A DNA stretch of 64,000 bases from Collinsella sp. An2 (GTDB lineage: Bacteria > Actinomycetota > Coriobacteriia > Coriobacteriales > Coriobacteriaceae), in NCBI RefSeq assembly GCF_002160065.1, contig NZ_NFJW01000003.1, positions 1-64,000 on the forward strand, read 5' to 3'. A program made the position numbers and the translations under genes. Below the pieces are notes generated by a model. That model did no database searches. It was not told the origin of the DNA and was given only the letters and a program-made list of their open reading frames with translations. Numbering within the stretch: the stretch's first letter is position 1; each line of letters starts with the position of its first letter. Positions 1 to 64,000 of this stretch are shown piece by piece.

Positions 1-20
1 GAGTCAAGGGGCCATCGGGC

Positions 21-111
21 CTGAACGCCAGTTCAGGCCAGGGACTTGAGTCCCTGGCCTGGGGCCATAGGGTTATACCCTAAGAGCAAACCACCCGCTG
101 TGCGGGTGGTT
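21..111. repeat. Hairpin cluster at the left window edge
   Basis: Four small palindromes follow one another. CTGAAC/GTTCAG lies at 21-36, a perfect 10-bp GGCCAGGGAC/GTCCCTGGCC stem at about 37-60, GGGT/ACCC at 70-80, and a perfect 10-bp AACCACCCGC/GCGGGTGGTT stem at 89-98/102-111. Short imperfect hairpins near an element end are typical of IS200/IS605 insertion sequences, and the last hairpin resembles ones I associate with such ends. No transposase is visible, so the body would lie upstream of position 1. It could instead be a terminator for an upstream gene. Confidence 0.4.
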
Positions 112-263
112 CTGATTTGGGTGCCGCAAAGTCATGCAAAATGCCTGAAAGAACCCGCTGTTCTATGCAGACGCCGCGTTTGAGCTGCCAGAGTGTGATA
201 CAGTAGGCGCGTCTGCATCGACGCTGATAGCAAGCGCAAGCATCCGTAGCGAAGGAGGATTTC

Positions 264-2108
264 ATGCCCGAGAAGATTGAAGAGCTGGTTCGCGCTGCCC
301 TTGCCGCGGCCCAGGACGCTGGCGATCTGCCCGCGTTTGACCTGGAGGATTGCGGTATCGAGCGACCGGCGGACACTTCTCATGGTGAGTGGACCTCTAC
401 CATGGCGATGAAATCCGCCAAACTTGCCCACTGCGCTCCCCGCAAGATCGCCGATGCCGTTTGCGCCCACATGCCCGCCGATCCTGCGATCGAGAAGGTC
501 GAGGTCGCCGGCCCCGGCTTCATCAACTTCTACCTCTCTGTTGCCGCTAAGAACGCTGTGTTTGCCGAGGCGCGCGAGCAGGGCATGGACTTCGCCCGCT
601 CCAACGTGGGCCACGGTCTTAAGACCCAGGTCGAGTTCGTGTCCGCGAACCCCGTGGGCCCCATGCACGTGGGTCACGGCCGCTGGGCGGCGCTCGGCGA
701 CTCCATGTGCCGCGTGATGGAGCATGCCGGCTACAACATCGAGCGTGAGTTCTGGATCAACGACCACGGCAACCAGATGAACACCTTCGGCAACTCCATT
801 TCCAAGCGCTACATGCAGCTTGCCGACATCATGGAGAAGCAGGGCTGCGACATCGACGCCGCGCGCGATTACCTGGCCAAGGACCGCGACAACTTCGTGC
901 AGGACGAGCTCGACGAGCATCCTGACAGCCATCCCTACATGGACGAGTTCACGGCCGATCTGGGCAAGGACTCCTACGGCGGCACCTACATCATCGACGA
1001 GGCCGCTGCCTTCTGGAAGAGCGATGGCGACCAGTGGGTCAACGCCGACCCGCAGGAGCGCATGCTCTCCTTCCGTGAGCGCGGCTATCAGAAGATGCTC
1101 AAGGACATGCGCGAGACCTGCCACGACGTGCGCTGCGACTTCGACGTGTGGATGAGCGAGCGCACCATGTACCAGAAGGACTGGACGGGCTCCTCACCGG
1201 TCGAGCGCGCCTATGCCAAGCTGGACGAGATGGGCTACCTCTATCGCACCGACGACGGTGCGCTGTGGTTCAAGTCCACCGCCTTCGGCGACGACAAGGA
1301 CCGCGTCATCCAGAAGTCCAACGGTGACTACACCTACTTCTCGTCCGACATCGCGTATCACTGGAACAAGTTCCAGCGTGTCGACCACGTCATCGACATC
1401 TGGGGCGCCGATCATCACGGCTACATCGCCCGCGTGCGCGCCGTTTGCGACGCGCTTGGCTACCCCGGCAAGTTCGAGGTGCCGCTGGGCCAGTTCGTGA
1501 ACCTGCTGCGTTCCGGCAAGCCGGTCCGTATGTCCAAGCGCAAGGGCACGATGATCACCTTCCGCGAGCTTATCGACGAGGTGGGTGCCGACGCGACCCG
1601 CTATACGCTCGTAAGCCGTTCTTCCAACCAGACCATCGATTTCGACATCGATGCCGTCAAGGAGAAGAGCCAGTCCAACCCGGTCTATTACGTGCAGTAT
1701 GCGCACGCCCGCGTCTGCTCTATCCTGCGCAAGGCCGCCGGTGTCACGCCCGAGCAGGCGGACCTCATGGGCATGGAGGCCGTCGCCACGATGGCCATCG
1801 GTTCGAACGTCGATTACGGCCTGCTTACCGACCCCACGGAGCTCGCGCTTTCCCGTAAGCTCTCCGAGCTGCAGGACCTCATCGCCGGCTGCGCCCGCGA
1901 CCGCGCTCCGTTCCGTCTGACCCATTATCTCGAGGAGCTTGCCGCGGGCTTCCATAGCTTCTATGCCGCCTGCCAGGTTCTCCCCTCGGAGGGTCACCCC
2001 ATGGATCCCGAGCTGACCCGCGCCCGTCTTGCCGCGTGCGATGCGGTGCGTTCCGTGCTCAAGCTCGTGCTGTCGCTCATTGGCGTGTCTGCGCCGACGC
2101 AGATGTAG
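264..2108 (+). CDS. argS: Arginyl-tRNA synthetase
   Basis: Charges tRNA-Arg with arginine using ATP in the cytoplasm. The 614-aa protein has the N-terminal Arg-tRNA synthetase domain (about 1-100), the class I HIGH signature as HVGH (135-138), a KMSKS-type loop as RMSKRKG (from 422), and the C-terminal DALR anticodon-binding domain (about 480-614). Length is slightly above the usual ~550-590. The ATG follows a good ribosome site (GAAGGAGG, about 250-258). It is followed by a strong intrinsic terminator, so it is probably transcribed alone. A tRNA-Arg(TCT) lies elsewhere in the window at 55873. Confidence 0.97.
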   Translation: MPEKIEELVRAALAAAQDAGDLPAFDLEDCGIERPADTSHGEWTSTMAMKSAKLAHCAPRKIADAVCAHMPADPAIEKVEVAGPGFINFYLSVAAKNAVFAEAREQGMDFARSNVGHGLKTQVEFVSANPVGPMHVGHGRWAALGDSMCRVMEHAGYNIEREFWINDHGNQMNTFGNSISKRYMQLADIMEKQGCDIDAARDYLAKDRDNFVQDELDEHPDSHPYMDEFTADLGKDSYGGTYIIDEAAAFWKSDGDQWVNADPQERMLSFRERGYQKMLKDMRETCHDVRCDFDVWMSERTMYQKDWTGSSPVERAYAKLDEMGYLYRTDDGALWFKSTAFGDDKDRVIQKSNGDYTYFSSDIAYHWNKFQRVDHVIDIWGADHHGYIARVRAVCDALGYPGKFEVPLGQFVNLLRSGKPVRMSKRKGTMITFRELIDEVGADATRYTLVSRSSNQTIDFDIDAVKEKSQSNPVYYVQYAHARVCSILRKAAGVTPEQADLMGMEAVATMAIGSNVDYGLLTDPTELALSRKLSELQDLIAGCARDRAPFRLTHYLEELAAGFHSFYAACQVLPSEGHPMDPELTRARLAACDAVRSVLKLVLSLIGVSAPTQM

Positions 2109-2146
2109 GGGATGTTTTCTCGACATCGATTTTGATGCGTTTATGT

Positions 2147-2184
2147 CGCCCGTTCGGCCGTTTGCCGGACGGGCGTTCCTTTTT
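2147..2184 (+). terminator. Intrinsic terminator after argS
   Basis: A 12-bp stem with one G-T pair (2147-2158/2164-2175) and a 5-nt loop is followed by a T-rich tail TTCCTTTTT. It sits 40 nt after the argS stop. Confidence 0.88.
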
Positions 2185-2213
2185 GACTTGCTAATTTGGG
2201 GTTGTGTTACACT
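2183..2213 (+). promoter_or_regulatory. Probable sigma-70 promoter of rho
   Basis: TTGACT (2183-2188) and TACACT (2208-2213) are 19 bp apart, with an extended TGT before the -10. It overlaps the T-tail of the argS terminator. It would give rho a leader of about 240 nt. A second, weaker candidate (TTGGCA at 2397, GATAAG about 18 bp later) lies just before the gene. Confidence 0.5.
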
Positions 2214-2353
2214 TAGGTCGCGCAACGGCGCTTTCCCCTTACAACAACCGCACCGCAAAAGCATATGTGATGTAGCATGCGAAGAACCTTCCCGGTGGTG
2301 TGGACGGGGATGTCGCTTGACGCTTTTTGACAGTGAATATGGCCCGGATGCCG

Positions 2354-2380
2354 GCGCCGATTGTCGGCGCGTTTTCTTTC
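2354..2380 (+). terminator. Terminator-like hairpin in the rho leader
   Basis: GCGCCGA/TCGGCGC (2354-2360/2364-2370) with a 3-nt loop is followed by GTTTTCTTTC. It lies between the distal rho promoter and the coding region and could attenuate rho transcription. Autoregulation of rho through its leader is known in other bacteria, but there it is Rho-dependent. Use of an intrinsic hairpin here is inference. Confidence 0.5.
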
Positions 2381-2462
2381 GTGCCCAGGTAGGGCGTTGG
2401 CAGGTTCGGGTTGCAAACATGATAAGACTGCATATGTCCATAGGAAGAAAGTTGGCAACTAC

Positions 2463-4793
2463 GTGACAGATGAGATGAACGGCGCTGTAGATTCCGGCGC
2501 ATCGCAGAACATGGCCGACCATACTGCTTCCGGTTCCCAGGATCGTTTGGCGCCGAAGGCGGACATGTCCGTCGAGACCACGTCGCACGAGGTGCAGGAT
2601 ACCGCGCCTGCTCATGCGGCTGCCGACGGCGCTGCGGCTCCGGCAGAGGATGAGCGTCCGCGCCGGAGGGGCAGGAAGCCCAAGGCACGCAAGGCGGAGG
2701 AAGCTGCAGGAGCGTCGTCGGCTGATGCGACCGAACAGCCTGCTCCAAAGCGTCGGACGCGCCGCGCGCAGAAGGCTGACGAGACGACCTCTGAGCCGAT
2801 TTCTGACGAAGTGGCTCAGGCCCGTGCGCTGGCTCAGGTGTCTCAGGCTTCTGTGGTGCGCCGTCAGCGCCGTGCTGCCGAGCGTGCGGCCGAGGCGATC
2901 TCGGGAGAGGGCGCCGCTCCGATTCCCGAAGAGCTGCAGGCAACCATTCCGTTCGTCGACCCGGCTCTCCGTCCGCATCGCCGTGGCCGCAAGCCGAAGG
3001 CATATGTAGAGGCGGAGCGCCGCGCGGCAGAGGCACTGGCCGCGGCCCAGGCCGCAGCTGAGGCCGCCCGTGCGAAGGCGGACGGCGCTGCTTCCGCCGA
3101 GCCTCAGGCCGAGGCGGCAGCTGCCGATACATCTGCTCCCGAGGCGGGACACGCAGACGAGGCCGCCGATGTTCGCCCTGGCCGCGCTCGCCGTGCCGCG
3201 GGGGAGGCAAAGAAGACCTCGGGCCGCAAGCGCAAGAAGGCTTCCGACGAGCACGGCGGCGAGGATGCCGCGACAGATTCGTCGTCCGATGCGGCGCCGC
3301 AGGAGGCAGCCGCCGGCACCTCCTCGCAGGAGCATGTCTCTTCTCAGCAGGAGCATACCTCCCGCCGCCAGCATGCTTCGCGCCGCGATCGCGAGGGGCG
3401 CGGCGACCGCAACGACCGCGCGCAGAACGACCGCAATGACCGCAATGACCGTAACGATCGCCGCAATCGCCAGAAGGACCGCAAGCAGCGCAACAATCGC
3501 TACAACGTTCCGAGCGAGCCCAGCCTCTCCCGTGACGACCTGGCGGCCATGAAGGTCGCAGAGCTGCGCGACAAGGCCCGTGAGCTCGATATCGACATCA
3601 CCGGCAAGAAGAAGGCCCAGCTGGTGGAGGAGGTCTACCAGGCCGCCGCGCGCGCCGAGGGATTCCGCGACATCGAGGGTATCCTCGAGATTTCCAACGA
3701 GGGCTTCGGCCATATTCGTGCGCATGGATACATGCAGAGCCGTGATGACGCGTTCGTCCCTGCCAACCTCATCCGTGCCGCGCGCCTGCGCCCGGGCGAC
3801 TTCATCGTGGGCACGCTTCGTCCTTCTCGCCAGGGCGACAAGTACCCTGGCCTGGCGAAGATCACGAGCGTGAATGGCCTCGACCCCGAGGAGATCCGCA
3901 CGCGCCCGAAGTTCAGCGACCTTACGCCGATCTATCCCAACGAGCCTCTGAAGATGGAGCATGGCAAAGACTCCATCACGGGTCGCGCCATCGACATCGT
4001 GGCTCCGGTGGGCAAAGGCCAGCGCGGCCTGATCGTTTCTCCCCCCAAGGCGGGCAAGACAACCATCCTGAAGAAGATTTGTCAGTCGATCGCGGCCAAC
4101 AACCCCGAGGTGCATCTCATCTGCCTGCTCGTTGACGAGCGTCCCGAAGAGGTCACCGATATGCAGCGCTCTATCAAGGGCGAGGTCGTCGCTTCGACGT
4201 TCGACATGCCGGCCGACAACCACACCCGTGTCTCCGAGCTCGTCATCGAGCGCGCGAAGCGCCTGGTCGAGCTTGGCGGCGACGTGGTCGTCGTCCTGGA
4301 CTCCATCACCCGTCTAGCCCGCGCCTACAACCTGGCAGCACCCGCGTCGGGGCGCATCCTGTCGGGCGGCGTGGACTCGGCGGCACTCTATCCTCCGAAG
4401 CGCTTCTTGGGCGCGGCGCGCAATATCGAGAATGGCGGGTCGCTCACCATCCTGGCGTCTGCGCTCATCGACACGGGCTCCAAGATGGACGAGGTCATCT
4501 TCGAGGAGTTCAAGGGCACCGGCAACATGGAGCTCAAGCTCGACCGCGACCTTGCCGACCGCCGCATCTTCCCGGCAATCGACCCGGTGGCATCGGGCAC
4601 ACGCAACGAGGACCTGCTCATCGACGAGCAGATGCGTCCGTTCGTGTGGGGCATTCGCCGCGTGCTGGCCAACATGAACAACACGGAGCGCTGCGCATCG
4701 TCCTTTATCAAGGGCCTCAAGGGTACCAACTCCAACGAGGAGTTCCTTATCCGTTCTGCAAAGCGAGCGGCCGACCTGGGCGAGCTTCGCTAA
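2463..4793 (+). CDS. rho: Transcription termination factor Rho with long N-terminal extension
   Basis: Hexameric RNA-dependent ATPase that ends transcription. The C-terminal half is a canonical Rho: Rho_N helical segment (about 360-400), cold-shock-like RNA-binding domain, Walker A PKAGKTT (about 528-535) and Walker B VVVVLDS (Asp about 613). The first ~350 residues are an Ala/Arg/Glu-rich, low-complexity extension ending in a basic tract with repeated NDR units. This is an exaggerated form of the insert known in actinobacterial Rho. The start is uncertain: GTG 2463 has AGGAAG 15 nt upstream, and ATG 2475 is the alternative. The frame stays open further upstream without a good start. Confidence 0.93.
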   Translation: MTDEMNGAVDSGASQNMADHTASGSQDRLAPKADMSVETTSHEVQDTAPAHAAADGAAAPAEDERPRRRGRKPKARKAEEAAGASSADATEQPAPKRRTRRAQKADETTSEPISDEVAQARALAQVSQASVVRRQRRAAERAAEAISGEGAAPIPEELQATIPFVDPALRPHRRGRKPKAYVEAERRAAEALAAAQAAAEAARAKADGAASAEPQAEAAAADTSAPEAGHADEAADVRPGRARRAAGEAKKTSGRKRKKASDEHGGEDAATDSSSDAAPQEAAAGTSSQEHVSSQQEHTSRRQHASRRDREGRGDRNDRAQNDRNDRNDRNDRRNRQKDRKQRNNRYNVPSEPSLSRDDLAAMKVAELRDKARELDIDITGKKKAQLVEEVYQAAARAEGFRDIEGILEISNEGFGHIRAHGYMQSRDDAFVPANLIRAARLRPGDFIVGTLRPSRQGDKYPGLAKITSVNGLDPEEIRTRPKFSDLTPIYPNEPLKMEHGKDSITGRAIDIVAPVGKGQRGLIVSPPKAGKTTILKKICQSIAANNPEVHLICLLVDERPEEVTDMQRSIKGEVVASTFDMPADNHTRVSELVIERAKRLVELGGDVVVVLDSITRLARAYNLAAPASGRILSGGVDSAALYPPKRFLGAARNIENGGSLTILASALIDTGSKMDEVIFEEFKGTGNMELKLDRDLADRRIFPAIDPVASGTRNEDLLIDEQMRPFVWGIRRVLANMNNTERCASSFIKGLKGTNSNEEFLIRSAKRAADLGELR

Positions 4794-4894
4794 GCATCAG
4801 GTTCAATCCGCGCATGCCGCATGCCCGGGCGAGCAGCTCGGCGCCCAAGGCCACGCGATGTTCCGCATGCGTAAGCTCGTTGTAAGGTCTTTTC

Positions 4895-4930
4895 AGGCAC
4901 CTGCAGAGATTCTCTGCGGGTGCCTTGTTA
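4895..4930 (+). terminator. Terminator after rho
   Basis: A 14-bp stem with one mismatch (4895-4908/4912-4925) and an ATT loop is followed by TGTTA. The T-tract is short, so efficiency is uncertain. Confidence 0.65.
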
Positions 4931-5069
4931 TGCGGTATCGTATATGGGCCCGACGCAAGGCATCGGGAGGGACGCGTGGTACGGGCTTGCAAGAACCCCT
5001 GCTTGGAGGCCCGTTGTTATGTCAACGCCGTCCCAAAGCTCAAGAGCTATCGGTGAGAGGTGGGGATGC

Positions 5070-6044
5070 ATGATGATCGAGTACTACAAGACAGGAGTTG
5101 ACGGCAAGACTGCGCTGGTGGAGGCGCCTGAACCTGGATGTTGGATCAACGTGGTCGACCCGACCTCCGACGAGCGCGCCTTTCTGGAGAACGATTTGGG
5201 CGTTTTGCCCGAGTTTGTCCGCTCCGCACTGGACGAGGAAGAGACCTCCCGTATCGATTTCGACGATGACGTCAACCAGACCTTTGTGATCGTCGACTAT
5301 CCGACGGCGAAGTTCACGCCGGGCGCGCGCGACACGCTGCCGCTCCAATACGACACCATGCCGCTCTCCATGGTGTTCCTTCCGGATAAGAACCAATTTG
5401 TGACCATAAGCCTGCACGAGAACCTCGTTACCGAGGATATGGCGAAGGGCCGCATCAAGGGCATCGACACGCGCTATCGCACGCGGTTTCTGCTTCAGCT
5501 GCTGCTGCGCATCAGCCAGCTGTACCTCATCTACCTGCGCAGGATCGACCGGCTTTCCTCAAACACCGAGGCGCGCCTTCACGCGTCGGTACGCAACGAG
5601 GAGCTGATCCAGATGCTCAACCTCGAGAAGTCGCTCGTCTACTTCTCCACGTCGCTCAAGTCCGATGAGGTGACGCTCAACAAGATTATGCACGGGCGCC
5701 TGATTCCCCTCTATGAAGAGGACCAGGATCTGCTCGAAGACGTCTTGGTCGAGATTCATCAGGCTATCGAGATGTGCAACATCTACTCCAACACGCTTTC
5801 CGGCACCATGGATGCGTTTGCGAGCGTCATCTCCAACAACTTGAACATCGTCATGAAGGTGCTCTCGGTCATCACCATCGTCATGGCGATCCCTAACATC
5901 ATTTTCGGCTTCTACGGCATGAACGTGCCGCTGCCGTTCGAAGGCGTGCCGTTTGTGGGCACCTGGATGTTCCCCGTGCTCATCGCCGCGGTCTGCTGCA
6001 TCCTTGCGGCCTATATCTTCAAGCGCTTGGGCATGTGGCACTAA
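5070..6044 (+). CDS. corA: CorA-type magnesium/divalent cation channel
   Basis: Homopentameric channel for Mg2+ (possibly Co2+/Ni2+) in the cytoplasmic membrane. The 324-aa protein has a large acidic N-terminal cytoplasmic domain and a long helix region. Two C-terminal membrane segments follow, with the signature YGMN (GMN at 283-285) between them. The ATG at 5070 is chosen because GAGAGG lies 9 nt upstream; the frame is open further upstream but has no ribosome site. It faces the convergent dehydrogenase gene. No Mg2+ riboswitch was recognised upstream. Confidence 0.93.
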   Translation: MMIEYYKTGVDGKTALVEAPEPGCWINVVDPTSDERAFLENDLGVLPEFVRSALDEEETSRIDFDDDVNQTFVIVDYPTAKFTPGARDTLPLQYDTMPLSMVFLPDKNQFVTISLHENLVTEDMAKGRIKGIDTRYRTRFLLQLLLRISQLYLIYLRRIDRLSSNTEARLHASVRNEELIQMLNLEKSLVYFSTSLKSDEVTLNKIMHGRLIPLYEEDQDLLEDVLVEIHQAIEMCNIYSNTLSGTMDAFASVISNNLNIVMKVLSVITIVMAIPNIIFGFYGMNVPLPFEGVPFVGTWMFPVLIAAVCCILAAYIFKRLGMWH

Positions 6045-6182
6045 GGAGCCAGGCCTGGGATACCTCGCATGAAAGCGCCCCGCATGTCAAGGACGTACGG
6101 GGTGCGGTGCTGTGTAGGTGCTTGAGCGGTGCGCTCGGGGCTCCAAGGGGCTCCAGGGCGTTTTCCCCTTGTGGGTTGGTGC

Positions 6183-6986
6183 TTAGACGATGGGAATCGC
6201 ATCCGGCTTCTGTGCGTGTAGCAGCAGCTGCTCCACGCCGATGGCGACACGATACGGAAGGACCTTGCTTGCAAGATAGAACGCCTTCATGTCACCAGAG
6301 GGGATGCAGAGCTGTCGTCCGGCGCGAGCTGCGGCGAGCGCCTTGGTGGCAACGGCCTCGGGGCGCTCGAAGCCTGTGAGCGACGCCATCGCGCGCATGG
6401 TGTCGGCGTCTCCTGGGGCGTCGAGGAACTCGGTGTGCATGAATTTAGGGCAGACCGCGGTCGCATGAATCCCGACTTCGCCCAGCTCCATGTCGAGGGA
6501 ACGCGAGAGGTCGAGGACGAAGCGCTTCGCTGCCGCATAGACCGACAGCCCTGGTTGGGGCATGAAGGCGGCGACGCTCGACACGTTGATGATGCGCGAG
6601 CCCGCATGCATGAAGGGGAGGGCGCGGTAGATGAGCTCCACAGGGGCCCGCATGAGAAGCGAGAGCATGCGCGCGTTGTCGGCGTTTTCCTGCAGGGCAA
6701 ACGGTCCGAAGGTTCCACATCCCGCACTGTTGACCAAGAGGGCGACGTCGGCATCCTCTTCGGCGAGGGCCGCCTCTATGATGTCAAACGAAACGGTGTC
6801 GGTGAGGTCGAGGCAGAAGGGGCGCACGGGCGTCTTGCAGGTTCGTACGAGCGCCTCGAGCCGCTCGGCACGGCGCGCCACGACCCAGATCTCATCCATC
6901 GGGCCCGCGTCGCCGGCGTCGATGCGGCGGACGAATTCTCTGCCGAGGCCCGAAGAGGCGCCGGTGACCAAAGCGATGCGTGCCAT
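6183..6986 (-). CDS. Short-chain dehydrogenase/reductase
   Basis: NAD(P)-dependent oxidoreductase of the classical SDR family, 267 aa. It shows the nucleotide-binding motif TGASSGLG at residues 8-15, the structural NSAG motif, and the catalytic YxxxK as YAAAK after the catalytic Ser of the NVSS strand. The substrate cannot be told from sequence. The ATG at 6986 is preceded by GGAG at proper spacing; the frame extends 39 codons upstream without support. It is monocistronic and convergent with corA. Confidence 0.9.
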   Translation of the reverse strand: MARIALVTGASSGLGREFVRRIDAGDAGPMDEIWVVARRAERLEALVRTCKTPVRPFCLDLTDTVSFDIIEAALAEEDADVALLVNSAGCGTFGPFALQENADNARMLSLLMRAPVELIYRALPFMHAGSRIINVSSVAAFMPQPGLSVYAAAKRFVLDLSRSLDMELGEVGIHATAVCPKFMHTEFLDAPGDADTMRAMASLTGFERPEAVATKALAAARAGRQLCIPSGDMKAFYLASKVLPYRVAIGVEQLLLHAQKPDAIPIV

Positions 6987-7139
6987 GGATGCTCCATTCC
7001 TCGAAACGATGCTGTAGCCGTCGAAGGCGTGACGGTATTGGTTCTGTTGTTCCCAAAAACGTCTGACGGCAACCTGTTCGATATAGCGCTCGGTAGCTTC
7101 CACCGACCGATAAACCGCAGCTCAGTTTCTAGTTAACCC

Positions 7140-7167
7140 TTGGCAAGACACCCGGCTCGCCTATAAT
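7140..7167 (+). promoter_or_regulatory. Sigma-70 promoter for the 7320 gene
   Basis: TTGGCA (7140-7145) and a perfect TATAAT (7162-7167) are separated by 16 bp. This gives a leader of about 145 nt before the ATG at 7320. The rest of the 333-nt gap 6987-7319 shows no gene or clear structure. Confidence 0.75.
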
Positions 7168-7319
7168 GGCCATAACGATCGCGACGGAAAATACAGATGA
7201 AACGAACCACTCTCCGTTGCTTGGGGCAGTTCCCTTCGCACATATGTCATCTTGTCTGAAGCGAGCCGTTGTAGGTTTGAGCGTACCCGCATTGCTGCGG
7301 GCTTATGAAGGAGACGGCG

Positions 7320-8558
7320 ATGGCTGATTCTCGCAAAGGTTCCCGTGTGGCACGCGCCGGCATTTCCTGCGTCGCGGGCGTCGCGGTGCCAGCGGTCGCA
7401 TTTGCTGCAACCATACCGTTCGAAGGCGCTCATGACATGGTCGTGGCGAATGCTGTGCCCTTTGCCATTGGCTCTGTCGCCGGAATCGGTATTCTTACGG
7501 CCGTCTCGGGTGTGGCTGACCGTCGCATTCGTCGCCAGGAGGAGGACGCCGCTGCCCGCCCCGCAGGGGACCGCTACGCAGACCTCGGGGGCAGGGGGGC
7601 TTTGCCAAAGGACGTGCCCGTCATCACACGGGCTCAAGATGCGCTTTCTGAGGAAGAGGCGTGGGCAGAGATCGATGCGACCTTTACCGACGGCTCTCCC
7701 ATCAGTTGCGATGCGACGAGTCCGAAGGATATCTACCAGATTGCGCTTGAAGAACTGCAGCGGGGTACGCACGCGTCCGCGCATGCCGAGTCGGGCGACG
7801 CCGTCGGATACGGTGTGGTCGCGTCTGCTGCCGGTGCTTCCTCGGGGTATGCGTCACAGCCCTTCGCTGCGGACTCCACGGCGACCTATGTGGCCCTTTC
7901 CGGCGCGGGCGCGGCTGCGACGGCCGACCTGAGCGAGGCCGATGACATGACGGGCGCCACGACCACGCCGCTCGATGAAGATGATTCCGAGGAGGCGCGC
8001 CGCGCCGCACTCGCATCGCTCGACAGCTTCGGCGAATCCACGGTCGATCACGCTGCGGATTCTGCGAAGGCCGCTGCCGCACGTATTACCACGAAGGCCG
8101 AGGCTGGCGTGTTGCCGATTACCCCCTCGTCGTCTGCCGCGATGCGTGCCGCTGGCGCAAGCGGGCCCGTTGCGAGCGCTCGGGTCGCCTCTATGATCGA
8201 TGACCTCGATCTTGACGAGGTCGACGATGAGGAATACTCCGTTCCTATGGTCGATTACTCGGGGCATGAGGACATGTGGGCACAGGCCTTGGCAATCCTT
8301 TCTGAGGAGCCTGAGACGAACGAGGCTGAGCCGGCGTATGCTCCCAAGCATTTCCGTGCAGCAGGGACAGGGATTGCTGCAAGCGCTGCGACGGTGGCCG
8401 CACGCGAGCAGGGCCTGGACAACCATGTCGAAGAGGCGTCCGACGATACGTTGGGCCGTGCATCCACGCAGGGTACCCGTCGGGCAAGTCGCGAGTATCT
8501 GCGGGTTATCCAGGGCGGTACCGCGTCCTTCCCGCGTCAGCAGGCTGAGGTTCAATGA
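7320..8558 (+). CDS. Ala-rich acidic membrane protein of unknown function
   Basis: No family recognised. The 412-aa product begins with a short basic stretch and two hydrophobic segments (about 10-32 and 42-65) that could form a membrane hairpin. About 330 residues of Ala/Asp/Glu/Ser-rich, probably disordered cytoplasmic sequence follow, with a basic C-terminus. The ATG at 7320 is preferred because AAGGAG sits 7 nt before it; an in-frame ATG at 7305 contains that ribosome site within its own codons. Its stop overlaps the next start (ATGA), so the two are translationally coupled. Confidence 0.75.
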   Translation: MADSRKGSRVARAGISCVAGVAVPAVAFAATIPFEGAHDMVVANAVPFAIGSVAGIGILTAVSGVADRRIRRQEEDAAARPAGDRYADLGGRGALPKDVPVITRAQDALSEEEAWAEIDATFTDGSPISCDATSPKDIYQIALEELQRGTHASAHAESGDAVGYGVVASAAGASSGYASQPFAADSTATYVALSGAGAAATADLSEADDMTGATTTPLDEDDSEEARRAALASLDSFGESTVDHAADSAKAAAARITTKAEAGVLPITPSSSAAMRAAGASGPVASARVASMIDDLDLDEVDDEEYSVPMVDYSGHEDMWAQALAILSEEPETNEAEPAYAPKHFRAAGTGIAASAATVAAREQGLDNHVEEASDDTLGRASTQGTRRASREYLRVIQGGTASFPRQQAEVQ

Positions 8559-9013
8559 GTAGGTTCCGGATATCAATCCCTTGGCTGATTCTCGCCATCC
8601 TGCTCGTCGTATTCATTTGGGGCAACTCGCTTACCCCGGGAGTATCGAGCAACGGGTTGAGCTTATCGGTCTTGCAGGACCTTCGCGACCTTCTTGATAG
8701 TTTGGGACTGGCGAGCGGTTGGCTCAGCAACTTTGTGATTCGCAAGGCTGCCCATTTCACGGAGTATGCCGTGCTGGGGGGAGTGGTAGCGAAGGCAATC
8801 GATCCGCAGCGCACGCTGGACCGTCCGCGTCTGTTTGCTATCTGCGTGACGCTCGTACTCGTACCGTCTATCGATGAGACGATCCAGCTGTTTGTTCCTG
8901 GTCGCTCGGGCATGGTGACCGACGTCATCCTCGATTGCTGCGGCGCCGCGGCGGGGGTGACCCTTTCGTGCTGGATTGCCCGCCTGTTGCGTCGTCGGCA
9001 CGCGGAGTCGTAA
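8555..9013 (+). CDS. VanZ-like membrane protein
   Basis: The 152-aa protein has four predicted membrane segments and the VanZ-family signatures: RKAAHFTEYAVLG in the middle and DETIQLFVPGRSG near the C-terminus. VanZ proteins give low-level teicoplanin resistance in enterococcal clusters. Most chromosomal members have no known role, and no other glycopeptide-resistance gene is here. It overlaps the preceding gene by 4 nt, so a joint envelope role is likely. Confidence 0.85.
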   Translation: MSRFRISIPWLILAILLVVFIWGNSLTPGVSSNGLSLSVLQDLRDLLDSLGLASGWLSNFVIRKAAHFTEYAVLGGVVAKAIDPQRTLDRPRLFAICVTLVLVPSIDETIQLFVPGRSGMVTDVILDCCGAAAGVTLSCWIARLLRRRHAES

Positions 9014-9179
9014 GGTCCTTGCTGGCTGTAGCGCCGCCACGGGTTCTCGGTGTTGCTGTGCTGGGTCGCCAATCTGTTCGTATGGGTGCATTTACCTGCG
9101 ACAATGCCACTGCGGTGCAGGATGGAACCCACTTCGTTCAGCTATTTTGGGATGAGTTCAAAAAAGTTGAAAAAAGTAC

Positions 9180-9208
9180 TTGCATCGACTGGGGGCTCCT
9201 GCAATAAT
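9180..9208 (+). promoter_or_regulatory. Promoter of the tRNA-His/tRNA-Lys unit
   Basis: TTGCAT (9180-9185), a 17-bp spacer and AATAAT (9203-9208) lie about 28 nt before the tRNA-His gene. Confidence 0.6.
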
Positions 9209-9236
9209 AATCAAGCGCTGAAGGCGCAGGAACACG

Positions 9237-9313
9237 GTGGGTGTAGCCCAGTTGGCTAGAGCGACGGGTTGTGGTCCCGTAGGTCCAGGGTTCGAGTCCC
9301 TGTACCCACCCCA
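9237..9313 (+). tRNA. tRNA-His (GTG)
   Basis: A full cloverleaf with anticodon GTG at 9271-9273. Acceptor GTGGGTG pairs with TACCCAC. Discriminator C9310 is opposite G9236, the extra G-1 that defines tRNA-His. CCA is encoded (9311-9313). Confidence 0.96.
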
Positions 9314-9333
9314 GTGTGTTTCTTACATAATAC

Positions 9334-9409
9334 GGACCGGTAGCTCAGCTGGTAGAGCAGGGGACTCTTAATCCCAAGGTCCAGGGTTCGAACCCCTGCC
9401 GGTCCACCA
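9334..9409 (+). tRNA. tRNA-Lys (CTT)
   Basis: Acceptor GGACCGG pairs with CCGGTCC. Anticodon CTT is at 9367-9369, and the T-arm GGTTCGAAC and encoded CCA (9407-9409) are present. It lies 20 nt after tRNA-His, presumably in the same transcript. Confidence 0.96.
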
Positions 9410-9421
9410 TTTGCTTCTAAG

Positions 9422-9446
9422 AGCCAGATTGATATCTGGCTTTTTT
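9422..9446 (+). terminator. Terminator of the tRNA pair
   Basis: An 8-bp stem AGCCAGAT/ATCTGGCT with a TGAT loop is followed by six T residues. Confidence 0.88.
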
Positions 9447-9585
9447 CATATTGCTTCAATGTGCTGGCTTCGTCTTTCCAATGTGTTCGACTTCATCTTC
9501 GGCGCAGGTTTGGACCGAGACCATCTGCCGGCATCGTCGGTATGCCTAACTCAGCGCTTTGCGTTGTTGGTATGACAGCCCATCT

Positions 9586-9731
9586 GAAACTCATTTCGTT
9601 TTTATGCAGTTAGTTCGGGAATCCCCGAGTAGACGCCCGATTTCGACAACGAAACCCCAGGATTCAGAGACCTGAGAAGGCGGTCTACTCGGGAATTCCG
9701 AAAACAACTGCATAAAAACGAAACGAGTTTC
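9586..9731. repeat. Long inverted-repeat element, copy 1 (146 nt)
   Basis: Two 49-nt arms (9586-9634 and 9683-9731) match at about 43 of 49 positions when one is reverse-complemented. They flank a 48-nt centre. The element occupies most of the otherwise empty gap between the tRNA terminator (9446) and the flavoprotein gene (9890). It resembles in size and layout the elements at 23378 and 53221. No ORF spans it. It could be a MITE-like mobile repeat or a structured RNA/DNA element. Confidence 0.8.
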
Positions 9732-9889
9732 TCCCGACGGTGGAGATCGGGGAAGCCGGCACGTGATTAGACGCGCTTTTTATCCTATAACCCCAGATGT
9801 CACAAACGTGGACTGTGAGCCATACCAACGAGTTGAGGATGTCTGCACATCGGTGGAGAAATCCGGGATGGGAATACGGTAGCGTGCGG

Positions 9890-11512
9890 CTAGCGGATGA
9901 TGGGACGGGCCAGCTTCGGGTCCTCTTCGGGATGGTCGGCCCGGTAGTGGGATCCACGGCTTTCGGTGCGCTCGAGCATGGCCTCGACCATCACGTGGGC
10001 AAGATGGAGCTGTAATGAGAGGCGTGCGGAGGCGGCGAAGTCGACAGGGGACGGAGCTTGCGCGATATGGGACTCCATGTCGGCGTGTAGGCCTTCGATG
10101 TCCTCAAGAGCCTCATGAAGGCCGTCTGCGGTGCGCACTACCATGCAGTGGGCGCTCATGGTCGCTCTCAAGCGCCGGAGGGCATCCTGGGCCACGTGAG
10201 GGGATATGGGCAAGATCGGTTGCTCAGACTGGGCTCGGTGATGTATCCAGGCTTCGATTTCCGCTGATTCCGACTCCGATGTGGCCGTTGGATACGTTGC
10301 GTCGCACGTGCCGGCTCGTCTTGCTGTTGCTGCCTTTGCGGCGGCACACCCGGCGCGTCTGCCAAAAACCAGACCGTTTGCACTCGAGAGCCCACCGATG
10401 CGATCGGCTCCATGCATGCCTCCTGTCGCTTCACCACAGGCATAGAGACCTTGAACGCCTGTAAACCCTTGCCCGTCGATGACAATGCCACCGTTGGAGG
10501 CGTGGGCGTACATGGCAATGTGCATCTCGTCGGTCGATCGAATGCCCCGCTCCTGCTCGAGCCACTGCGAGAACGTGCGCACAAACTCCGGTACATCGTG
10601 TGAGGGAAAGTCGTACACAAGCGGCAGTCCGTTCTCGCCGGCAGCATCAATGACAAGGTCTACGGCGCGGGAGGGGAGGCGCGATGTAAAGGGACCATAG
10701 GGCGAGCGCATCTCGAGCAGCTCTTGTGAGATCGGTGGCGTGGTATGCGCATAGCGAAACGACTTCTCATTGAAGACGATGCCGCGCTTGGGGGCGATGA
10801 GGCCTGGCATCATCTGCATGAATTCGATATTGACGAGTTTGGCGCCATGCCGGTGGGCGATGCCGTGCACCGTGCCTAGCACATCGCCCGAGGTCAGGCG
10901 TCGCTCAAACAGGCCGCTGGTGCCTCCGCCGGCAAGTACGACGGCATGGGATGGGACGAGGAATATCCGTTCGCGCCTGCGATCGAAGAGGACGCCTCCT
11001 GCAATTGCACCGGAAGCGTCGTCGAGCAGGTCGATCAGCTCGACATGCTCCAGCACCCGTATCCCAAGACGCTCGACTTCGCGGCCGAAGGTCTGCTCCA
11101 TGCTCTCCCGAACCAGGCCGCGCCACAGGCGCGTCTTGTGATCGAAGCAGGGGATGAACGCGGCCTCGTGGGCGCTCTGTTCGTTTGCGGGACGTTTGAG
11201 CTTTACGCCGAGCCTCTCAAGCCATGCAATGCCGGCGGGAATGTCGTGCACAAACGTTTGCACGAGGTCTTCGTTCGCAACGCCACAACCTACCTTGCAG
11301 ATCGTGTGCACGAGGTCGTCCTCGTCAGAGCTGTTTTCGGGGGCGATGAGACCCAAACCCCAGGTGCCTGGATAAAAGCTTGAGCCCGAGAACAGCGTGC
11401 CGGCAGCGGTGATGATGACGGAGACGCCTGCGCGTGCGGCCTCGATTGCGGCGCAGATGCCGGCGATACCGGCGCCGATTACGAGGACGGTGGGTTGCTC
11501 GAGGCGTTGCAT
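9890..11512 (-). CDS. FAD-dependent oxidoreductase, NadB/FrdA flavoprotein type
   Basis: The 540-aa protein begins with the Rossmann FAD motif GAGIAGICAAIEAA (about 12-25) and has the fumarate reductase/L-aspartate oxidase fold. Near the C-terminus is the conserved GLYACGEATGGMHGADR region that contacts FAD. Length equals classical L-aspartate oxidase, but the family's RLASNSLLE motif is replaced by RIGGLSSANGLVFG. The substrate is therefore uncertain: aspartate, fumarate or a related acid. No nadA/nadC is adjacent. The ATG at 11512 has GGAGG 5 nt upstream; upstream codons lack support. Confidence 0.8.
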   Translation of the reverse strand: MQRLEQPTVLVIGAGIAGICAAIEAARAGVSVIITAAGTLFSGSSFYPGTWGLGLIAPENSSDEDDLVHTICKVGCGVANEDLVQTFVHDIPAGIAWLERLGVKLKRPANEQSAHEAAFIPCFDHKTRLWRGLVRESMEQTFGREVERLGIRVLEHVELIDLLDDASGAIAGGVLFDRRRERIFLVPSHAVVLAGGGTSGLFERRLTSGDVLGTVHGIAHRHGAKLVNIEFMQMMPGLIAPKRGIVFNEKSFRYAHTTPPISQELLEMRSPYGPFTSRLPSRAVDLVIDAAGENGLPLVYDFPSHDVPEFVRTFSQWLEQERGIRSTDEMHIAMYAHASNGGIVIDGQGFTGVQGLYACGEATGGMHGADRIGGLSSANGLVFGRRAGCAAAKAATARRAGTCDATYPTATSESESAEIEAWIHHRAQSEQPILPISPHVAQDALRRLRATMSAHCMVVRTADGLHEALEDIEGLHADMESHIAQAPSPVDFAASARLSLQLHLAHVMVEAMLERTESRGSHYRADHPEEDPKLARPIIR

Positions 11513-11677
11513 GGAACCTCCGAAGGTGTGTGGCACGTGGGGACAGGCGTCGTACGCGGTCTTGAGTATACGGGAGTATACGGCGAACAGGTGCGCTCGC
11601 CTAGCCGCAGCCATCGCGGTTGGGGCGCAAAAGCAACTCTAGATGCTCGTCTGCCAAGCTGCGGCTCTGCGCGACAT

Positions 11678-11712
11678 AAAAAACCGCCGCCCGAGCACAT
11701 GTCGGACGGCGG
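11678..11712 (-). terminator. Terminator of the GGGtGRT operon
   Basis: Read on the minus strand, an 11-bp stem (11712-11702/11694-11684) with a 7-nt loop is followed by a run of six T residues. It lies about 60 nt after the end of the minus-strand operon. Confidence 0.88.
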
Positions 11713-11773
11713 CAATTGCAGACCTTAGCGATGAGGCAGGCTCATCTGCTTGGTAGCACCTGGTGAGTCGCTC

Positions 11774-12778
11774 TTAGCCGTTGAGTGCAGCGTTCACGGC
11801 GACGGCGCAGGCGACGGTCGCACCGACCATGGGGTTGTTGCCCATGCCGATGAGGCCCATCATGTCGACGTGCGCAGGCACCGAGGAGGAGCCGGCGAAC
11901 TGAGCGTCGGAGTGCATACGGCCCATGGTGTCGGTCATGCCGTAGGAGGCGGGGCCAGCAGCCATGTTGTCCGGGTGCAGGGTACGGCCGGTGCCGCCAC
12001 CGGAGGCGACGGAGAAGTACTTCTTACCAGCCTCGAGGCGCTCCTTCTTATAGGTGCCCGCAACGGGGTGCTGGAAGCGCGTGGGGTTGGTGGAGTTGCC
12101 GGTGATCGAGATGTCGACGTTCTCGTGCCACATGATGGCAACGCCCTCGCGGACGTCGTCAGCGCCGTAGCAGTTGACCTCGGCGCGCGGGCCATCGGAG
12201 TACGGGATGGTCTCGACGACCTTGAGCTCGCCCGTGTAGTAGTCGAACTGGGTCTTCACGTACGTGAAGCCATTGATGCGGGCGATGATCTGGGCGGCGT
12301 CCTTGCCCAGGCCGTTCAGGATGACGCGCAGCGGCTTCTTGCGAGCCTTGTTGGCGTTCATCGCAATGCCGATAGCGCCCTCGGCGGCGGCGAAGGACTC
12401 GTGGCCGGCCAGGAAGCAGAAGCACTCGGTGTCATCGCCGAGGAGCATAGCGCCCAGGTTGCCGTGGCCAAGACCGACCTTGCGGTCCTCGGCGACGGAG
12501 CCGGGGACGGTAAAGGCCTGGATGCCCTCACCAATCATAGAAGCGGCCTCAGAAGCGGTCTTAGCACCCTTCTTGATGGCGACGGCGCAGCCAAGGGTAT
12601 AGGCCCACTTGGCGTTCTCGAACGCGATGGACTGAACGTCCTCCACGATAGCGCGGGGGTTGACGCCCTTGTCCAGGCAGATCTGCTCGGCCTCCTCGAG
12701 GGAGGAGATGCCGTTCTCAGCGAGGCACGCGTTGATCTTGTCGATGCGGCGCTCGTAACCTTCGAAGCTTACAGCCAT
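11774..12778 (-). CDS. GGGtGRT family protein
   Basis: A 334-aa soluble protein carrying the motif GGGTGRT (as ASGGGTGRTLHP, about 265-276) that names the family. Members occur in anaerobes next to a NifU-like scaffold, exactly as here (21 nt downstream of it). A role in iron-sulfur or related metabolism is presumed from neighbourhood, but the reaction is not known to me. The protein is Gly/Ala-rich with two conserved Cys near residue 118-122 (ECFCFLAGH). Translation starts at ATG 12778 behind GGGAGG. Confidence 0.88.
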   Translation of the reverse strand: MAVSFEGYERRIDKINACLAENGISSLEEAEQICLDKGVNPRAIVEDVQSIAFENAKWAYTLGCAVAIKKGAKTASEAASMIGEGIQAFTVPGSVAEDRKVGLGHGNLGAMLLGDDTECFCFLAGHESFAAAEGAIGIAMNANKARKKPLRVILNGLGKDAAQIIARINGFTYVKTQFDYYTGELKVVETIPYSDGPRAEVNCYGADDVREGVAIMWHENVDISITGNSTNPTRFQHPVAGTYKKERLEAGKKYFSVASGGGTGRTLHPDNMAAGPASYGMTDTMGRMHSDAQFAGSSSVPAHVDMMGLIGMGNNPMVGATVACAVAVNAALNG

Positions 12779-12799
12779 TATTCTTTCCCTCCCTTTCTG

Positions 12800-13534
12800 T
12801 TACTCGTGAACCGGGAACACGTTCTCGACGGTGTGAGTCTCCTCGTCGGTACGCGGATCGATGTACTTCACCGCGGCCTCCCACTGGCCATAGTGGCCCA
12901 TGGCGCCGGCGACGGCCTCCTCGGGGGTCTTGCCGTTCTTGAGGGCGTCGGTGAACTTGCCGAGGTTCAGGAACTCGAACGCGATGATCTCGTTCTTGTC
13001 GTTGAGCGCCATGCGGGTGACATAGCCCTGGGCGAGCTCGAGGTAACGAGCGCCCTTGGCCTTGGTGCCGAACATGGTGCCAACCTGGGAGCGCAGGCCC
13101 TTGCCGAGGTCGTCAAGGGAGGCGCCCACGGGCAGGCCGCCCTCGGAGAACGCGGTCTGGCTGCGGCCGTAGACGATCTGCAGGAAGATCTCACGCATGG
13201 CCACGTTGATGGCGTCGCAGACGAGGTCGGTGTTGAGGGCCTCGAGGATGGTCTTGCCGGGGAGGATCTCGGAAGCCATGGCCGCGGAGTGCGTCATGCC
13301 CGAGCAGCCAAGGGTCTCAACGAGGCACTCCTCGATGATGCCGTCCTTGACGTTAAGGGTGAGCTTGCAAGCGCCCTGCTGGGGAGCGCACCAACCCACG
13401 CCGTGCGTAAGACCGGAGATGTCAGAGATCTCCTTGGCCTGGACCCACTTGCCCTCCTCGGGGATGGGTGCGGGGCCGTGGTATGCGCCCTTGGCAACGG
13501 GGCACATGTTCTCCACTTCTGCTGTGTACTGCAT
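12800..13534 (-). CDS. NifU-like iron-sulfur scaffold partner of the GGGtGRT protein
   Basis: A 244-aa protein whose middle resembles the IscU/NifU N-terminal scaffold fold. Cysteines are spread along it: MCPVAK near the N-terminus, GWCAPQQGAC, and LGCSGMTHSAA. The last resembles the GHGCAIS cluster-ligand loop of SufU in this window. The C-terminal part is an added domain. It is the first gene of a two-gene minus-strand operon with the GGGtGRT gene. ATG 13534 follows AGGAGAGG. It may assemble a cluster for a dedicated client. Confidence 0.8.
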   Translation of the reverse strand: MQYTAEVENMCPVAKGAYHGPAPIPEEGKWVQAKEISDISGLTHGVGWCAPQQGACKLTLNVKDGIIEECLVETLGCSGMTHSAAMASEILPGKTILEALNTDLVCDAINVAMREIFLQIVYGRSQTAFSEGGLPVGASLDDLGKGLRSQVGTMFGTKAKGARYLELAQGYVTRMALNDKNEIIAFEFLNLGKFTDALKNGKTPEEAVAGAMGHYGQWEAAVKYIDPRTDEETHTVENVFPVHE

Positions 13535-13668
13535 GCCTCTCCTCTCTTTCGACTGATATCGGCGCGCCATGGCGAGATGGCCCACCGAGCCTGACATGCT
13601 CCTCTATTCTAACGCGATATGAGGCTCCGCGATTCGGTGACTGGCGGGCAAATTAACGCTCGCGGAAA

Positions 13669-14448
13669 TTAAGCCTCGATTGTCGAGGGGGAGAGCGTGG
13701 CTTCGAGCGGTTGCCGCACGATGCCGAACGGGGTGCGTTGGGATTCTTGGCCCAGCGGGTTTGAGCGAAGGGTGTCCATGAGCTCGCGGTCTGATATCGG
13801 CAGACGATAGGATCCAAGGACCTCTCCGCCCAGGTCGTTGATGTCTACGATGGCGATACCGATATTGCCGAGGGCGTCCGAGAGCTCTCTCGCCGCGCCG
13901 TCGGGGTCGAGCGGGGCAAGCGAGACGCAGGTGTTATACGGTGGCAACGTATAGGAGCACGGTCCGTCGATGGATGAGGCGCGACGGCCGGCGACCCGGT
14001 AGAACCACCCGCGCCGTCCCAGGAGCTTGCCTAAGGCTCCCACGGCGGCGGCGAGCAAGATGCGCACCGCCCCGCATTCGCGCAGGGCCATCTCCATGGT
14101 TTCGGGTATGCCGAGCCCGATGCCCGCGGGGGTCTTGGTGACAAAGCGCGAGAGCAGGCGGGCGAGCGGGCGCGCGGATATGTTCGCTACGGGAATAGCC
14201 CGGCCTTGCGTGCAACCGAGCGCCTTCTCAGATACAACGAGCACGTCTCCGGGCTGCAGGTGCGGCGCAACGTAGCGGACGGCGGCCTCCACGATGGAAT
14301 CATGTGCGCCCAAGGTGTGCGTTTGAATGGGGATGCAGGTGGGACGGGCGATGCTGTGCGCTGCGCCGTTTTTCTTGGCTGCGCCGCTTGGTGCGTAATG
14401 GGTGCGAGAAGGGGAGGCAACGGGGCGAGGGGAGACAACGGTCGGCAT
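13669..14448 (-). CDS. CofE-like F420-0:gamma-glutamyl ligase family protein
   Basis: A 259-aa protein of the coenzyme F420 gamma-glutamyl ligase fold, with the typical block GDVLVVSEKALGCTQGR (about 77-93). CofE adds glutamates to F420-0 using GTP. No other F420 gene is in the window, so it may act on another substrate. The first ~40 residues are Ser/Pro-rich and extra. ATG 14448 follows AAAGGAA. An inverted repeat in its leader (14463-14487) suggests regulation. It is close to but not overlapping the GGGtGRT operon. Confidence 0.75.
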   Translation of the reverse strand: MPTVVSPRPVASPSRTHYAPSGAAKKNGAAHSIARPTCIPIQTHTLGAHDSIVEAAVRYVAPHLQPGDVLVVSEKALGCTQGRAIPVANISARPLARLLSRFVTKTPAGIGLGIPETMEMALRECGAVRILLAAAVGALGKLLGRRGWFYRVAGRRASSIDGPCSYTLPPYNTCVSLAPLDPDGAARELSDALGNIGIAIVDINDLGGEVLGSYRLPISDRELMDTLRSNPLGQESQRTPFGIVRQPLEATLSPSTIEA

Positions 14449-14462
14449 GGTGGTTCCTTTCC

Positions 14463-14487
14463 AACTGCAATAGTTGTCGTTGCAGTT
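14463..14487 (-). promoter_or_regulatory. Operator-like inverted repeat before the CofE-like gene
   Basis: AACTGCAA (14463-14470) and TTGCAGTT (14480-14487) form a perfect 8-bp inverted repeat with a 9-nt spacer. It lies 15-40 nt upstream of the ATG on the minus strand, next to a weak -10 (TATGGT). It may be a repressor site or a leader hairpin. Confidence 0.5.
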
Positions 14488-14823
14488 AGACCATAGGAAC
14501 GAGCCCATTAATCTCGCATTAAGCGAGCGCTAACGTTGTCTGATCGAAGGCGGAAGATGTGGGGTGCAACAATATCTCAGCTGTGCCCCGCTTTTTCTTT
14601 CCGTTCGGTGGTGTTGTGTTGGGCGTGTTTCCGAAAGAGGACAGGGGGCCGATTGAGGGTTATTCGGAGCGTCCAGGCGGGACAATACTTCCCAAAAGGT
14701 GCTCGACCCCAATGGGGTGTGCTTGGACCGTCTTTCGAATGGGTGGGCCGTGATACATGGTTGCCCCTGCGGGAGGGGATAAGAGCGCAAAGCATCGGTC
14801 GCGAGCTTGTGGAGGCGATCGGC
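14488..14823. other. Gap with no gene seen
   Basis: The plus frame of the following gene is open across this stretch, but the translation is unlike a protein N-terminus and has no ribosome site. No convincing promoter, terminator or repeat was found. Confidence 0.5.
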
Positions 14824-15243
14824 ATGAACGTCAGCTTGAGGACTTGGCGTATCGTGGCAGTAGCTGTGGCGGTGGTGGCCGCCATGGGCATAGGCATGTA
14901 TTGGAACTGGTATCAGGCTGAGGGATACATGCTCTATCTGGCCTATCCGACAGCGTTGGCGCAGTATCTGGCGGCCCCGGTGCTTGCGCACGCGCTTGCG
15001 TTCGCGGTGTTCTCGCTGCCTGTGTTCGGTGGCGCGAGGGAACCGGTGCGCAAGCCTCTGCTTATTGTCTCCCTTGTCCTGTGGACGGCGTATCTCGCAT
15101 GGTTCATCTTGACGATGGGCTCGGGCATGATCGGGGACCCGGTATACTCGCTCCTTGCGCAGTCGATTCTTGTTGTTCAGCCTCTCCTGCCCTGGGTGCC
15201 CCTGCTTCTCGGCATCCTCGCCGGTCTTGCCGCCAAACGGTAA
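14824..15243 (+). CDS. Small four-helix membrane protein, unknown
   Basis: No family recognised. The 139-aa product starts MNVSLRTWRI and has four hydrophobic segments (about 8-25, 38-58, 72-92, 103-134), so it is an integral membrane protein with almost no soluble part. The ATG at 14824 is chosen because GGAGG lies 9 nt upstream and the hydrophobic pattern starts here. It is convergent with the suf operon, with which it shares the terminator hairpin region at 15279-15313. Confidence 0.6.
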   Translation: MNVSLRTWRIVAVAVAVVAAMGIGMYWNWYQAEGYMLYLAYPTALAQYLAAPVLAHALAFAVFSLPVFGGAREPVRKPLLIVSLVLWTAYLAWFILTMGSGMIGDPVYSLLAQSILVVQPLLPWVPLLLGILAGLAAKR

Positions 15244-15274
15244 GAGTTCTCAGGCAGTCATAGAGGCACAACAG

Positions 15275-15313
15275 AAATCGGGCGCCGGCCGGAGAGCTTC
15301 CAGCCGGCGCCCG
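15275..15313 (-). terminator. Terminator of the suf operon
   Basis: A perfect 11-bp GC stem (15279-15289/15303-15313). Read on the minus strand it is followed by ATTTCTG. It sits 30 nt after sufU and 36 nt after the convergent plus-strand gene, so it may serve both. Confidence 0.75.
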
Positions 15314-15342
15314 TGGCGCTACCTGCGGGATATCGGTGACGG

Positions 15343-15777
15343 CTACGCCGTTGCGTCCTCGTCCAGCATGCCGTCCAGCGTGCGCCAGGCAAGTTCGGCG
15401 CATTTCACGCGGGCGGGCATATGCGAGATGTCCTTGAGCTGGGCGGCCTCGTCCAGGTCCTCGTAGTCTTCCTCGGTGAGCTCCTCGCCGCGAATCATGG
15501 CAAGGAAGAGCTCCGAGAGGCGCTTCGCCTCCTCAACGGTCTCGCCGGTGATGAGGTCGGCCATGATGTCGGCCGAGGCCTGGGAGATGGCGCAGCCGTG
15601 GCCGGTGAAACTTGCCTCCTCGATGACGCCGTTCTCGACGCGCAGCTGTAGCGTGAGCTCGTCGCCGCAGCTGGGGTTGATGCCGTCGTGCGTGTGCGTG
15701 GGGGAGTCCATCTCGTACTTGTAGTCGGGGTGCGAGTTGTGCTCCATGAAGGTGGTCGAGGTATAGATGTTCCCCAT
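15343..15777 (-). CDS. sufU: SUF scaffold protein SufU
   Basis: A 144-aa IscU-fold scaffold, or zinc-dependent sulfur acceptor from SufS, in Fe-S cluster assembly. Three conserved ligand cysteines are visible in NPSCGD, GHGCAIS and RVKCAELAW. As the last gene of sufCBDSU it would take persulfide sulfur from SufS and pass it to SufBCD. A 29-bp perfect palindrome separates it from sufS. ATG 15777 is preceded by AAGGAG at 9 nt. Confidence 0.95.
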   Translation of the reverse strand: MGNIYTSTTFMEHNSHPDYKYEMDSPTHTHDGINPSCGDELTLQLRVENGVIEEASFTGHGCAISQASADIMADLITGETVEEAKRLSELFLAMIRGEELTEEDYEDLDEAAQLKDISHMPARVKCAELAWRTLDGMLDEDATA

Positions 15778-15799
15778 GCGGTGTACTCCTTGCGTCTGA

Positions 15800-15862
15800 C
15801 ATTGGGGACGGGTACATTTGGCAGAGGGTCCCGCCCTCTGCCAAATGTACCCGTCCCCAATG
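15800..15862. repeat. Perfect 29-bp palindrome between sufS and sufU
   Basis: Arms 15800-15828 and 15834-15862 are exact reverse complements around the 5-nt loop TCCCG. The unit begins CATTGGGGACGGGTACATTT. It lies inside the suf transcript, 4 nt from the sufS stop. It looks like a mobile REP/MITE-type repeat. As RNA it would form a very stable hairpin that could separate sufU expression from sufCBDS. Confidence 0.9.
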
Positions 15863-15866
15863 GCTG

Positions 15867-17207
15867 TTAATGGAAGGTTGACCAGACGGTCTTGAGGCCA
15901 TCGATGAACGCGTCGATATCGGCGCGGTCGTTATAGAAGGCCAGGCTGGCGCGGCAGCATGCCAGGTTCTCGCAGCCAAGCCAGGAGAGCAGCGGCTGCG
16001 CGCAGTGGTGGCCTGCGCGGATGCATACGTTGTTCATGTCCAGGATGCTTGCGACGTCATGCGGATGGATACCGCGCACGTTGAAGCTGATCACGCCGTG
16101 ATGACGGTCCCAGTAGATCGATCCGAGGATATCCACCCACGGCAGCTCGACCAGGCGGCTCATGGCGTAGTGCACGAGCGCCGCCTCACGCGCCTGGATG
16201 GCGTCGTAACCCACCTGGTTCACGAGGTAGTCGAGCGCGACGCCTGTGGCGTAGATGCCTGCCGCGTCCTGTGTGCCGGCCTCGAACTTTTCGGGCACAG
16301 GGGCCCAAACGGCGCTCTCCTCGGTCACGGAGTCGATCATCTCGCCGCCCGTAAGGAGGGGCTGCGCCTGGTCGAGCAGCTCCAGCTTGCCCCAAAGCAC
16401 GCCCACGCCCATGGGGCCAAGCGCCTTGTGCGCTGAGAATGCCAGGAAGTCGGCGCCCAGGGCACGCACATCGACCGGCATGTGGGGGACGGACTGCGCA
16501 GCGTCGACCACCATGTAGCCGCCGTTGGCATGGACGGCGCGGCTCAGCTTCTCAATGGGGACGCGGCATCCAAGCACGTTGGACACCTGGGTCGCTGCCA
16601 CGATTTTGGTCTTGGGTCCGATTTTTGCCGCAATCTCGTCGTCGGTCAGCTCGCCTGTCTTGGTCGGACGAAGATAGACAAGCTTCGCGCCGGCGGCGCG
16701 GCATGCCTGCTGCCAGGGGATGAGGTTGGAGTGATGCTCCATGATTGTGATAGCTACCTCGTCGCCCGGCTCAAGAACGGTGGGTGCGAACGCCTTGGCA
16801 ACCAGGTTCAGGGACTCGCTGGTGTTGCGCGTGAAGACGATCTCGTTCGCGCGCGGCTTGCCCTGCTCGTCAACAGCGCCAATAAGCTGGGCGATCTGAG
16901 AGCGCACGGCGGCAATGGCCTCGGTCGCTTCGACCGAGAGCGAATACAGGCCACGAAGCGGGTTGGCATTCATGGTCTCGTAGAATCGCTTCTGCGCATC
17001 AAGCACGCAGGCGGGGCGCTGAGCGGTGGCCGCGCTATCGAGAAACACAATGTCTGGATGCGTGGTGAAAAGCGGGAAGCTCGGCTTGTAGGGATTGGTC
17101 TCGATGTCGACGCGAGGCCAGGCACGAGAGGCCTCGTCAGAGGCGTCTACAAACGCGCCAGACGGAGCGGTGCAGGTATCGCAGGAGACGTGTTCGGTAT
17201 CGATCAT
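15867..17207 (-). CDS. sufS: Cysteine desulfurase SufS
   Basis: PLP enzyme that converts cysteine to alanine and a protein-bound persulfide for cluster assembly. The 446-aa protein has the PLP lysine in SAHKALGP (K261) and the catalytic cysteine in RAGHHCAQPL (C402). EHHSN in the active-site region is also present. About 35 extra N-terminal residues, including CDTC, precede the usual start. Its ATG overlaps the sufD stop by 4 nt. It pairs with SufU, typical of Gram-positive SUF systems. Confidence 0.96.
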   Translation of the reverse strand: MIDTEHVSCDTCTAPSGAFVDASDEASRAWPRVDIETNPYKPSFPLFTTHPDIVFLDSAATAQRPACVLDAQKRFYETMNANPLRGLYSLSVEATEAIAAVRSQIAQLIGAVDEQGKPRANEIVFTRNTSESLNLVAKAFAPTVLEPGDEVAITIMEHHSNLIPWQQACRAAGAKLVYLRPTKTGELTDDEIAAKIGPKTKIVAATQVSNVLGCRVPIEKLSRAVHANGGYMVVDAAQSVPHMPVDVRALGADFLAFSAHKALGPMGVGVLWGKLELLDQAQPLLTGGEMIDSVTEESAVWAPVPEKFEAGTQDAAGIYATGVALDYLVNQVGYDAIQAREAALVHYAMSRLVELPWVDILGSIYWDRHHGVISFNVRGIHPHDVASILDMNNVCIRAGHHCAQPLLSWLGCENLACCRASLAFYNDRADIDAFIDGLKTVWSTFH

Positions 17208-18511
17208 GCAAGGTCCTCCTCGAAATCCGGGAAGAGAGCAGCGCCCAGTCGGCGCACGTTGTCGCGGATGGTGTCGTCGGGCGCCCCCAGATAGGCGTCT
17301 TCCAGTTTGGCGCGCATAAACAGACCCTCGGCAGCCTCGGGCGAGATGCCGCGGCTCGCGAGATAGAAGAGCTGATCGGGACGAACGTGGCCGATCGTGG
17401 CGCCGTGGTTGCCCGCAACGTCGTCCTCATCGCACAGAATCGTGGGCACCGTCTTGTTGTCTACGCCCTGGTTGGCCAAAAGAACGGTCTCGCGCTCGGT
17501 TCCTTCGGATCCCTTGCAGCCATGAATGAGGTCGATCGTGCCGCGCAGGACCTTCTTCGAGGTGCCGGCGAGCACGCCGTTGGCCATGATCTGGGACACC
17601 GTCTTGCGGCCGCGGTGACGGACCACATAGTTAAAGTCGCGCACGTCGGAGCCGGCGGCAAGGTAGCGGGTGTCGATGTCGATGCGCGCAGTGTCGCCAC
17701 GGAGGTCGGCGGCAAGTCCGGTCGCAACGAAGCCGCCTCCCAAGACCACGTGGCGCACGTTGACGCGGGCGCCTTCATCGAGCACGTAGCCCGAATCGTC
17801 GACGACGGTGAAGCCGGCGTCTGCAGTCACGTAGACCGTGACGTTCACATGGGCGTGCGCGCCTGCGAACACGCGTAGCTCGGAGCCGATGAAACCCGTC
17901 GTTCCCTCGGCTGCGGACCCCTGCGTCTCGCTGGTGCCGTCAAGGGAGATGACGACGTCAAGGGTTGATCCCGCTGCTGCGACGACGTCGATGCTCGCCG
18001 CGCCGGCCTCGCCCTGAACGCCGCGCAGGTGTACGGCAGCCTGTTCCGTTGCATCGGGCTTGGCGGCAAACGTTACGGTCTCGCCAGCAAGAAAGTTGAG
18101 GTAGGAGCGCGCATCAATGCCCACGCCGGTCTCAAACGAGGCGGCGACGTCGCCGGCGACCTCGTCGAGCGTCGCGCGCCGCTGATAGGCGGAAAGGGCC
18201 GGCAGGTCGAGGTCGCCCAGGTCGGCGGCATCGTTCGCCTCGGCTGGCCGGGCGTTCTCACCCCGGGCGCTGCGGACGCAGGCGCGCGTGTCGTCGGCGT
18301 CCGTGCGCTCGGCATCGATGCGCTCCTGCAGCCCGGCGATGGCGCCCTCGAAGCTTTCGCTCGTCGAGGTGAGCTGTTCGCCCGCGTCGATGCCCATCAT
18401 GCCACCCCGAGCAAGGTCGGCCGGAACGGCGATGGTCGTATCGTTCATGCGCAACCAGCTCCACGTGGGTGCCGGCATGGCTGCGGCGTGTCTGATTTTC
18501 AGAGCGTCCAT
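17204..18511 (-). CDS. sufD: SufD, SufBC2D scaffold subunit
   Basis: A 435-aa SufD-like protein. The C-terminal beta-helix core carries the family's closing region (NHGATIGHVRPDQLFYLASRGIS), parallel to the HEATIGRIGDDKVFYLMSRGIS of SufB here. It binds SufC and SufB to build clusters. The N-terminal ~150 residues are poorly conserved and acidic. A 152-nt spacer separates it from sufB, larger than elsewhere in the operon; I see no gene there. Its stop overlaps sufS. Confidence 0.92.
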   Translation of the reverse strand: MDALKIRHAAAMPAPTWSWLRMNDTTIAVPADLARGGMMGIDAGEQLTSTSESFEGAIAGLQERIDAERTDADDTRACVRSARGENARPAEANDAADLGDLDLPALSAYQRRATLDEVAGDVAASFETGVGIDARSYLNFLAGETVTFAAKPDATEQAAVHLRGVQGEAGAASIDVVAAAGSTLDVVISLDGTSETQGSAAEGTTGFIGSELRVFAGAHAHVNVTVYVTADAGFTVVDDSGYVLDEGARVNVRHVVLGGGFVATGLAADLRGDTARIDIDTRYLAAGSDVRDFNYVVRHRGRKTVSQIMANGVLAGTSKKVLRGTIDLIHGCKGSEGTERETVLLANQGVDNKTVPTILCDEDDVAGNHGATIGHVRPDQLFYLASRGISPEAAEGLFMRAKLEDAYLGAPDDTIRDNVRRLGAALFPDFEEDLA

Positions 18512-18663
18512 CTAGCGGGCACCCCTTTCGTTTTCAAAGTGGCTGCGTGGCTCGGGCGTTTGCAATGCCCCGGATCGCCGTGAAAGAGAGACGGCACGTA
18601 CATGGGCGTGCGGGCCTCGACCGAGCGGCTGGGCAGAGCATAGGGGACGGCCGTGGGTGTACG

Positions 18664-20076
18664 TCATCCGATAGCCCCTTCCATCTCCAGCTTGATGAGG
18701 TTGTTCATCTCGACGGCATACTCCAGCGGCAGCTCCTTCGAGACGGGGTTGGCGAAGCCGTTCACGATCATGGTGCGCGCCTCCTCCTCGGAGATGCCAC
18801 GGCTCATGAGGTAGAACACCTTGTCGTCGCCGATGCGGCCGATGGTCGCCTCGTGGCCCACATCCACGTTCTTGGCGCGGATGTCCATAGCCGGAATGGT
18901 GTCGCTGCGGCTCTCGTCGTCGAGCATAAGCGACTGGCACGAGACGGTTGCCTGGGAGCCTTCGGCATCCGGCGTGGCTACGATGGAGCTGCGGAAGGTC
19001 TGGATGCCGCCGCCTTTCGAGATGCCCTTCGTCTCGACGGACGCAGTGGTCTCGGGGGCTGCAAGCACGACCTTGGTGCCGGTATCGAGGTTCTGGCCGG
19101 CTCCGGCGAAGGTGATGCCCGTGAAGGAGCTCTTGGCACGGCGACCGGCAAGCACGCTCATGGGGTAAAGGTAGCCGACGTGGCTGCCGAAAGAGCCCGA
19201 CACCCACTCGATCTCGCCCTCTTCGTCCACGCGGGCGCGCTTGGTGTTGAGGTTATACATGTTCTTGGACCAGTTCTCGATCGTGGAGTAGCGCAGGTGT
19301 GCGCGCTTGCCCACGAAGAGCTCCACGGCTCCGGCGTGGAGGTTGGCCACGTTGTACTTAGGTGCCGAGCAGCCTTCGATGAAGTGCAGGTCGGCATCGT
19401 CCTCAACGATGATGAGGGTATGCTCGAACTGGCCAGCGCCCTTGGCGTTCAGGCGGAAGTAGCTCTGCAGGGGGAACTCCAGCTTGGTGCCGGCGGGCAC
19501 GTACACAAACGAGCCACCCGACCACACCGCGCCGTGAAGTGCGGCAAACTTATGGTCCGTCGGCGGGATGAGCGTCATGAACTTCTCGTGGATGAGCTCT
19601 TCCCACTTCGGTTCGTGGAGCGCCTCCTCGATGCCGGAGTAGACGATGCCCATCTTGGACGCGGTGTCCTGCATGTTGTGGTACACGAGCTCCGAGTCGT
19701 ACTGGGCGCCCACGCCGGCCAGGTAGCTGCGCTCGGCCTCGGGGATGCCCAGGCGCTCGAAGGTGTTCTTGATGTTGTCGGGCACTTCGTCCCATGTGGC
19801 CTGCTGGTCGGTGTTGGGCTTCACGTAGGTGACGATGTTGTCCATGTCGAGCCCGTCGATAGACGGCCCCCACGTGGGGTTGTTCATGCTGTGGTAGATC
19901 TCGAGCGACTTGAGGCGGAAGTCGAGCATCCATTGCGGCTCGTCCTTGCGGCGGGAGATCTCGGTCACGATTTCGGGGGTGAGGCCAGCGTCGAGACGCT
20001 CAAAGCCTTCCTCGGAGTCGCGGAAGTCGTAGAGGCTGCGGTCGATATCCGCGACCTCGGTGCGCTGCTTTGCCAT
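18664..20076 (-). CDS. sufB: SufB, Fe-S cluster assembly scaffold
   Basis: A 470-aa SufB, the best conserved subunit of the SufBC2D complex on which clusters are assembled. It shows the N-terminal helical domain, the long beta-helix, and the conserved C-terminal region GHEATIGRIGDDKVFYLMSRG. It starts 10 nt after sufC with AAGGGGG as ribosome site, so it is co-transcribed. Confidence 0.97.
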   Translation of the reverse strand: MAKQRTEVADIDRSLYDFRDSEEGFERLDAGLTPEIVTEISRRKDEPQWMLDFRLKSLEIYHSMNNPTWGPSIDGLDMDNIVTYVKPNTDQQATWDEVPDNIKNTFERLGIPEAERSYLAGVGAQYDSELVYHNMQDTASKMGIVYSGIEEALHEPKWEELIHEKFMTLIPPTDHKFAALHGAVWSGGSFVYVPAGTKLEFPLQSYFRLNAKGAGQFEHTLIIVEDDADLHFIEGCSAPKYNVANLHAGAVELFVGKRAHLRYSTIENWSKNMYNLNTKRARVDEEGEIEWVSGSFGSHVGYLYPMSVLAGRRAKSSFTGITFAGAGQNLDTGTKVVLAAPETTASVETKGISKGGGIQTFRSSIVATPDAEGSQATVSCQSLMLDDESRSDTIPAMDIRAKNVDVGHEATIGRIGDDKVFYLMSRGISEEEARTMIVNGFANPVSKELPLEYAVEMNNLIKLEMEGAIG

Positions 20077-20085
20077 GACGCCCCC

Positions 20086-20865
20086 TTAGCGGGTCTCGGC
20101 TGCGGCGTCGTCAGCCGCCTGCTCGAAGGACTCAAAGCCGTTCTCGTCGATCCAGGGGATGAGCGAGGCGTCGTCGTGGCGGACCATATGGCCGCCCACC
20201 ATGACGTGCACGCGGTCGACATCCAGGTGTTCCAGGATGCGCGTGTTGTGCGTGATGATGATGAGGGTGCCGTCACAGCTCTTGCGGTAGAGGTCGATGC
20301 CGCGCGAGACGACGCCGAGGGCGTCGACGTCCAGCCCGGAGTCGGTCTCGTCCAGGATGGCAAGCTTCGGCTGGAGCAGCAGGAGCTGGAGCATCTCGAC
20401 CTTCTTCTTCTCGCCGCCCGAGAAGCCCACGCCCAGCTCTCGATTGAGGTAAGACGGGTCCATGTCGAGCGCAGCGCAGAGCTCCTTCATGCGGCGACGG
20501 AACTCCTTGCCGCGCATCTCCAGACCGGGTCGGCCGGCGATGGTGGCGCGCAGGAAGCTCGACAGCGGAACGCCGGGAATCTCGACCGGTGCCTGAAATG
20601 AAAGGAAGATGCCTGCCCGCGAGCGCTTGTCGGGGGAGAGGTCGGTTATATCCTCGCCGTCGAACTGGATGGTGCCGGCGGTTTGCGTGTACACCGGGTC
20701 GCCCATGATGAGATGGCCGAGCGTCGACTTGCCTGCGCCGTTAGGGCCCATGAGAACGTGGGTCTCGCCGGCGGCGACGTCGAGGTCGATGTCGTGGAGG
20801 ATGGCCTTCTCGTCCACCGAGGCACAGAGGCCCTGAATGGAGAGGAGGGGAGACGTGGTGGTCAT
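20086..20865 (-). CDS. sufC: SufC, Fe-S assembly ATPase
   Basis: A 259-aa ABC-type ATPase that drives conformational change of SufBD. Walker A is GPNGAGKST (about 39-47), the signature is SGGEKKKVE, and Walker B with its catalytic acidic residue is LAILDETDSGLD. It is the first gene of sufCBDSU; transcription starts in the intergenic region shared with the divergent Rrf2 regulator. Confidence 0.97.
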   Translation of the reverse strand: MTTTSPLLSIQGLCASVDEKAILHDIDLDVAAGETHVLMGPNGAGKSTLGHLIMGDPVYTQTAGTIQFDGEDITDLSPDKRSRAGIFLSFQAPVEIPGVPLSSFLRATIAGRPGLEMRGKEFRRRMKELCAALDMDPSYLNRELGVGFSGGEKKKVEMLQLLLLQPKLAILDETDSGLDVDALGVVSRGIDLYRKSCDGTLIIITHNTRILEHLDVDRVHVMVGGHMVRHDDASLIPWIDENGFESFEQAADDAAAETR

Positions 20866-21089
20866 ATCATGCCTTCCTGAACGGTCGGTTCGCTGCGGCC
20901 AGCGGGCTTGTTGGCATGGACGCGAAGCGGAATCCGTAAACCCTATGATTTCTCTCGGATTAAGGATAAGATGATGGCGGTTTCAGTCAAGAGCCAACCC
21001 GCGCATTCTACGAGAAATGCTACTTGGGATACATTGTTTTGGCTGCTCTCGTACCCACCGGTGCGATGCGGGCCAGACGGAGGGACCTC
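20866..21089. promoter_or_regulatory. Divergent control region between sufC and the Rrf2 regulator
   Basis: This 224-nt gap must hold promoters for both directions. An AT-rich block with the sequence TCTCGGATTAAGGATAAGAT lies at about 20953-20973. On the minus strand TTATCC and ATAGGG are 17 bp apart, a weak promoter match. No exact IscR-type site is recognisable, so operator position is inference. Confidence 0.4.
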
Positions 21090-21536
21090 ATGCTCATCTC
21101 TTCCAAAGGGCGCTACGCTTTGCGCCTCATGATCTATATCGCCGCCTTCGGTGGACCCCACGGCAAAGTGGCGCTGCGCGAGGTGGCAGATGGCGAGGAC
21201 ATTTCGCTCAAGTATCTGGAGCAGCTCGTGCGACCGCTCATGCAGGCGGGGCTGCTGCGCAGCGTGCGCGGCAAAGGCGGCGGCTACGCGCTTGCTCGTC
21301 CTGCGGAGGAGATTCGTGCGGGGGATATCCTGCGTGTGGCGGAGGGCACGACGGCCCCCGTTGCCTGCGAGGGCCTGGAAGGTGCCTGTGCTCGCGCGGG
21401 ACTGTGCTCAACCGTGAAATTCTGGACGGGATTGGACGCCGTGATCGAGCAGTACGTGGATGGCGTCACCCTGGCCGACCTTGCTCGCGTGCCCGAGATT
21501 GATCTGGACGTCGACCTCACTCATATACAGGCATAG
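21090..21536 (+). CDS. Rrf2/IscR-family Fe-S-responsive regulator
   Basis: A 148-aa winged-helix regulator. The helix-turn-helix (about 38-65, ISLKYLEQLVRPLMQAGLLR) is followed by the Rrf2 wing GKGGGYAL. Three cysteines, C93, C100 and C106, are spaced CX6CX5C like the cluster ligands of IscR, so it can probably bind an Fe-S cluster. Divergence from sufC points to feedback control of the suf operon. ATG 21090 is chosen because GGAGGG is 5 nt upstream; upstream codons starting with TTG lack support. Confidence 0.9.
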   Translation: MLISSKGRYALRLMIYIAAFGGPHGKVALREVADGEDISLKYLEQLVRPLMQAGLLRSVRGKGGGYALARPAEEIRAGDILRVAEGTTAPVACEGLEGACARAGLCSTVKFWTGLDAVIEQYVDGVTLADLARVPEIDLDVDLTHIQA

Positions 21537-21700
21537 CTCACGTTGGTGGGTTTGGTGCTGCCGAGGACAAAAATAACGTGCGACCCCCTAAAGCTGTGAG
21601 AATCGTGTCATACTGTGGGGAAACTGCACGGAAACGCCGCAAGAATGCGCTTGAATCGAACCACGTCCAGCTTGCCTGTTGGCAGTAAGGAGGACCCCCC

Positions 21701-23290
21701 ATGCAGCTTTCTCATCGCGCTGTCGTTGTTGGTTGCGCCCTGGCGGTGTCGCTTGGAGCCGCGCCTCAGGTCGTGCTCGCGGCCGAGGCCGATGTCGCGG
21801 CAGCTGCCCAAGACCAAGCCGGCCGCCTTCCCGAGCCGGCTGCCTACGACAAGGCGGATTTCTATGAGGATGCTGCCGACGGGCGTTCCATCGAGCTGCT
21901 CGCCTCGTCGCTCTCGCCGGTCTACCTCTCCGACGAGATGAAGTACTTCACCAAATATGAGAGCCACAGCAACTATGACCAGGGCTTCTCCTATGGTGAC
22001 GGCTACAATGCGCTTGGCTACTATCAGTTCGATCGCCGCTACTCGCTCGTGGGGTTCATGACCGACGTGTATAACTATGACCCGGCGACGTACAGCATGT
22101 TTGCAGCGGTGATTGCTCGAGGAAACGAGCTTTCGGACGGCACTGTCTCGCTGTATGATTCCGAAACCGGCAAGCTTACCGAGATCGGGCAGCTTGCTGA
22201 GGATGCGTGGCATGCGGCGTATGCTGCGAACCCGCGTGAGTTCTCTGCTCTTCAGGATGCATGGGCATACAACAACTACTATGCCGTCAGCGAGCGGTGG
22301 CTGCGCAATAACCTGGGCATCGACATGACTCAGCGTGCGGACTGCGTCAAGGGTCTTGTGTGGAGCATGACCAACCTCTTTGGAACGGGCGGTGTGCGCG
22401 ACTTCTTCAACTACGCTTCCCTGCGCAGCGACATGACCGATCGTGAGATGGTAAACGCGCTGGTAGACGCCATCGTCAACAATATTGTTGCCGAGTATCC
22501 CAACCAGACGCAGTATCACAAGGGCTGGATCTCTCGCTACGAGCGCGAGCGCGCCGACTGTCTTGCCTATATCGAGGCGGACGAGGCGCAGGACGGCGGC
22601 TCAGGAACCCCGGCGCCTCCTGCCGAGCCCGAAGAGCCGTCGCAGCCCGAGACGCCCTCTACGCCCGAGGTCCCCAATGCGGGCATCGAGACGCTTAGCT
22701 CGTTTGCGGATTATGTCGCTACTGCGTGGTACGCCGTGAACCCCGACGATCTGAGCTATACGGTTTCACATGGCTTTATGTCCGGCTATGCGGACGGAAG
22801 CGGGGAGTTTGGTTTTGAGAAGGCCATTACGCGCGGTCAGGTCGTGGTGATTCTCTGGCGTATGGCCGGCTGTCCGAAGGCCGATGCACGGGATTTTATC
22901 GATGTCGACTATGACGAGTTTTACGGAGACGCCATCGAATGGGCTCGCTACGTAGGCGTTGTGAGCGGCTTCTCCAATGAGAGCGGATCGCTGAACATCT
23001 TTGGGCCGGATATGACCATCACGCGCCAGGAGCTCGCGGTCATGCTCATGAACTACGCGTCGAAAGTTGGTAGGTTGGACACCTCGAGCAACCTTGCCGC
23101 CGCCAGCTCGATGAGTGGGTGGAACCAGGTTGGATCTTGGGCGCAGGCAGCTATGGGCTGGGCGGTCGATAAAAAGATCATCACGGGGTCGGTGCAGGGC
23201 GGTGTGGCGCAGCTGCTTCCCGAGGGCACCGCGACGCGCGCCCAGGCCGGCGTGATGGTCGCTCGCCTGTATCGCGACGTGTTGAGCTAG
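21701..23290 (+). CDS. Secreted SLH-domain protein with lysozyme-like domain
   Basis: A 529-aa exported protein with a signal peptide (1-27, cleavage near VLAAEA). Residues about 85-295 resemble lysozyme/chitosanase-like catalytic domains (KYESHSN, GYYQFDRRYSL), with Glu of KYES as candidate catalytic acid. A Pro/Glu-rich linker (about 298-327) leads to three SLH domains (about 335-380, 395-450, 470-529; motif ITRGQVVVILWR). SLH domains bind secondary cell-wall polymer. It probably trims peptidoglycan while anchored to the wall. AAGGAGG precedes ATG 21701. Confidence 0.75.
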   Translation: MQLSHRAVVVGCALAVSLGAAPQVVLAAEADVAAAAQDQAGRLPEPAAYDKADFYEDAADGRSIELLASSLSPVYLSDEMKYFTKYESHSNYDQGFSYGDGYNALGYYQFDRRYSLVGFMTDVYNYDPATYSMFAAVIARGNELSDGTVSLYDSETGKLTEIGQLAEDAWHAAYAANPREFSALQDAWAYNNYYAVSERWLRNNLGIDMTQRADCVKGLVWSMTNLFGTGGVRDFFNYASLRSDMTDREMVNALVDAIVNNIVAEYPNQTQYHKGWISRYERERADCLAYIEADEAQDGGSGTPAPPAEPEEPSQPETPSTPEVPNAGIETLSSFADYVATAWYAVNPDDLSYTVSHGFMSGYADGSGEFGFEKAITRGQVVVILWRMAGCPKADARDFIDVDYDEFYGDAIEWARYVGVVSGFSNESGSLNIFGPDMTITRQELAVMLMNYASKVGRLDTSSNLAAASSMSGWNQVGSWAQAAMGWAVDKKIITGSVQGGVAQLLPEGTATRAQAGVMVARLYRDVLS

Positions 23291-23326
23291 CATCTGCATA
23301 AAATAGCAGTCATTTTGTATCGAATC

Positions 23327-23357
23327 CCGGCGCCTCTTCGTGGCGCCGGAATTTTTT
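23327..23357 (+). terminator. Terminator after the SLH gene
   Basis: An 8-bp stem CCGGCGCC/GGCGCCGG (23327-23334/23342-23349) is followed by AATTTTTT. Confidence 0.88.
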
Positions 23358-23377
23358 CACGGTTGCGCGGCGTGAAG

Positions 23378-23530
23378 TGTGCAAAATCTCGAGTTTTCGG
23401 CTCTAAAGAGGGGTCGAATAATAGAGAATTACCTCATATCGTCCAACTACTAACCCCTCTTTGGTGCAAAAAGCTTGATACATTGCTGTCAAAAGGCGTC
23501 TGGAGAGCCGAAAACTTGAGATTTTGCACA
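23378..23530. repeat. Long inverted-repeat element, copy 2 (153 nt)
   Basis: Outer arms of 27 nt (23378-23404/23504-23530) differ at one position. Inner arms AAAGAGGGGT/ACCCCTCTTT (23405-23414/23453-23462) extend the left side. It is the same length as the element at 53221 and shares CTTGATACAT and AAAAGGCG in the right half. No ORF. It fills the gap between convergent genes. Confidence 0.85.
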
Positions 23531-23544
23531 GGTTGAAGAAAGCT

Positions 23545-24954
23545 CTATGAAACTTCGCCATTTGGTCCAAGGTCAGCGCTGTTGTAGCGCATAGGATCGG
23601 GCGTGCCCGCCGGTTTGCTGCCCCTCGATGCCGGGGTCGCCCTCCAAATGAGCAGTCCGAGCGCGATGGCGAAAAAGATCGACCAGATGCGGCAGCTGAA
23701 CACGGGTATGTGTACCACAGCGTGCGTGCTCATGACTAACGTGTAGAGCGGAATAAACGCCATGGGTAGGGCAAGCGTAAACAACCTGCCCCACGAGAGT
23801 GCGGGCGTGCTGGCATGGCGTGCTTTCGATGTTCTGCCCTGCACATTTTCAATGATGAGCAGGGTGACGGTGGCGATGACGGCGATAGCAAGTACCGGGG
23901 AATTGAGGACCATGTATCCAAGCGGGACAATGAGCGCAAAGAGCTGGGGCGAGAGCAGGTAGAAGCTCTGTTGCCAGGCCGCCCAGTCGGGACGCGGAAG
24001 TTCTCCGTGCTCGCTTGTCCAGACACCCATCTCGTTAAGCACGTTGTGCATGACTTCCTCAGGCCCCAGAGTGATTGCGGCAAGCGCCCATTTGGCAACC
24101 CAGGTCACAAGAAATCCCACCAAGAAGGCTGCAGTGAGCAGTGCGATGGTCGTGATGCGAGTCCGCACCGGCGTGTCAGGGCGGTCGAGCGCGACGGTTC
24201 CGCTAAACACGAAGAGTGCGAGCATGGCGGCAGGAATGGTTAGGAAATCCAGGAAACAATAGATGGCGCCGCTTGCGAGGGCGATTAGACAGAGTAGACG
24301 CCGGGTTTCGAGCGGACCGGAACGGCTGATGTGCCCCGCCCTCAGTACAAGTGCGCTGGCAACGATGACGGAGGCGCTTGAGATGCCGAGGGTGAGGTCG
24401 GCTGCGAAGTTGTAGGCAAAGCCGGTGGCAAGAAATGCAGTCGCGGCGAACACAAGGGAGGCTATCGTCCCCATGTGGCAAGATAGCTCGTAGGTGAACC
24501 ACGCGATGGAGCCAATCAGTAATACGAAAACGATGGCCTGTACCCCAGGAATGCCGCCGGCGAGCAGTCCGAGGTCGGTGAGAAGCTGCCAGCCATGCCA
24601 ATATCGAAAATAGTCAAAAGTCGTGGTCGAGCCATCGGGGTTGCGGTCGTCGATTCTGGCTTGAACGGATGTGGCGAACGGGTTGCCCGCATCGTGTTGT
24701 TCGGCGATTTGCGGTATGAAGCGGTTGTTGTCATAGCTTACCGGTGCGGTCAGGATTCTATGATCGTACGAATAGCGGCGAGAAAGCAGGGGAGACTCCC
24801 ACGCGTCTTCAGCGCGCGCTGTCAGAGTAGCCCGTGGCAGCGAACTTGCCGCGATGTTGCTAGCGGTAAAGAGCGCTTGCAGTATGACGAGGCACATGAT
24901 CGATGCGAGCAAGAATGTTCGCCGATTCAGGTCTCTGTGCGCAGCGTGCGGCAT
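23545..24954 (-). CDS. Polytopic membrane protein, possible GT-C type
   Basis: A 469-aa protein with about 9-10 hydrophobic segments and a ~100-residue extracytoplasmic loop after the first (about 35-125). This layout, with the first loop large and Asp/Glu-containing, resembles GT-C glycosyltransferases and related envelope proteins. No signature motif is seen, so function is open. An inverted repeat GACAGC/GCTGTC with 14-nt spacing (24982-25007) lies just upstream and encloses a TATA-like box. It stands alone on the minus strand. Confidence 0.6.
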   Translation of the reverse strand: MPHAAHRDLNRRTFLLASIMCLVILQALFTASNIAASSLPRATLTARAEDAWESPLLSRRYSYDHRILTAPVSYDNNRFIPQIAEQHDAGNPFATSVQARIDDRNPDGSTTTFDYFRYWHGWQLLTDLGLLAGGIPGVQAIVFVLLIGSIAWFTYELSCHMGTIASLVFAATAFLATGFAYNFAADLTLGISSASVIVASALVLRAGHISRSGPLETRRLLCLIALASGAIYCFLDFLTIPAAMLALFVFSGTVALDRPDTPVRTRITTIALLTAAFLVGFLVTWVAKWALAAITLGPEEVMHNVLNEMGVWTSEHGELPRPDWAAWQQSFYLLSPQLFALIVPLGYMVLNSPVLAIAVIATVTLLIIENVQGRTSKARHASTPALSWGRLFTLALPMAFIPLYTLVMSTHAVVHIPVFSCRIWSIFFAIALGLLIWRATPASRGSKPAGTPDPMRYNSADLGPNGEVS

Positions 24955-24981
24955 CTCAGGCCCCCGTCCGTGAGATTGTCT

Positions 24982-25007
24982 GACAGCACGTATAGTATGA
25001 CGCTGTC
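24982..25007 (-). promoter_or_regulatory. Operator-like inverted repeat upstream of the 23545 gene
   Basis: GACAGC (24982-24987) and GCTGTC (25002-25007) are spaced by 14 nt containing GTATAGTATGA. The minus-strand start codon is 28 nt away. Position fits a regulator binding across the -10 region. Confidence 0.4.
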
Positions 25008-25169
25008 TGGTAGAGCTGAGATGCTGTATTGAAGAATTGTCGAAATGTGCGTGTTGCGTATTCCGGCGGGCGATGGGTGTGAGGAAATGGCTGCGCTGTC
25101 ATCGTGGGTGTCGGCGAGTTGCGAATTGCTATGCTGGAGAAGGGCTCAAGAGAGGGCTTGGGAGTTTGA

Positions 25170-26240
<1,071 letters not shown>

Positions 26241-26265
26241 GCAGGTCTTTCTGTTGGTTATCCGG

Positions 26266-26416
26266 CCGAGCATACCCTACGGCGAACGGGGGCGCCGCTT
26301 GGGGTATACTCGTAGCGAGCAGAAGGTTTTAAGCCCTCCTGTGAGACATTAGTTTTTGTGGGTGATGCCCACGCCGAACAGCCGTCTCCACGAAAGGCGG
26401 CTGTTCCCATATGCGT
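26266..26416 (+). ncRNA. Candidate antisense RNA/3' region of a type I toxin-antitoxin element
   Basis: This ~150-nt stretch recurs at 28698-28840. On the plus strand TATACT (26305-26310) could start an RNA running toward a hairpin GAACAGCCG/CGGCTGTTC (26376-26384/26398-26406). That is convergent with the 27-aa toxin-like gene. The RNA would carry CCCTCC near its 5' end, complementary to the toxin ribosome site GGAGGG. The layout recalls Fst/par loci. No -35 or T-run is clear; the RNA itself is inference. Confidence 0.35.
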
Positions 26417-26437
26417 CGAGCATCACCCGCCCCCGGC

Positions 26438-26521
26438 CTAGCCGAGGAGCAGCTCGTAGGCCAACAGAACCAGCGCTACCAGGACAGCCGCCGAGAGCAG
26501 CAGCTGCGTGAGCTCTTTCAT
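26438..26521 (-). CDS. 27-residue hydrophobic peptide, candidate type I toxin
   Basis: A tiny gene: M-K-E-L-T, then about 20 hydrophobic residues rich in Leu/Ala/Val, ending LLLG. It has an excellent ribosome site (GGAGGG, 4-9 nt before ATG 26521) and a TATAAT box at 26584-26579 that would give a ~50-nt leader. The size, single membrane span and duplicated surroundings fit membrane-acting type I toxins. It lies in a block repeated on the other side of the AbiE genes. Function is inferred only. Confidence 0.45.
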   Translation of the reverse strand: MKELTQLLLSAAVLVALVLLAYELLLG

Positions 26522-26680
26522 GGGATCCCTCCATCTACCCCGTTGGACTCGGAGGGCACCGCCCGTTCGCGTATCTACATTATAGTGCATGTACCTGCAA
26601 GAAAAAACATATGTTCGATATCTATTGAGGGACTTCGCAGGCCGAATGTCGCTGTAGCATAGAGCCGTTCTTCTGCATTT

Positions 26681-27612
26681 CTAGTTCGAAGCTGTTTCTT
26701 TCGAACGTTTCGCGTTTGCCCAGCATTGGGAATGAGGATTCCATTGCATGCCTGCCAACTCGCCGTGTAGAACAGGATTCAGCCATGACGCTACTGCGGT
26801 TTCTGATTCGGTGACATCGGCAAGTTCGGTCGGTATCTGAGCCCCTTGGGCCTCCTTCTTGTAGGAGGCCGCTTTTGTTGTCTTCCAATCCGACGGGACG
26901 CGAATCGCATTAATGCGTTCCATATGGCGCAACGTCACTTCTCGACCGATCTTCTTCAACAGCGCGTCGGCATCAACCGTATCGGTTAGTTTAGAAATGA
27001 CCAAATCAACCAGATCTTTTACGCGCGATGAGGGGATGCCGTCATAGACCTGCATCATTGCGCAGACCTTATCCGCTATTCTCTCCTCGATGGTTTGTAG
27101 CGCATAGTCATATGTGGTAAGCCCAGCGATGTCGAGTCTGCTGGCGGGGGATACCAGCACGAATTCATCCGGAGGGGTCTGGTCTACAACAAGGTCTATC
27201 CCGATGGCGCTGAGGTGCTTCGTTTTCCAAGGACGGGGATGAACTCAACTCTCATGCCTGTCCTATATTCTTGAGAAACCGGAATGGCGCACGCCCTGTA
27301 AAACCGAAAGTCAATGAAATCGTGAAGATCGATTGAGGCAAGTTCTTTTAGGTCTTCAAGAGCTTGATCGATTTCGACAGCGACGTCGACCAAATCGATG
27401 TCCTTCGTTTCTCGCGCATCGGCCCTTCTGGCAAGCTGGCTCTGGCCTCCCTTCAGAACGAATCTGGGATGAGGCTCGCTGAAAATCCTGCAGAGCAGCC
27501 TGTCTCTATAGAACCCCGCGATTTCCCTCCCGGTGTCTCTAGGGGTTCTTCGCGCCGCAGCTTTAACGGCCTGCTCCAAAGCTTGCGCACTCGAATAGCC
27601 TCGTTCGCTCAT
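26681..27612 (-). pseudogene. abiEii: AbiEii-type nucleotidyltransferase toxin, frameshifted
   Basis: AbiEii is the toxin of the type IV AbiE system (nucleotidyltransferase-like, acts in phage abortive infection). The N-terminal part (27612-27196) contains FVLKGGQSQL and the DID motif in RETKDIDL. The frame then breaks. In the next frame the protein continues naturally (KTKHLSAIGIDLVVDQ... to 26681) for about 310 residues in total. Restoring one base in the A-run read from 27226-27223 (four A; five would fit) joins the halves. It may be inactive, phase-variable or a sequencing error. Its start overlaps abiEi by 4 nt. Confidence 0.8.
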
Positions 27613-28601
27613 CCTTCCGTTCCTCCAGGTTGTTTGTCGGATGGGTTCTTTTGAACCGGGGCAGCATTCTCCGCAGCGTTGATGCCGGCGATAATGCTTG
27701 CTACGGTATTTTGTAGGGCATTTTGATTGATGAACGAGGAGACTGTATTCATCAGCTCGGAGAGGGCATTCACTGAAGAGAGTACATCAGGGTGAACGCC
27801 GCTACTCTTAACAGCCTTTGCAGCGCTAGCAACAGCCTTTTCATAGCCTGCGGGCACGGATTTGTTCACCATATGAGACAGTCTCACGGCATCCTGCAGC
27901 ACAGATGAAGACTCAAGTACTCTAACGAACTGGTCGATGGATGAGTTGAGTGCCGCCGGAATGGCGCTTTTGCCGAGCAGGTTTTCGGCAAAAGCGGTGC
28001 CGTTCTCGTACCCATACGAGCGGCAAAGCGGGCCAAGTAGAACCGCAAGGCGCTTCTCATCGAATATATGGCCGGACGAAGCCGCCTGCTCGAGATAATC
28101 ATCGATGAGGCTGGGCTCTTCCTCGAGACGCAGCAGGTCGGCTAGTGTTCGTTCTGGGGTTGTGGAGGGGATGCCGTATGTAAGGTCGATGTCCTGCTCG
28201 TCAACCGGTTCATGAAGCAGTTCGAGTTCTTTTCGAGTGCTTCGTTTACCTTCCGCTACGACGAAGCAATAGGGTGACTCGTAAAAATCTCCAAAGCCCT
28301 GGAGGCATGAGGCCGTTCGTCCGCTTGCTATAGCGTCGTACGGTTGAGAGGACAGCCGTTCGAATGCGGTTTTCTTTGGATAGAGGGAGAGCCACGCCGC
28401 CTTCGTGGCCGCATGAGCAGTTTCCACGCCTGTGGTTACACGATATGTTCCATATGCGACGGGTTCGATTCTGCCGTCATTTGCCATGCGAGCAAGTTGG
28501 TTCCTGCTGACCCCAATGTTCACGGCTTGAGCCGAAGTGAACAGCCCCCATTGCCCCGAGGCCAGTTCGTACAGCTTGTCTATGTTTCCTCGTCTGCTCA
28601 T
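27609..28601 (-). CDS. abiEi: AbiEi-type antitoxin/transcriptional regulator
   Basis: A 330-aa AbiEi family protein. The N-terminal winged-helix domain (about 1-90, with SAQAVNIGVSRNQLARMANDG) binds DNA and autorepresses the operon. The C-terminal part is the antitoxin domain plus an Ala/Ser-rich tail unlike classical members. A perfect TATAAT (28612-28607) ends 5 nt before ATG 28601 and no ribosome site precedes it, so the message may be leaderless. AT-rich inverted sequence around the -10 fits autoregulation. Confidence 0.85.
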   Translation of the reverse strand: MSRRGNIDKLYELASGQWGLFTSAQAVNIGVSRNQLARMANDGRIEPVAYGTYRVTTGVETAHAATKAAWLSLYPKKTAFERLSSQPYDAIASGRTASCLQGFGDFYESPYCFVVAEGKRSTRKELELLHEPVDEQDIDLTYGIPSTTPERTLADLLRLEEEPSLIDDYLEQAASSGHIFDEKRLAVLLGPLCRSYGYENGTAFAENLLGKSAIPAALNSSIDQFVRVLESSSVLQDAVRLSHMVNKSVPAGYEKAVASAAKAVKSSGVHPDVLSSVNALSELMNTVSSFINQNALQNTVASIIAGINAAENAAPVQKNPSDKQPGGTEG

Positions 28602-28640
28602 AGCAAGATTATACACTTATAAATATATAAACCTGCAATA
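28602..28640 (-). promoter_or_regulatory. Promoter/operator of the AbiE operon
   Basis: On the minus strand TTGCAG and TATAAT are separated by 19 bp. Between them is a palindromic AT tract (TTATA...TATAA type) that is a likely AbiEi site. The -10 lies so close to the ATG that transcription should begin at or next to the start codon. Confidence 0.5.
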
Positions 28641-28697
28641 ACGAGAGTGAAACGCGTCGATTTTCCTGGAGATCAACCAAGCGCAATTGAGGCGGCG

Positions 28698-28948
28698 TCG
28701 AGCATACCCTGCGGCGAACGGGGCGCTGTAGGGCATGCTCGTAGCGCGCAGAAGGTTTTAGCCCTCCTGTTTGAGGTTTTCATTGTGGGTGAGCCCACGC
28801 CGAACGGCCGTCTTTGCAGAGGTGGCTGTTCCCTTGTCGCGCGACCCCACACGGTCCGATCGCCTCCTCCTCGGAAGCAGAATCAGGATGATCGTCATGG
28901 CAGCGAGGGCAGCGAGCACCTTCGACAGCTCGGTGGCTCTACGATCAC
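28698..28948 (-). pseudogene. Second, decayed copy of the toxin-antitoxin-like element
   Basis: Positions 28698-28840 repeat 26266-26416. The coding part follows at 28841-28948. The position matching the toxin ATG is GTG (28948), but its frame stops after 17 codons. The hydrophobic core (LAALAAMTIILILLP followed by four Arg) is in another frame, reachable only from an internal GTG at 28919 and running to 28758. The ribosome site (AGGG) and the plus-strand -10 (CATGCT instead of TATACT) are also weaker. It is probably inactivated. Confidence 0.45.
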
Positions 28949-28985
28949 GGGATCCCTAATTTTGGTTGGGACGCGGCCTGTGCCC

Positions 28986-29200
28986 GAGCTGCGCGTCCTG
29001 TGGCCGAGTTGCGTACGCCCTGTCCGAGTTGCATGCGCTACGTTCAAGTTGCGTGCTGCATTTCAAAGTTGCGCGCGCTCCCAAAGTTGATAGAGGGTTT
29101 CGGGCACTTTCACCTTTAAAACGGGATGGGAGTGGCCCAATCGGGCTCGCAACTTTCGCCAGTCGCACGTAATTTGAAAACAGGGTACGCAACTCGAGAA
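28986..29200. repeat. 20-bp-period repeat array with inverted half
   Basis: Direct units beginning (G/A)AGTTGC start at 28986, 29006, 29026, 29046, 29066 and 29084, that is 20 bp apart except the last (18). After a ~60-nt centre, reverse-oriented units CGCAACTTT, CGTAATTTG and CGCAACTCG start at 29148, 29168 and 29188, again 20 bp apart. The pairs CAAAGTTGCG/CGCAACTTTCG and CTCCCA/TGGGAG make the array an overall palindrome. The units vary too much for CRISPR. Role unknown; iteron-like binding sites or structured RNA are options. Confidence 0.75.
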
Positions 29201-29677
29201 CGGGATATGTAGCCCGCGCGGAAGGAGGGGTGTGGGCGGGGCGGCCGGAGCCCTCCACGGCGCCATGAGGCATGGAGTTGGAAAGCGGTGAAGTTTGATC
29301 AAGGCGAATGACCGGGATGCGTCTGGTCTCCCGTAGATGGGCACAGTATGAAGGGGTTTGGTCTGGCGGCGCTCCTAGTAGCTCCCCGTCTAACGCCGAG
29401 TTCAGATAGCAGGGCGAAATGTCTGACTGATGCGGGAAGAATATATGAGCACTAGAAAGGATCCCGGCGTCCCTCGCGGCGCCGGGATCCTTTCGTTATT
29501 GCTGCCCTCTTCGCATGCACGGTCGAGACGCACATAGATAACGCTCCCGGAATTGATACAAGTCCGCCTTGGCGGTCATGCTATAACGCGTGTAGAGACA
29601 AGCTTCTTGCCGGCGCTGAATATGCAATGCCGAGGGGGAGTTGACGTGGTTAGATCGTCAAAGGGAAAGAGAGGGGG
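29201..29677. other. Gap without a supportable gene, containing an orphan terminator
   Basis: No reading frame here looks like a protein. The only clear structure is the bidirectional terminator at 29456-29493. The stretch before it (29330-29455) could be a small RNA or the tail of a deleted gene. Confidence 0.5.
29456..29493. terminator. Orphan bidirectional terminator
   Basis: A perfect 14-bp stem AAAGGATCCCGGCG/CGCCGGGATCCTTT (29456-29469/29480-29493) is flanked by an A-run and T-run. There is no recognised gene directly upstream in either direction. Confidence 0.75.
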
Positions 29678-30133
29678 TTGCTTACCCATGCCGCTTGCCG
29701 GGCATGTGCCGCCGGTATGGCCGCGGCGCTTGTTTGTTCGTTTTGTCCAGCGCAGGCATCGGCCGATGAGATGACGAGCATCTCGGACGGTGCTCCTGGG
29801 CTGGGAGTGGCCGAGGTACAGCCTAACGTGCCTCTGCGTTTCTGCTGTCCGATGCCGCAGCATATTGCTCCGGTGAAGCGTCGGACAGCGTCTCGCATAA
29901 GCGGGTGGGTCCTGGTGAGTTCATGGGCGCGGGAGTCCATGGCGTGGGCGGTCAACGAAGGCGTCCTTGGCGGCGTATCGACGAACCAAGGTCCGCGGCC
30001 GCAACCTCAAGGCATTGTGGGTCGTCCGCAGGTGGAGAACATGGCTGTGCGCCTGCACCGTAATGTTTTTGCCGTTAGGTTTGAGGTTTTCTTAGAGTTG
30101 ACGTTGTGGTTCGGATATTCGTCGAGGAGTTGA
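29678..30133 (+). pseudogene. Remnant of an SLH-domain exported protein
   Basis: A 151-codon frame. Its start resembles a signal peptide (hydrophobic stretch ending AQASAD). Its middle is one SLH-like module: WARESMAWAVNEGVLGG, then a Pro/Gln-rich PQGIVGRPQVENMAVRLHRNVF. This matches the last SLH unit of the 21701 protein (WAQAAMGWAVDKKIITG...ARLYRDVL). The usual stop after the SLH unit is lost, and no good start codon or ribosome site exists (TTG 29678 or ATG 29717). It looks like an internally deleted, decaying gene. It ends 5 nt before the next start. Confidence 0.45.
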
Positions 30134-30138
30134 TCCTA

Positions 30139-32805
30139 TTGAAACGAATGCTTGGCATAGCCTGTGCGGGCGTCATCATGGCTCTCATGGCTGCGTTCGC
30201 GACGCCTGTATTCGCGCTGGAGGAATCCGCGGATGTTCCCGATGATGTGAGTGCCCAGATTCTGGACGCACAGCCCACCGCTGCGAATCCTGAAATCGTG
30301 GTTCGACCTCATGTAGCGAATCTTGGCTGGTTGGATTCCGTCGCTTCGGGTGAGGTGGCAGGGACCACAGGACGAGGCCTTGCCCTTGAGGCGGTGCAGA
30401 TCGATGTGGGCGGGCTGAGCGAGGGCTCTTCGCTTGAGCTCTCAGGCCATGTTTCGCAAATAGGATGGCAGGATTGGCAGACGGGTTTTGCAGGTTCAAC
30501 GGGAAGGGCGCTTGCTCTGGAGGCGCTGCGAGTCCGTTTGACCGGTCCCGATGCCGATTCCTACGACGTGTGGTATCGGGTTCACGCGAGCAATCTCGGT
30601 TGGCTTGGATGGGCATGTAACGGTGCCCCAGCTGGTTCTACGGGACTTGCCTGTCAGCTCGAGGCGGTTGAGGTCATCGTTGCCCCCAAGGGTGCGGCGG
30701 CTCCCGGCGACAGTGCGCGCCCCTTTGTCGAGGCGCTTTCATCGGATGCTGTTGCGACATCGTACTCGCAGGTCGATGAAAGCACGTCCGTATTGGTGGT
30801 GCCAGATTTCATCGAGCAGCTTGCGGCGTCAGGGGTCACCGACATTTCTGTGGTGGCGACGATGTCCTACAAGGGAGTCGAGACGCGCCGCGTCGAATCC
30901 ACATGCTCTCTTGCAGAATGTGCATCGCATGGCATGACGGTGGATATGGGCACGTACGGACCGTTCATGGTGACTGTTACCTATCGTTCGAATGGCTTGG
31001 CGCTTGGAGCGTACCAGAGCGAGGTAGGGGTGACCGCCTCGACATATAACCTTGCACCGCTTTCTGCGACCTTCCCAGTGGTGCTCTATTCGTTGTCGTA
31101 TTGGGACATTTCGAATGCGGCGGACGGAAGCACTATTCCATCCATTATCATGCTCGATCGTCCGTCTGCCTACGATTGGGACGCTCTGCCCTCCGGTATG
31201 TATGGCATGCCCTATCTTACCGATGAGGCCATTCGTACAAGTTCCAATTACGACGCCTTTGCCGACTACATCGGTGACCTGTACCGCTTGGACCCCTCGT
31301 CTCATTTCAATTTGTATCTAAACGATATTACCTGCTCATGCATACATCCGATGATCTATGCCAACGGTATCCCACAGGGCTCCTATTCCATCAGGCTGCT
31401 CTCCGATGGCTCGGCCACCTATTTGTTTACCAATGAGGCGTTTGCGTGTGCCGATCCCGAGGCGAAGCAGAATGAGCTCGTACAGAGCTGGGAGCGGGCC
31501 CGCGACGAAGCGTATGCGAGCGGTCGGGCGTCTTCGGATTACGGTTTCCATGATCATTGGGATTCTATGTATGCAGTGCTTGCGGTAGAGCCGGGATCCG
31601 AGTGGTGGATGACGCGCACCAATCTGTTTACCAGCGGTGATGACAATGCATTTGCTTCTCAGATCGCATCCAACCCAGGTGTGATCCAAAAGAACATCGC
31701 TTCGATGCTTACCGCGCTCGAGGAGCGCGGGCCCGATACGGTCGATGCGTTCGTGTCGCTCTACGACTTCAACGACGGCTATTTCGACGATGCCGCCTCA
31801 GCGGGCAAACAGGTCATGCTGCTTCTGGGAACATATGTGCAGAACGAGACCGATTTTGAAGCATATGCCGACATAACCAAGCTGTATTATGGTGATGCTT
31901 ACGAGTATTACTATAAGGGGCATCCCAATACGCCCACGGGCCTTCATCCAGAAAAGCAGCAACAGCTCGACTCTATGGGCATCACCGACGTTGACTCTTC
32001 GATTGCCGCTGAGCTTATCCTGTTCTTCAATCCAGATGTTGTACTTTCTGGATATGGGTCGAGCACGTTTAATTCGGCGACCCCTGCTATGGCGGGAGGT
32101 TTGTTCGCCATTGATAAGGCAACGGCGCTGTCGTCAGAGAGCGGCGTGGACTACTCCGGCATAGATTGGTTCGCGTCCCCGATCACCGAAGACACCGACC
32201 CCGACATCTTGGCACTTTGTCCGGAAGGTGCTACCTGCCACCTGATGGAGTTCTCGGACGAGGTCCTTGCAGGCTCCGACTTCGATATCGCGATTTTCAA
32301 CGATGGTGCTCGCTCACTTACTTATTACGCTCTGACAGACGATGGATACGTTCCGGTTCGAACGGTTGAGGATGCGAACATTGCCGTTTCCGGCTCTGCA
32401 CACGTGTCGGATATAGGTTGGCTCAAGGAATCGGATGCGTCCGTGCTGGTGGGAACAACCGGTCAAGCTCGGCAGCTCGAGGCGTTCACGCTCAATGCCC
32501 CCCAACTTGCAGGTCCTCTTACCTACGAGGCTCACGTCGAAGATATTGGATGGCAAGGACGTCGAGCTTCTGGAGAGATCGCTGGCACAACCGGGGAGGG
32601 GCGTGCCGTCGAGGCGGTATGCATTGAGCTATCCGACGAGGACGCTCGCTCTTATGACGTGTGGTATCGCGCGCACGTTTCAAACGTCGGATGGCAGCAA
32701 TGGGTATGTAACGGCCAGGTTGCGGGAACTACCGGTCAATCGCTACCCATGGAAGCGTTCCAGGTGCTGGTGCTCCCGAAGGGTTCTTCGGCGCCAGATG
32801 CCTAG
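30139..32805 (+). CDS. Secreted ChW-repeat protein with GT80 sialyltransferase-like domain
   Basis: An 888-aa exported protein: signal peptide (1-25), three ChW repeats (about 50-185), a ~500-residue central domain, and three more ChW repeats (about 755-888). The central domain aligns by motif order with GT80 bacterial sialyltransferases. FNLYLNDITCSCIHPMIYA is like the acceptor-side helix; the catalytic YDDGS is SDGS (D423); the CMP-binding KGHP is kept (H595), as is the GSS pair (S641-S642). The family normally uses CMP-sialic acid inside the cell, so export is odd. TTG 30139 follows GAGGAG by 9 nt; the frame also extends upstream. Confidence 0.7.
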   Translation: MKRMLGIACAGVIMALMAAFATPVFALEESADVPDDVSAQILDAQPTAANPEIVVRPHVANLGWLDSVASGEVAGTTGRGLALEAVQIDVGGLSEGSSLELSGHVSQIGWQDWQTGFAGSTGRALALEALRVRLTGPDADSYDVWYRVHASNLGWLGWACNGAPAGSTGLACQLEAVEVIVAPKGAAAPGDSARPFVEALSSDAVATSYSQVDESTSVLVVPDFIEQLAASGVTDISVVATMSYKGVETRRVESTCSLAECASHGMTVDMGTYGPFMVTVTYRSNGLALGAYQSEVGVTASTYNLAPLSATFPVVLYSLSYWDISNAADGSTIPSIIMLDRPSAYDWDALPSGMYGMPYLTDEAIRTSSNYDAFADYIGDLYRLDPSSHFNLYLNDITCSCIHPMIYANGIPQGSYSIRLLSDGSATYLFTNEAFACADPEAKQNELVQSWERARDEAYASGRASSDYGFHDHWDSMYAVLAVEPGSEWWMTRTNLFTSGDDNAFASQIASNPGVIQKNIASMLTALEERGPDTVDAFVSLYDFNDGYFDDAASAGKQVMLLLGTYVQNETDFEAYADITKLYYGDAYEYYYKGHPNTPTGLHPEKQQQLDSMGITDVDSSIAAELILFFNPDVVLSGYGSSTFNSATPAMAGGLFAIDKATALSSESGVDYSGIDWFASPITEDTDPDILALCPEGATCHLMEFSDEVLAGSDFDIAIFNDGARSLTYYALTDDGYVPVRTVEDANIAVSGSAHVSDIGWLKESDASVLVGTTGQARQLEAFTLNAPQLAGPLTYEAHVEDIGWQGRRASGEIAGTTGEGRAVEAVCIELSDEDARSYDVWYRAHVSNVGWQQWVCNGQVAGTTGQSLPMEAFQVLVLPKGSSAPDA

Positions 32806-33022
32806 CGCCTTGCGCGGGATGGCGTCGATGCGTCTGTCGTGATGCGTGCGTAACCGAGTGGATACGTTCGTGTGCTATAACGGCATCATCGAGAGCACGG
32901 GTCTGTTCGACAGTGATGACGTTGCTGCACAGGAGAACACTGGTTTTCCTTTATTGCGTCGGACGTTTTGCAGAGGAGAGGATTTTCACGAAGTAGCTTC
33001 ATCGGAATGTGAGGGGGATGGT

Positions 33023-35278
33023 ATGAGAAATCGAAGATGGCGAATCGTTGGGGTTCTTGCTGCCGGGTTGCTGCTGGCCGGTATGCCAACAATGGTTATG
33101 GCCGAGAGCAATCAGGGGTCTACTGTCACCGTTGATCATGACGCCTACGTCGATACGCCTCAAACTGATGAGGGAGATTCGCTCTCGGATACGTTACCCA
33201 GTGAGCTGGCCGAGACGCCTGCGGACTCCATTTCATCCGATCAAGGTGCTGTGCTAGGACCTGATGACACCCAGGCTGATGCGGATGGGCTTGAGAGCTC
33301 CCAACAGCCCGCTTCCGATTCCGGGACAGCGTCGGAGGATATCGACCTTTTGGAAACCTCGTTGCCTGCGCCGAAGCTGGCAGTTGAGGCCCATGTTTCG
33401 GAATTGGGGTGGCAGCAGGCGGTAGGCAGCGGAGATGTTGCTGGAACGACGGGGAAGGGCTTGGGTCTCGAAGCTCTCAAGGTGTCGTTCGCGAATGCTC
33501 TGCCAGATGGATTCGAGGACTCACATATCGAACTCCGTGGCCTGGTTCGCAGCGTTGGTTGGCAGGACTGGCAGGAGGGAACAGCAGGAACAACGGGCCA
33601 GTCGCACGCGTTGGAGGCGTTGCAGGTAAGGCTCTCGGGTCCCATCGCCGAGTCATTTGATATTTGGTATCGAGTCCATAGCGCCGAGTTGGGCTGGTTG
33701 GGCTGGACGTCCAATGGAGAGATGGCAGGGACTTCGGGATACAATCTCGATGTGCAGGCTGTTCAGATTCAGATATTGCCCGCAGGAAGTGCCGCGCCGG
33801 GCAGCATCGATCGGCCGTTTGTCGCGCCCGCCGTGTCCTTTAGCTCTCATATCGCTGACGTAGGATGGGTGAATGGCGTCTCGGATGATCAAGGAGCCTC
33901 TATTCTTATCGGCTCTACCGGTCAATCTCATCATCTAGAGGCCTTTACCCTTGCTCTTCCGGAATTGACGCTTGCCGGAAACGGCTCTGTTACCTATGCC
34001 GCACATGTCTCCAATATCGGTTGGCAGTCGGCAGTGGCAGACGGGGCTATCGCCGGCACAACGGGGCGCGGGCTACCCGTTGAGGCGGCAAACTTCAAGC
34101 TTACGGGCGAGCTATCAAATCGATATGATATTTGGTACCGTGCGCACCTTTCCAACATCGGGTGGCTTGGCTGGGCTTGCAACGGCCAAAATGTCGGTTC
34201 TGTAGGACTCTCGATTCCGGTCGAAGCTCTTGAGATTCGTATCGTTTCGAAAGGTTCTGCTGCGCCGGGAACGACGACAACCCCTCTTCTTGAAGTGCCT
34301 ACGCTGTCCTACGCTGGTTACTCTCAGGGTGCTTGGCAGTCTCCCGTCACTAATATGGGGGTTGCAGGAACAACGGGCGTCGGGGCGCCTCTTGAAGGTC
34401 TCACGATTGCGTACGAAGGCGTTGTGCCGGGCACCGTTTCGTATCGCGCGCACGTAAGCGATGTCGGCTGGATGAACGAGGTGAGCAACGGGGCTTCCAC
34501 CGGCGTTCCTGGCCAAGGACATCAGATCGAGGCGGTTGCCATCTCGCTAGGTGGAGAGGCTCAGAAATACTTCGACGTCTGGTATCGCGTCCATGTGGAG
34601 GGCTATGGCTGGCTTGGGTGGACCTGCAACGGCCAATATGCGGGCACCTCAAAGATCGGCTTCCAAGTCGAAGCTATTCAGATCAAGGTAACGGGTAAGG
34701 GGGCACCCGCTCCCGGTGATACCAGCTGGTCCTATTTTGAATACCTACGGTATATCGGTTGGCAAAACCCACCACAGTATCCGCAGGTCAGCAATCAGAC
34801 CGTGGTGCTTCCCAGCTACTGCACCGGAGCGTTTACCTACGTTTCGCCGTCTCAGATTCCCTATAACGCCACACGCGAAGACTGCGTCAACGCGTTCATC
34901 AGCCGTGCGTATGACTATTTAGGAACGCAGTACATCGAGCCGTGGTCTACCGCTCCGGGCGGAGCTGTCGATTGTTCTGGATTGGTGTTGCAGTGCCTGT
35001 ATGCCACGGGTATGGATATGGGCTGGTACAACCCCTACAACCATCGCTGGCTGCCGTCCCAAACCTACAACTCTATGAACTGGTATAGGAACAACACGTT
35101 CATGCCGGTCAGCGTTTCCAATATCAAGCGCGGCGACGTCGTCTATTACTCGGGCCACATCGCCATCTATCTTGGTGGAGGGCTCATTATCGACTCCTGG
35201 CCGCGCCAGGGCGTGACCATTCAGTCAATTAATAGCCGAGGCCGGGTGATTGGTGCCGCGCGTCCCTATGTCGATTAG
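33023..35278 (+). CDS. Secreted ChW-repeat protein with NlpC/P60 peptidase
   Basis: A 751-aa exported protein. After a signal peptide (1-27) and an acidic Ser/Asp/Gln-rich spacer (to about 110), nine ChW repeats occur as three triplets (GWQ... / GWQ... / YRVH...GWLGW). An NlpC/P60 domain (about 620-751) follows, with catalytic C651 in DCSGLV and H712 in GHIAIYLG. NlpC/P60 enzymes cleave peptidoglycan stem peptides. ATG 33023 is chosen from GAGGGGG 6 nt upstream and the signal peptide. It is the second of three tandem paralogues. Confidence 0.88.
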   Translation: MRNRRWRIVGVLAAGLLLAGMPTMVMAESNQGSTVTVDHDAYVDTPQTDEGDSLSDTLPSELAETPADSISSDQGAVLGPDDTQADADGLESSQQPASDSGTASEDIDLLETSLPAPKLAVEAHVSELGWQQAVGSGDVAGTTGKGLGLEALKVSFANALPDGFEDSHIELRGLVRSVGWQDWQEGTAGTTGQSHALEALQVRLSGPIAESFDIWYRVHSAELGWLGWTSNGEMAGTSGYNLDVQAVQIQILPAGSAAPGSIDRPFVAPAVSFSSHIADVGWVNGVSDDQGASILIGSTGQSHHLEAFTLALPELTLAGNGSVTYAAHVSNIGWQSAVADGAIAGTTGRGLPVEAANFKLTGELSNRYDIWYRAHLSNIGWLGWACNGQNVGSVGLSIPVEALEIRIVSKGSAAPGTTTTPLLEVPTLSYAGYSQGAWQSPVTNMGVAGTTGVGAPLEGLTIAYEGVVPGTVSYRAHVSDVGWMNEVSNGASTGVPGQGHQIEAVAISLGGEAQKYFDVWYRVHVEGYGWLGWTCNGQYAGTSKIGFQVEAIQIKVTGKGAPAPGDTSWSYFEYLRYIGWQNPPQYPQVSNQTVVLPSYCTGAFTYVSPSQIPYNATREDCVNAFISRAYDYLGTQYIEPWSTAPGGAVDCSGLVLQCLYATGMDMGWYNPYNHRWLPSQTYNSMNWYRNNTFMPVSVSNIKRGDVVYYSGHIAIYLGGGLIIDSWPRQGVTIQSINSRGRVIGAARPYVD

Positions 35279-35305
35279 GCACGAAATTTGAGGTCGTGAG
35301 AAGTA

Positions 35306-38116
35306 ATGGTGAGGAATACCCACGTTTTTCGAATGGCAACCATAGTAAGACGTATGGCGATGTGGGTATTCCTTGCCCTTGCGCTTGCTGGTGCGTGTAT
35401 GCCACGTGTGTGTTGTGGTGTCCCGGCTGAAGCCCTGACGGGAGATGTGGCGCAACAGCTTGAATCTGGTACAAATACCGTTGACGATGTCGATGGCCGA
35501 CAAGTCGATAGCGCTTCGACGCCTGACGCTTCCGGTCAGGCTGCTCCTGCGCCGGAACAAGATGAGGAGCATGGTGGGGGTGCAGAAGGCCCCGCAGCCG
35601 CTGTTCCTGAATCGTGTAGTCCTTCTACCTCCGTAGATTCTTCGGTTGCTGCGGATAATCCAAACACCGACGGGATTGCTGCCGAGACGGAGAATGGTGC
35701 TGTATCGCTTCGCTATATGGCATTTGTGCAAGGCTTGGGCTGGCAGCCTGAGATGACGTCTGGGCAGATCGCGGGCACTACAGGAAGGTCTCTTCCTGTA
35801 TATGGCCTAAGGGTATCCTTGGAGGGCGCTGATTCCTGCGACGTTTTGCTTCGGGGACACGTTCAAAACTTCGGTTGGACTACTTGGCAGTCTGATTCGC
35901 TTGGCGACGCAGGTTCCGGGCTTGCCCTCGAGGCCATCCAGGTCAAGCTCGACGATGCTTTACGTGCGAAATATCGCATATGGTATAGGGTCCATGTTTC
36001 AGATATCGGATGGATGGGCTGGACAAGCGATGGCGAACCTGCTGGTACATCTGGGAGAGGGCTTTCCATCGAGGCTCTTGAAATCCAGCTGCTACCGGTG
36101 GATGCGCCTGCTCCCGGTTCCACCGACGATGCCTATCGTGGTCCCGCCGAATCGGTCTCGCAGCAGTCTATATTCATCGATGGAACCTCCGTGCAATCTC
36201 AGGCGTTTCCAAGCGTGATGATTGGGGATGCTGGTCGCAATGTCCCTCTGCAGTCATTTTCGCTTACGGTGACGAATCCTGTTATCGACGGATTCATTTC
36301 CTATCAATCTCAGGTGTATGGAGCTGGATGGCAAACATCCTGGATTGCGGGCGAGGCGGCGAATGCTGGGGCTGCGGGCGCTCCCCTTGAAGGCGTTCGT
36401 TTTCAACTCAACGGTGGCCTCAGCTCTCGATACGAACTGTGGTATCGCGCCTATGTAATCGGTACCGGCTGGCTAGGATGGGCGAGCTCTGGCGAATCCG
36501 CAGGATCTTCCGGATTGGCTTCATATCTTGGCGCCATAGAACTCACGTTGGTTCCAAAAGGAGCGGAGCCGCCGGAACGACAGGGCGATGCCTATCTAAC
36601 GGGAGATGTCCCCATATTGTCATATCAGGCCCATAGCGCCGATGTGGGTTGGCAGTCTCCGGTGACCGACGGCATGACTGCGGGTGTTACGGGCCAGTCG
36701 CGTCAGCTCGAGGCCCTTCGAGTCGTGATGGACGGCGCGGGCTCGATTGCCAGCGATTCCGCCGCTGGTGTTCGAGTGAGTGCGCACGTTGCCGACATTG
36801 GATGGCAGGGCTGGGTTGGCTCCTCTTCGTTTGCGGGTACCACGGGCCAGGGCAAAGCCATACAAGCGATCCGAATCGAATTGACTGGAGATCTCGCTTC
36901 TACATATGACATCGTCTATAGGGTGCACAGTGCAGACTATGGTTGGCTTGGCTGGGCGTGCAATGGTGAGGCCGCTGGAACCGTTGGCCTAAATAAGCGG
37001 GCAGAGGCCATCGAGATTCGCCTGCTCCCAAAAGGTTCCAACATGCCTGCGGACGGCGCCCTGCCGCCATGCATCGAGGTTCCTGGTATCACGTGCTCGG
37101 CAAGCGTTATGGGACTCGGCTGGCAAGGCGGGGTAGGCGCCGGTGGTCTTTGCGGAACGACCGGGCAGGCCAGGGGGCTCGATGCTTTCAAGCTGTCCCT
37201 TAGCGGAAACATTCCTGGAGGAATAGCGTATGCTGCCCACGTCCAGGACTATGGCTGGCTTGATGCGGTTTCAAGCGGCGGAGTTGCTGGTTTTCCGGGG
37301 TCAGGGTTGCGCGTCGAGGCCATACGCATGCAGCTGACAGGTGAGGTTGCTACATATTTCGACATTTGGTATCGGGCGTATGTAGAAAACTACGGCTGGC
37401 TGGGATGGACAAAGAATGGAGCCGATGCCGGGACAAGCACGATCGGGTATCGGCTTGAAGCTTTCGAGGTCCGAATTACGGCAAAAGACGCGACTGCTCC
37501 CGGTTCGACCGACAGCCCCTTTGTGCACGTCCCATATTCGCCTCAATATGCCCTGCTCAACGTACCGTGTCTTCTTCAGTATCCAGAGTTGCCTACGGGA
37601 TGTGAGTCGGTTGCGCTGACGAATGTGCTGAACTATTACGGATTCGGGTTGGCAAAAACGACTATGGCTGACTCCTACATCCCACGCAGCTCCTGGGATT
37701 TTGTTACCTCATTTTGGGGTAACCCCCATAGCTCTACGGGTAATTGTTGTTCGGCTCCAGCCATCACTACGGCTGCAAATGCATTCTTAACGCTCAACCA
37801 CAGCAATTTGCGTGCATACGACATTACCGATGCCTCGCTTGAAACGATGTATGACTATGTCGCTGCAGGTCATCCAGTAATAGTCTGGTCGACCATGTAC
37901 CAGGGAAATGTTGGACGGGCGTATGCTTGGCAGCAATATAACGGCCGTTCCTACTTCACTGTTACCAATTCGCATACGATTGTGCTTCGAGGCTTTAATC
38001 GTACGAATGGTACGGTCTATATATCCGACTCTTTATCAGGCTATGTGATCATAAACGCTGCGCGGTTCTATCAGTTGTATGTTGGCAGGGGCTCTCAAGC
38101 TGTCGTGATTTGCTAA
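35306..38116 (+). CDS. Secreted ChW-repeat protein with C39-like peptidase domain
   Basis: A 936-aa exported protein: signal sequence (about 1-40), acidic spacer, about 12 ChW repeats in triplets (about 140-740), and a C-terminal C39-like cysteine peptidase domain (about 745-936). The candidate nucleophile is C766 in LPTGCESVALTNVLNYYG and the candidate His is H890 in NSHTIVLRGF. Such secreted domains differ from the C39 of bacteriocin exporters; the target is unknown. It is 27 nt after the previous gene. ATG 35306 has only a weak ribosome site. Confidence 0.82.
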   Translation: MVRNTHVFRMATIVRRMAMWVFLALALAGACMPRVCCGVPAEALTGDVAQQLESGTNTVDDVDGRQVDSASTPDASGQAAPAPEQDEEHGGGAEGPAAAVPESCSPSTSVDSSVAADNPNTDGIAAETENGAVSLRYMAFVQGLGWQPEMTSGQIAGTTGRSLPVYGLRVSLEGADSCDVLLRGHVQNFGWTTWQSDSLGDAGSGLALEAIQVKLDDALRAKYRIWYRVHVSDIGWMGWTSDGEPAGTSGRGLSIEALEIQLLPVDAPAPGSTDDAYRGPAESVSQQSIFIDGTSVQSQAFPSVMIGDAGRNVPLQSFSLTVTNPVIDGFISYQSQVYGAGWQTSWIAGEAANAGAAGAPLEGVRFQLNGGLSSRYELWYRAYVIGTGWLGWASSGESAGSSGLASYLGAIELTLVPKGAEPPERQGDAYLTGDVPILSYQAHSADVGWQSPVTDGMTAGVTGQSRQLEALRVVMDGAGSIASDSAAGVRVSAHVADIGWQGWVGSSSFAGTTGQGKAIQAIRIELTGDLASTYDIVYRVHSADYGWLGWACNGEAAGTVGLNKRAEAIEIRLLPKGSNMPADGALPPCIEVPGITCSASVMGLGWQGGVGAGGLCGTTGQARGLDAFKLSLSGNIPGGIAYAAHVQDYGWLDAVSSGGVAGFPGSGLRVEAIRMQLTGEVATYFDIWYRAYVENYGWLGWTKNGADAGTSTIGYRLEAFEVRITAKDATAPGSTDSPFVHVPYSPQYALLNVPCLLQYPELPTGCESVALTNVLNYYGFGLAKTTMADSYIPRSSWDFVTSFWGNPHSSTGNCCSAPAITTAANAFLTLNHSNLRAYDITDASLETMYDYVAAGHPVIVWSTMYQGNVGRAYAWQQYNGRSYFTVTNSHTIVLRGFNRTNGTVYISDSLSGYVIINAARFYQLYVGRGSQAVVIC

Positions 38117-38123
38117 GCCCCCT

Positions 38124-38158
38124 GTAAGGGGAAGGGCACTCGCCGTCCTTCCCCTTAC
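38124..38158. terminator. Hairpin between convergent genes at 38.1 kb
   Basis: A perfect 12-bp stem GTAAGGGGAAGG/CCTTCCCCTTAC (38124-38135/38147-38158) lies between the convergent ChW and DUF2304 genes. There is no long T-tract; it probably terminates both ways. Confidence 0.65.
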
Positions 38159-38159
38159 G

Positions 38160-38549
38160 CTACATCGATTTTGAAGACTCGTTTGCGGAAGTGGGCGAAT
38201 CGGTGCAAGGCAAATCGTTGTCAAGCGTATTGCGGATAGCGATTTCCTGCACGAGCGCTGTTAGCTTGGTGCGCAGCGCTGACAGCTCAGATTGGATGGA
38301 GAACTCTCGAATGAGCAGCAGGGCGATGATGACCAAAAACACAAAGTTGGATGGTGACTGGATTCCCAGGAACGTCGCGCAGCTAAAAGCAATCTGAGGA
38401 AAGATGGAGAGCACCACGAAGCCCAGGCTCATGATGAGCCAGAAGATGGAATCGCCAGACGTGATCTGAGACTTCTTTGTTTTGCGCACCACGAACATGA
38501 GGACAATGATGGCGCAAATGAGAAGAAAGACGCGAAGCGTGAGCGACAT
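38160..38549 (-). CDS. DUF2304 family membrane protein
   Basis: A 129-aa protein with three hydrophobic segments (about 5-22, 34-55, 66-83) and a charged C-terminal helix (SIQSELSALRTKLTALVQEIA), matching the DUF2304 layout. These genes are usually coupled to a GT2 enzyme of dolichol-phosphate-mannose-synthase type, as here (9 nt after it). It probably helps that enzyme act on a lipid carrier. Confidence 0.8.
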   Translation of the reverse strand: MSLTLRVFLLICAIIVLMFVVRKTKKSQITSGDSIFWLIMSLGFVVLSIFPQIAFSCATFLGIQSPSNFVFLVIIALLLIREFSIQSELSALRTKLTALVQEIAIRNTLDNDLPCTDSPTSANESSKSM

Positions 38550-38558
38550 GGGTGACTC

Positions 38559-39245
38559 CTAATGCTTGAACCACATAGCAAACAGAATGGATACGCAGGC
38601 GTTTGCCATATATGAAACGGATTTGGAGAGCGTAAGGTAGCTTTCGCCGGCGGCGCGCTCGCGCATCTCGACCTGGCACTCAGCTACCTTTGCACCCTTC
38701 TTTTTGATAAGAAAGGCAAGCGTGTCTGGTTCTGGTGCTAGATCGGTTCGTGTTGCGAACTGCTCGATCATGCGACGATTGTAGAGGCGCATGCCCGATG
38801 TCGGATCTTTGATAGTTTTGCCACACGTGAGCTTGATGATGAATGAGATGAGGTTTGAGCCTAGCATGCGCAGGGTGTGGGGCTTAGCTTTGGTCACAAA
38901 ACGGGAGCCGATGACGATGTCTGCCCCTGTCTGTTCTTGGCAACGCTCAAGATCCGCAAGATGCTCGGGGCGATGCTGGCCATCCGCGTCAAGCTGCACG
39001 ACGCTGTCGTAGCCTTTCCGCCATGCGTATTTCATGCCCGTTTGGAACCCTCCAGTAAGACCCAAGTTGACGGGCTGATCAATGATGTGGAAACCGTGGC
39101 TGTGGCAGATCTCAGAGGTCTTATCGCGAGAGCCATCGTTGACGATGATGTAGTCAAAGTCTGGGGCAACTGCAGTGAGCTCTTCGATGGTGGTAACAAT
39201 GGATGCCTCTTCGTTATAGGCAGGCACGATAACCAAGGTCGACAC
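38559..39245 (-). CDS. GT2 glycosyltransferase, DPM1-like
   Basis: A 228-aa family 2 glycosyltransferase. It has VIVPAYNEE at the start, VNDGSRDKT, and the DXD-type metal motif in QLDADGQH (about 89-96). This group transfers a sugar to a polyprenyl phosphate or directly to a glycan. GTG 39245 is used because AAGGAG is 6 nt upstream and the nearby ATG is out of frame. It is in an operon with the DUF2304 gene and perhaps the flippase upstream. Confidence 0.87.
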   Translation of the reverse strand: MSTLVIVPAYNEEASIVTTIEELTAVAPDFDYIIVNDGSRDKTSEICHSHGFHIIDQPVNLGLTGGFQTGMKYAWRKGYDSVVQLDADGQHRPEHLADLERCQEQTGADIVIGSRFVTKAKPHTLRMLGSNLISFIIKLTCGKTIKDPTSGMRLYNRRMIEQFATRTDLAPEPDTLAFLIKKKGAKVAECQVEMRERAAGESYLTLSKSVSYMANACVSILFAMWFKH

Positions 39246-39291
39246 GCATGACTCCTTAGGATTTAGATTAGAACGTCCCTATGATACCTGT

Positions 39292-40557
39292 TTAATTGCG
39301 GGCATCAGTTGCGGAGCGCTGATGGCGGAGTATGAACACCATTGAGAGTGCGACGGCGATGGCACAGCCGCCGATCACCGAGAAGTTGATGCCGTTCATT
39401 CCCAAATTGGTGGTGAGGGGAATAGCAAGCGCGAGTGCCGCACCGAGTGCTAAGAGGTTGCAGGCGAGCATCGCTGGAGTCTTGCGGAGGATGACGAGCA
39501 CATCGTTGGTATAGAAGAGTATGCCGACGCTGCCGGTTGCCAACAAGACAAAGGGGAACAGGTAAGTATAGGGGGCGATTGAAGTTCCGAATACGAGCTG
39601 AAGCCCCCAGTCTCCAACTGCGCTAAGAATGGCAATAAAAACAAGGATGACGATGAGAATCAAAAACAAAATGCGGAAGAACTCTTTGGCAAATGAATTG
39701 CGCCCCTCCTGATGAAGCTTTTTTGCGAGCGTGCCGATAAGGGGGCTATACAGATAGGTCGCAGATACTTGAATGAGAACGGCGGGTGTGGCTACGCTAG
39801 CGTAGATGCCAAGGGCTTCACTGCCATAGGTTACACCGAAGTACTGGCGGACGATCGAGACGATGCCGTTTGCGCAGAGGCTGGCAATCATGGCGAGCAA
39901 ACACGATTTTCCAAGCTTTTTGATATGCGACACGTTGAACGAGGGGGTGATATCACCGAAGAGACGGGCGTGTGGAATGTCATAGAACACCGTCACGGCA
40001 ATACAGGCTGCCGCCATTCCCAAGATACCCGCAACGAGATTATCCAAGACTGCGAGGGGGATTGAGAACCCCACGAGCGAAGCGACCCCTCGCATAAGTT
40101 GTGATTTGCCAATGAAGTCCATGCGTTCGCCGACCTGATCAATTCCGTATAGCACGTCGGAGAACACTTCGTCAGATTTGAAGAGAAGGTATGCAATCGA
40201 GGCGACCAAAAACTCCGCATTCGAGCTGCAGGCGAGCGGTAGATATATTGCAGACCAGATAAGGCCGAGGACTATCGTTACCAGGCGGAATCCCACGTAG
40301 TCACCGTGGGAGAACTCACCGGAAAGGTCAGAGACCTGAAAGGTTCTGATCTTATAGAGGCCAATCGAGGCAAAGATGATGCCATTTGCCATAGCAAAGG
40401 CCAGGGCGCCCGAGTTCTCGTACCCTGAGGATAGGCGTACGACCAGGACGCTTGTCAGCCATTGGCAACCGAGGTAGAACAGGCACCCGAGTGCATTCCA
40501 GATTGTGTTAGCGCGCAGAGATAGGGGGGCGACGCTTTGAGGGGTTTTCGTATTCAT
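39292..40557 (-). CDS. Polysaccharide flippase (Wzx/MATE-like)
   Basis: A 421-aa polytopic membrane protein with about 12 hydrophobic segments. Its pattern is like O-antigen/teichoic-acid flippases, with an N-terminal segment typical of polysaccharide biosynthesis proteins. It probably moves lipid-linked oligosaccharide across the membrane. It is 46 nt ahead of the GT2/DUF2304 pair on the same strand. No clear ribosome site precedes ATG 40557. Confidence 0.8.
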   Translation of the reverse strand: MNTKTPQSVAPLSLRANTIWNALGCLFYLGCQWLTSVLVVRLSSGYENSGALAFAMANGIIFASIGLYKIRTFQVSDLSGEFSHGDYVGFRLVTIVLGLIWSAIYLPLACSSNAEFLVASIAYLLFKSDEVFSDVLYGIDQVGERMDFIGKSQLMRGVASLVGFSIPLAVLDNLVAGILGMAAACIAVTVFYDIPHARLFGDITPSFNVSHIKKLGKSCLLAMIASLCANGIVSIVRQYFGVTYGSEALGIYASVATPAVLIQVSATYLYSPLIGTLAKKLHQEGRNSFAKEFFRILFLILIVILVFIAILSAVGDWGLQLVFGTSIAPYTYLFPFVLLATGSVGILFYTNDVLVILRKTPAMLACNLLALGAALALAIPLTTNLGMNGINFSVIGGCAIAVALSMVFILRHQRSATDARN

Positions 40558-40585
40558 GGTGAATCATTGTACACAGTTGGGGCTC

Positions 40586-40630
40586 GACAACATGGTCCAT
40601 TCGTATAGATCGCCCCTACACCATGTTGTC
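40586..40630. promoter_or_regulatory. Inverted repeat in the divergent region between flippase and GT2 genes
   Basis: GACAACATGG (40586-40595) and CCATGTTGTC (40621-40630) form a perfect 10-bp inverted repeat with a 25-nt centre. It lies between two divergent genes. It may be a shared operator or a cruciform/hairpin; no T-run follows. Confidence 0.5.
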
Positions 40631-40686
40631 TAGATAATTAGCTATCATAGTCTGTGATCTATTGATTGATGTTCGAGAGGTTTTCC

Positions 40687-41481
40687 GTGTTTGCTCCCTC
40701 TGATCACACCTTTGCCCTATGTGCCTATGGGGCCTCACCATATCTTGAGACATGTATAAAGTCGCTCTTAGATCAGACGGTAAAAACCAACATTCTTATA
40801 TCGACATCTACGCCAAACGATGAGATCACGAAGCTTTCGCAGCGCTACGGCATTCCGCTATATGTTAACGAGGGGGCTCCGGGCATTTGCCACGATTGGA
40901 ACTGTGCCATGGATCACTGTTCCACGCCTCTTATAACCATCGCGCATCAAGACGATGTGTATCTTCCTCAATATGCCGAGAACGTATTGCAGATGATGGG
41001 CCGTGCCGAGCGTCCCCTTATTTTCTTCTCTGATTATGGTGAGATTCGAGATGGCCAGCCATGCGACGACAACAGGTTACTTCGAATAAAGCGACTGCTG
41101 CTTTCTCCGCTTCGCATAAAGCGTTTTGCCACGAGCAAGCTCGTTCGCCGTCGGGTGCTTTCGTGCGGCTCGGCAATATGTTGTCCGTCGGTTACCATGT
41201 GCGTCCCCAATCTGCCTCACCCCGTTTTCGTGAGCAGCATGAAGTCGAATTTGGATTGGGAGGCTTGGGAAAGGCTTTCCAAGCTGGAAGGTTCCTTTAT
41301 GTATTGCGACAAGATTCTCATGCGGCATCGTATACACGAAGGATCGGAGACCTCTGCTCTGATCCGGGATGACACGCGTACCTCTGAGGATTTGGCGATG
41401 TTGGAGAAGTTTTGGCCTCGGCCCATTGCCCGTCTTATGAATCGCGCATATGCGGCAGGCCAAAAGAGCAACTCGTTGTAA
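40687..41481 (+). CDS. GT2 glycosyltransferase, short variant
   Basis: A 264-aa family 2 glycosyltransferase. The nucleotide-sugar part is recognisable (FALCAYGASPYLETCIKSLLDQT, then IAHQDDVYLP as the metal motif). It lacks the usual VDDGS; STSTPNDE stands there instead. The C-terminal part has a basic stretch. GTG 40687 is preferred because GAGAGG is 6 nt upstream; ATG 40669 lacks a ribosome site. It is the first plus-strand gene of the polysaccharide cluster. Confidence 0.75.
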   Translation: MFAPSDHTFALCAYGASPYLETCIKSLLDQTVKTNILISTSTPNDEITKLSQRYGIPLYVNEGAPGICHDWNCAMDHCSTPLITIAHQDDVYLPQYAENVLQMMGRAERPLIFFSDYGEIRDGQPCDDNRLLRIKRLLLSPLRIKRFATSKLVRRRVLSCGSAICCPSVTMCVPNLPHPVFVSSMKSNLDWEAWERLSKLEGSFMYCDKILMRHRIHEGSETSALIRDDTRTSEDLAMLEKFWPRPIARLMNRAYAAGQKSNSL

Positions 41482-41582
41482 CGGGTCGCACGAACTGACT
41501 ATTGATGGCGTCGGTTGACCCATATGATGGAGGTTACCATGGAGACATGCTTGATCTACCGGTTCAGGATGGAGGTTGGAGC

Positions 41583-42479
41583 ATGAGAGGCATCATTCTC
41601 GCAGGCGGGTCGGGGACGCGGCTCTATCCGCTTACAACTGTTACCAGCAAGCAGCTCCTACCCGTGTACGACAAGCCGATGATCTACTACCCGCTGTCGG
41701 TTCTCATGATGGCGGGCATCCGCGACATTCTCATCATCTCGACTCCGAGTGACCTTCCGAACTTTGAGCGTCTTTTACGGGACGGGTCGGATTTTGGTGT
41801 AAGCCTTTCGTATGCCGTGCAGCCCTCGCCAGATGGGCTTGCTCAGGCGTTTGTCATCGGCGAGCAATTCATCGACGGCGAGCCGTGTGCGCTTGTTCTG
41901 GGTGACAACATCTTTTTTGGCAACGGGCTTTCCCGCCATCTCCGTCGTGCGGCGGACGACGCCGCGTCTGGCCGCGCAACGATTTTTGGATATCACGTCG
42001 ATGACCCCGAGCGCTTTGGTGTTGTGGAGTTTGACTCGAACGGGAGGGCGGTATCCATTGAAGAAAAGCCCGACCACCCCAAAAGCTCATATGCGGTGAC
42101 CGGTTTGTACTTCTATCCAGGAGATGTTTCCCAGAAGGCGCACAAAGTGGTGCCTTCCGCTCGTGGCGAGCTTGAGATCACCGATCTCAACCGCATGTAT
42201 CTCGATGATGGGGCGCTTGACGTCGTTACGCTCGGGCGCGGCTACGCGTGGCTTGATACCGGTACCATGGAGAGTCTTTACGAAGCGAGCGAATTTGTGC
42301 GTGCGGTCGAGCGGGCTCAAGGTGTGCCGATTTGTATGCCCGAGGAAATAGCATATGAAAACGGGTGGATTGGTCGCGAGATGCTGGCCGACCGTGCGCA
42401 GGCATGTGGGAAGAGTTTTTATGGGCAGCATCTGCTAAAGGTTGCTGAAGGAGCGTTTGTCAAACGACCTGCACATTAA
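41583..42479 (+). CDS. rmlA: Glucose-1-phosphate thymidylyltransferase
   Basis: First step of dTDP-rhamnose synthesis: glucose-1-phosphate and dTTP to dTDP-glucose. The 298-aa protein has [11 protein letters not shown] (about 8-18), the metal/substrate motif VLGDNIFFG, and EEKPDHPKS. Length is typical. ATG 41583 is chosen because GGAGGTTGGAGC directly precedes it and the conserved N-terminus begins here; earlier in-frame codons look unlike the family. It is followed by rmlB and the rmlC-rmlD fusion. Confidence 0.96.
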
Positions 42480-42569
42480 GTATCACGCGTGCGGGAGGGC
42501 GCGTTCTGCAGACCAGTTCATCAAGAAGTGTCTCCTGCACGCCTCGAGCAACTGATGGACACTCTATAA

Positions 42570-43604
<1,035 letters not shown>

Positions 43605-43661
43605 TCTCGCGTAACTGCATGATCAGACGTTAGACAAGATTTCATCTCTAAAGGAGAGAAC

Positions 43662-45143
43662 ATGGACTTCGAATTCGAAAAGGATTTACGAGCTATTGCG
43701 ACCGGAATACCGGGTCTCGTAGTCGTGGACCTCTCCGTTCATGGTGATAATCGCGGATGGTTTAAAGAAAACTGGCAGCGTGAGAAGATGGCCGGGGGCC
43801 TTGGTCTGCCCGATTGCCGATGGGTTCAAAATAACATCAGTTTCAACGATAAGAAGGGTGCGACGCGCGGCATTCACGCTGAACCGTGGGACAAGTTCAT
43901 TTCTGTTGCAACCGGTTCGGTTTTTGGCGCTTGGGTTGACCTTCGGGCGGGTAGCAGTGCATACGGCAAGGTGTTTACCTGCGTCCTCGATCCGTCTAAA
44001 GCGATTTTTGTCCCGCGTGGCGTTGGGAACTCCTATCAAGCGCTTGAGGATGGAACCGCCTACTCCTATCTCGTGGATGCACATTGGTCCGCGGAGCTTA
44101 AGAAAACCTACACGTTCGTCAACCTTGCTGATCCCGACCTGGCTATTCCCTGGCCTATTCCGCTTGATGAGTGTGAGCTCTCTGACGCGGACAAGAATCA
44201 TCCGTTTCTTAAAGACGTTGTCCCCATGAAGTCAAAGCGCACTCTTGTGACCGGTTGTAACGGGCAACTTGGCAGGGCGGTTCGGAGACTCGCTGAAGAG
44301 CGAGGCCTGTCCGATAGCTTTGATTTTTGCGATATCGACACATTTGACCTCTCCAATTCGCATGATTATCAACAGTTTGACTGGTCCCTGTACGGTACCG
44401 TTATCAACTGTGGTGCATATACTGCAGTTGACAAGGCAGAGACCCCAGAAGGCCGTTCTGTATGCTGGAAGGCCAACGCTACTGGCCCCACGCTTCTTGC
44501 TCGGACATGTGCAGAGCATGGCATTACGCTTGTTCATGTGAGCTCCGATTACGTGTTTGACGGAAGTCGTGAGCTTCATGATGAAGAGGAGCCATTTAGC
44601 CCGCTTTCTGTATATGGAGAAAGTAAGGCAGCGGGGGATTTGGCCGTTTCGACCTGCCCGGCCCACTACATTCTCCGTAGCTCATGGGTGATTGGTGATG
44701 GGAAGAATTTCGTTCGTACGATGTCTGAGCTTTCCGACCGTGTTGCGGATCCGGAGAACACGCTGAACAAGGTTACCGTTGTTGATGATCAGATAGGGCG
44801 CCTTACCTTCACGGATGATATGGCTCGAGCCATCTTTTGGTTGCTTGGCTATCGCGAAGGGTCCTTGCTTCCGATTGAGCCGGCCCCATTCGGCACGTAT
44901 GATTGCACCGCTTCGGGTGATCCTGCGAGTTGGTATGAGATTGCTCGGGAGGTATTTAAGCTTCGAAATGATAACAGTTTTGCAGTGTTTCCTGTTTCGA
45001 CCGATAGTTACTATTCCACCGTCGAAGGTCCTGTAGCGGCTCGTCCATATTTTTCGACTCTAAGTCTCACTAAACTGATGGCTACAGGTTTCTCGGTTTC
45101 CGACTGGAGGGCTTCCCTCCAACAATATCTGCAAAACGATTAA
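43662..45143 (+). CDS. rmlC-rmlD: Fused dTDP-4-keto-rhamnose 3,5-epimerase / reductase
   Basis: A 493-aa bifunctional protein doing the last two steps to dTDP-L-rhamnose. Residues 1-190 are a RmlC cupin with the catalytic His in RGIHAEPWDKF (H72). Residues about 195-493 are RmlD: VTGCNGQLG near 199-207, the block HVSSDYVFDG, and YxxxK in YGESK. The domains are joined without a stop or linker of note. A strong AAGGAG precedes ATG 43662. With rmlA and rmlB it completes the pathway. Confidence 0.95.
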   Translation: MDFEFEKDLRAIATGIPGLVVVDLSVHGDNRGWFKENWQREKMAGGLGLPDCRWVQNNISFNDKKGATRGIHAEPWDKFISVATGSVFGAWVDLRAGSSAYGKVFTCVLDPSKAIFVPRGVGNSYQALEDGTAYSYLVDAHWSAELKKTYTFVNLADPDLAIPWPIPLDECELSDADKNHPFLKDVVPMKSKRTLVTGCNGQLGRAVRRLAEERGLSDSFDFCDIDTFDLSNSHDYQQFDWSLYGTVINCGAYTAVDKAETPEGRSVCWKANATGPTLLARTCAEHGITLVHVSSDYVFDGSRELHDEEEPFSPLSVYGESKAAGDLAVSTCPAHYILRSSWVIGDGKNFVRTMSELSDRVADPENTLNKVTVVDDQIGRLTFTDDMARAIFWLLGYREGSLLPIEPAPFGTYDCTASGDPASWYEIAREVFKLRNDNSFAVFPVSTDSYYSTVEGPVAARPYFSTLSLTKLMATGFSVSDWRASLQQYLQND

Positions 45144-45191
45144 CTAGCTGTTTCGCTGCTGTCAATACCGTGTTGATCGGGGTTCTTGATA

Positions 45192-47222
45192 ATGTGGATT
45201 CAGTTTTGTGCCGCCGCGGCATCGCTTTTTGCGGCGGTGTATATCCCGGGTCTTTTGGCCGCATACGGGTTTGGATTACGACAGTTCTCCCTGCTTGCGC
45301 TTGCTCCGGCCTGCTCCGTTGCCGTATATTGCATTGAGGGCATAGTGCTCGATTGGATGGCGATTAGGGCATCCTGGTTCATGCTGGTCGTCCCCTATTT
45401 CCTTCTTGCCGCGCTGCTCGCTTCATTTCGGTGGCTCCACAGTGACAAATGCCGTGGTTGCGGGCATCGAAAAGAGAGCGTGGACACGTTTGTTGGTCCA
45501 GTAATCCTATATATTTGCTTTGGGTTGCTGTTTGCTACCACGATGTACTTGCTTCCGCTGGACGGTCCGACATCATCAGTGCAAACTTATGACAACGTAT
45601 TTCACTATGGCTTGATTAAGTCCTTCTCCGACTCAGGGTCGTGGTCGATTATAAAGACGTCGTTATATCTTTCAGAGCCATCGTCCTCTGTTCCGATGCA
45701 GGATGTCGCATACTATCCCGCCGCTTGGCATCTGTTGTGCTCCCTCGCTATTTCCATGGCAGACATTTCGGTTGGCATGGCTGCAAACGTTGTCAATTTC
45801 TTTTTTGTGTCAGTTGTCTACCCATTGGGGATGCTTGCTCTCATTCATTCGATGTTTAATGGTAGCCGTTCGGTAGTTTTGCTCGGTTCTTTAGTGACGT
45901 GTGCATTTAGCGTCTTCCCATGGATGATGTTTGACGTATGGCCGCTTTATCCCAATGCGCTCTCAATGATGCTTCTACCGGGGTTGCTGCATTGCTTTAT
46001 TGAGGCGACGTCGACTGATGGCTCCGTTGTCGGTCGAGTTCGCTATGCACTGCTGTTCGTGGTCTACTGCATGTGTCAGGTCTTTGCCCAACCGAATACG
46101 ATTTTCTCTGCAGCGGTTATTCTTGCTCCATACTGCATTTATAGGTGTGCTGAGTTTGGAGCGAGCGGGGGCGGTACTAGGTGCCTGAAAATGACGAAAG
46201 CAGTTGTTATGGGCACAGGGTTTGCTCTCTTCGTGTGCGTCATCTGGATAGCATGTTTTCGTTTGCCCTTTATGCAGCCGATTGTCAGATTTCGGTGGGC
46301 TCCCATCCAGACTCTGTCTGATAGCATAACAAATATTATACAGCTTTCTTTTGTTGGCTCGATTGCCCAACCTTTGTTGTCAGTTTTGGTTGCAGTCGGT
46401 GCGGCCTATGTTCTCTTTCGTCGGCAGTATTTGTGGATGCTGGGCTCCTATATTTTCTCGGCGTTTCTTTATGCGGTTTCTGCGACTATGCCGGAATGTG
46501 AGCTGAGGCATCTTCTTTGCGGGTTTTGGTATACAGATCCCTATAGACTTGCCGCGTTGGCCGGCATGTGCGCCATTCTGCTGGCAGTCTGTGGCCTGTT
46601 TTGTATCTTTAGTTTTGTTATGTCGGTTGTGTCGATGTATCAAAAAGCCCATAACCTTCGAAACCTTCCATCGCTCTGTGTCACAGGGCTCGTATTGTCT
46701 TGCCTGCTACTCGGTTGGTATAACGTCAAAGAGGGGCTTTCCCCTCTGAATGTGATGGCATTTAATGCCGAGCAGCTCAACAGCGAAGAAAATCTTGGCA
46801 AGCCATACAATTCGGAGATGGCCGTGTTCATGAATCAAGTCAAGAAGATGGTTCCGGAGGATTCATTGATTATCAATGCGCCTTATGATGGATCGCTTTA
46901 TGCTAATGGCGTTGAAAATGTGAACTTTTACTACCGCTCCATGTCGGGATACGGTTCTTCCAAGGAAGCGCATAGCAGCGCTTTGATTCGCGAGAAGCTA
47001 TCATCATATGTCCAAGACCCAGAGGTTCAGCAGACTGTTTCGGATATGGGGGCTTCGTATCTTTTGATTCTTAGTCGCGATATGGACAGGTCTACATCAA
47101 TCTTTCCAGATTTTGTTGCCCGACAGTGGAGAGGGATTTATTCGGTGACTGACGACACTCCCGGATTTACCAAAATTGCCGAGCACGGTGAAATGCGTCT
47201 GTACAAAATAGGACAAGAGTAA
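45192..47222 (+). CDS. Large polytopic membrane protein of the polysaccharide cluster
   Basis: A 676-aa protein with about 13-15 hydrophobic segments and a C-terminal soluble extracytoplasmic domain (about 540-676). The pattern resembles DUF6541/GT-C-like envelope proteins found in actinobacterial glycan loci, but I am not certain of the family. A GT-C type transferase or polymerase (Wzy-like) role fits the position between rmlCD and the acyltransferase. The start is either TTG 45186 or ATG 45192; neither has a strong ribosome site. AT-richer than the rml genes. Confidence 0.65.
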   Translation: MWIQFCAAAASLFAAVYIPGLLAAYGFGLRQFSLLALAPACSVAVYCIEGIVLDWMAIRASWFMLVVPYFLLAALLASFRWLHSDKCRGCGHRKESVDTFVGPVILYICFGLLFATTMYLLPLDGPTSSVQTYDNVFHYGLIKSFSDSGSWSIIKTSLYLSEPSSSVPMQDVAYYPAAWHLLCSLAISMADISVGMAANVVNFFFVSVVYPLGMLALIHSMFNGSRSVVLLGSLVTCAFSVFPWMMFDVWPLYPNALSMMLLPGLLHCFIEATSTDGSVVGRVRYALLFVVYCMCQVFAQPNTIFSAAVILAPYCIYRCAEFGASGGGTRCLKMTKAVVMGTGFALFVCVIWIACFRLPFMQPIVRFRWAPIQTLSDSITNIIQLSFVGSIAQPLLSVLVAVGAAYVLFRRQYLWMLGSYIFSAFLYAVSATMPECELRHLLCGFWYTDPYRLAALAGMCAILLAVCGLFCIFSFVMSVVSMYQKAHNLRNLPSLCVTGLVLSCLLLGWYNVKEGLSPLNVMAFNAEQLNSEENLGKPYNSEMAVFMNQVKKMVPEDSLIINAPYDGSLYANGVENVNFYYRSMSGYGSSKEAHSSALIREKLSSYVQDPEVQQTVSDMGASYLLILSRDMDRSTSIFPDFVARQWRGIYSVTDDTPGFTKIAEHGEMRLYKIGQE

Positions 47223-47257
47223 TTTCAACTTTTAGTTCATATGGATAGGATTTATTC

Positions 47258-48319
47258 ATGCGTCAGCGACTTCAATATATTGATATTGCTCGCGGTGTTG
47301 CCATGCTCTGCATTATTTCAGGTCATTTAGGCATTACTTCGATCAATTCCATCGTCTACACCTTTCACGTTCCTCTGTTCTTTTTGCTCTCGGGTTACGT
47401 ATTCTCTAGAAAGCAGGAATCCTGGGGTAGCTATATTCAGAAGCGAGCAAAACAATTGCTCGTTCCCTATATAGTTGGATGCTTCGGAATTGCCCTCTTT
47501 ACAGTTGTCTGGTTTACCGTGCAGGGGAATACGGCAGACATCCCTCAGCGGTTGTTTCACATACTGCGCGCGTCATTGTGGGGGGCCGGTACGCCTCATA
47601 CGTATCCTGTTGAGGTGGTTCAGATCGGCGCGCTGTGGTTTTTGCCTGCCCAGTTTGTCGGAATGATTGTTCTCCGTTTTGCGCTATCAACCGCCTGCCC
47701 CTTGCTTGTTGTCCTGATTGGGGCCTCCGTTGCGTACCTTTCTGGTGGGTATATCTGGCTTCCGATGTCGGTTCAACCGGGATTGGTGGCCGCTGCGTTT
47801 CTCTATATTGGCTACTGGGTGAAGCTTCACAAGGTGTCATGGCTTGAGCATCCTCATCCACTTGGAGTTTTGGCGAGCTTGATGGTGTGGGGGGTTTGTC
47901 ACTCGTTCGGTTATTCAGTAAATATCGTGTCTCTCTCGTTCATTGGTGGCCCCCTTTGTGTAGTAAACGCGCTTTGTGGCTCGTATCTAGTTATTGTGTT
48001 CTCGCTTGGAATCGAACGAACCATTAGGGGTCCTGTTGCACGCTTCCTGAGTTATTTTGGCCAAGTTACCCTGGCCGTTCTCATTTTCCATGCTATAGCC
48101 GACTTTACCTTCCCCTGGTATCTTGTATACGGATTTCTCGACGGTATTGGTGTATGGCACCCACTCCAAAACGCTCTTGTTATTATGCTCAATGTGCTGT
48201 GGCCACTGTTGGGCATCGCAATGCTGGGATTTGTTCCGCGCCTTAAGAGGATTCTCATTCCGCGTAATCCTATTCCGTATCAGCCAGCCAGTGCTGCAAG
48301 CACAGAATTAGTTGATTAG
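47258..48319 (+). CDS. Membrane acyltransferase (acyltransferase 3 family)
   Basis: A 353-aa membrane protein with about 10 helices. It starts with the family hallmark YIDIARGVAMLCIISGHLG, where the His is the catalytic candidate. VPLFFLLSGYVF and a short basic loop follow. Family members O-acetylate or otherwise acylate cell-surface sugars. It sits 35 nt after the preceding membrane protein, so it probably modifies the glycan made by this cluster. Confidence 0.87.
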   Translation: MRQRLQYIDIARGVAMLCIISGHLGITSINSIVYTFHVPLFFLLSGYVFSRKQESWGSYIQKRAKQLLVPYIVGCFGIALFTVVWFTVQGNTADIPQRLFHILRASLWGAGTPHTYPVEVVQIGALWFLPAQFVGMIVLRFALSTACPLLVVLIGASVAYLSGGYIWLPMSVQPGLVAAAFLYIGYWVKLHKVSWLEHPHPLGVLASLMVWGVCHSFGYSVNIVSLSFIGGPLCVVNALCGSYLVIVFSLGIERTIRGPVARFLSYFGQVTLAVLIFHAIADFTFPWYLVYGFLDGIGVWHPLQNALVIMLNVLWPLLGIAMLGFVPRLKRILIPRNPIPYQPASAASTELVD

Positions 48320-48515
48320 GGGGCGTGGGCGGAAGAGCGTTGGCTTGGAACATGAACCAATGACCTTATCATTCTTATGAGATTGCGATAATCTACCGTG
48401 TTCATTGCACGCTATGAAAAGGTGTAGTGGAAACGTGGAACAGCAGGTTGTATCTATGCCGTATGCTACCCTTTGATGAGCTATGTTGGTTTGAAAACCT
48501 GCGGGGAGGTAGCAC

Positions 48516-49541
48516 GTGCCGGCTGTATCAATTATCGTGCCCGTCTACAATGTCGAGAAGTATCTTGACGAATGCCTGACGAGCATCGAGGCGCAGTCAC
48601 TTCATGATTTGGAGATCATTGTTGTAAACGATGGCTCGACCGATTCCTCTCCAGAGATTATTAAACAGCATGCCTGTCGGGATAATCGCATTCGTGTGAT
48701 TGATAAGCCAAATGGCGGCTATGGCCATACTATCAATCGCGGCCTTGAAGCTGCGACGGGGGATTATGTTGGCATTGTCGAATCTGATGACTTTGTCGAG
48801 CCGACGATGTTTGAGACCCTGTATGAGAGGGCGACTCGTGACGATCTTGATATCGCTCGTGTCAATTATTGGTATTACTGGAGCAAACCTGAGCCTCGGA
48901 ACGAGTTCTTTGAAGCGTATTTTAAAGACGTATGCGATCGGGTCTTTAACCCTCGCGATTTGGTGCAATGTTTCTATTTTCCACCGGCTCTGTGGGCAAT
49001 GCTGGTTCGACGCTCAATGATTGAAGATCATGGGCTGCGACTCTTGGAGACTCCAGGAGCATCTTTTCAAGACACCGCATTCAGCTTCAAGCTTTGGAGC
49101 TGCGCGAATCGTGCTGAGCTCATCCATGAGCCGTATTTGCACTATCGTCAGGATAACGAGGGTTCTTCCATAAACAATCGAAAAAAGGTTTACTACGTGT
49201 GCGAAGAGTATACGGAAGCAGAGCGCTTTGCGCGCGAGGACATCAAGGACACGTCTTTGTTGCCCATAGTAAATCGTCGTCGTTTCGATGCATATCTGTG
49301 GAATCTGCAGCGTATTGACGACTCTCTAAGGATGGAATTTGCTGAACGCGGATCCAGGGAATTCGCGCACGCTCTTGCGGAGAAAGAAGTCGATCGTTCG
49401 CAGTTCACTGCTGCGGAGTGGAACCGACTTCAGCTGTGGGCTGGTTCGGCAAAGCAGCTTTTGTCTGACCTCGATAGGGAACAGCATTCTTTGGCTTTCA
49501 AGTTAAAATCCCGACTTCGCAAACTCATGAAACGAGGCTAG
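48516..49541 (+). CDS. GT2 glycosyltransferase
   Basis: A 341-aa family 2 glycosyltransferase: SIIVPVYNVEKYLDECL, VNDGSTDSS, and the metal motif ESDDF (about 90) in place of the usual DADD. The C-terminal ~60 residues are basic. It closely resembles the minus-strand enzyme at 50615 (same GGYG motif), so they are paralogues. GTG 48516 follows GGGGAGGT at 5 nt. The next GT2 starts 2 nt after its stop. Confidence 0.9.
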   Translation: MPAVSIIVPVYNVEKYLDECLTSIEAQSLHDLEIIVVNDGSTDSSPEIIKQHACRDNRIRVIDKPNGGYGHTINRGLEAATGDYVGIVESDDFVEPTMFETLYERATRDDLDIARVNYWYYWSKPEPRNEFFEAYFKDVCDRVFNPRDLVQCFYFPPALWAMLVRRSMIEDHGLRLLETPGASFQDTAFSFKLWSCANRAELIHEPYLHYRQDNEGSSINNRKKVYYVCEEYTEAERFAREDIKDTSLLPIVNRRRFDAYLWNLQRIDDSLRMEFAERGSREFAHALAEKEVDRSQFTAAEWNRLQLWAGSAKQLLSDLDREQHSLAFKLKSRLRKLMKRG

Positions 49542-49543
49542 TT

Positions 49544-50548
49544 ATGCCTAAGATTTCTGTTATCAGTCCTGTCTATAACGCCGCTCCATATGTTGAGGTG
49601 TGCGTTCAAAGCTGCCTCAATCAGACTCTAGAGGATATTGAGCTTGTTTTCGTAGATGATGGATCTACGGATGATTCATTGGCGGTTTTGCAGGGTATCG
49701 CCGCGCGGGATGTTCGCTTGCATATCCTTTCTCAGGAAAACGCTGGAGCATCTGCAGCTCGCAACAACGGACTGCGGCATGCTACTGGTGACTTCGTCTT
49801 TTTTATCGATGCCGATGACTATATACCCGAGCGAACTGCATTGGAGCGTTTGTATCGATCTGCCACTGAACATGGAGTTGCGATAGCTGGTGGATCGATG
49901 TGCATCGATCGCGATGGTAGAATCAGCTTCGACTCTATGCATGGAAAAGAACTCGATTCGTTTGAACGCGAAGAAGTCGTTAAGTATGAAGACTATCAAT
50001 ATGATTACGACTTTACGCGCTATATTTACTCGCTTGAATTGATTCGTAAGGAGGGGATTTTCTTTCCGGATCGAACGCAATTCGAGGACCCCCTCTTCTT
50101 TGTTCGTATCATGCTCGCTGCCGGTCGATTTGCGACAATTCCTGATGCGGTATATGCCTATCGTTACGGGCATCAAAAGCGCACCTGGAGCGAACGGGCC
50201 GTTCTTGATAGGTTGCGCGGTTCAATTGAGCTGCTTGATTTATCGCGGGAACTCGGGTACGCAAAATTGCATACCTATGTGATGCATCAGCTAGATGTTG
50301 AGATCAGTGTTCCTCTTATGGGGCATGTGAGCAACGCGCGTGTAATGAGCATGCTATATCGTGCCAATAGCGCGATTGACTGCAAGCTGGTTCAGCAGTG
50401 TGAGTCTAATTTTCCTGACGTATATGTCATAGAGCCTTTGCGATGGATTAATGATGGCTATATCAAGTACCTTCCGTTCAGCCGGATTGTACACAATCGC
50501 TATACTCAAGCGGTTAAACGTCTTGTTCTAAAACTTCTTGGACGCTAA
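49544..50548 (+). CDS. GT2 glycosyltransferase
   Basis: A 334-aa family 2 glycosyltransferase with SVISPVYNAAPYVEVCVQSC, VDDGSTDDS and the DXD motif in FFIDADDYIP (about 88-97). The acceptor-side half is specific to this gene. Coupled to the previous GT2 (2-nt gap). It is followed by a terminator shared with the convergent GT2. Confidence 0.9.
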   Translation: MPKISVISPVYNAAPYVEVCVQSCLNQTLEDIELVFVDDGSTDDSLAVLQGIAARDVRLHILSQENAGASAARNNGLRHATGDFVFFIDADDYIPERTALERLYRSATEHGVAIAGGSMCIDRDGRISFDSMHGKELDSFEREEVVKYEDYQYDYDFTRYIYSLELIRKEGIFFPDRTQFEDPLFFVRIMLAAGRFATIPDAVYAYRYGHQKRTWSERAVLDRLRGSIELLDLSRELGYAKLHTYVMHQLDVEISVPLMGHVSNARVMSMLYRANSAIDCKLVQQCESNFPDVYVIEPLRWINDGYIKYLPFSRIVHNRYTQAVKRLVLKLLGR

Positions 50549-50550
50549 AC

Positions 50551-50585
50551 AATGGGAGCCACTCTTGTTCGGAGCGGCTCCCATT
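50551..50585. terminator. Bidirectional terminator between convergent GT2 genes
   Basis: A perfect 10-bp stem AATGGGAGCC/GGCTCCCATT (50551-50560/50576-50585) is followed by TTAATAA. It lies between 49544 and 50615 genes. Confidence 0.75.
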
Positions 50586-50614
50586 TAATAACGCGCAATT
50601 ATGAAAGCTTGTCT

Positions 50615-51613
50615 TTATCTGCCCAGCATTGACTTGAGTTTTCGTCCCATCCGGTAGCCGAGGTAAAGCAGATAATTCTTCTCTTTGTAATAGGCAGCCT
50701 TATAGTTGCGAGGAATCTTACGCGAGTGTCTTACCACGTTATAATCGATGTTTCCAACCATCGTGTGTAACGCTGCGGCGATATTCGGGTCTTTCGTATT
50801 GAAATCCTTCTGAAGCATTTCAATGTATGCGCATCCTCGATTAAAGTGCCCTTCCAAAATGCGCGGCGCGGTAATGCCGAGGTCCTTTATGATGTGATCC
50901 ATATCAAGCCAACGGTTATAAATGATTGAGGGGTCTTTTACCACCGATGAAGAGCCGGTGTTAAATTCACGGTAGTAGTAGAGGCATTCGTCAACATAAA
51001 CAATTGAGCGAGCTTGAACCAGCGTTTCGATGAGCCAAGGATTGTCTGCCCACCCAGCGCCTGGTATTTCATGCATGCGAATTCCCTTGTCCTCGAGGAA
51101 AGACCGCTTATAAATTGCCGTCCAGATGCTGGGGTGGTGGAACAGGAACTCAGCGTCTTGATCAAGGGTAAAAACGACTCCAGTATGCTCGACCGCATGA
51201 TAGTAAAAAGCTGGCAGTAATTGCTCTTGGTCTGTGTTTGCGTTTACAACGCGCCAATATGCCGACTTTACGATATCGGGCTCATCGTGCTGCTTGGCGG
51301 CGTTGAGAAGCGTCTCAAACATTCGTGTGGAAACATAGTCATCAGGTTCAACGATTCCAATGTAGGTACCCGTTGCAAATGCAAGGCCAGTATTGACCGC
51401 CTTTCCGTACCCCCCATTTTCCTTGTGTATGACATGGAATCGTTTATCCTCCGCAGCAAAACGATCCATGATTGAAGGAGAAGAATCGGTCGAGCCATCG
51501 TCAACGCAGATGATTTCGATGTCGGCTAGCGTCTGGTCCCTCACACTTGCTAGGCATTGCTCAAGATAGTTCTCCACATTGTAAATGGGCAAGATGACCG
51601 ATACGGACGGCAT
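50615..51613 (-). CDS. GT2 glycosyltransferase
   Basis: A 332-aa family 2 glycosyltransferase with SVILPIYNVENYLEQC, VDDGSTDSS, GGYGKAVNTGL and EPDDYV as metal motif. It is a paralogue of the 48516 enzyme. ATG 51613 is selected because AGAGGAG is 6 nt upstream; the longer frame upstream runs into the divergent promoter. It is the only minus-strand gene in this half of the cluster, divergent from 51726. Confidence 0.9.
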   Translation of the reverse strand: MPSVSVILPIYNVENYLEQCLASVRDQTLADIEIICVDDGSTDSSPSIMDRFAAEDKRFHVIHKENGGYGKAVNTGLAFATGTYIGIVEPDDYVSTRMFETLLNAAKQHDEPDIVKSAYWRVVNANTDQEQLLPAFYYHAVEHTGVVFTLDQDAEFLFHHPSIWTAIYKRSFLEDKGIRMHEIPGAGWADNPWLIETLVQARSIVYVDECLYYYREFNTGSSSVVKDPSIIYNRWLDMDHIIKDLGITAPRILEGHFNRGCAYIEMLQKDFNTKDPNIAAALHTMVGNIDYNVVRHSRKIPRNYKAAYYKEKNYLLYLGYRMGRKLKSMLGR

Positions 51614-51641
51614 GGGTAACTCCTCTGGTGGTATCTGAACA

Positions 51642-51664
51642 ATCAAGTCATTATACTGCTTGAT
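51642..51664. promoter_or_regulatory. Divergent promoter region with inverted repeat
   Basis: ATCAAG (51642-51647) and CTTGAT (51659-51664) flank an 11-nt spacer. The spacer contains a minus-strand TATAAT (51655-51650) and a plus-strand TATACT (51652-51657) that overlap. Both divergent GT2 genes could be controlled together here. The -35 boxes are weak. Confidence 0.45.
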
Positions 51665-51725
51665 ATGTGCCGCCCCTAACACTGCACGGGGCTGCCTTGA
51701 CGTAATCTTGTCGAGGGGAGATTCC

Positions 51726-52967
51726 ATGGGGCTGCCTATAGTGTCTGTCATCATTCCTGTTTATAATTGTCGCGATTACGTTGGCAAGGCGCTTGATAGC
51801 TTGGCGGCGCAAACGTTTAGAGACTTTGAGGTTATATGCATCGACGATGGGTCTACTGATGGCTCACGCGATGTCCTTGAAGCTGAGCAGTCAGAAGGAC
51901 GATTCGCGTCATTTCAGATTCTCTCGACTTCTCATGCTGGACCAGGAGTTGCTCGCAACGCGGGTCTGGACGTTGCCCGTGGCGAGTTTGTTCTGTTTCT
52001 AGATGCTGACGATTTTGTCGAGCCAAATCTTCTGGAGCATGCCGTTACCAAAGCGGTTGCGTTGGAAGCCGATATGGTGATTTGGGATTTGTGGGAGTAC
52101 AACGACGCGTATCAACGAGATCAGCATCCACCTATGGGCACGCTTGTATTTGGTGACTTGCTCGATGCAGAGAGGGCAAAAACTGAGACATGCTCATGGA
52201 GGGACAATCCGGACGCGATTTTCACCTCCTTTCAGAATTGGCCGTGGAACAAGTTATTCAGGAGGTCTTTTCTCGAGAAAAAGAATCTTCGCTTCCCGAG
52301 TCTCCGCCGCACTGAAGATTGTCCATTCACGTGTTTAGCGCTTGTGCAAGCCGAGCGCATTGCGCTGCTTTATGAGCGGCTCTCTCATTATCGTGTTGCG
52401 CGTGCCGGCTCAACTATGTCGAATAAAGACTCCCATCCCTTCGATTTTCTTGAGGCGCTTCTTATGCTTCGAGAGGGTCTGGAAAAACTTGACATTTGGG
52501 AAGAGACGAAGCGGAGTTTTTCCGAGTGGGCAGTCCAGTCGGCGATTCACAATCTTATTACGCTTAATACGGTCGAGGCATTTCTTCTTGTATTTTACCG
52601 TTTGCGCAAAAGCGGCCTTCGTGAGCTTGGCGTGCTCGATCGCCCCATAGATTCTTATAGAGCTCCTTTTGTGCGCGAGTACTTAAGTCATTTGATTAAT
52701 GATGATTGCGAGTGTTTTCTGTTTTGGTGGGCGCGCAGGGGAGAGCGCCTACAAGACGAGCAGCATGCTCTTTTTGACGCGACAGAGGCCAGTTGGGTTG
52801 CAGCGCAAACCGAAGCGAATGCTCTGTCGAAGAAATGTGAGCAACTTGATTCTGAGGTCGAGTCCCTGAGAAAAGAGCTTACAAATCTTAGGAGCTCTTT
52901 CGAATATCGATTTGGAGTCAGGGCGTGTAAGATTCCTCGCGCAATTAAAAATCGCTTTAGTCGATAG
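51726..52967 (+). CDS. GT2 glycosyltransferase with C-terminal coiled coil
   Basis: A 413-aa family 2 glycosyltransferase: SVIIPVYNCRDYVGKAL, IDDGSTDGS, AGPGVARNAGL and LFLDADDFV (about 84-92). The last ~50 residues form a predicted coiled coil (KKCEQLDSEVESLRKELTNL) and a basic tail, which may mediate oligomerisation or membrane contact. ATG 51726 has GAGGGGAG about 6 nt upstream. It ends the polysaccharide cluster. Confidence 0.88.
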   Translation: MGLPIVSVIIPVYNCRDYVGKALDSLAAQTFRDFEVICIDDGSTDGSRDVLEAEQSEGRFASFQILSTSHAGPGVARNAGLDVARGEFVLFLDADDFVEPNLLEHAVTKAVALEADMVIWDLWEYNDAYQRDQHPPMGTLVFGDLLDAERAKTETCSWRDNPDAIFTSFQNWPWNKLFRRSFLEKKNLRFPSLRRTEDCPFTCLALVQAERIALLYERLSHYRVARAGSTMSNKDSHPFDFLEALLMLREGLEKLDIWEETKRSFSEWAVQSAIHNLITLNTVEAFLLVFYRLRKSGLRELGVLDRPIDSYRAPFVREYLSHLINDDCECFLFWWARRGERLQDEQHALFDATEASWVAAQTEANALSKKCEQLDSEVESLRKELTNLRSSFEYRFGVRACKIPRAIKNRFSR

Positions 52968-53220
52968 CAATGCAATTGTTTGCCATTACGATGCGTAGAT
53001 AACATAAAGTTGGCATTGGTTTTATCGAGCTGTTGTATGGCGATTTACGTGTCAGGTGCTCAGTAGGTTTTTCGAGGGAAGAGGAATCGTTCTAGCTTCA
53101 GGGGGTCAAAGCAGCATCAGCAGTTTTCGAATGAATTGCATAGTCTTGCCTGGCGTGTGTATAGAGAGAGTCGCATCTGAGCTGCATTTGTTGGTAGGAA
53201 GTCGTTGCTTGGTCGCAAAG
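52968..53220. other. Gap after the polysaccharide cluster, no gene seen
   Basis: No reading frame resembles a protein and no terminator was found directly after the GT2 gene. The long inverted-repeat element follows. Confidence 0.5.
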
Positions 53221-53373
53221 TGGACAAATTTTCGAGATGTCTGTACGTATAGGGTGTCTAATAACAAAGTTTCATGTCCGTTAGCCATTATCAGACACCC
53301 TATTATTGGGCGAATCTTGATACATGGGGCGCAAAATGGCGCTGCAGTTACAGACAACTCGATTTTTTGACCA
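53221..53373. repeat. Long inverted-repeat element, copy 3 (153 nt)
   Basis: Outer arms of 25 nt (53221-53245/53349-53373) match at 20 positions. Inner arms of 16 nt (53249-53264/53288-53303) match at 15, around a 23-nt loop. Same length as the 23378 element and alignable with it along most of its length (TTCGAG in the left arm, CTTGATACAT, CAAAATGGCG). The arms differ between copies but keep pairing. Confidence 0.8.
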
Positions 53374-53575
53374 GCTTGGAAGGATGTTGCCCGACGCGAT
53401 GCCTTGGGGAGGGGAAACAAGGCAGCGCCTCGGCGGCGCGAACGCGCCGACGACGCGTTCTCGCATCTTTGGCCTTTTGGCCGTTTCATGCTAAAACCTC
53501 GCCTTCTTCCCACGATGTTCATGACCTGCCGGTACAATCGTGTGCGTCACCCCTTGACTGTGAAGGAGAACAATC

Positions 53576-55576
53576 ATGGCAAAGCAACGTATGGGGGCGA
53601 CGCTTGTGGGCTTGATGACCGCGTTTGTGCTGGCGCTGGTGACCAGCCTGACGCTTTTGCCTACAGTGTCGTATGCCGCCGAGGGCGGCGAGACGCTGCT
53701 GGAAAACAGCTGGCGTTACGAGAATGGTGAGCTCAAAGAGGATGTTGACCCCACCGCCACGGGTGTAGCTTCGCTCAGCGACAATGCCGCCTGGTCGCAA
53801 GGGTCCGACGGATCGTTCTACAACAACGTGGGCGAGCGCATTCCAAATGCCGTTCGCAAGGGCATCGATGTCTCGCACCATCAGGGTACGATTGACTGGA
53901 ATCAGGTCAAGGCTTCGGATGTCGATTTTGCCATCATTCGCTGCGGCTATGGTGATGACTATGCATTCCAGGATGACTCCATGTGGACGTACAACGCCAA
54001 TGAGTGTACGCGTCTGGGTATTCCCTTCGGTGTTTACATCTATTCCTACGCGACGGACGTTGAGCATGCTGCCAGTGAGGCACGTCACGTGTTGCGCCAG
54101 ATTCGGGGTTACAGGCTCAGTTATCCCATCTACCTTGACCTTGAGGATAGCTCGATGGCGGACCTTTCCAACGATGAGTTGGCTGCCATCGCCAAGACCT
54201 TTTGCGACATCATCGAAGCGAATGGCTACGAGGTGGGTGTCTACGCTAACCTGCAATGGTTCAACAACCGCCTGACCGACGAGTGCTTTGACAATTGGGA
54301 TCGCTGGGTTGCCCAGTGGAATTCTTCCTGCACGTATACGGGTAAGTACAGCATCTGGCAGGCAACGAGCAGCGGCAGCGTTCCGGGTATTTCCGGCCGA
54401 GTGGACATCGACTTCGAGATGGCCGATCAGCCTAACGATATCTACGATGAGGAATGGTATGTGACCTCGGGCGCTTACGATTTTGTGACGACCTACGGCA
54501 TCATGGGCGTCTACGGCGGCACGAACATGTTCGACCCCGACGGCACGCTGACCCGTGGTCAGGTCGCTACGATTCTGTGGCGCCTGTGCGGAGAGCCGGA
54601 GACAGAGAGCTCCGTATCGTTTGCGGACGTCTTGGCCGGGCAGTTCTATACCCAGGCCGTCACGTGGGTCTCGGATTCGGGACTTATGACAGGCTATGGC
54701 GATGGCCGCTTTGGGCCAAATGACCTGGTGACCCATGAGCAGCTTGCTGTTATCCTCCAGCGGTTCGGACAGACGCGTCGGCCTTCGTTGGTGGCGCACG
54801 GCACCTCCGCGCTTTCTACACTGCGCGACGTGTCCTCCATTTCAAGCTATGCCCGCAACGCGGTGAACTGGTGCATGACCTACGGTGTCTTCGACGACGT
54901 TTTGGCCCAGACCAGGAACTACCTGTATCCCACTCAGGCAGCGACACGTGCTGAGACCGCATCTCTTATCCAGCTGCTGTATCGCGACGCCCTTGAGTAT
55001 CCGTCCGATGTAAGCCCGGTCGATTGGTACGTGACCGGCGGCGAGTTCGACTACGCGGTTGACTCGGGCATCATGACGGGGTACAGCAACACAGGCCTTT
55101 TTGGGCCGTATGACACGCTGACTCGCGGCCAGGTCGTTACGATTCTGTGGCGCCTTGCGGACGAGCCCTCCGTCTCCGCATCCGCGGGCAACTTCTTGGA
55201 CAACACGGACACGTCGCAGTTCTACTACCGTGCGGTTCGATGGGCACGCGCGACCGGCGTGGTTTCGGGCTATGGCGAGACCAACACCTTCGGTCCCAAC
55301 GACCCCGTGACGCGTGAGCAGCTTGCAACGATGCTGTGCAACTACGCCGAGCGGGTCGAGCGCATTGACGTCTCGACGAACTGCAAGGCGCTCGATGCCA
55401 TTTCCGGTGCCGAAGACGTGAGCTCGTGGGCACGCTCTGCGATGGGTTGGGCGGTCGACGCCGGCCTGCTCTCTGGTGTGGAGACCCCATCGGGTCGCGA
55501 GGTGCGTCCGCAGGATCATGCCAACCGCGCGCAGATGGCCGTCATGGCGGTGAACCTGGTTAAGAACGTTCTGTAG
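53576..55576 (+). CDS. Secreted GH25 muramidase with six SLH domains
   Basis: A 666-aa exported lysozyme. The signal peptide (1-34) is followed by a spacer and a glycoside hydrolase 25 domain (about 95-285): KGIDVSHHQGTIDW with D98, and the catalytic D188-L-E190 pair in YLDLED. Two sets of three SLH domains follow (about 290-470 and 480-666; ILWRL motifs). GH25 cuts the MurNAc-GlcNAc bond of peptidoglycan and SLH domains hold it on the wall. AAGGAG lies 9 nt before ATG 53576. No clear terminator directly follows. Confidence 0.94.
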   Translation: MAKQRMGATLVGLMTAFVLALVTSLTLLPTVSYAAEGGETLLENSWRYENGELKEDVDPTATGVASLSDNAAWSQGSDGSFYNNVGERIPNAVRKGIDVSHHQGTIDWNQVKASDVDFAIIRCGYGDDYAFQDDSMWTYNANECTRLGIPFGVYIYSYATDVEHAASEARHVLRQIRGYRLSYPIYLDLEDSSMADLSNDELAAIAKTFCDIIEANGYEVGVYANLQWFNNRLTDECFDNWDRWVAQWNSSCTYTGKYSIWQATSSGSVPGISGRVDIDFEMADQPNDIYDEEWYVTSGAYDFVTTYGIMGVYGGTNMFDPDGTLTRGQVATILWRLCGEPETESSVSFADVLAGQFYTQAVTWVSDSGLMTGYGDGRFGPNDLVTHEQLAVILQRFGQTRRPSLVAHGTSALSTLRDVSSISSYARNAVNWCMTYGVFDDVLAQTRNYLYPTQAATRAETASLIQLLYRDALEYPSDVSPVDWYVTGGEFDYAVDSGIMTGYSNTGLFGPYDTLTRGQVVTILWRLADEPSVSASAGNFLDNTDTSQFYYRAVRWARATGVVSGYGETNTFGPNDPVTREQLATMLCNYAERVERIDVSTNCKALDAISGAEDVSSWARSAMGWAVDAGLLSGVETPSGREVRPQDHANRAQMAVMAVNLVKNVL

Positions 55577-55642
55577 CAAGGGCTTCCAAGAACAAGAGGC
55601 GCATGCCAGGGAAGGCGCTTGGGGTATGCTGCCCAGATCGAC

Positions 55643-55681
55643 GCGGCGAAGGGATGTCGAAATGACGGCTCCCTTCGCCGC
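55643..55681. repeat. Perfect 12-bp inverted repeat downstream of the muramidase
   Basis: GCGGCGAAGGGA/TCCCTTCGCCGC (55643-55654/55670-55681) with a 15-nt loop, no T-tract. Just upstream, GGCGCTTGGGGTATGCT (about 55614-55630) resembles the promoter-like sequence of the repeat at 26266. The rest of the gap 55577-55872 holds only the tRNA promoter (TATAAT at 55802-55807). Confidence 0.6.
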
Positions 55682-55872
55682 ATGCTATAGAGAGGGACGC
55701 CGAAGGTCCGAACTTTGGTAGGGGAGGGCGTGCGGCAATTCCTGCTTAAAGCTTGTTATAGATGCTTATAAGGGCGGGTGGCCGGGCGTGTTGGGTTCGA
55801 CTATAATGGCCATGCTGACGGCCGACGCTGCGGCCTCGATGAGGCTCGGGAGCGCCGCTCCGCCGCCCTTTC

Positions 55873-55949
55873 GCGCCATTAGCTCAGCTGGATAGAGCAG
55901 GGGACTTCTAATCCCAAGGTCGACGGTTCGAATCCGCCATGGCGCACCA
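55873..55949 (+). tRNA. tRNA-Arg (TCT)
   Basis: Acceptor GCGCCAT pairs with ATGGCGC. Anticodon TCT is at 55917-55919, the T-loop GGTTCGAATCC is standard, and CCA is encoded (55947-55949). A TATAAT box lies 65 nt upstream. Confidence 0.96.
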
Positions 55950-56019
55950 GAGCAGACGCGGGCGCCCCGCTTGGACGGGGCGCTCTTTTGATAACCAGGA
56001 TCAGGGAGCTGACCTGCCT

Positions 56020-56958
56020 ATGAGCAAGAACGTCGCCGTGCTCATCCCGTGCTACAACGAAGCCGTGACCATCGCGAAGGTGGTCGACGACTTTCGCCGC
56101 GCACTGCCCGATGCCACCATATATGTGTACGACAACAATTCGACGGACGATACAGCGGCGATCGCGCGGGAGCGCGGCGCCGTCGTTCGCCCCGAGCCCC
56201 GCCAGGGAAAGGGCAATGTGGTGCGGCAGATGTTTCGCGACATCGAAGCCGATTGCTACCTTATGGTGGATGGTGACGACACGTATCCTGCCGACGCCGC
56301 CAGCGCTCTCTGCGATCCCATTCTGGAGGGGCTTGCCGACATGACGGTGGGCGATCGCCTCTCAAACGGAAGCTATGCCGAGGAAAACAAGCGCGCCTTT
56401 CACGGGTTTGGCAACAATCTCGTGCGCTTCATGATCAAGGCCATCTACGGGTATGGCTTCGAGGACGTCATGACGGGCTATCGCGCGTTCTCACGCACCT
56501 TCGTGAAGACGTTCCCCGTCCTTTCGGACGGCTTTCAGATCGAGACCGAGCTTTCCATCCATGCGGTCGACCGACGGTGGCGCATCCAGGACGTGCCCAT
56601 TGACTACCGAGACCGACCGGAGGGGTCGGAGTCCAAGCTTTCCACCGTTTCCGACGGGGTGAAGGTTGTACTCGCCATTGCGTCGCTCTTTAAGAATTAC
56701 CGGCCGCTCAAGTTCTTTAGTCTTGTGGCGCTGCTGCTGGGCGTGATCGGTTTGCTTTTGGGCATCCCCGTGATCGCCGAGTTCCTGCGCACAGGGCTGG
56801 TCCCGCGCCTGCCCACGGCGGTTTTGGCGGTTGCGTTCGTATTTCTCTGTGGCCTATCGCTTGCGACGGGCCTCGTGCTGGATAACGTTGCAAAGACCGA
56901 GCGCAAGCAATGGGAGCTTTCCGTGTATCGCGAAATGGAGCGCGGCCACCGCTCGTAG
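56020..56958 (+). CDS. GT2 glycosyltransferase with two C-terminal membrane helices
   Basis: A 312-aa enzyme of the dolichyl-phosphate glucosyl/mannosyl-transferase type: VLIPCYNEAVTIAKVV, DNNSTDDT and MVDGDDTYP (DXD, about 83-91). Two membrane helices at about 232-252 and 263-290 anchor it. It probably loads a sugar onto a polyprenyl phosphate. ATG 56020 begins the conserved domain; the open frame upstream would run into the tRNA. It stands outside the main glycan cluster. Confidence 0.88.
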   Translation: MSKNVAVLIPCYNEAVTIAKVVDDFRRALPDATIYVYDNNSTDDTAAIARERGAVVRPEPRQGKGNVVRQMFRDIEADCYLMVDGDDTYPADAASALCDPILEGLADMTVGDRLSNGSYAEENKRAFHGFGNNLVRFMIKAIYGYGFEDVMTGYRAFSRTFVKTFPVLSDGFQIETELSIHAVDRRWRIQDVPIDYRDRPEGSESKLSTVSDGVKVVLAIASLFKNYRPLKFFSLVALLLGVIGLLLGIPVIAEFLRTGLVPRLPTAVLAVAFVFLCGLSLATGLVLDNVAKTERKQWELSVYREMERGHRS

Positions 56959-57095
56959 TGTCCGCCCGCGCTGGTAAGATGATGCTCATAGACTGAGAGC
57001 GTTCGTGTTGCCGGCGCCCCACATGCCCTCGTTACGCGGACATGCGGGGGAAGCTTTCCGGCGCGCGGTCGCAACGACGAGGAGCGAGGTGTGCG

Positions 57096-57644
57096 GTGGG
57101 AATCTGGGATACGGTGGCGCGTGCATTCAAGGCGAAGGATGTCCAAGCAAACGGGGAAGCGCTCCTTTCACGCGAGCCGTCTGGCTCGCCTGACGGACCG
57201 GTCTCACCCGAGGACGTCATGGTTGGTTGCGCGCTCACCAGTCGCGACGGGGCGCTTCATGCGCTTTCTGCCCGAGCGGTCGAGCTGGGTATTGCCGAGG
57301 ACGAGCAGGCTCTGGTGGAAGCGTTCCTGCAGCGCGAGAACGAGGGGACCACAGGCATGATGGATGGGTTCGCCATCCCTCATGCGAAGGCCTCTACCAT
57401 CAAGAGGCGTGCTGTGCTGGTGGCGAAAAGCAACTCTGCTATTGCATCCTGGGAGACCATGGACGGCGAGCCGGTAAGCGTGATCGTCGCGCTGCTCGTT
57501 CCCGAGGACCAGGCCGGTACCGACCATCTGCGCATGCTTGCCAACATGGCGGAGGCCCTTATGGATAGCCGTTTCCGTAGCATGCTGCGGCGCAGCGACG
57601 ACCCCCGAGAGATCGCCGCTGAGGTCAACCGCCATCTTCAGTAG
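57096..57644 (+). CDS. PTS EIIA component, fructose/nitrogen type
   Basis: A 182-aa protein with an EIIA(Fru/Ntr) domain (about 35-180). The phosphorylated His is H96 in GFAIPHAKAS. It takes phosphate from HPr and gives it to an EIIB or a regulatory target. No EIIB/EIIC is in the window, so the partner is unknown. GTG 57096 is chosen because GAGGAGCGAGG lies 6 nt upstream; ATG 57042 lacks a site. It lies upstream of ptsH. Confidence 0.85.
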   Translation: MGIWDTVARAFKAKDVQANGEALLSREPSGSPDGPVSPEDVMVGCALTSRDGALHALSARAVELGIAEDEQALVEAFLQRENEGTTGMMDGFAIPHAKASTIKRRAVLVAKSNSAIASWETMDGEPVSVIVALLVPEDQAGTDHLRMLANMAEALMDSRFRSMLRRSDDPREIAAEVNRHLQ

Positions 57645-57852
57645 AGGGTGCGTGCCGTCGCATGGTCGAGCCATATGGCGTTTACCTGCACAAATCAACC
57701 GTTCACGGTGCGTTGGCATCGGCCGACGGCAAAGAATCTTCGGCCAACCGGTATCTCGTGTACCAACAACCTCGTGATGCGCTAAACTAAGTACGTCGTT
57801 TATCGTGTCCGCGGGTGCACGGCGCCGGGACATGTTCGAAAAGGAGTCACAT

Positions 57853-58116
57853 ATGGTTTCTGAGAAGGTCACTCTCGTCAACCCCCAGGGTCTTCACATG
57901 CGTCCCGCGGGCCTCTTCGCTTCCACTATGGGCAAGTATTCCTGCAACGTGACTGTCGTCACCCCCGAGAAGGAGGTCAACGGCAAGAGCCCCATGGCCC
58001 TTATGGCTGCTGGCATCCCCTGCGGCACCGAGGTCGAGGTTCGTTGCGACGGCGCCGACGAGACCGACGCCCTTGCAGCTGCCATCGAGCTTATCAAGAG
58101 CGGTCTCGGCGAGTAA
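57853..58116 (+). CDS. ptsH: HPr phosphocarrier
   Basis: An 87-aa HPr that carries phosphate from enzyme I to EIIA proteins. The active His is H15 in GLHMRPAG. The Gram-positive regulatory serine is S46 in GKSPMALM, the site used by HPr kinase for catabolite control. AAGGAG precedes ATG 57853 by 6 nt. A strong terminator separates it from ptsI. Confidence 0.97.
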   Translation: MVSEKVTLVNPQGLHMRPAGLFASTMGKYSCNVTVVTPEKEVNGKSPMALMAAGIPCGTEVEVRCDGADETDALAAAIELIKSGLGE

Positions 58117-58170
58117 CTCGCCAGCCAAGCCTCTTGGTGAACTTATCCTTTTGAGTTCAGTGGAGCAAGC

Positions 58171-58203
58171 GCGGGCGTCTACGTTGTGGACGCCCGCTTT
58201 TTT
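58171..58203 (+). terminator. Terminator between ptsH and ptsI
   Basis: A perfect 9-bp stem GCGGGCGTC/GACGCCCGC (58171-58179/58189-58197) with six T residues. It would end most ptsH transcripts, allowing more HPr than enzyme I. Confidence 0.9.
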
Positions 58204-58247
58204 CATATCGGGCCTGATGATCAGGCTTTGAAACGAGAGGAACATTC

Positions 58248-59951
58248 ATGTACGAGGGAGTCAATGCATCCGAGGGCATCGGCATCGGTACCGTTGTCGT
58301 CGCCGTCGAGCCCGATCTGTCCTTTGAGCCCCATGCCGTTGAGGACGTTGATGCCGAGAAGGCTCGCTACAAGGCAGCTCTCGACGTTTTCTGCGAGAAG
58401 ACCAACGCTCAGGCTGAGCGCATGAAGGTGACGGTCGGCGAGAACGAGGCCGAGATCATGAGCGGCCACATCATGCTGGCCCAGGACCCCGGTCTGGTCG
58501 ACGGCATCAATTCCGCCATCGACGGCGGCATGTGCGCCGAGCAGGCTCTGGTCGAGACGAGCACCATGTTCGAGAACATGTTCCTGAGCATGGATGACGA
58601 GATGTTCCGTCTGCGTGCCAGCGACATTGCCGACATCCGCACGGGCATTCTGGCCGAGCTCCTCGGCCGCGAGGTCGTCGACCTCTCGGCTCTGCCCGCG
58701 GGCAGCATCATCGTCGTGCACGACCTCACGCCGTCCATGACCGCGACCATCGACAAGGAGAACGTCGCCGGTATCGTGACCGAGGTCGGCGGCCGCACCT
58801 CGCACTCCGCCATTATCGCGCGCGCCCTCGAGATCCCGGCCGTGCTCTCTGTCTCCAACGCCTGCGGCGCCCTGCACAATGGCATGACCGCCATCGTCGA
58901 CGGCATCAACGGCCACGTTATCAGCGAGCCTGACGACGAGATGCTCAGCGATTACCGCGAGCGCGCCGAGGTCTTTGCCGAGGAGAAGCGCGCCCTCGAG
59001 GCGTTCCGCGGCAAGCCTACCGTCACCGCCGACGGCGACAAGAAGGTCCTTGCCTGCAACATCGGCAACCCCGACGACGCGAAGACCGCTGTCGACCACG
59101 ACTGCGAGGCCATCGGTCTGTTCCGCTCCGAGTTCCTGTTCATGGATGCCAAGGAGCTTCCGTCCGAGGAGGAGCAGTTCGAGGCATATCGCTCCGTCGC
59201 GACCACGCTCAAGGGAGCTCCGGTCATCATCCGCACGCTCGACGTGGGCGGCGACAAGGAGATTCCTTACATGAATCTCCAGAAGGAAGACAACCCCTTC
59301 ATGGGCTATCGCGCCGTGCGCTACTGCCTGGATAACCCCCAGGAGTACAAGGTGCAGCTGCGCGCCCTGCTGCGCGCGAGCGCGTTCGGCGACATCAAGA
59401 TCATGGTTCCGCTGGTCACCTGCGTCGAGGAGCTTCGTCAGGTCAAGGCGCTCGTCGAGGAGTGCAAGGAAGAGCTGCGCACCGAGGGCTACAAGTTCAA
59501 CGAGAACATCGAGGTCGGCATCATGATGGAGACGGCCGCCGCCGCCAACATCGCCGACATTCTTGCCGAGGAGGCCGCGTTCTTCTCCATCGGTACGAAC
59601 GACCTCACTGGCTACACCATGGCCTCCGACCGCGGCAACGACAAGGTCGCCTATCTGTACAGCTGGTACTATCCGGCGGTTCTGCGTGCCATCAAGAATA
59701 TTATCGTCAACGGTGTCAAGCAGGGCATCATGGTTGGCATGTGCGGCGAGGCCGCAGCCGATCCGCTGCTTACGCCGCTGCTCATCTCTTGGGGCATGGA
59801 GGAGTTCTCGGTCTCTGCGCCGAGCGTCCTTAAGACCCGCAAGGCCATCTCTCAGTGGTCGAAGGCCGACGCCGACGCTCTGGAGGAGAAGGTCATGAAG
59901 CTTAAGACCGCCGAGGAGGTCAAGGCCGCCCTCGAGGAGGCTGCTCGCTAA
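58248..59951 (+). CDS. ptsI: PTS enzyme I
   Basis: A 567-aa phosphoenolpyruvate-protein phosphotransferase, the general entry enzyme of the PTS. It has the N-terminal HPr-binding helices, the phospho-His site GGRTSHSAI (H186), and the C-terminal PEP-binding TIM barrel with LFRSEFLFM and GTNDLTGY. Typical length. It starts 45 nt after the ptsH terminator, so it depends on read-through or an unseen promoter. Confidence 0.97.
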   Translation: MYEGVNASEGIGIGTVVVAVEPDLSFEPHAVEDVDAEKARYKAALDVFCEKTNAQAERMKVTVGENEAEIMSGHIMLAQDPGLVDGINSAIDGGMCAEQALVETSTMFENMFLSMDDEMFRLRASDIADIRTGILAELLGREVVDLSALPAGSIIVVHDLTPSMTATIDKENVAGIVTEVGGRTSHSAIIARALEIPAVLSVSNACGALHNGMTAIVDGINGHVISEPDDEMLSDYRERAEVFAEEKRALEAFRGKPTVTADGDKKVLACNIGNPDDAKTAVDHDCEAIGLFRSEFLFMDAKELPSEEEQFEAYRSVATTLKGAPVIIRTLDVGGDKEIPYMNLQKEDNPFMGYRAVRYCLDNPQEYKVQLRALLRASAFGDIKIMVPLVTCVEELRQVKALVEECKEELRTEGYKFNENIEVGIMMETAAAANIADILAEEAAFFSIGTNDLTGYTMASDRGNDKVAYLYSWYYPAVLRAIKNIIVNGVKQGIMVGMCGEAAADPLLTPLLISWGMEEFSVSAPSVLKTRKAISQWSKADADALEEKVMKLKTAEEVKAALEEAAR

Positions 59952-59987
59952 CATCCAAGCGGTCAATACAATGTAATGGTTGCACAG

Positions 59988-60014
59988 CGTCCGGGGCCTA
60001 CGTGGCCCCGGACG
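59988..60014 (+). terminator. Hairpin after ptsI
   Basis: A perfect 11-bp stem CGTCCGGGGCC/GGCCCCGGACG (59988-59998/60004-60014) with a 5-nt loop. Instead of a T-run, TGTATAAT follows, which might be the -10 of the next gene; no -35 is seen. Confidence 0.6.
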
Positions 60015-60085
60015 TGTATAATCATTCTGGTTGTACGCTGTAGGTCGCGTCTGCGCTCTGCAGTTCCCTAGGAAAGGATGGGCCT

Positions 60086-61018
60086 ATGTTCTATACCCTT
60101 ACGGCGAACCCTGCTGTCGACATGACGGTGCAGTGCCCCGCGCTTGTTCCCAACGAGAACATCCGCTCCGTCTCGGCTGTCTACACCGCGAACGGCAAGG
60201 GCCTCGATGTCTCTTTTGCGCTGAAGAAGTTCGGCGTTGACTCTGTTGCCCTGGGCTTTTTTGCCGGCTTTACGGGCAAGTATGTCGTTGACGAGACCAT
60301 GAACATGGGCTGCCTCTGCCGCCCGGTCTGGATTGACGGCACCACCCGCATCAATTCGTACTTCAACGATGGCGAGAACGAGTACGGCATCCTGAACCCC
60401 GGTCCTTCGATTACCCCGCAGGACGAGCAGGAGCTCTACAAGATTCTCGACAGCACCGGCGACCTTGACTGCCTCATTGTTTCCGGCTCGGTGCCCCCGA
60501 AGGCCTCCAAGGACTTCCTTGACCAGGTTGTTGCCCATGCGAAGTCCCGCGGCGCCGACGTGGTGCTTGACCTTTCGAGCGACAAGCTCAAGACCCTTGC
60601 AGCCACCAAGCCGCTGCTGATCAAGCCGAACCACCACGAGATGCGCGAGATCTTCGGCGTGACCATCGATACCGACGATGACGCCCGCCGCGCCCTGAAG
60701 CTCGCCCATGAGGCTGGCGTCCAGAACGTGCTGCTTACCATGGGCAGCCGCGGCAGCGCCTACTTCTCGAACGGCGAGGACATCTGGTACGCCAAGCGCG
60801 AGTTCAACATCAAGCTCGTGAGCTCCGTGTGCGCCGGCGACTGCACGCTCGCCGCGTTCCTGCTTGGTTGGTACCACGACCGCGACAACGTCGAGGAGGC
60901 TCTGAAGCTCGCCCTCGCTACCGGCGCTAACGTCTGCGAGAGCGCTGGCCTGGGTGACTTCGGCCACGTGGAGGAGTACAGCAAGCGCATTGCCGTCCGC
61001 AAGCTTCCGCGCGAGTAG
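60086..61018 (+). CDS. PfkB-family sugar-phosphate kinase (1-phosphofructokinase type)
   Basis: A 310-aa ribokinase-fold kinase of the FruK/LacC group: TLTANPAVDMT at the start, GKGLDVSFALKKFG for substrate binding, and the catalytic Asp in CAGD (D252). The usual GAGDS anion-hole motif reads CAGDC here. It likely phosphorylates fructose-1-phosphate or tagatose-6-phosphate. Location after EIIA, HPr and enzyme I fits a fructose pathway, though no fructose permease is near. Strong terminator follows. Confidence 0.87.
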   Translation: MFYTLTANPAVDMTVQCPALVPNENIRSVSAVYTANGKGLDVSFALKKFGVDSVALGFFAGFTGKYVVDETMNMGCLCRPVWIDGTTRINSYFNDGENEYGILNPGPSITPQDEQELYKILDSTGDLDCLIVSGSVPPKASKDFLDQVVAHAKSRGADVVLDLSSDKLKTLAATKPLLIKPNHHEMREIFGVTIDTDDDARRALKLAHEAGVQNVLLTMGSRGSAYFSNGEDIWYAKREFNIKLVSSVCAGDCTLAAFLLGWYHDRDNVEEALKLALATGANVCESAGLGDFGHVEEYSKRIAVRKLPRE

Positions 61019-61069
61019 CTATAAAGCAGTCTGCATACCGGTTGGTCGGTTTTCGACGAACCGGTTAGC

Positions 61070-61107
61070 AAGGGCGTCCCGAAGCCTTCGGGGCGCCCTT
61101 TCGTTTT
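61070..61107 (+). terminator. Terminator after the PfkB kinase
   Basis: A near-perfect 15-bp stem (61070-61084/61086-61100) is followed by TCGTTTTG. A second hairpin ACCGGTT/AACCGGT precedes it. Confidence 0.88.
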
Positions 61108-61238
61108 GTTCTTGCGATGGGCGGCTGCGCATGGATCTTGTCCGGGCAGTCCGGGCAGCCCCGACGCGAGCCTGCTGCCCGGCTCGCTGTCTGGCTTGTC
61201 GCTCGGCTATACTGATTGCGACGAAGGGAGGTGGGTGC

Positions 61239-62669
61239 GTGACGCATACATGCAAGGGGCTCGAAGAATGGCCGCGACTCAACGGAACCGAGGTGCCCGC
61301 CGCGGCGCGAACGGTTCTGCGCGTTCTCGAGGCAGCCGGTCTTGAGGCATGGCTCGTGGGAGGCTGGGTTCGCGATGCTCTGCGTGGCGCCCCCTGCCAT
61401 GACGTCGATTTGTGCTGCTCGGGCACTTGGGAGCAAAGCGAGCGCGCTCTGGAGGGCGCCGGTATTCGCGTCATCGAATCGGGCATCAAGTTCGGCGGCA
61501 TTACCGCTGTTGTAGGCGAGGAGCACATCGAGGTCACCACCTATCGACTGGACGGCTTCTATCGCGATGGGCGCCATCCCGAGAGCGTGCAGTATGCCTC
61601 GCATGTCGAGGACGACCTGGCCCGCCGGGATTTTACGGTGAACGCCATGGCCTGGCATCCCGAGCGTGGGCTTTTGGATCTCTATGGAGGGGCAGACGAC
61701 CTGCAGCAAGGGGTGATTCGCGCGGTGGGTGAGCCGCGTCGCCGCTTTGAGGAGGATGCGCTGCGCATGCTGCGTGCTGTTCGCTTTGCGTGTCGCCTGA
61801 ACTTTACGATTGAACCCAAGACGGCCGAGGCGCTTGCGGCCTGTGCCCCGCTGCTCGATGCGATTGCGCGGGAGCGCGTGGGGATCGAACTCGACGGCAT
61901 TCTTGCGACGGGACGCGCCGGCGATGCGCTTTTGCGCTATCCAGAGGTTATGTGTGCGGCGATTCCCGAGCTTGCCGCCTGCCGAGGCTTCGAACAGCAT
62001 AGTCGCTATCATGCCTTTGACGTTTACGACCACACCGCCCACGTTCTTGCGGAAGCGGGCTCGGTTGCGCTGCGCGGCGAGGATGCAGCCCCCTGTGCTC
62101 CCTCCGCTGCGCTCATGTGGGCGGCGCTGCTCCATGACATTGGAAAGCCGGGCACGTTTACGCTTGATCAGGACGGCAATGGACACTTTTACGGGCATCC
62201 CGAGCGTGGGTGCGCGATGGCGAAGCGCATCATGCACCGGCTGGCACTTCCCGCCGACCTCGTACGCGATGCCTGCCTGCTTATTCGCTTCCACGATCGT
62301 CCGCTTCGGCCTCGTCGCACAGACTTGCTGCATATGCTCAATCTGCTTTCACGGGGCGGGGCGGATGCTCCGCGACTCGTCGAGCTGCTTTTTGACCTCA
62401 AACGCGCCGACACGCTCGGCAAGGCTCCGTCGTGCTTCTACTATGTACAGGATATCGAGGCCATGCGGCTCCAGACGCGCGAGCTCGTCGCGGCCGGTGA
62501 GGCGTATGACAACCGGACGCTCGCTTTGGGAGGGCGCGACATCATTGCTTCCGGCGTGGCACCCGGACCTCGCGTGGGCGAGTTGCTCACCTCGGCGCTC
62601 GATGCCGTAATGGACGGCAAGGCGACAAACGACACCGCGTCTCTGCTGGCATATCTCGGCCTCGGGTGA
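61239..62669 (+). CDS. cca: CCA-adding tRNA nucleotidyltransferase
   Basis: Adds or repairs the 3' CCA of tRNAs. The 476-aa class II enzyme has LVGGWVRDALRG and the metal motif DVDLCC near the N-terminus, then RRDFTVNAMAW. An HD domain (LLHDIGKP, about 300-307) follows, as in fused CCA/HD enzymes. GTG 61239 is supported by AAGGGAGG 7 nt upstream; the frame is open back into the previous gene but without a site. The three tRNAs here already encode CCA, so repair may be the main role. Confidence 0.92.
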   Translation: MTHTCKGLEEWPRLNGTEVPAAARTVLRVLEAAGLEAWLVGGWVRDALRGAPCHDVDLCCSGTWEQSERALEGAGIRVIESGIKFGGITAVVGEEHIEVTTYRLDGFYRDGRHPESVQYASHVEDDLARRDFTVNAMAWHPERGLLDLYGGADDLQQGVIRAVGEPRRRFEEDALRMLRAVRFACRLNFTIEPKTAEALAACAPLLDAIARERVGIELDGILATGRAGDALLRYPEVMCAAIPELAACRGFEQHSRYHAFDVYDHTAHVLAEAGSVALRGEDAAPCAPSAALMWAALLHDIGKPGTFTLDQDGNGHFYGHPERGCAMAKRIMHRLALPADLVRDACLLIRFHDRPLRPRRTDLLHMLNLLSRGGADAPRLVELLFDLKRADTLGKAPSCFYYVQDIEAMRLQTRELVAAGEAYDNRTLALGGRDIIASGVAPGPRVGELLTSALDAVMDGKATNDTASLLAYLGLG

Positions 62670-62784
62670 TCGTATTTGACGCGCACGTTGGCGGCTGTCG
62701 ATTGCCCGGCGCAGCCTGCCGTCGCGCGCTTGTAACATTGCGTGCGAATCGCCGTATATGTGCGCTCCTGTGGTATCCTCTCCC

Positions 62785-62817
62785 TTCGTAACACTTTTTG
62801 AGTGATTCGTAACACTT
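62785..62817 (+). promoter_or_regulatory. Direct repeats upstream of the substrate-binding protein gene
   Basis: TTCGTAACACTT occurs at 62785-62796 and 62806-62817, start to start 21 bp, two helical turns. The pair ends 13 nt before the start codon and just after a -10-like TATCCT. It looks like a tandem operator for a regulator controlling the transporter. Confidence 0.55.
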
Positions 62818-62830
62818 GGGGAGGACGAAC

Positions 62831-64000
62831 GTGGAACTCACGCGTAGGGCATTCGCTGGAGCGGGACTGAGCATGTTGGGTGCAGCCCTCGCAGGTGGGC
62901 TTGCGGGCTGCTCGAACGCATCGACGTCCGCAGGGTCTGGGGCGGGTGCGTCGGCGGAGGGCTCCACGACGCAGGTGGTCGTTGCCATGAATGCGGGGAG
63001 CGAGCCTGCTGCGGGCTTCGACCCACTTATCGCCTGGGGCTGCGGCGAGCACGTCCACGAGCCGCTCATCCAGTCCACGCTTATCACGACCGACGAGCAC
63101 CTGGAGTTTGTCAACGACCTTGCCACAAGCTATTCGTGCAGCGATGACGGCCTTGTCTGGACGTTCAACCTTCGCGATGACGTGCGCTTTTCGGATGGCG
63201 AGCCCCTGACGGCAGAGGACGTCACCTTCACGGTGAATTCGATTATCGCCAACCCTGCGTCCGAGGCCGACCTTTCGATGGTGGACGAGGCCGTGGCGCT
63301 GGATGATACGACCGTTGAGCTTCACCTTAACAAGCCGTTCAACGCGCTGCTCTATACCCTGGCGGTGCTGGGGATCGTGCCGGCGCATGCCTACGGCGCC
63401 AACTACGGCGAGCATCCCATCGGTTCGGGCAGGTATCTGTTGGAGCGGTGGGACCGCGGCCAGCAGGCGATCTTTACCGCCAATCCCGACTACTATGGCG
63501 AGGCTCCCATCATGGAGCGCGTCGTGGTGGTCTTTATGGAAGAGGATGCCGCCCTGGCTGCCGTCGCAGCCGGACAGGTGGATATCGCCTTCACCTACGC
63601 GACCCATGCTGGACAGTCCTATCCCGGCTACGAGTTGGTGAACTACGCGACGGTCGATTCGCGTGGCATCTCGCTGCCGTGCGTGCCTTCGGGCGGTCAG
63701 AAGACGGTCGAGGGGGATACGGTCTACGAGGTGGGCAACGACGTCACCTGCGAAAATGCGGTTCGCCGTGCCATCAACATGGCGATCGATCGAGATAGCA
63801 TGATTGACGGCGTGCTGTCGGGTTTTGGAAAGCCGGCCTATAGCGTGAGTGATGGCATGCCCTGGTCGAGCGATGACATGCGCGTCGATTTCGACCGCGA
63901 TGCCGCCCGGTCGCTGCTCGACGAGGCCGGATGGAGCGAGTCCGACGACGGCATCCGCCAGAAGGATGGCGTGCGCGCCTCGTTTGAGGTGTGGTACGCG
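62831..64000 (+). CDS. ABC transporter substrate-binding lipoprotein, family 5 (partial)
   Basis: The first 390 residues of an oligopeptide/nickel-type solute-binding protein; it continues past the window end. The N-terminus has a twin-arginine-like start (TRRAFAGAG), a hydrophobic stretch and a lipobox LAGC, so it is exported and lipid-anchored. The family pattern follows: FDPLIAWGCGEHVHEPL, LRDDVRFSDGEPLTAEDV and IGSGRYLLERWDRG. Peptide versus nickel or other cargo cannot be decided. GTG 62831 has GGGGAGG 5 nt upstream. Direct repeats precede it. Confidence 0.9.
   Translation, partial: MELTRRAFAGAGLSMLGAALAGGLAGCSNASTSAGSGAGASAEGSTTQVVVAMNAGSEPAAGFDPLIAWGCGEHVHEPLIQSTLITTDEHLEFVNDLATSYSCSDDGLVWTFNLRDDVRFSDGEPLTAEDVTFTVNSIIANPASEADLSMVDEAVALDDTTVELHLNKPFNALLYTLAVLGIVPAHAYGANYGEHPIGSGRYLLERWDRGQQAIFTANPDYYGEAPIMERVVVVFMEEDAALAAVAAGQVDIAFTYATHAGQSYPGYELVNYATVDSRGISLPCVPSGGQKTVEGDTVYEVGNDVTCENAVRRAINMAIDRDSMIDGVLSGFGKPAYSVSDGMPWSSDDMRVDFDRDAARSLLDEAGWSESDDGIRQKDGVRASFEVWYA

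What the first reader, a model, noticed from the sequence alone, without database searches (positions are those of the whole stretch)
30139..32805. Exported ChW-repeat protein with a GT80 sialyltransferase-like core
Between two ChW triplets lies a ~500-residue domain. Its motifs follow GT80 enzymes such as Pasteurella PmST1 in order: the FNLYLN..HPMIYA helix, SDGS (for YDDGS), KGHP, and a GSS pair. The catalytic Asp, CMP-binding His and Ser pair all seem kept. GT80 enzymes are normally cytoplasmic and need CMP-sialic acid. Finding one behind a signal peptide with cell-wall-type repeats suggests either an extracellular transferase using an unusual donor or a repurposed fold.
Basis: partly seen in the sequence, partly recalled or inferred. 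Interest (0 to 1): 0.78.

Follow-up and report, generated by a model that had tools for sequence, protein, structure and literature searches.

The report
Wall-anchored, exported sialyltransferase-like enzyme
Some gut bacteria of the Coriobacteriia appear to export and anchor to their cell wall an enzyme built like bacterial sialyltransferases, with its catalytic and CMP-binding residues intact, although nearly all of these bacteria lack recognisable genes for making the activated sialic acid such enzymes normally use.

Summary
ORF 30139-32805 encodes a signal peptide, three ChW repeats, a ~540-residue core and three more ChW repeats. The core is a family found so far only in Coriobacteriia (21 of 398 genomes, 13 of 153 genera). 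It is always exported and is attached to ChW repeats, choline-binding-like repeats or ricin-like repeats, or to no repeats.

An AlphaFold2 model (pLDDT 90.6) shows an Ig-like domain followed by a GT-B fold. Its best PDB matches are the Photobacterium alpha2,6-sialyltransferases (GT80) that carry the same N-terminal Ig-like domain. K309, P312 and E338 also match. D, K, H, P and E are invariant in 17 homologues; only the first D of the DDG motif is lost (S/T). The family does not reach the Pfam cut-offs for GT80 or GT38, so it is a new, related family, not a GT80 member by profile.

The own genome, like 20 of 21 carriers, lacks recognisable NeuA and NeuB. Donor, acceptor and activity are unknown. 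Most likely it is an extracellular CMP-dependent sialyl- (or related) transferase or trans-sialidase working on scavenged substrates. Rivals are modification of the cell's own wall glycan, or a repurposed binding protein.

The parts
30124..30129 (+). ribosome-binding-like GAGGAG upstream of the TTG start (30139); an alternative GTG start lies at 30106
   Evidence: sequence; homologues L007-L009 begin at the same ..LLKR.. position
30139..30216 (+). signal peptide (LKRMLGIACAGVIMALMAAFATPVFA), inferred
   Evidence: sequence; one hydrophobic segment; homologues have equivalent leaders. No signal-peptide predictor was available
30310..30675 (+). three ChW repeats (30310-30408, 30448-30546, 30583-30675)
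   Evidence: PF07538
30754..31038 (+). Ig-like beta-sandwich domain, boundaries approximate
   Evidence: strands in model m8eb9b62f6a3a; the Foldseek alignment to 4r83 and 2z4t spans 468-495 columns, i.e. both domains
31039..32373 (+). GT-B sialyltransferase-like domain plus a short C-terminal beta segment
   Evidence: models; Foldseek; hhalign; weak PF11477/PF07388
31405..31407 (+). codon of D423 (SDG), equivalent of PmST1 catalytic base D141
   Evidence: invariant in 17 of 17; alignment; role in PMC2169525
31915..31926 (+). K593-G594-H595-P596, equivalent of PmST1 K309-P312 (HP motif, cytosine and phosphate binding)
   Evidence: invariant in 17 of 17; roles in PMC5517516 and PMC2169525
32011..32013 (+). 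E625, equivalent of PmST1 E338 (ribose binding)
   Evidence: invariant in 17 of 17; PMC5517516
32059..32064 (+). S641-S642, equivalent of PmST1 S355-S356 (phosphate binding)
   Evidence: S641: 14 S, 2 N, 1 T; S642: 16 S, 1 T
32401..32766 (+). three ChW repeats (32401-32490, 32533-32634, 32674-32766)
   Evidence: PF07538
32846..35278 (+). neighbouring exported ChW protein with NlpC/P60 domain
35306..38116 (+). neighbouring exported ChW protein with C39-like peptidase domain
   Evidence: these three genes hold all 24 ChW repeats of the genome
38160..40557 (-). DUF2304 membrane protein, polyprenyl-phosphate-sugar-synthase-like protein (38559-39245) and an 11-TM protein (39292-40557); relatives near the homologue in several other genomes

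Best explanation
The protein is secreted, held in the wall by six ChW repeats, and carries outside the cell an Ig-like domain plus a GT-B enzyme related to bacterial sialyltransferases. It binds CMP or a CMP-activated acid sugar in the cleft between two Rossmann domains: K593, P596 and E625 for cytidine, H595 and S641/S642 for the phosphate. D423 acts as base on the acceptor. Since the cell seems unable to make CMP-sialic acid and the enzyme sits outside, it most likely works on material from outside: either forward transfer from scavenged CMP-sialic acid, or CMP-assisted removal and re-transfer of sialic acid (trans-sialidase-type activity), as known for PmST1 and Pd2,6ST. Shown: export signal and wall repeats (by sequence), fold (by model), conservation of the active-site set, absence of NeuA/NeuB-type genes. 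Inferred: CMP binding, activity, donor, acceptor, direction.
For: Both AlphaFold2 models hit only the Ig-bearing GT80 enzymes 4r83 and 2z4t at E about 1e-10 to 1e-13; the next GT-B proteins are at 1e-5 to 1e-4. hhalign 37.4 against a shuffle maximum of 28.0, with D, HP, E and SS in register. D141, G142, K309, G310, H311, P312 and E338 equivalents are all invariant although only 45 of 555 columns are. GT38 and GT80 models ring on this gene in whole-genome searches. Published roles: PMC2169525, PMC5517516, PMC4202792. Reverse sialylation, trans-sialidase and sialidase activity in PmST1 and Pd2,6ST: PMC10795189. No NeuA/KdsB-type, NeuB or GH33 sialidase in the own genome.
Against: No profile reaches its curated cut-off. 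Foldseek did not list Ig-less GT80 structures (PmST1, 4r9v) among the top 50, so the GT80-specific structural signal rests partly on the shared Ig-like plus GT-B architecture. Full-length TM-scores are only about 0.44-0.53, with rmsd 10-12 A. The first acid of D/E-D/E-G is S/T, the S336 equivalent is A/P and W270 has no equivalent. No extracellular pool of CMP-sialic acid is known to me in the gut, and gonococcal Lst, once thought surface-exposed, is now placed in the cytoplasm (PMC8092323).
Confidence: 0.45

Rival explanations
1. It modifies the cell's own wall polysaccharide or teichoic acid outside the membrane, using another CMP- or CDP-linked or lipid-linked donor; sialic acid is not involved.
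For: Several divergent homologues sit in surface-glycan loci. G178: next to AMP-binding and MBOAT genes (dlt-like) and CDP-glycerol glycerophosphotransferase, with a LicD-containing gene about 10 kb away. G188: two LicD genes and a LicCA-like gene. Senegalimassilia: LicCA-like fusion and DUF6541. Window: rml genes, GT2s, DUF6541, polyprenyl-P-sugar synthase. An 11-TM protein recurs near it in four other carriers.
Against: Other carriers (L005, L010, L012: runs of ChW wall-protein genes; L079: penicillin-binding protein) lack such neighbours in the stretch examined. ChW or choline-binding proteins may cluster with wall genes for anchoring reasons alone. No extracytoplasmic nucleotide donor is known in such cells. 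The donor pocket residues are those of CMP-sugar enzymes, and TagF structures match far worse (E 2.7e-3).
Confidence: 0.22
2. A repurposed GT-B fold: a wall-displayed binding protein (for sialoglycans, CMP or wall glycan) without transferase activity.
For: Extracellular location, binding repeats of three kinds, lack of a donor source in 20 of 21 carriers, loss of the first D and of W270.
Against: The base D, HP motif and ribose-binding E are invariant in 17 homologues down to 31% identity, which a mere binder would not need.
Confidence: 0.23
3. The similarity to sialyltransferases is only the general GT-B fold plus chance motifs; the real function is an unrelated glycosyl or nucleotide-sugar activity.
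For: Profile scores are below cut-off; UDP-GlcNAc 2-epimerases and UGTs also match the model.
Against: The gap of about six orders of magnitude between GT80 and other GT-B hits, the shuffle test, and two independent sialyltransferase models landing on the same gene genome-wide.
Confidence: 0.1

Closest known systems
Photobacterium alpha2,6-sialyltransferases Pd2,6ST (4r83) and JT-ISH-224 (2z4t), GT80
   Same: N-terminal Ig-like domain plus GT-B; DG, KGHP, E and SS residues in register; best structural match and collinear profile alignment
   Different: about 12-14% identity; DDG is SDG/TDG; no W270 equivalent; the family here carries wall-binding repeats in a Gram-positive class; below the PF11477 cut-off
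Pasteurella PmST1, GT80
   Same: D141, K309, H311, P312, E338, S355/S356 equivalents kept
   Different: no Ig-like domain; not among the top 50 structural hits
Bacterial polysialyltransferases, GT38 (PF07388; Mannheimia MhPST)
   Same: HP motif and C-terminal Rossmann region; PF07388 gives the best sialyltransferase E-value among homologues (4.5e-4)
   Different: below cut-off; no Ig-like domain known to me; cytoplasmic capsule enzymes
Gonococcal Lst, GT52 (sialyltransferase dependent on scavenged host CMP-Neu5Ac)
   Same: a sialyltransferase in a cell that cannot make CMP-Neu5Ac (PMC11078009)
   Different: now placed in the cytoplasm (PMC8092323); no wall repeats
ChW-repeat surface proteins
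   Same: same repeat, same genomic cluster
   Different: the neighbours carry peptidase or hydrolase domains (NlpC/P60, C39; amidase, GH25, YkuD in relatives)

Membership tests
GT80 (PF11477) | profile score over the curated cut-off (25 bits) | tested here: not met
   best 17.7 bits, own gene 11.1; 3 of 17 homologues match, best E 0.0055
GT80 (PF11477) | two-Rossmann GT-B fold | tested here: met
   model pLDDT 90.6; Foldseek 4r83 1.0e-11, 2z4t 1.4e-10
GT80 (PF11477) | D/E-D/E-G motif with the catalytic base D | tested here: inconclusive
   base D and G invariant; the first acid is S (15) or T (2)
GT80 (PF11477) | HP motif, K309, ribose-binding E338, phosphate-binding S355/S356 | tested here: met
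   K, H, P, E 17 of 17; Ser pair S/T/N
[quoted passage not shown]
   needs an enzyme assay
GT38 polysialyltransferases (PF07388) | profile score over the curated cut-off (23.3 bits) | tested here: not met
   best 20.4 bits; own gene 14.3
ChW-repeat proteins (PF07538) | ChW repeats over the cut-off | tested here: met
   six repeats, 228 bits in all
Exported wall protein | signal peptide and wall-binding modules | tested here: inconclusive
   sequence features clear and conserved; no signal-peptide predictor or localisation experiment
Endogenous sialylation pathway | CMP-sialic acid synthetase and NeuB in the same genome | tested here: not met
   own PF02348 hits are a MobA-like transferase and a hexapeptide-repeat (GlmU-like) enzyme, the NeuB hit is DAHP synthase; high-scoring NeuA and NeuB in one carrier only (G186)

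The most novel reading that the evidence does not exclude
A previously undescribed family of dedicated extracellular, wall-anchored sialyl- (or other nonulosonosyl-) transferases or CMP-dependent trans-sialidases in Gram-positive-type gut bacteria that cannot make CMP-sialic acid: they would re-arrange host or dietary sialoglycans, or sialylate their own surface, with scavenged substrates.
Probability: 0.35. Interest if true: 0.85.

Novelty: new variant of a known kind. Interest (0 to 1): 0.63.

Why it matters
Nucleotide-sugar transferases normally work inside the cell or Golgi, where their donor is. A conserved, exported and wall-anchored one with an intact active site raises a testable question: what does a CMP-sugar enzyme do outside a cell that makes no CMP-sialic acid? 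If active, it would be a route by which common gut bacteria (Collinsella aerofaciens among them) change sialic acids without a recognisable GH33 sialidase. It also points to a family that has no Pfam or NCBIfam model.

Tried and rejected
Single-sequence searches (phmmer, hmmscan) gave no significant relative for the core, nor did family-profile hmmsearch against the PDB sequences. Sec7, DUF5075 and Prefoldin hits were single or few-member weak matches and were rejected. Plasmids, phages and viral contigs hold no relative; the viral structure library gave nothing below E 1e-3, so a phage or plasmid origin finds no support. NeuA- and NeuB-like hits in the own genome were followed up and rejected as a MobA-like transferase, a GlmU-like enzyme and DAHP synthase. 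Gonococcal Lst as a precedent for a surface sialyltransferase was considered and dropped after reading PMC8092323.

Full report
WHAT IS THERE. The + strand ORF runs from a TTG at 30139, preceded by GAGGAG at 30124-30129, to the stop at 32805. It encodes a hydrophobic leader ending ..FATPVFA, three ChW repeats, a core of about 540 residues and three more ChW repeats. Pfam names only the ChW repeats with significance. The core alone gives a sub-threshold match to the GT38 polysialyltransferase model over the KGHP-GSS stretch.

FAMILY. A search of 60 relatives found three homologues at 63-66% identity; genome contigs gave ten loci, all Coriobacteriia, including Collinsella, Slackia and Senegalimassilia. 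A profile over 398 Coriobacteriia genomes found 21 carriers in 13 of 153 genera. An Actinomycetota-wide sample of 396 genomes found only the own genome and G005, and family-wide searches added one partial member. The distribution is patchy: most genomes sampled lack it. The scan of genome contigs used two peptides specific to close relatives (HWDSM and EWWM types), so distant relatives in other phyla are not excluded. The core is constant while the tails change: ChW repeats here and in Collinsella, choline-binding-like repeats in Senegalimassilia and G188, ricin-like repeats in another family, no repeats in G178 and G378 (tail types other than ChW judged by eye). The complete members begin with a signal-peptide-like leader. 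The core is therefore the working part and export is constant.

FOLD. With 11 sequences AlphaFold2 gave pLDDT 83.8; with 17 more diverse sequences 90.6, pTM 0.86, and all five models at 88 or above. Both models put the two Photobacterium GT80 enzymes crystallised with their N-terminal Ig-like domain first (4r83, 2z4t; E 1e-10 to 1e-13, alignments of 468-512 columns), well ahead of other GT-B proteins. The rmsd is large (10-13 A) and TM-scores are about 0.38-0.53, as expected if domains sit at different angles. GT80 structures without the Ig domain (PmST1, 4r9v) are not in the lists, so the structural case for GT80 in particular leans on the two-domain architecture.

SEQUENCE. I aligned four GT80 sequences as held in the PDB (two of the query texts were written from memory and their used parts matched the PDB chains). 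hhalign of the family against them aligns the GT-B part with SDG on DDG, LGT on TGTTTW, YYYKGHP on LFFKGHP, AAE on SFE and GYGSST on GIASSL. The score of 37.4 compares with mean 17.2, sd 2.8, maximum 28.0 for 199 shuffles. In 17 homologues (down to 31% identity to the window protein) the equivalents of PmST1 D141, G142, K309, G310, H311, P312 and E338 are invariant, while only 45 of 555 columns are; the alignment itself favours conserved columns, so this is support and not a strict test. The literature gives these residues the roles of base, CMP-phosphate and leaving-group binding, cytosine recognition and ribose binding (PMC2169525; PMC5517516; PMC4202792). The lost first Asp of DDG points to the protein core in PmST1 (PMC2169525). 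Searched over whole genomes in six frames, the GT80 model rings on this gene family in 7 of 8 ringing genomes and the GT38 model in 6 of 7, always below the cut-off.

DONOR PROBLEM. NeuA, KdsB and similar CMP-sugar synthetases share PF02348. In the own genome its best hits are a MobA-like nucleotidyltransferase and a GlmU-like enzyme; the NeuB hit is DAHP synthase; there is no GH33-type (BNR_2) sialidase. Among the 21 carriers only G186 (Senegalimassilia) has high-scoring NeuA and NeuB. So the enzyme, outside the cell, cannot draw on an endogenous CMP-sialic acid pool. GT80 enzymes can also run backwards: PmST1 and Pd2,6ST show sialidase and trans-sialidase activity mainly by reverse sialylation (PMC10795189).

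SURROUNDINGS. The three adjacent genes 30106-38116 hold every ChW repeat found in the genome (24 of 24); the other two carry NlpC/P60 and C39-like peptidase domains. Next comes a surface-glycan locus: DUF2304 protein, polyprenyl-phosphate-sugar-synthase-like GT, an 11-TM protein without Pfam match, GT2 enzymes, dTDP-rhamnose genes, DUF6541, an acyltransferase. Relatives of the 11-TM protein recur near the homologue in four other carriers, and LicD, LicCA-like, dlt-like or TagF genes lie near it in divergent ones, but several carriers have other neighbours. This is the main support for the rival that the acceptor is the cell's own wall glycan.

VERDICT. An exported, wall-anchored GT-B protein of the bacterial sialyltransferase superfamily with intact active-site residues is well supported (about 0.9 for fold and kinship, my estimate). 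That it is an active CMP-dependent transferase or trans-sialidase is likely but unshown. It is not a GT80 member by profile. No paper with both GT80 and Collinsella was found in the library, and no Pfam or NCBIfam model names the core.

Noticed in passing
window 30106-38116: All 24 ChW repeats found in this genome lie in three adjacent genes, a self-contained set of exported proteins (GT-B, NlpC/P60, C39-like).
   Followed up: yes
window 39292-40557 (-): A 421-aa protein with about 11 TM segments, no Pfam or NCBIfam match, with relatives (28-70% identity) near the homologue in L006, L011, L014 and L068; possibly a flippase, polymerase or GT-C of wall glycan.
   Followed up: partly
L011:2559-4325 and L068:1-1230: Fusion of a winged-helix domain, a MobA/LicC-like nucleotidyltransferase and a choline-kinase-like domain beside choline-binding-like repeat proteins in Coriobacteriia, suggesting phosphocholine-decorated wall polymers.
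   Followed up: partly
L066 (G178): The anchor-less homologue lies between AMP-binding/MBOAT genes (dlt-like) and a CDP-glycerol glycerophosphotransferase gene.
   Followed up: partly
window 26681-28616 (-): AbiEi-like gene followed by two short ORFs (26681-27160 with weak AbiEii similarity, and 27196-27612) that look like one AbiEii gene split in two.
   Followed up: no
window 25221-26240 and 42582-43604: Two RmlB-like dehydratase genes about 16 kb apart on either side of the ChW cluster.
   Followed up: no
window 29455-29494: A 17-pair, GC-rich hairpin with a T-containing tail, in the gap upstream of the ChW cluster; terminator-like.
   Followed up: no
L079, L082, L081, L080, L067, L078 (families f5 and f2): Homologues with long C-terminal ricin-lectin-like repeat arrays (ORFs up to ~1380 aa), judged by eye.
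   Followed up: no
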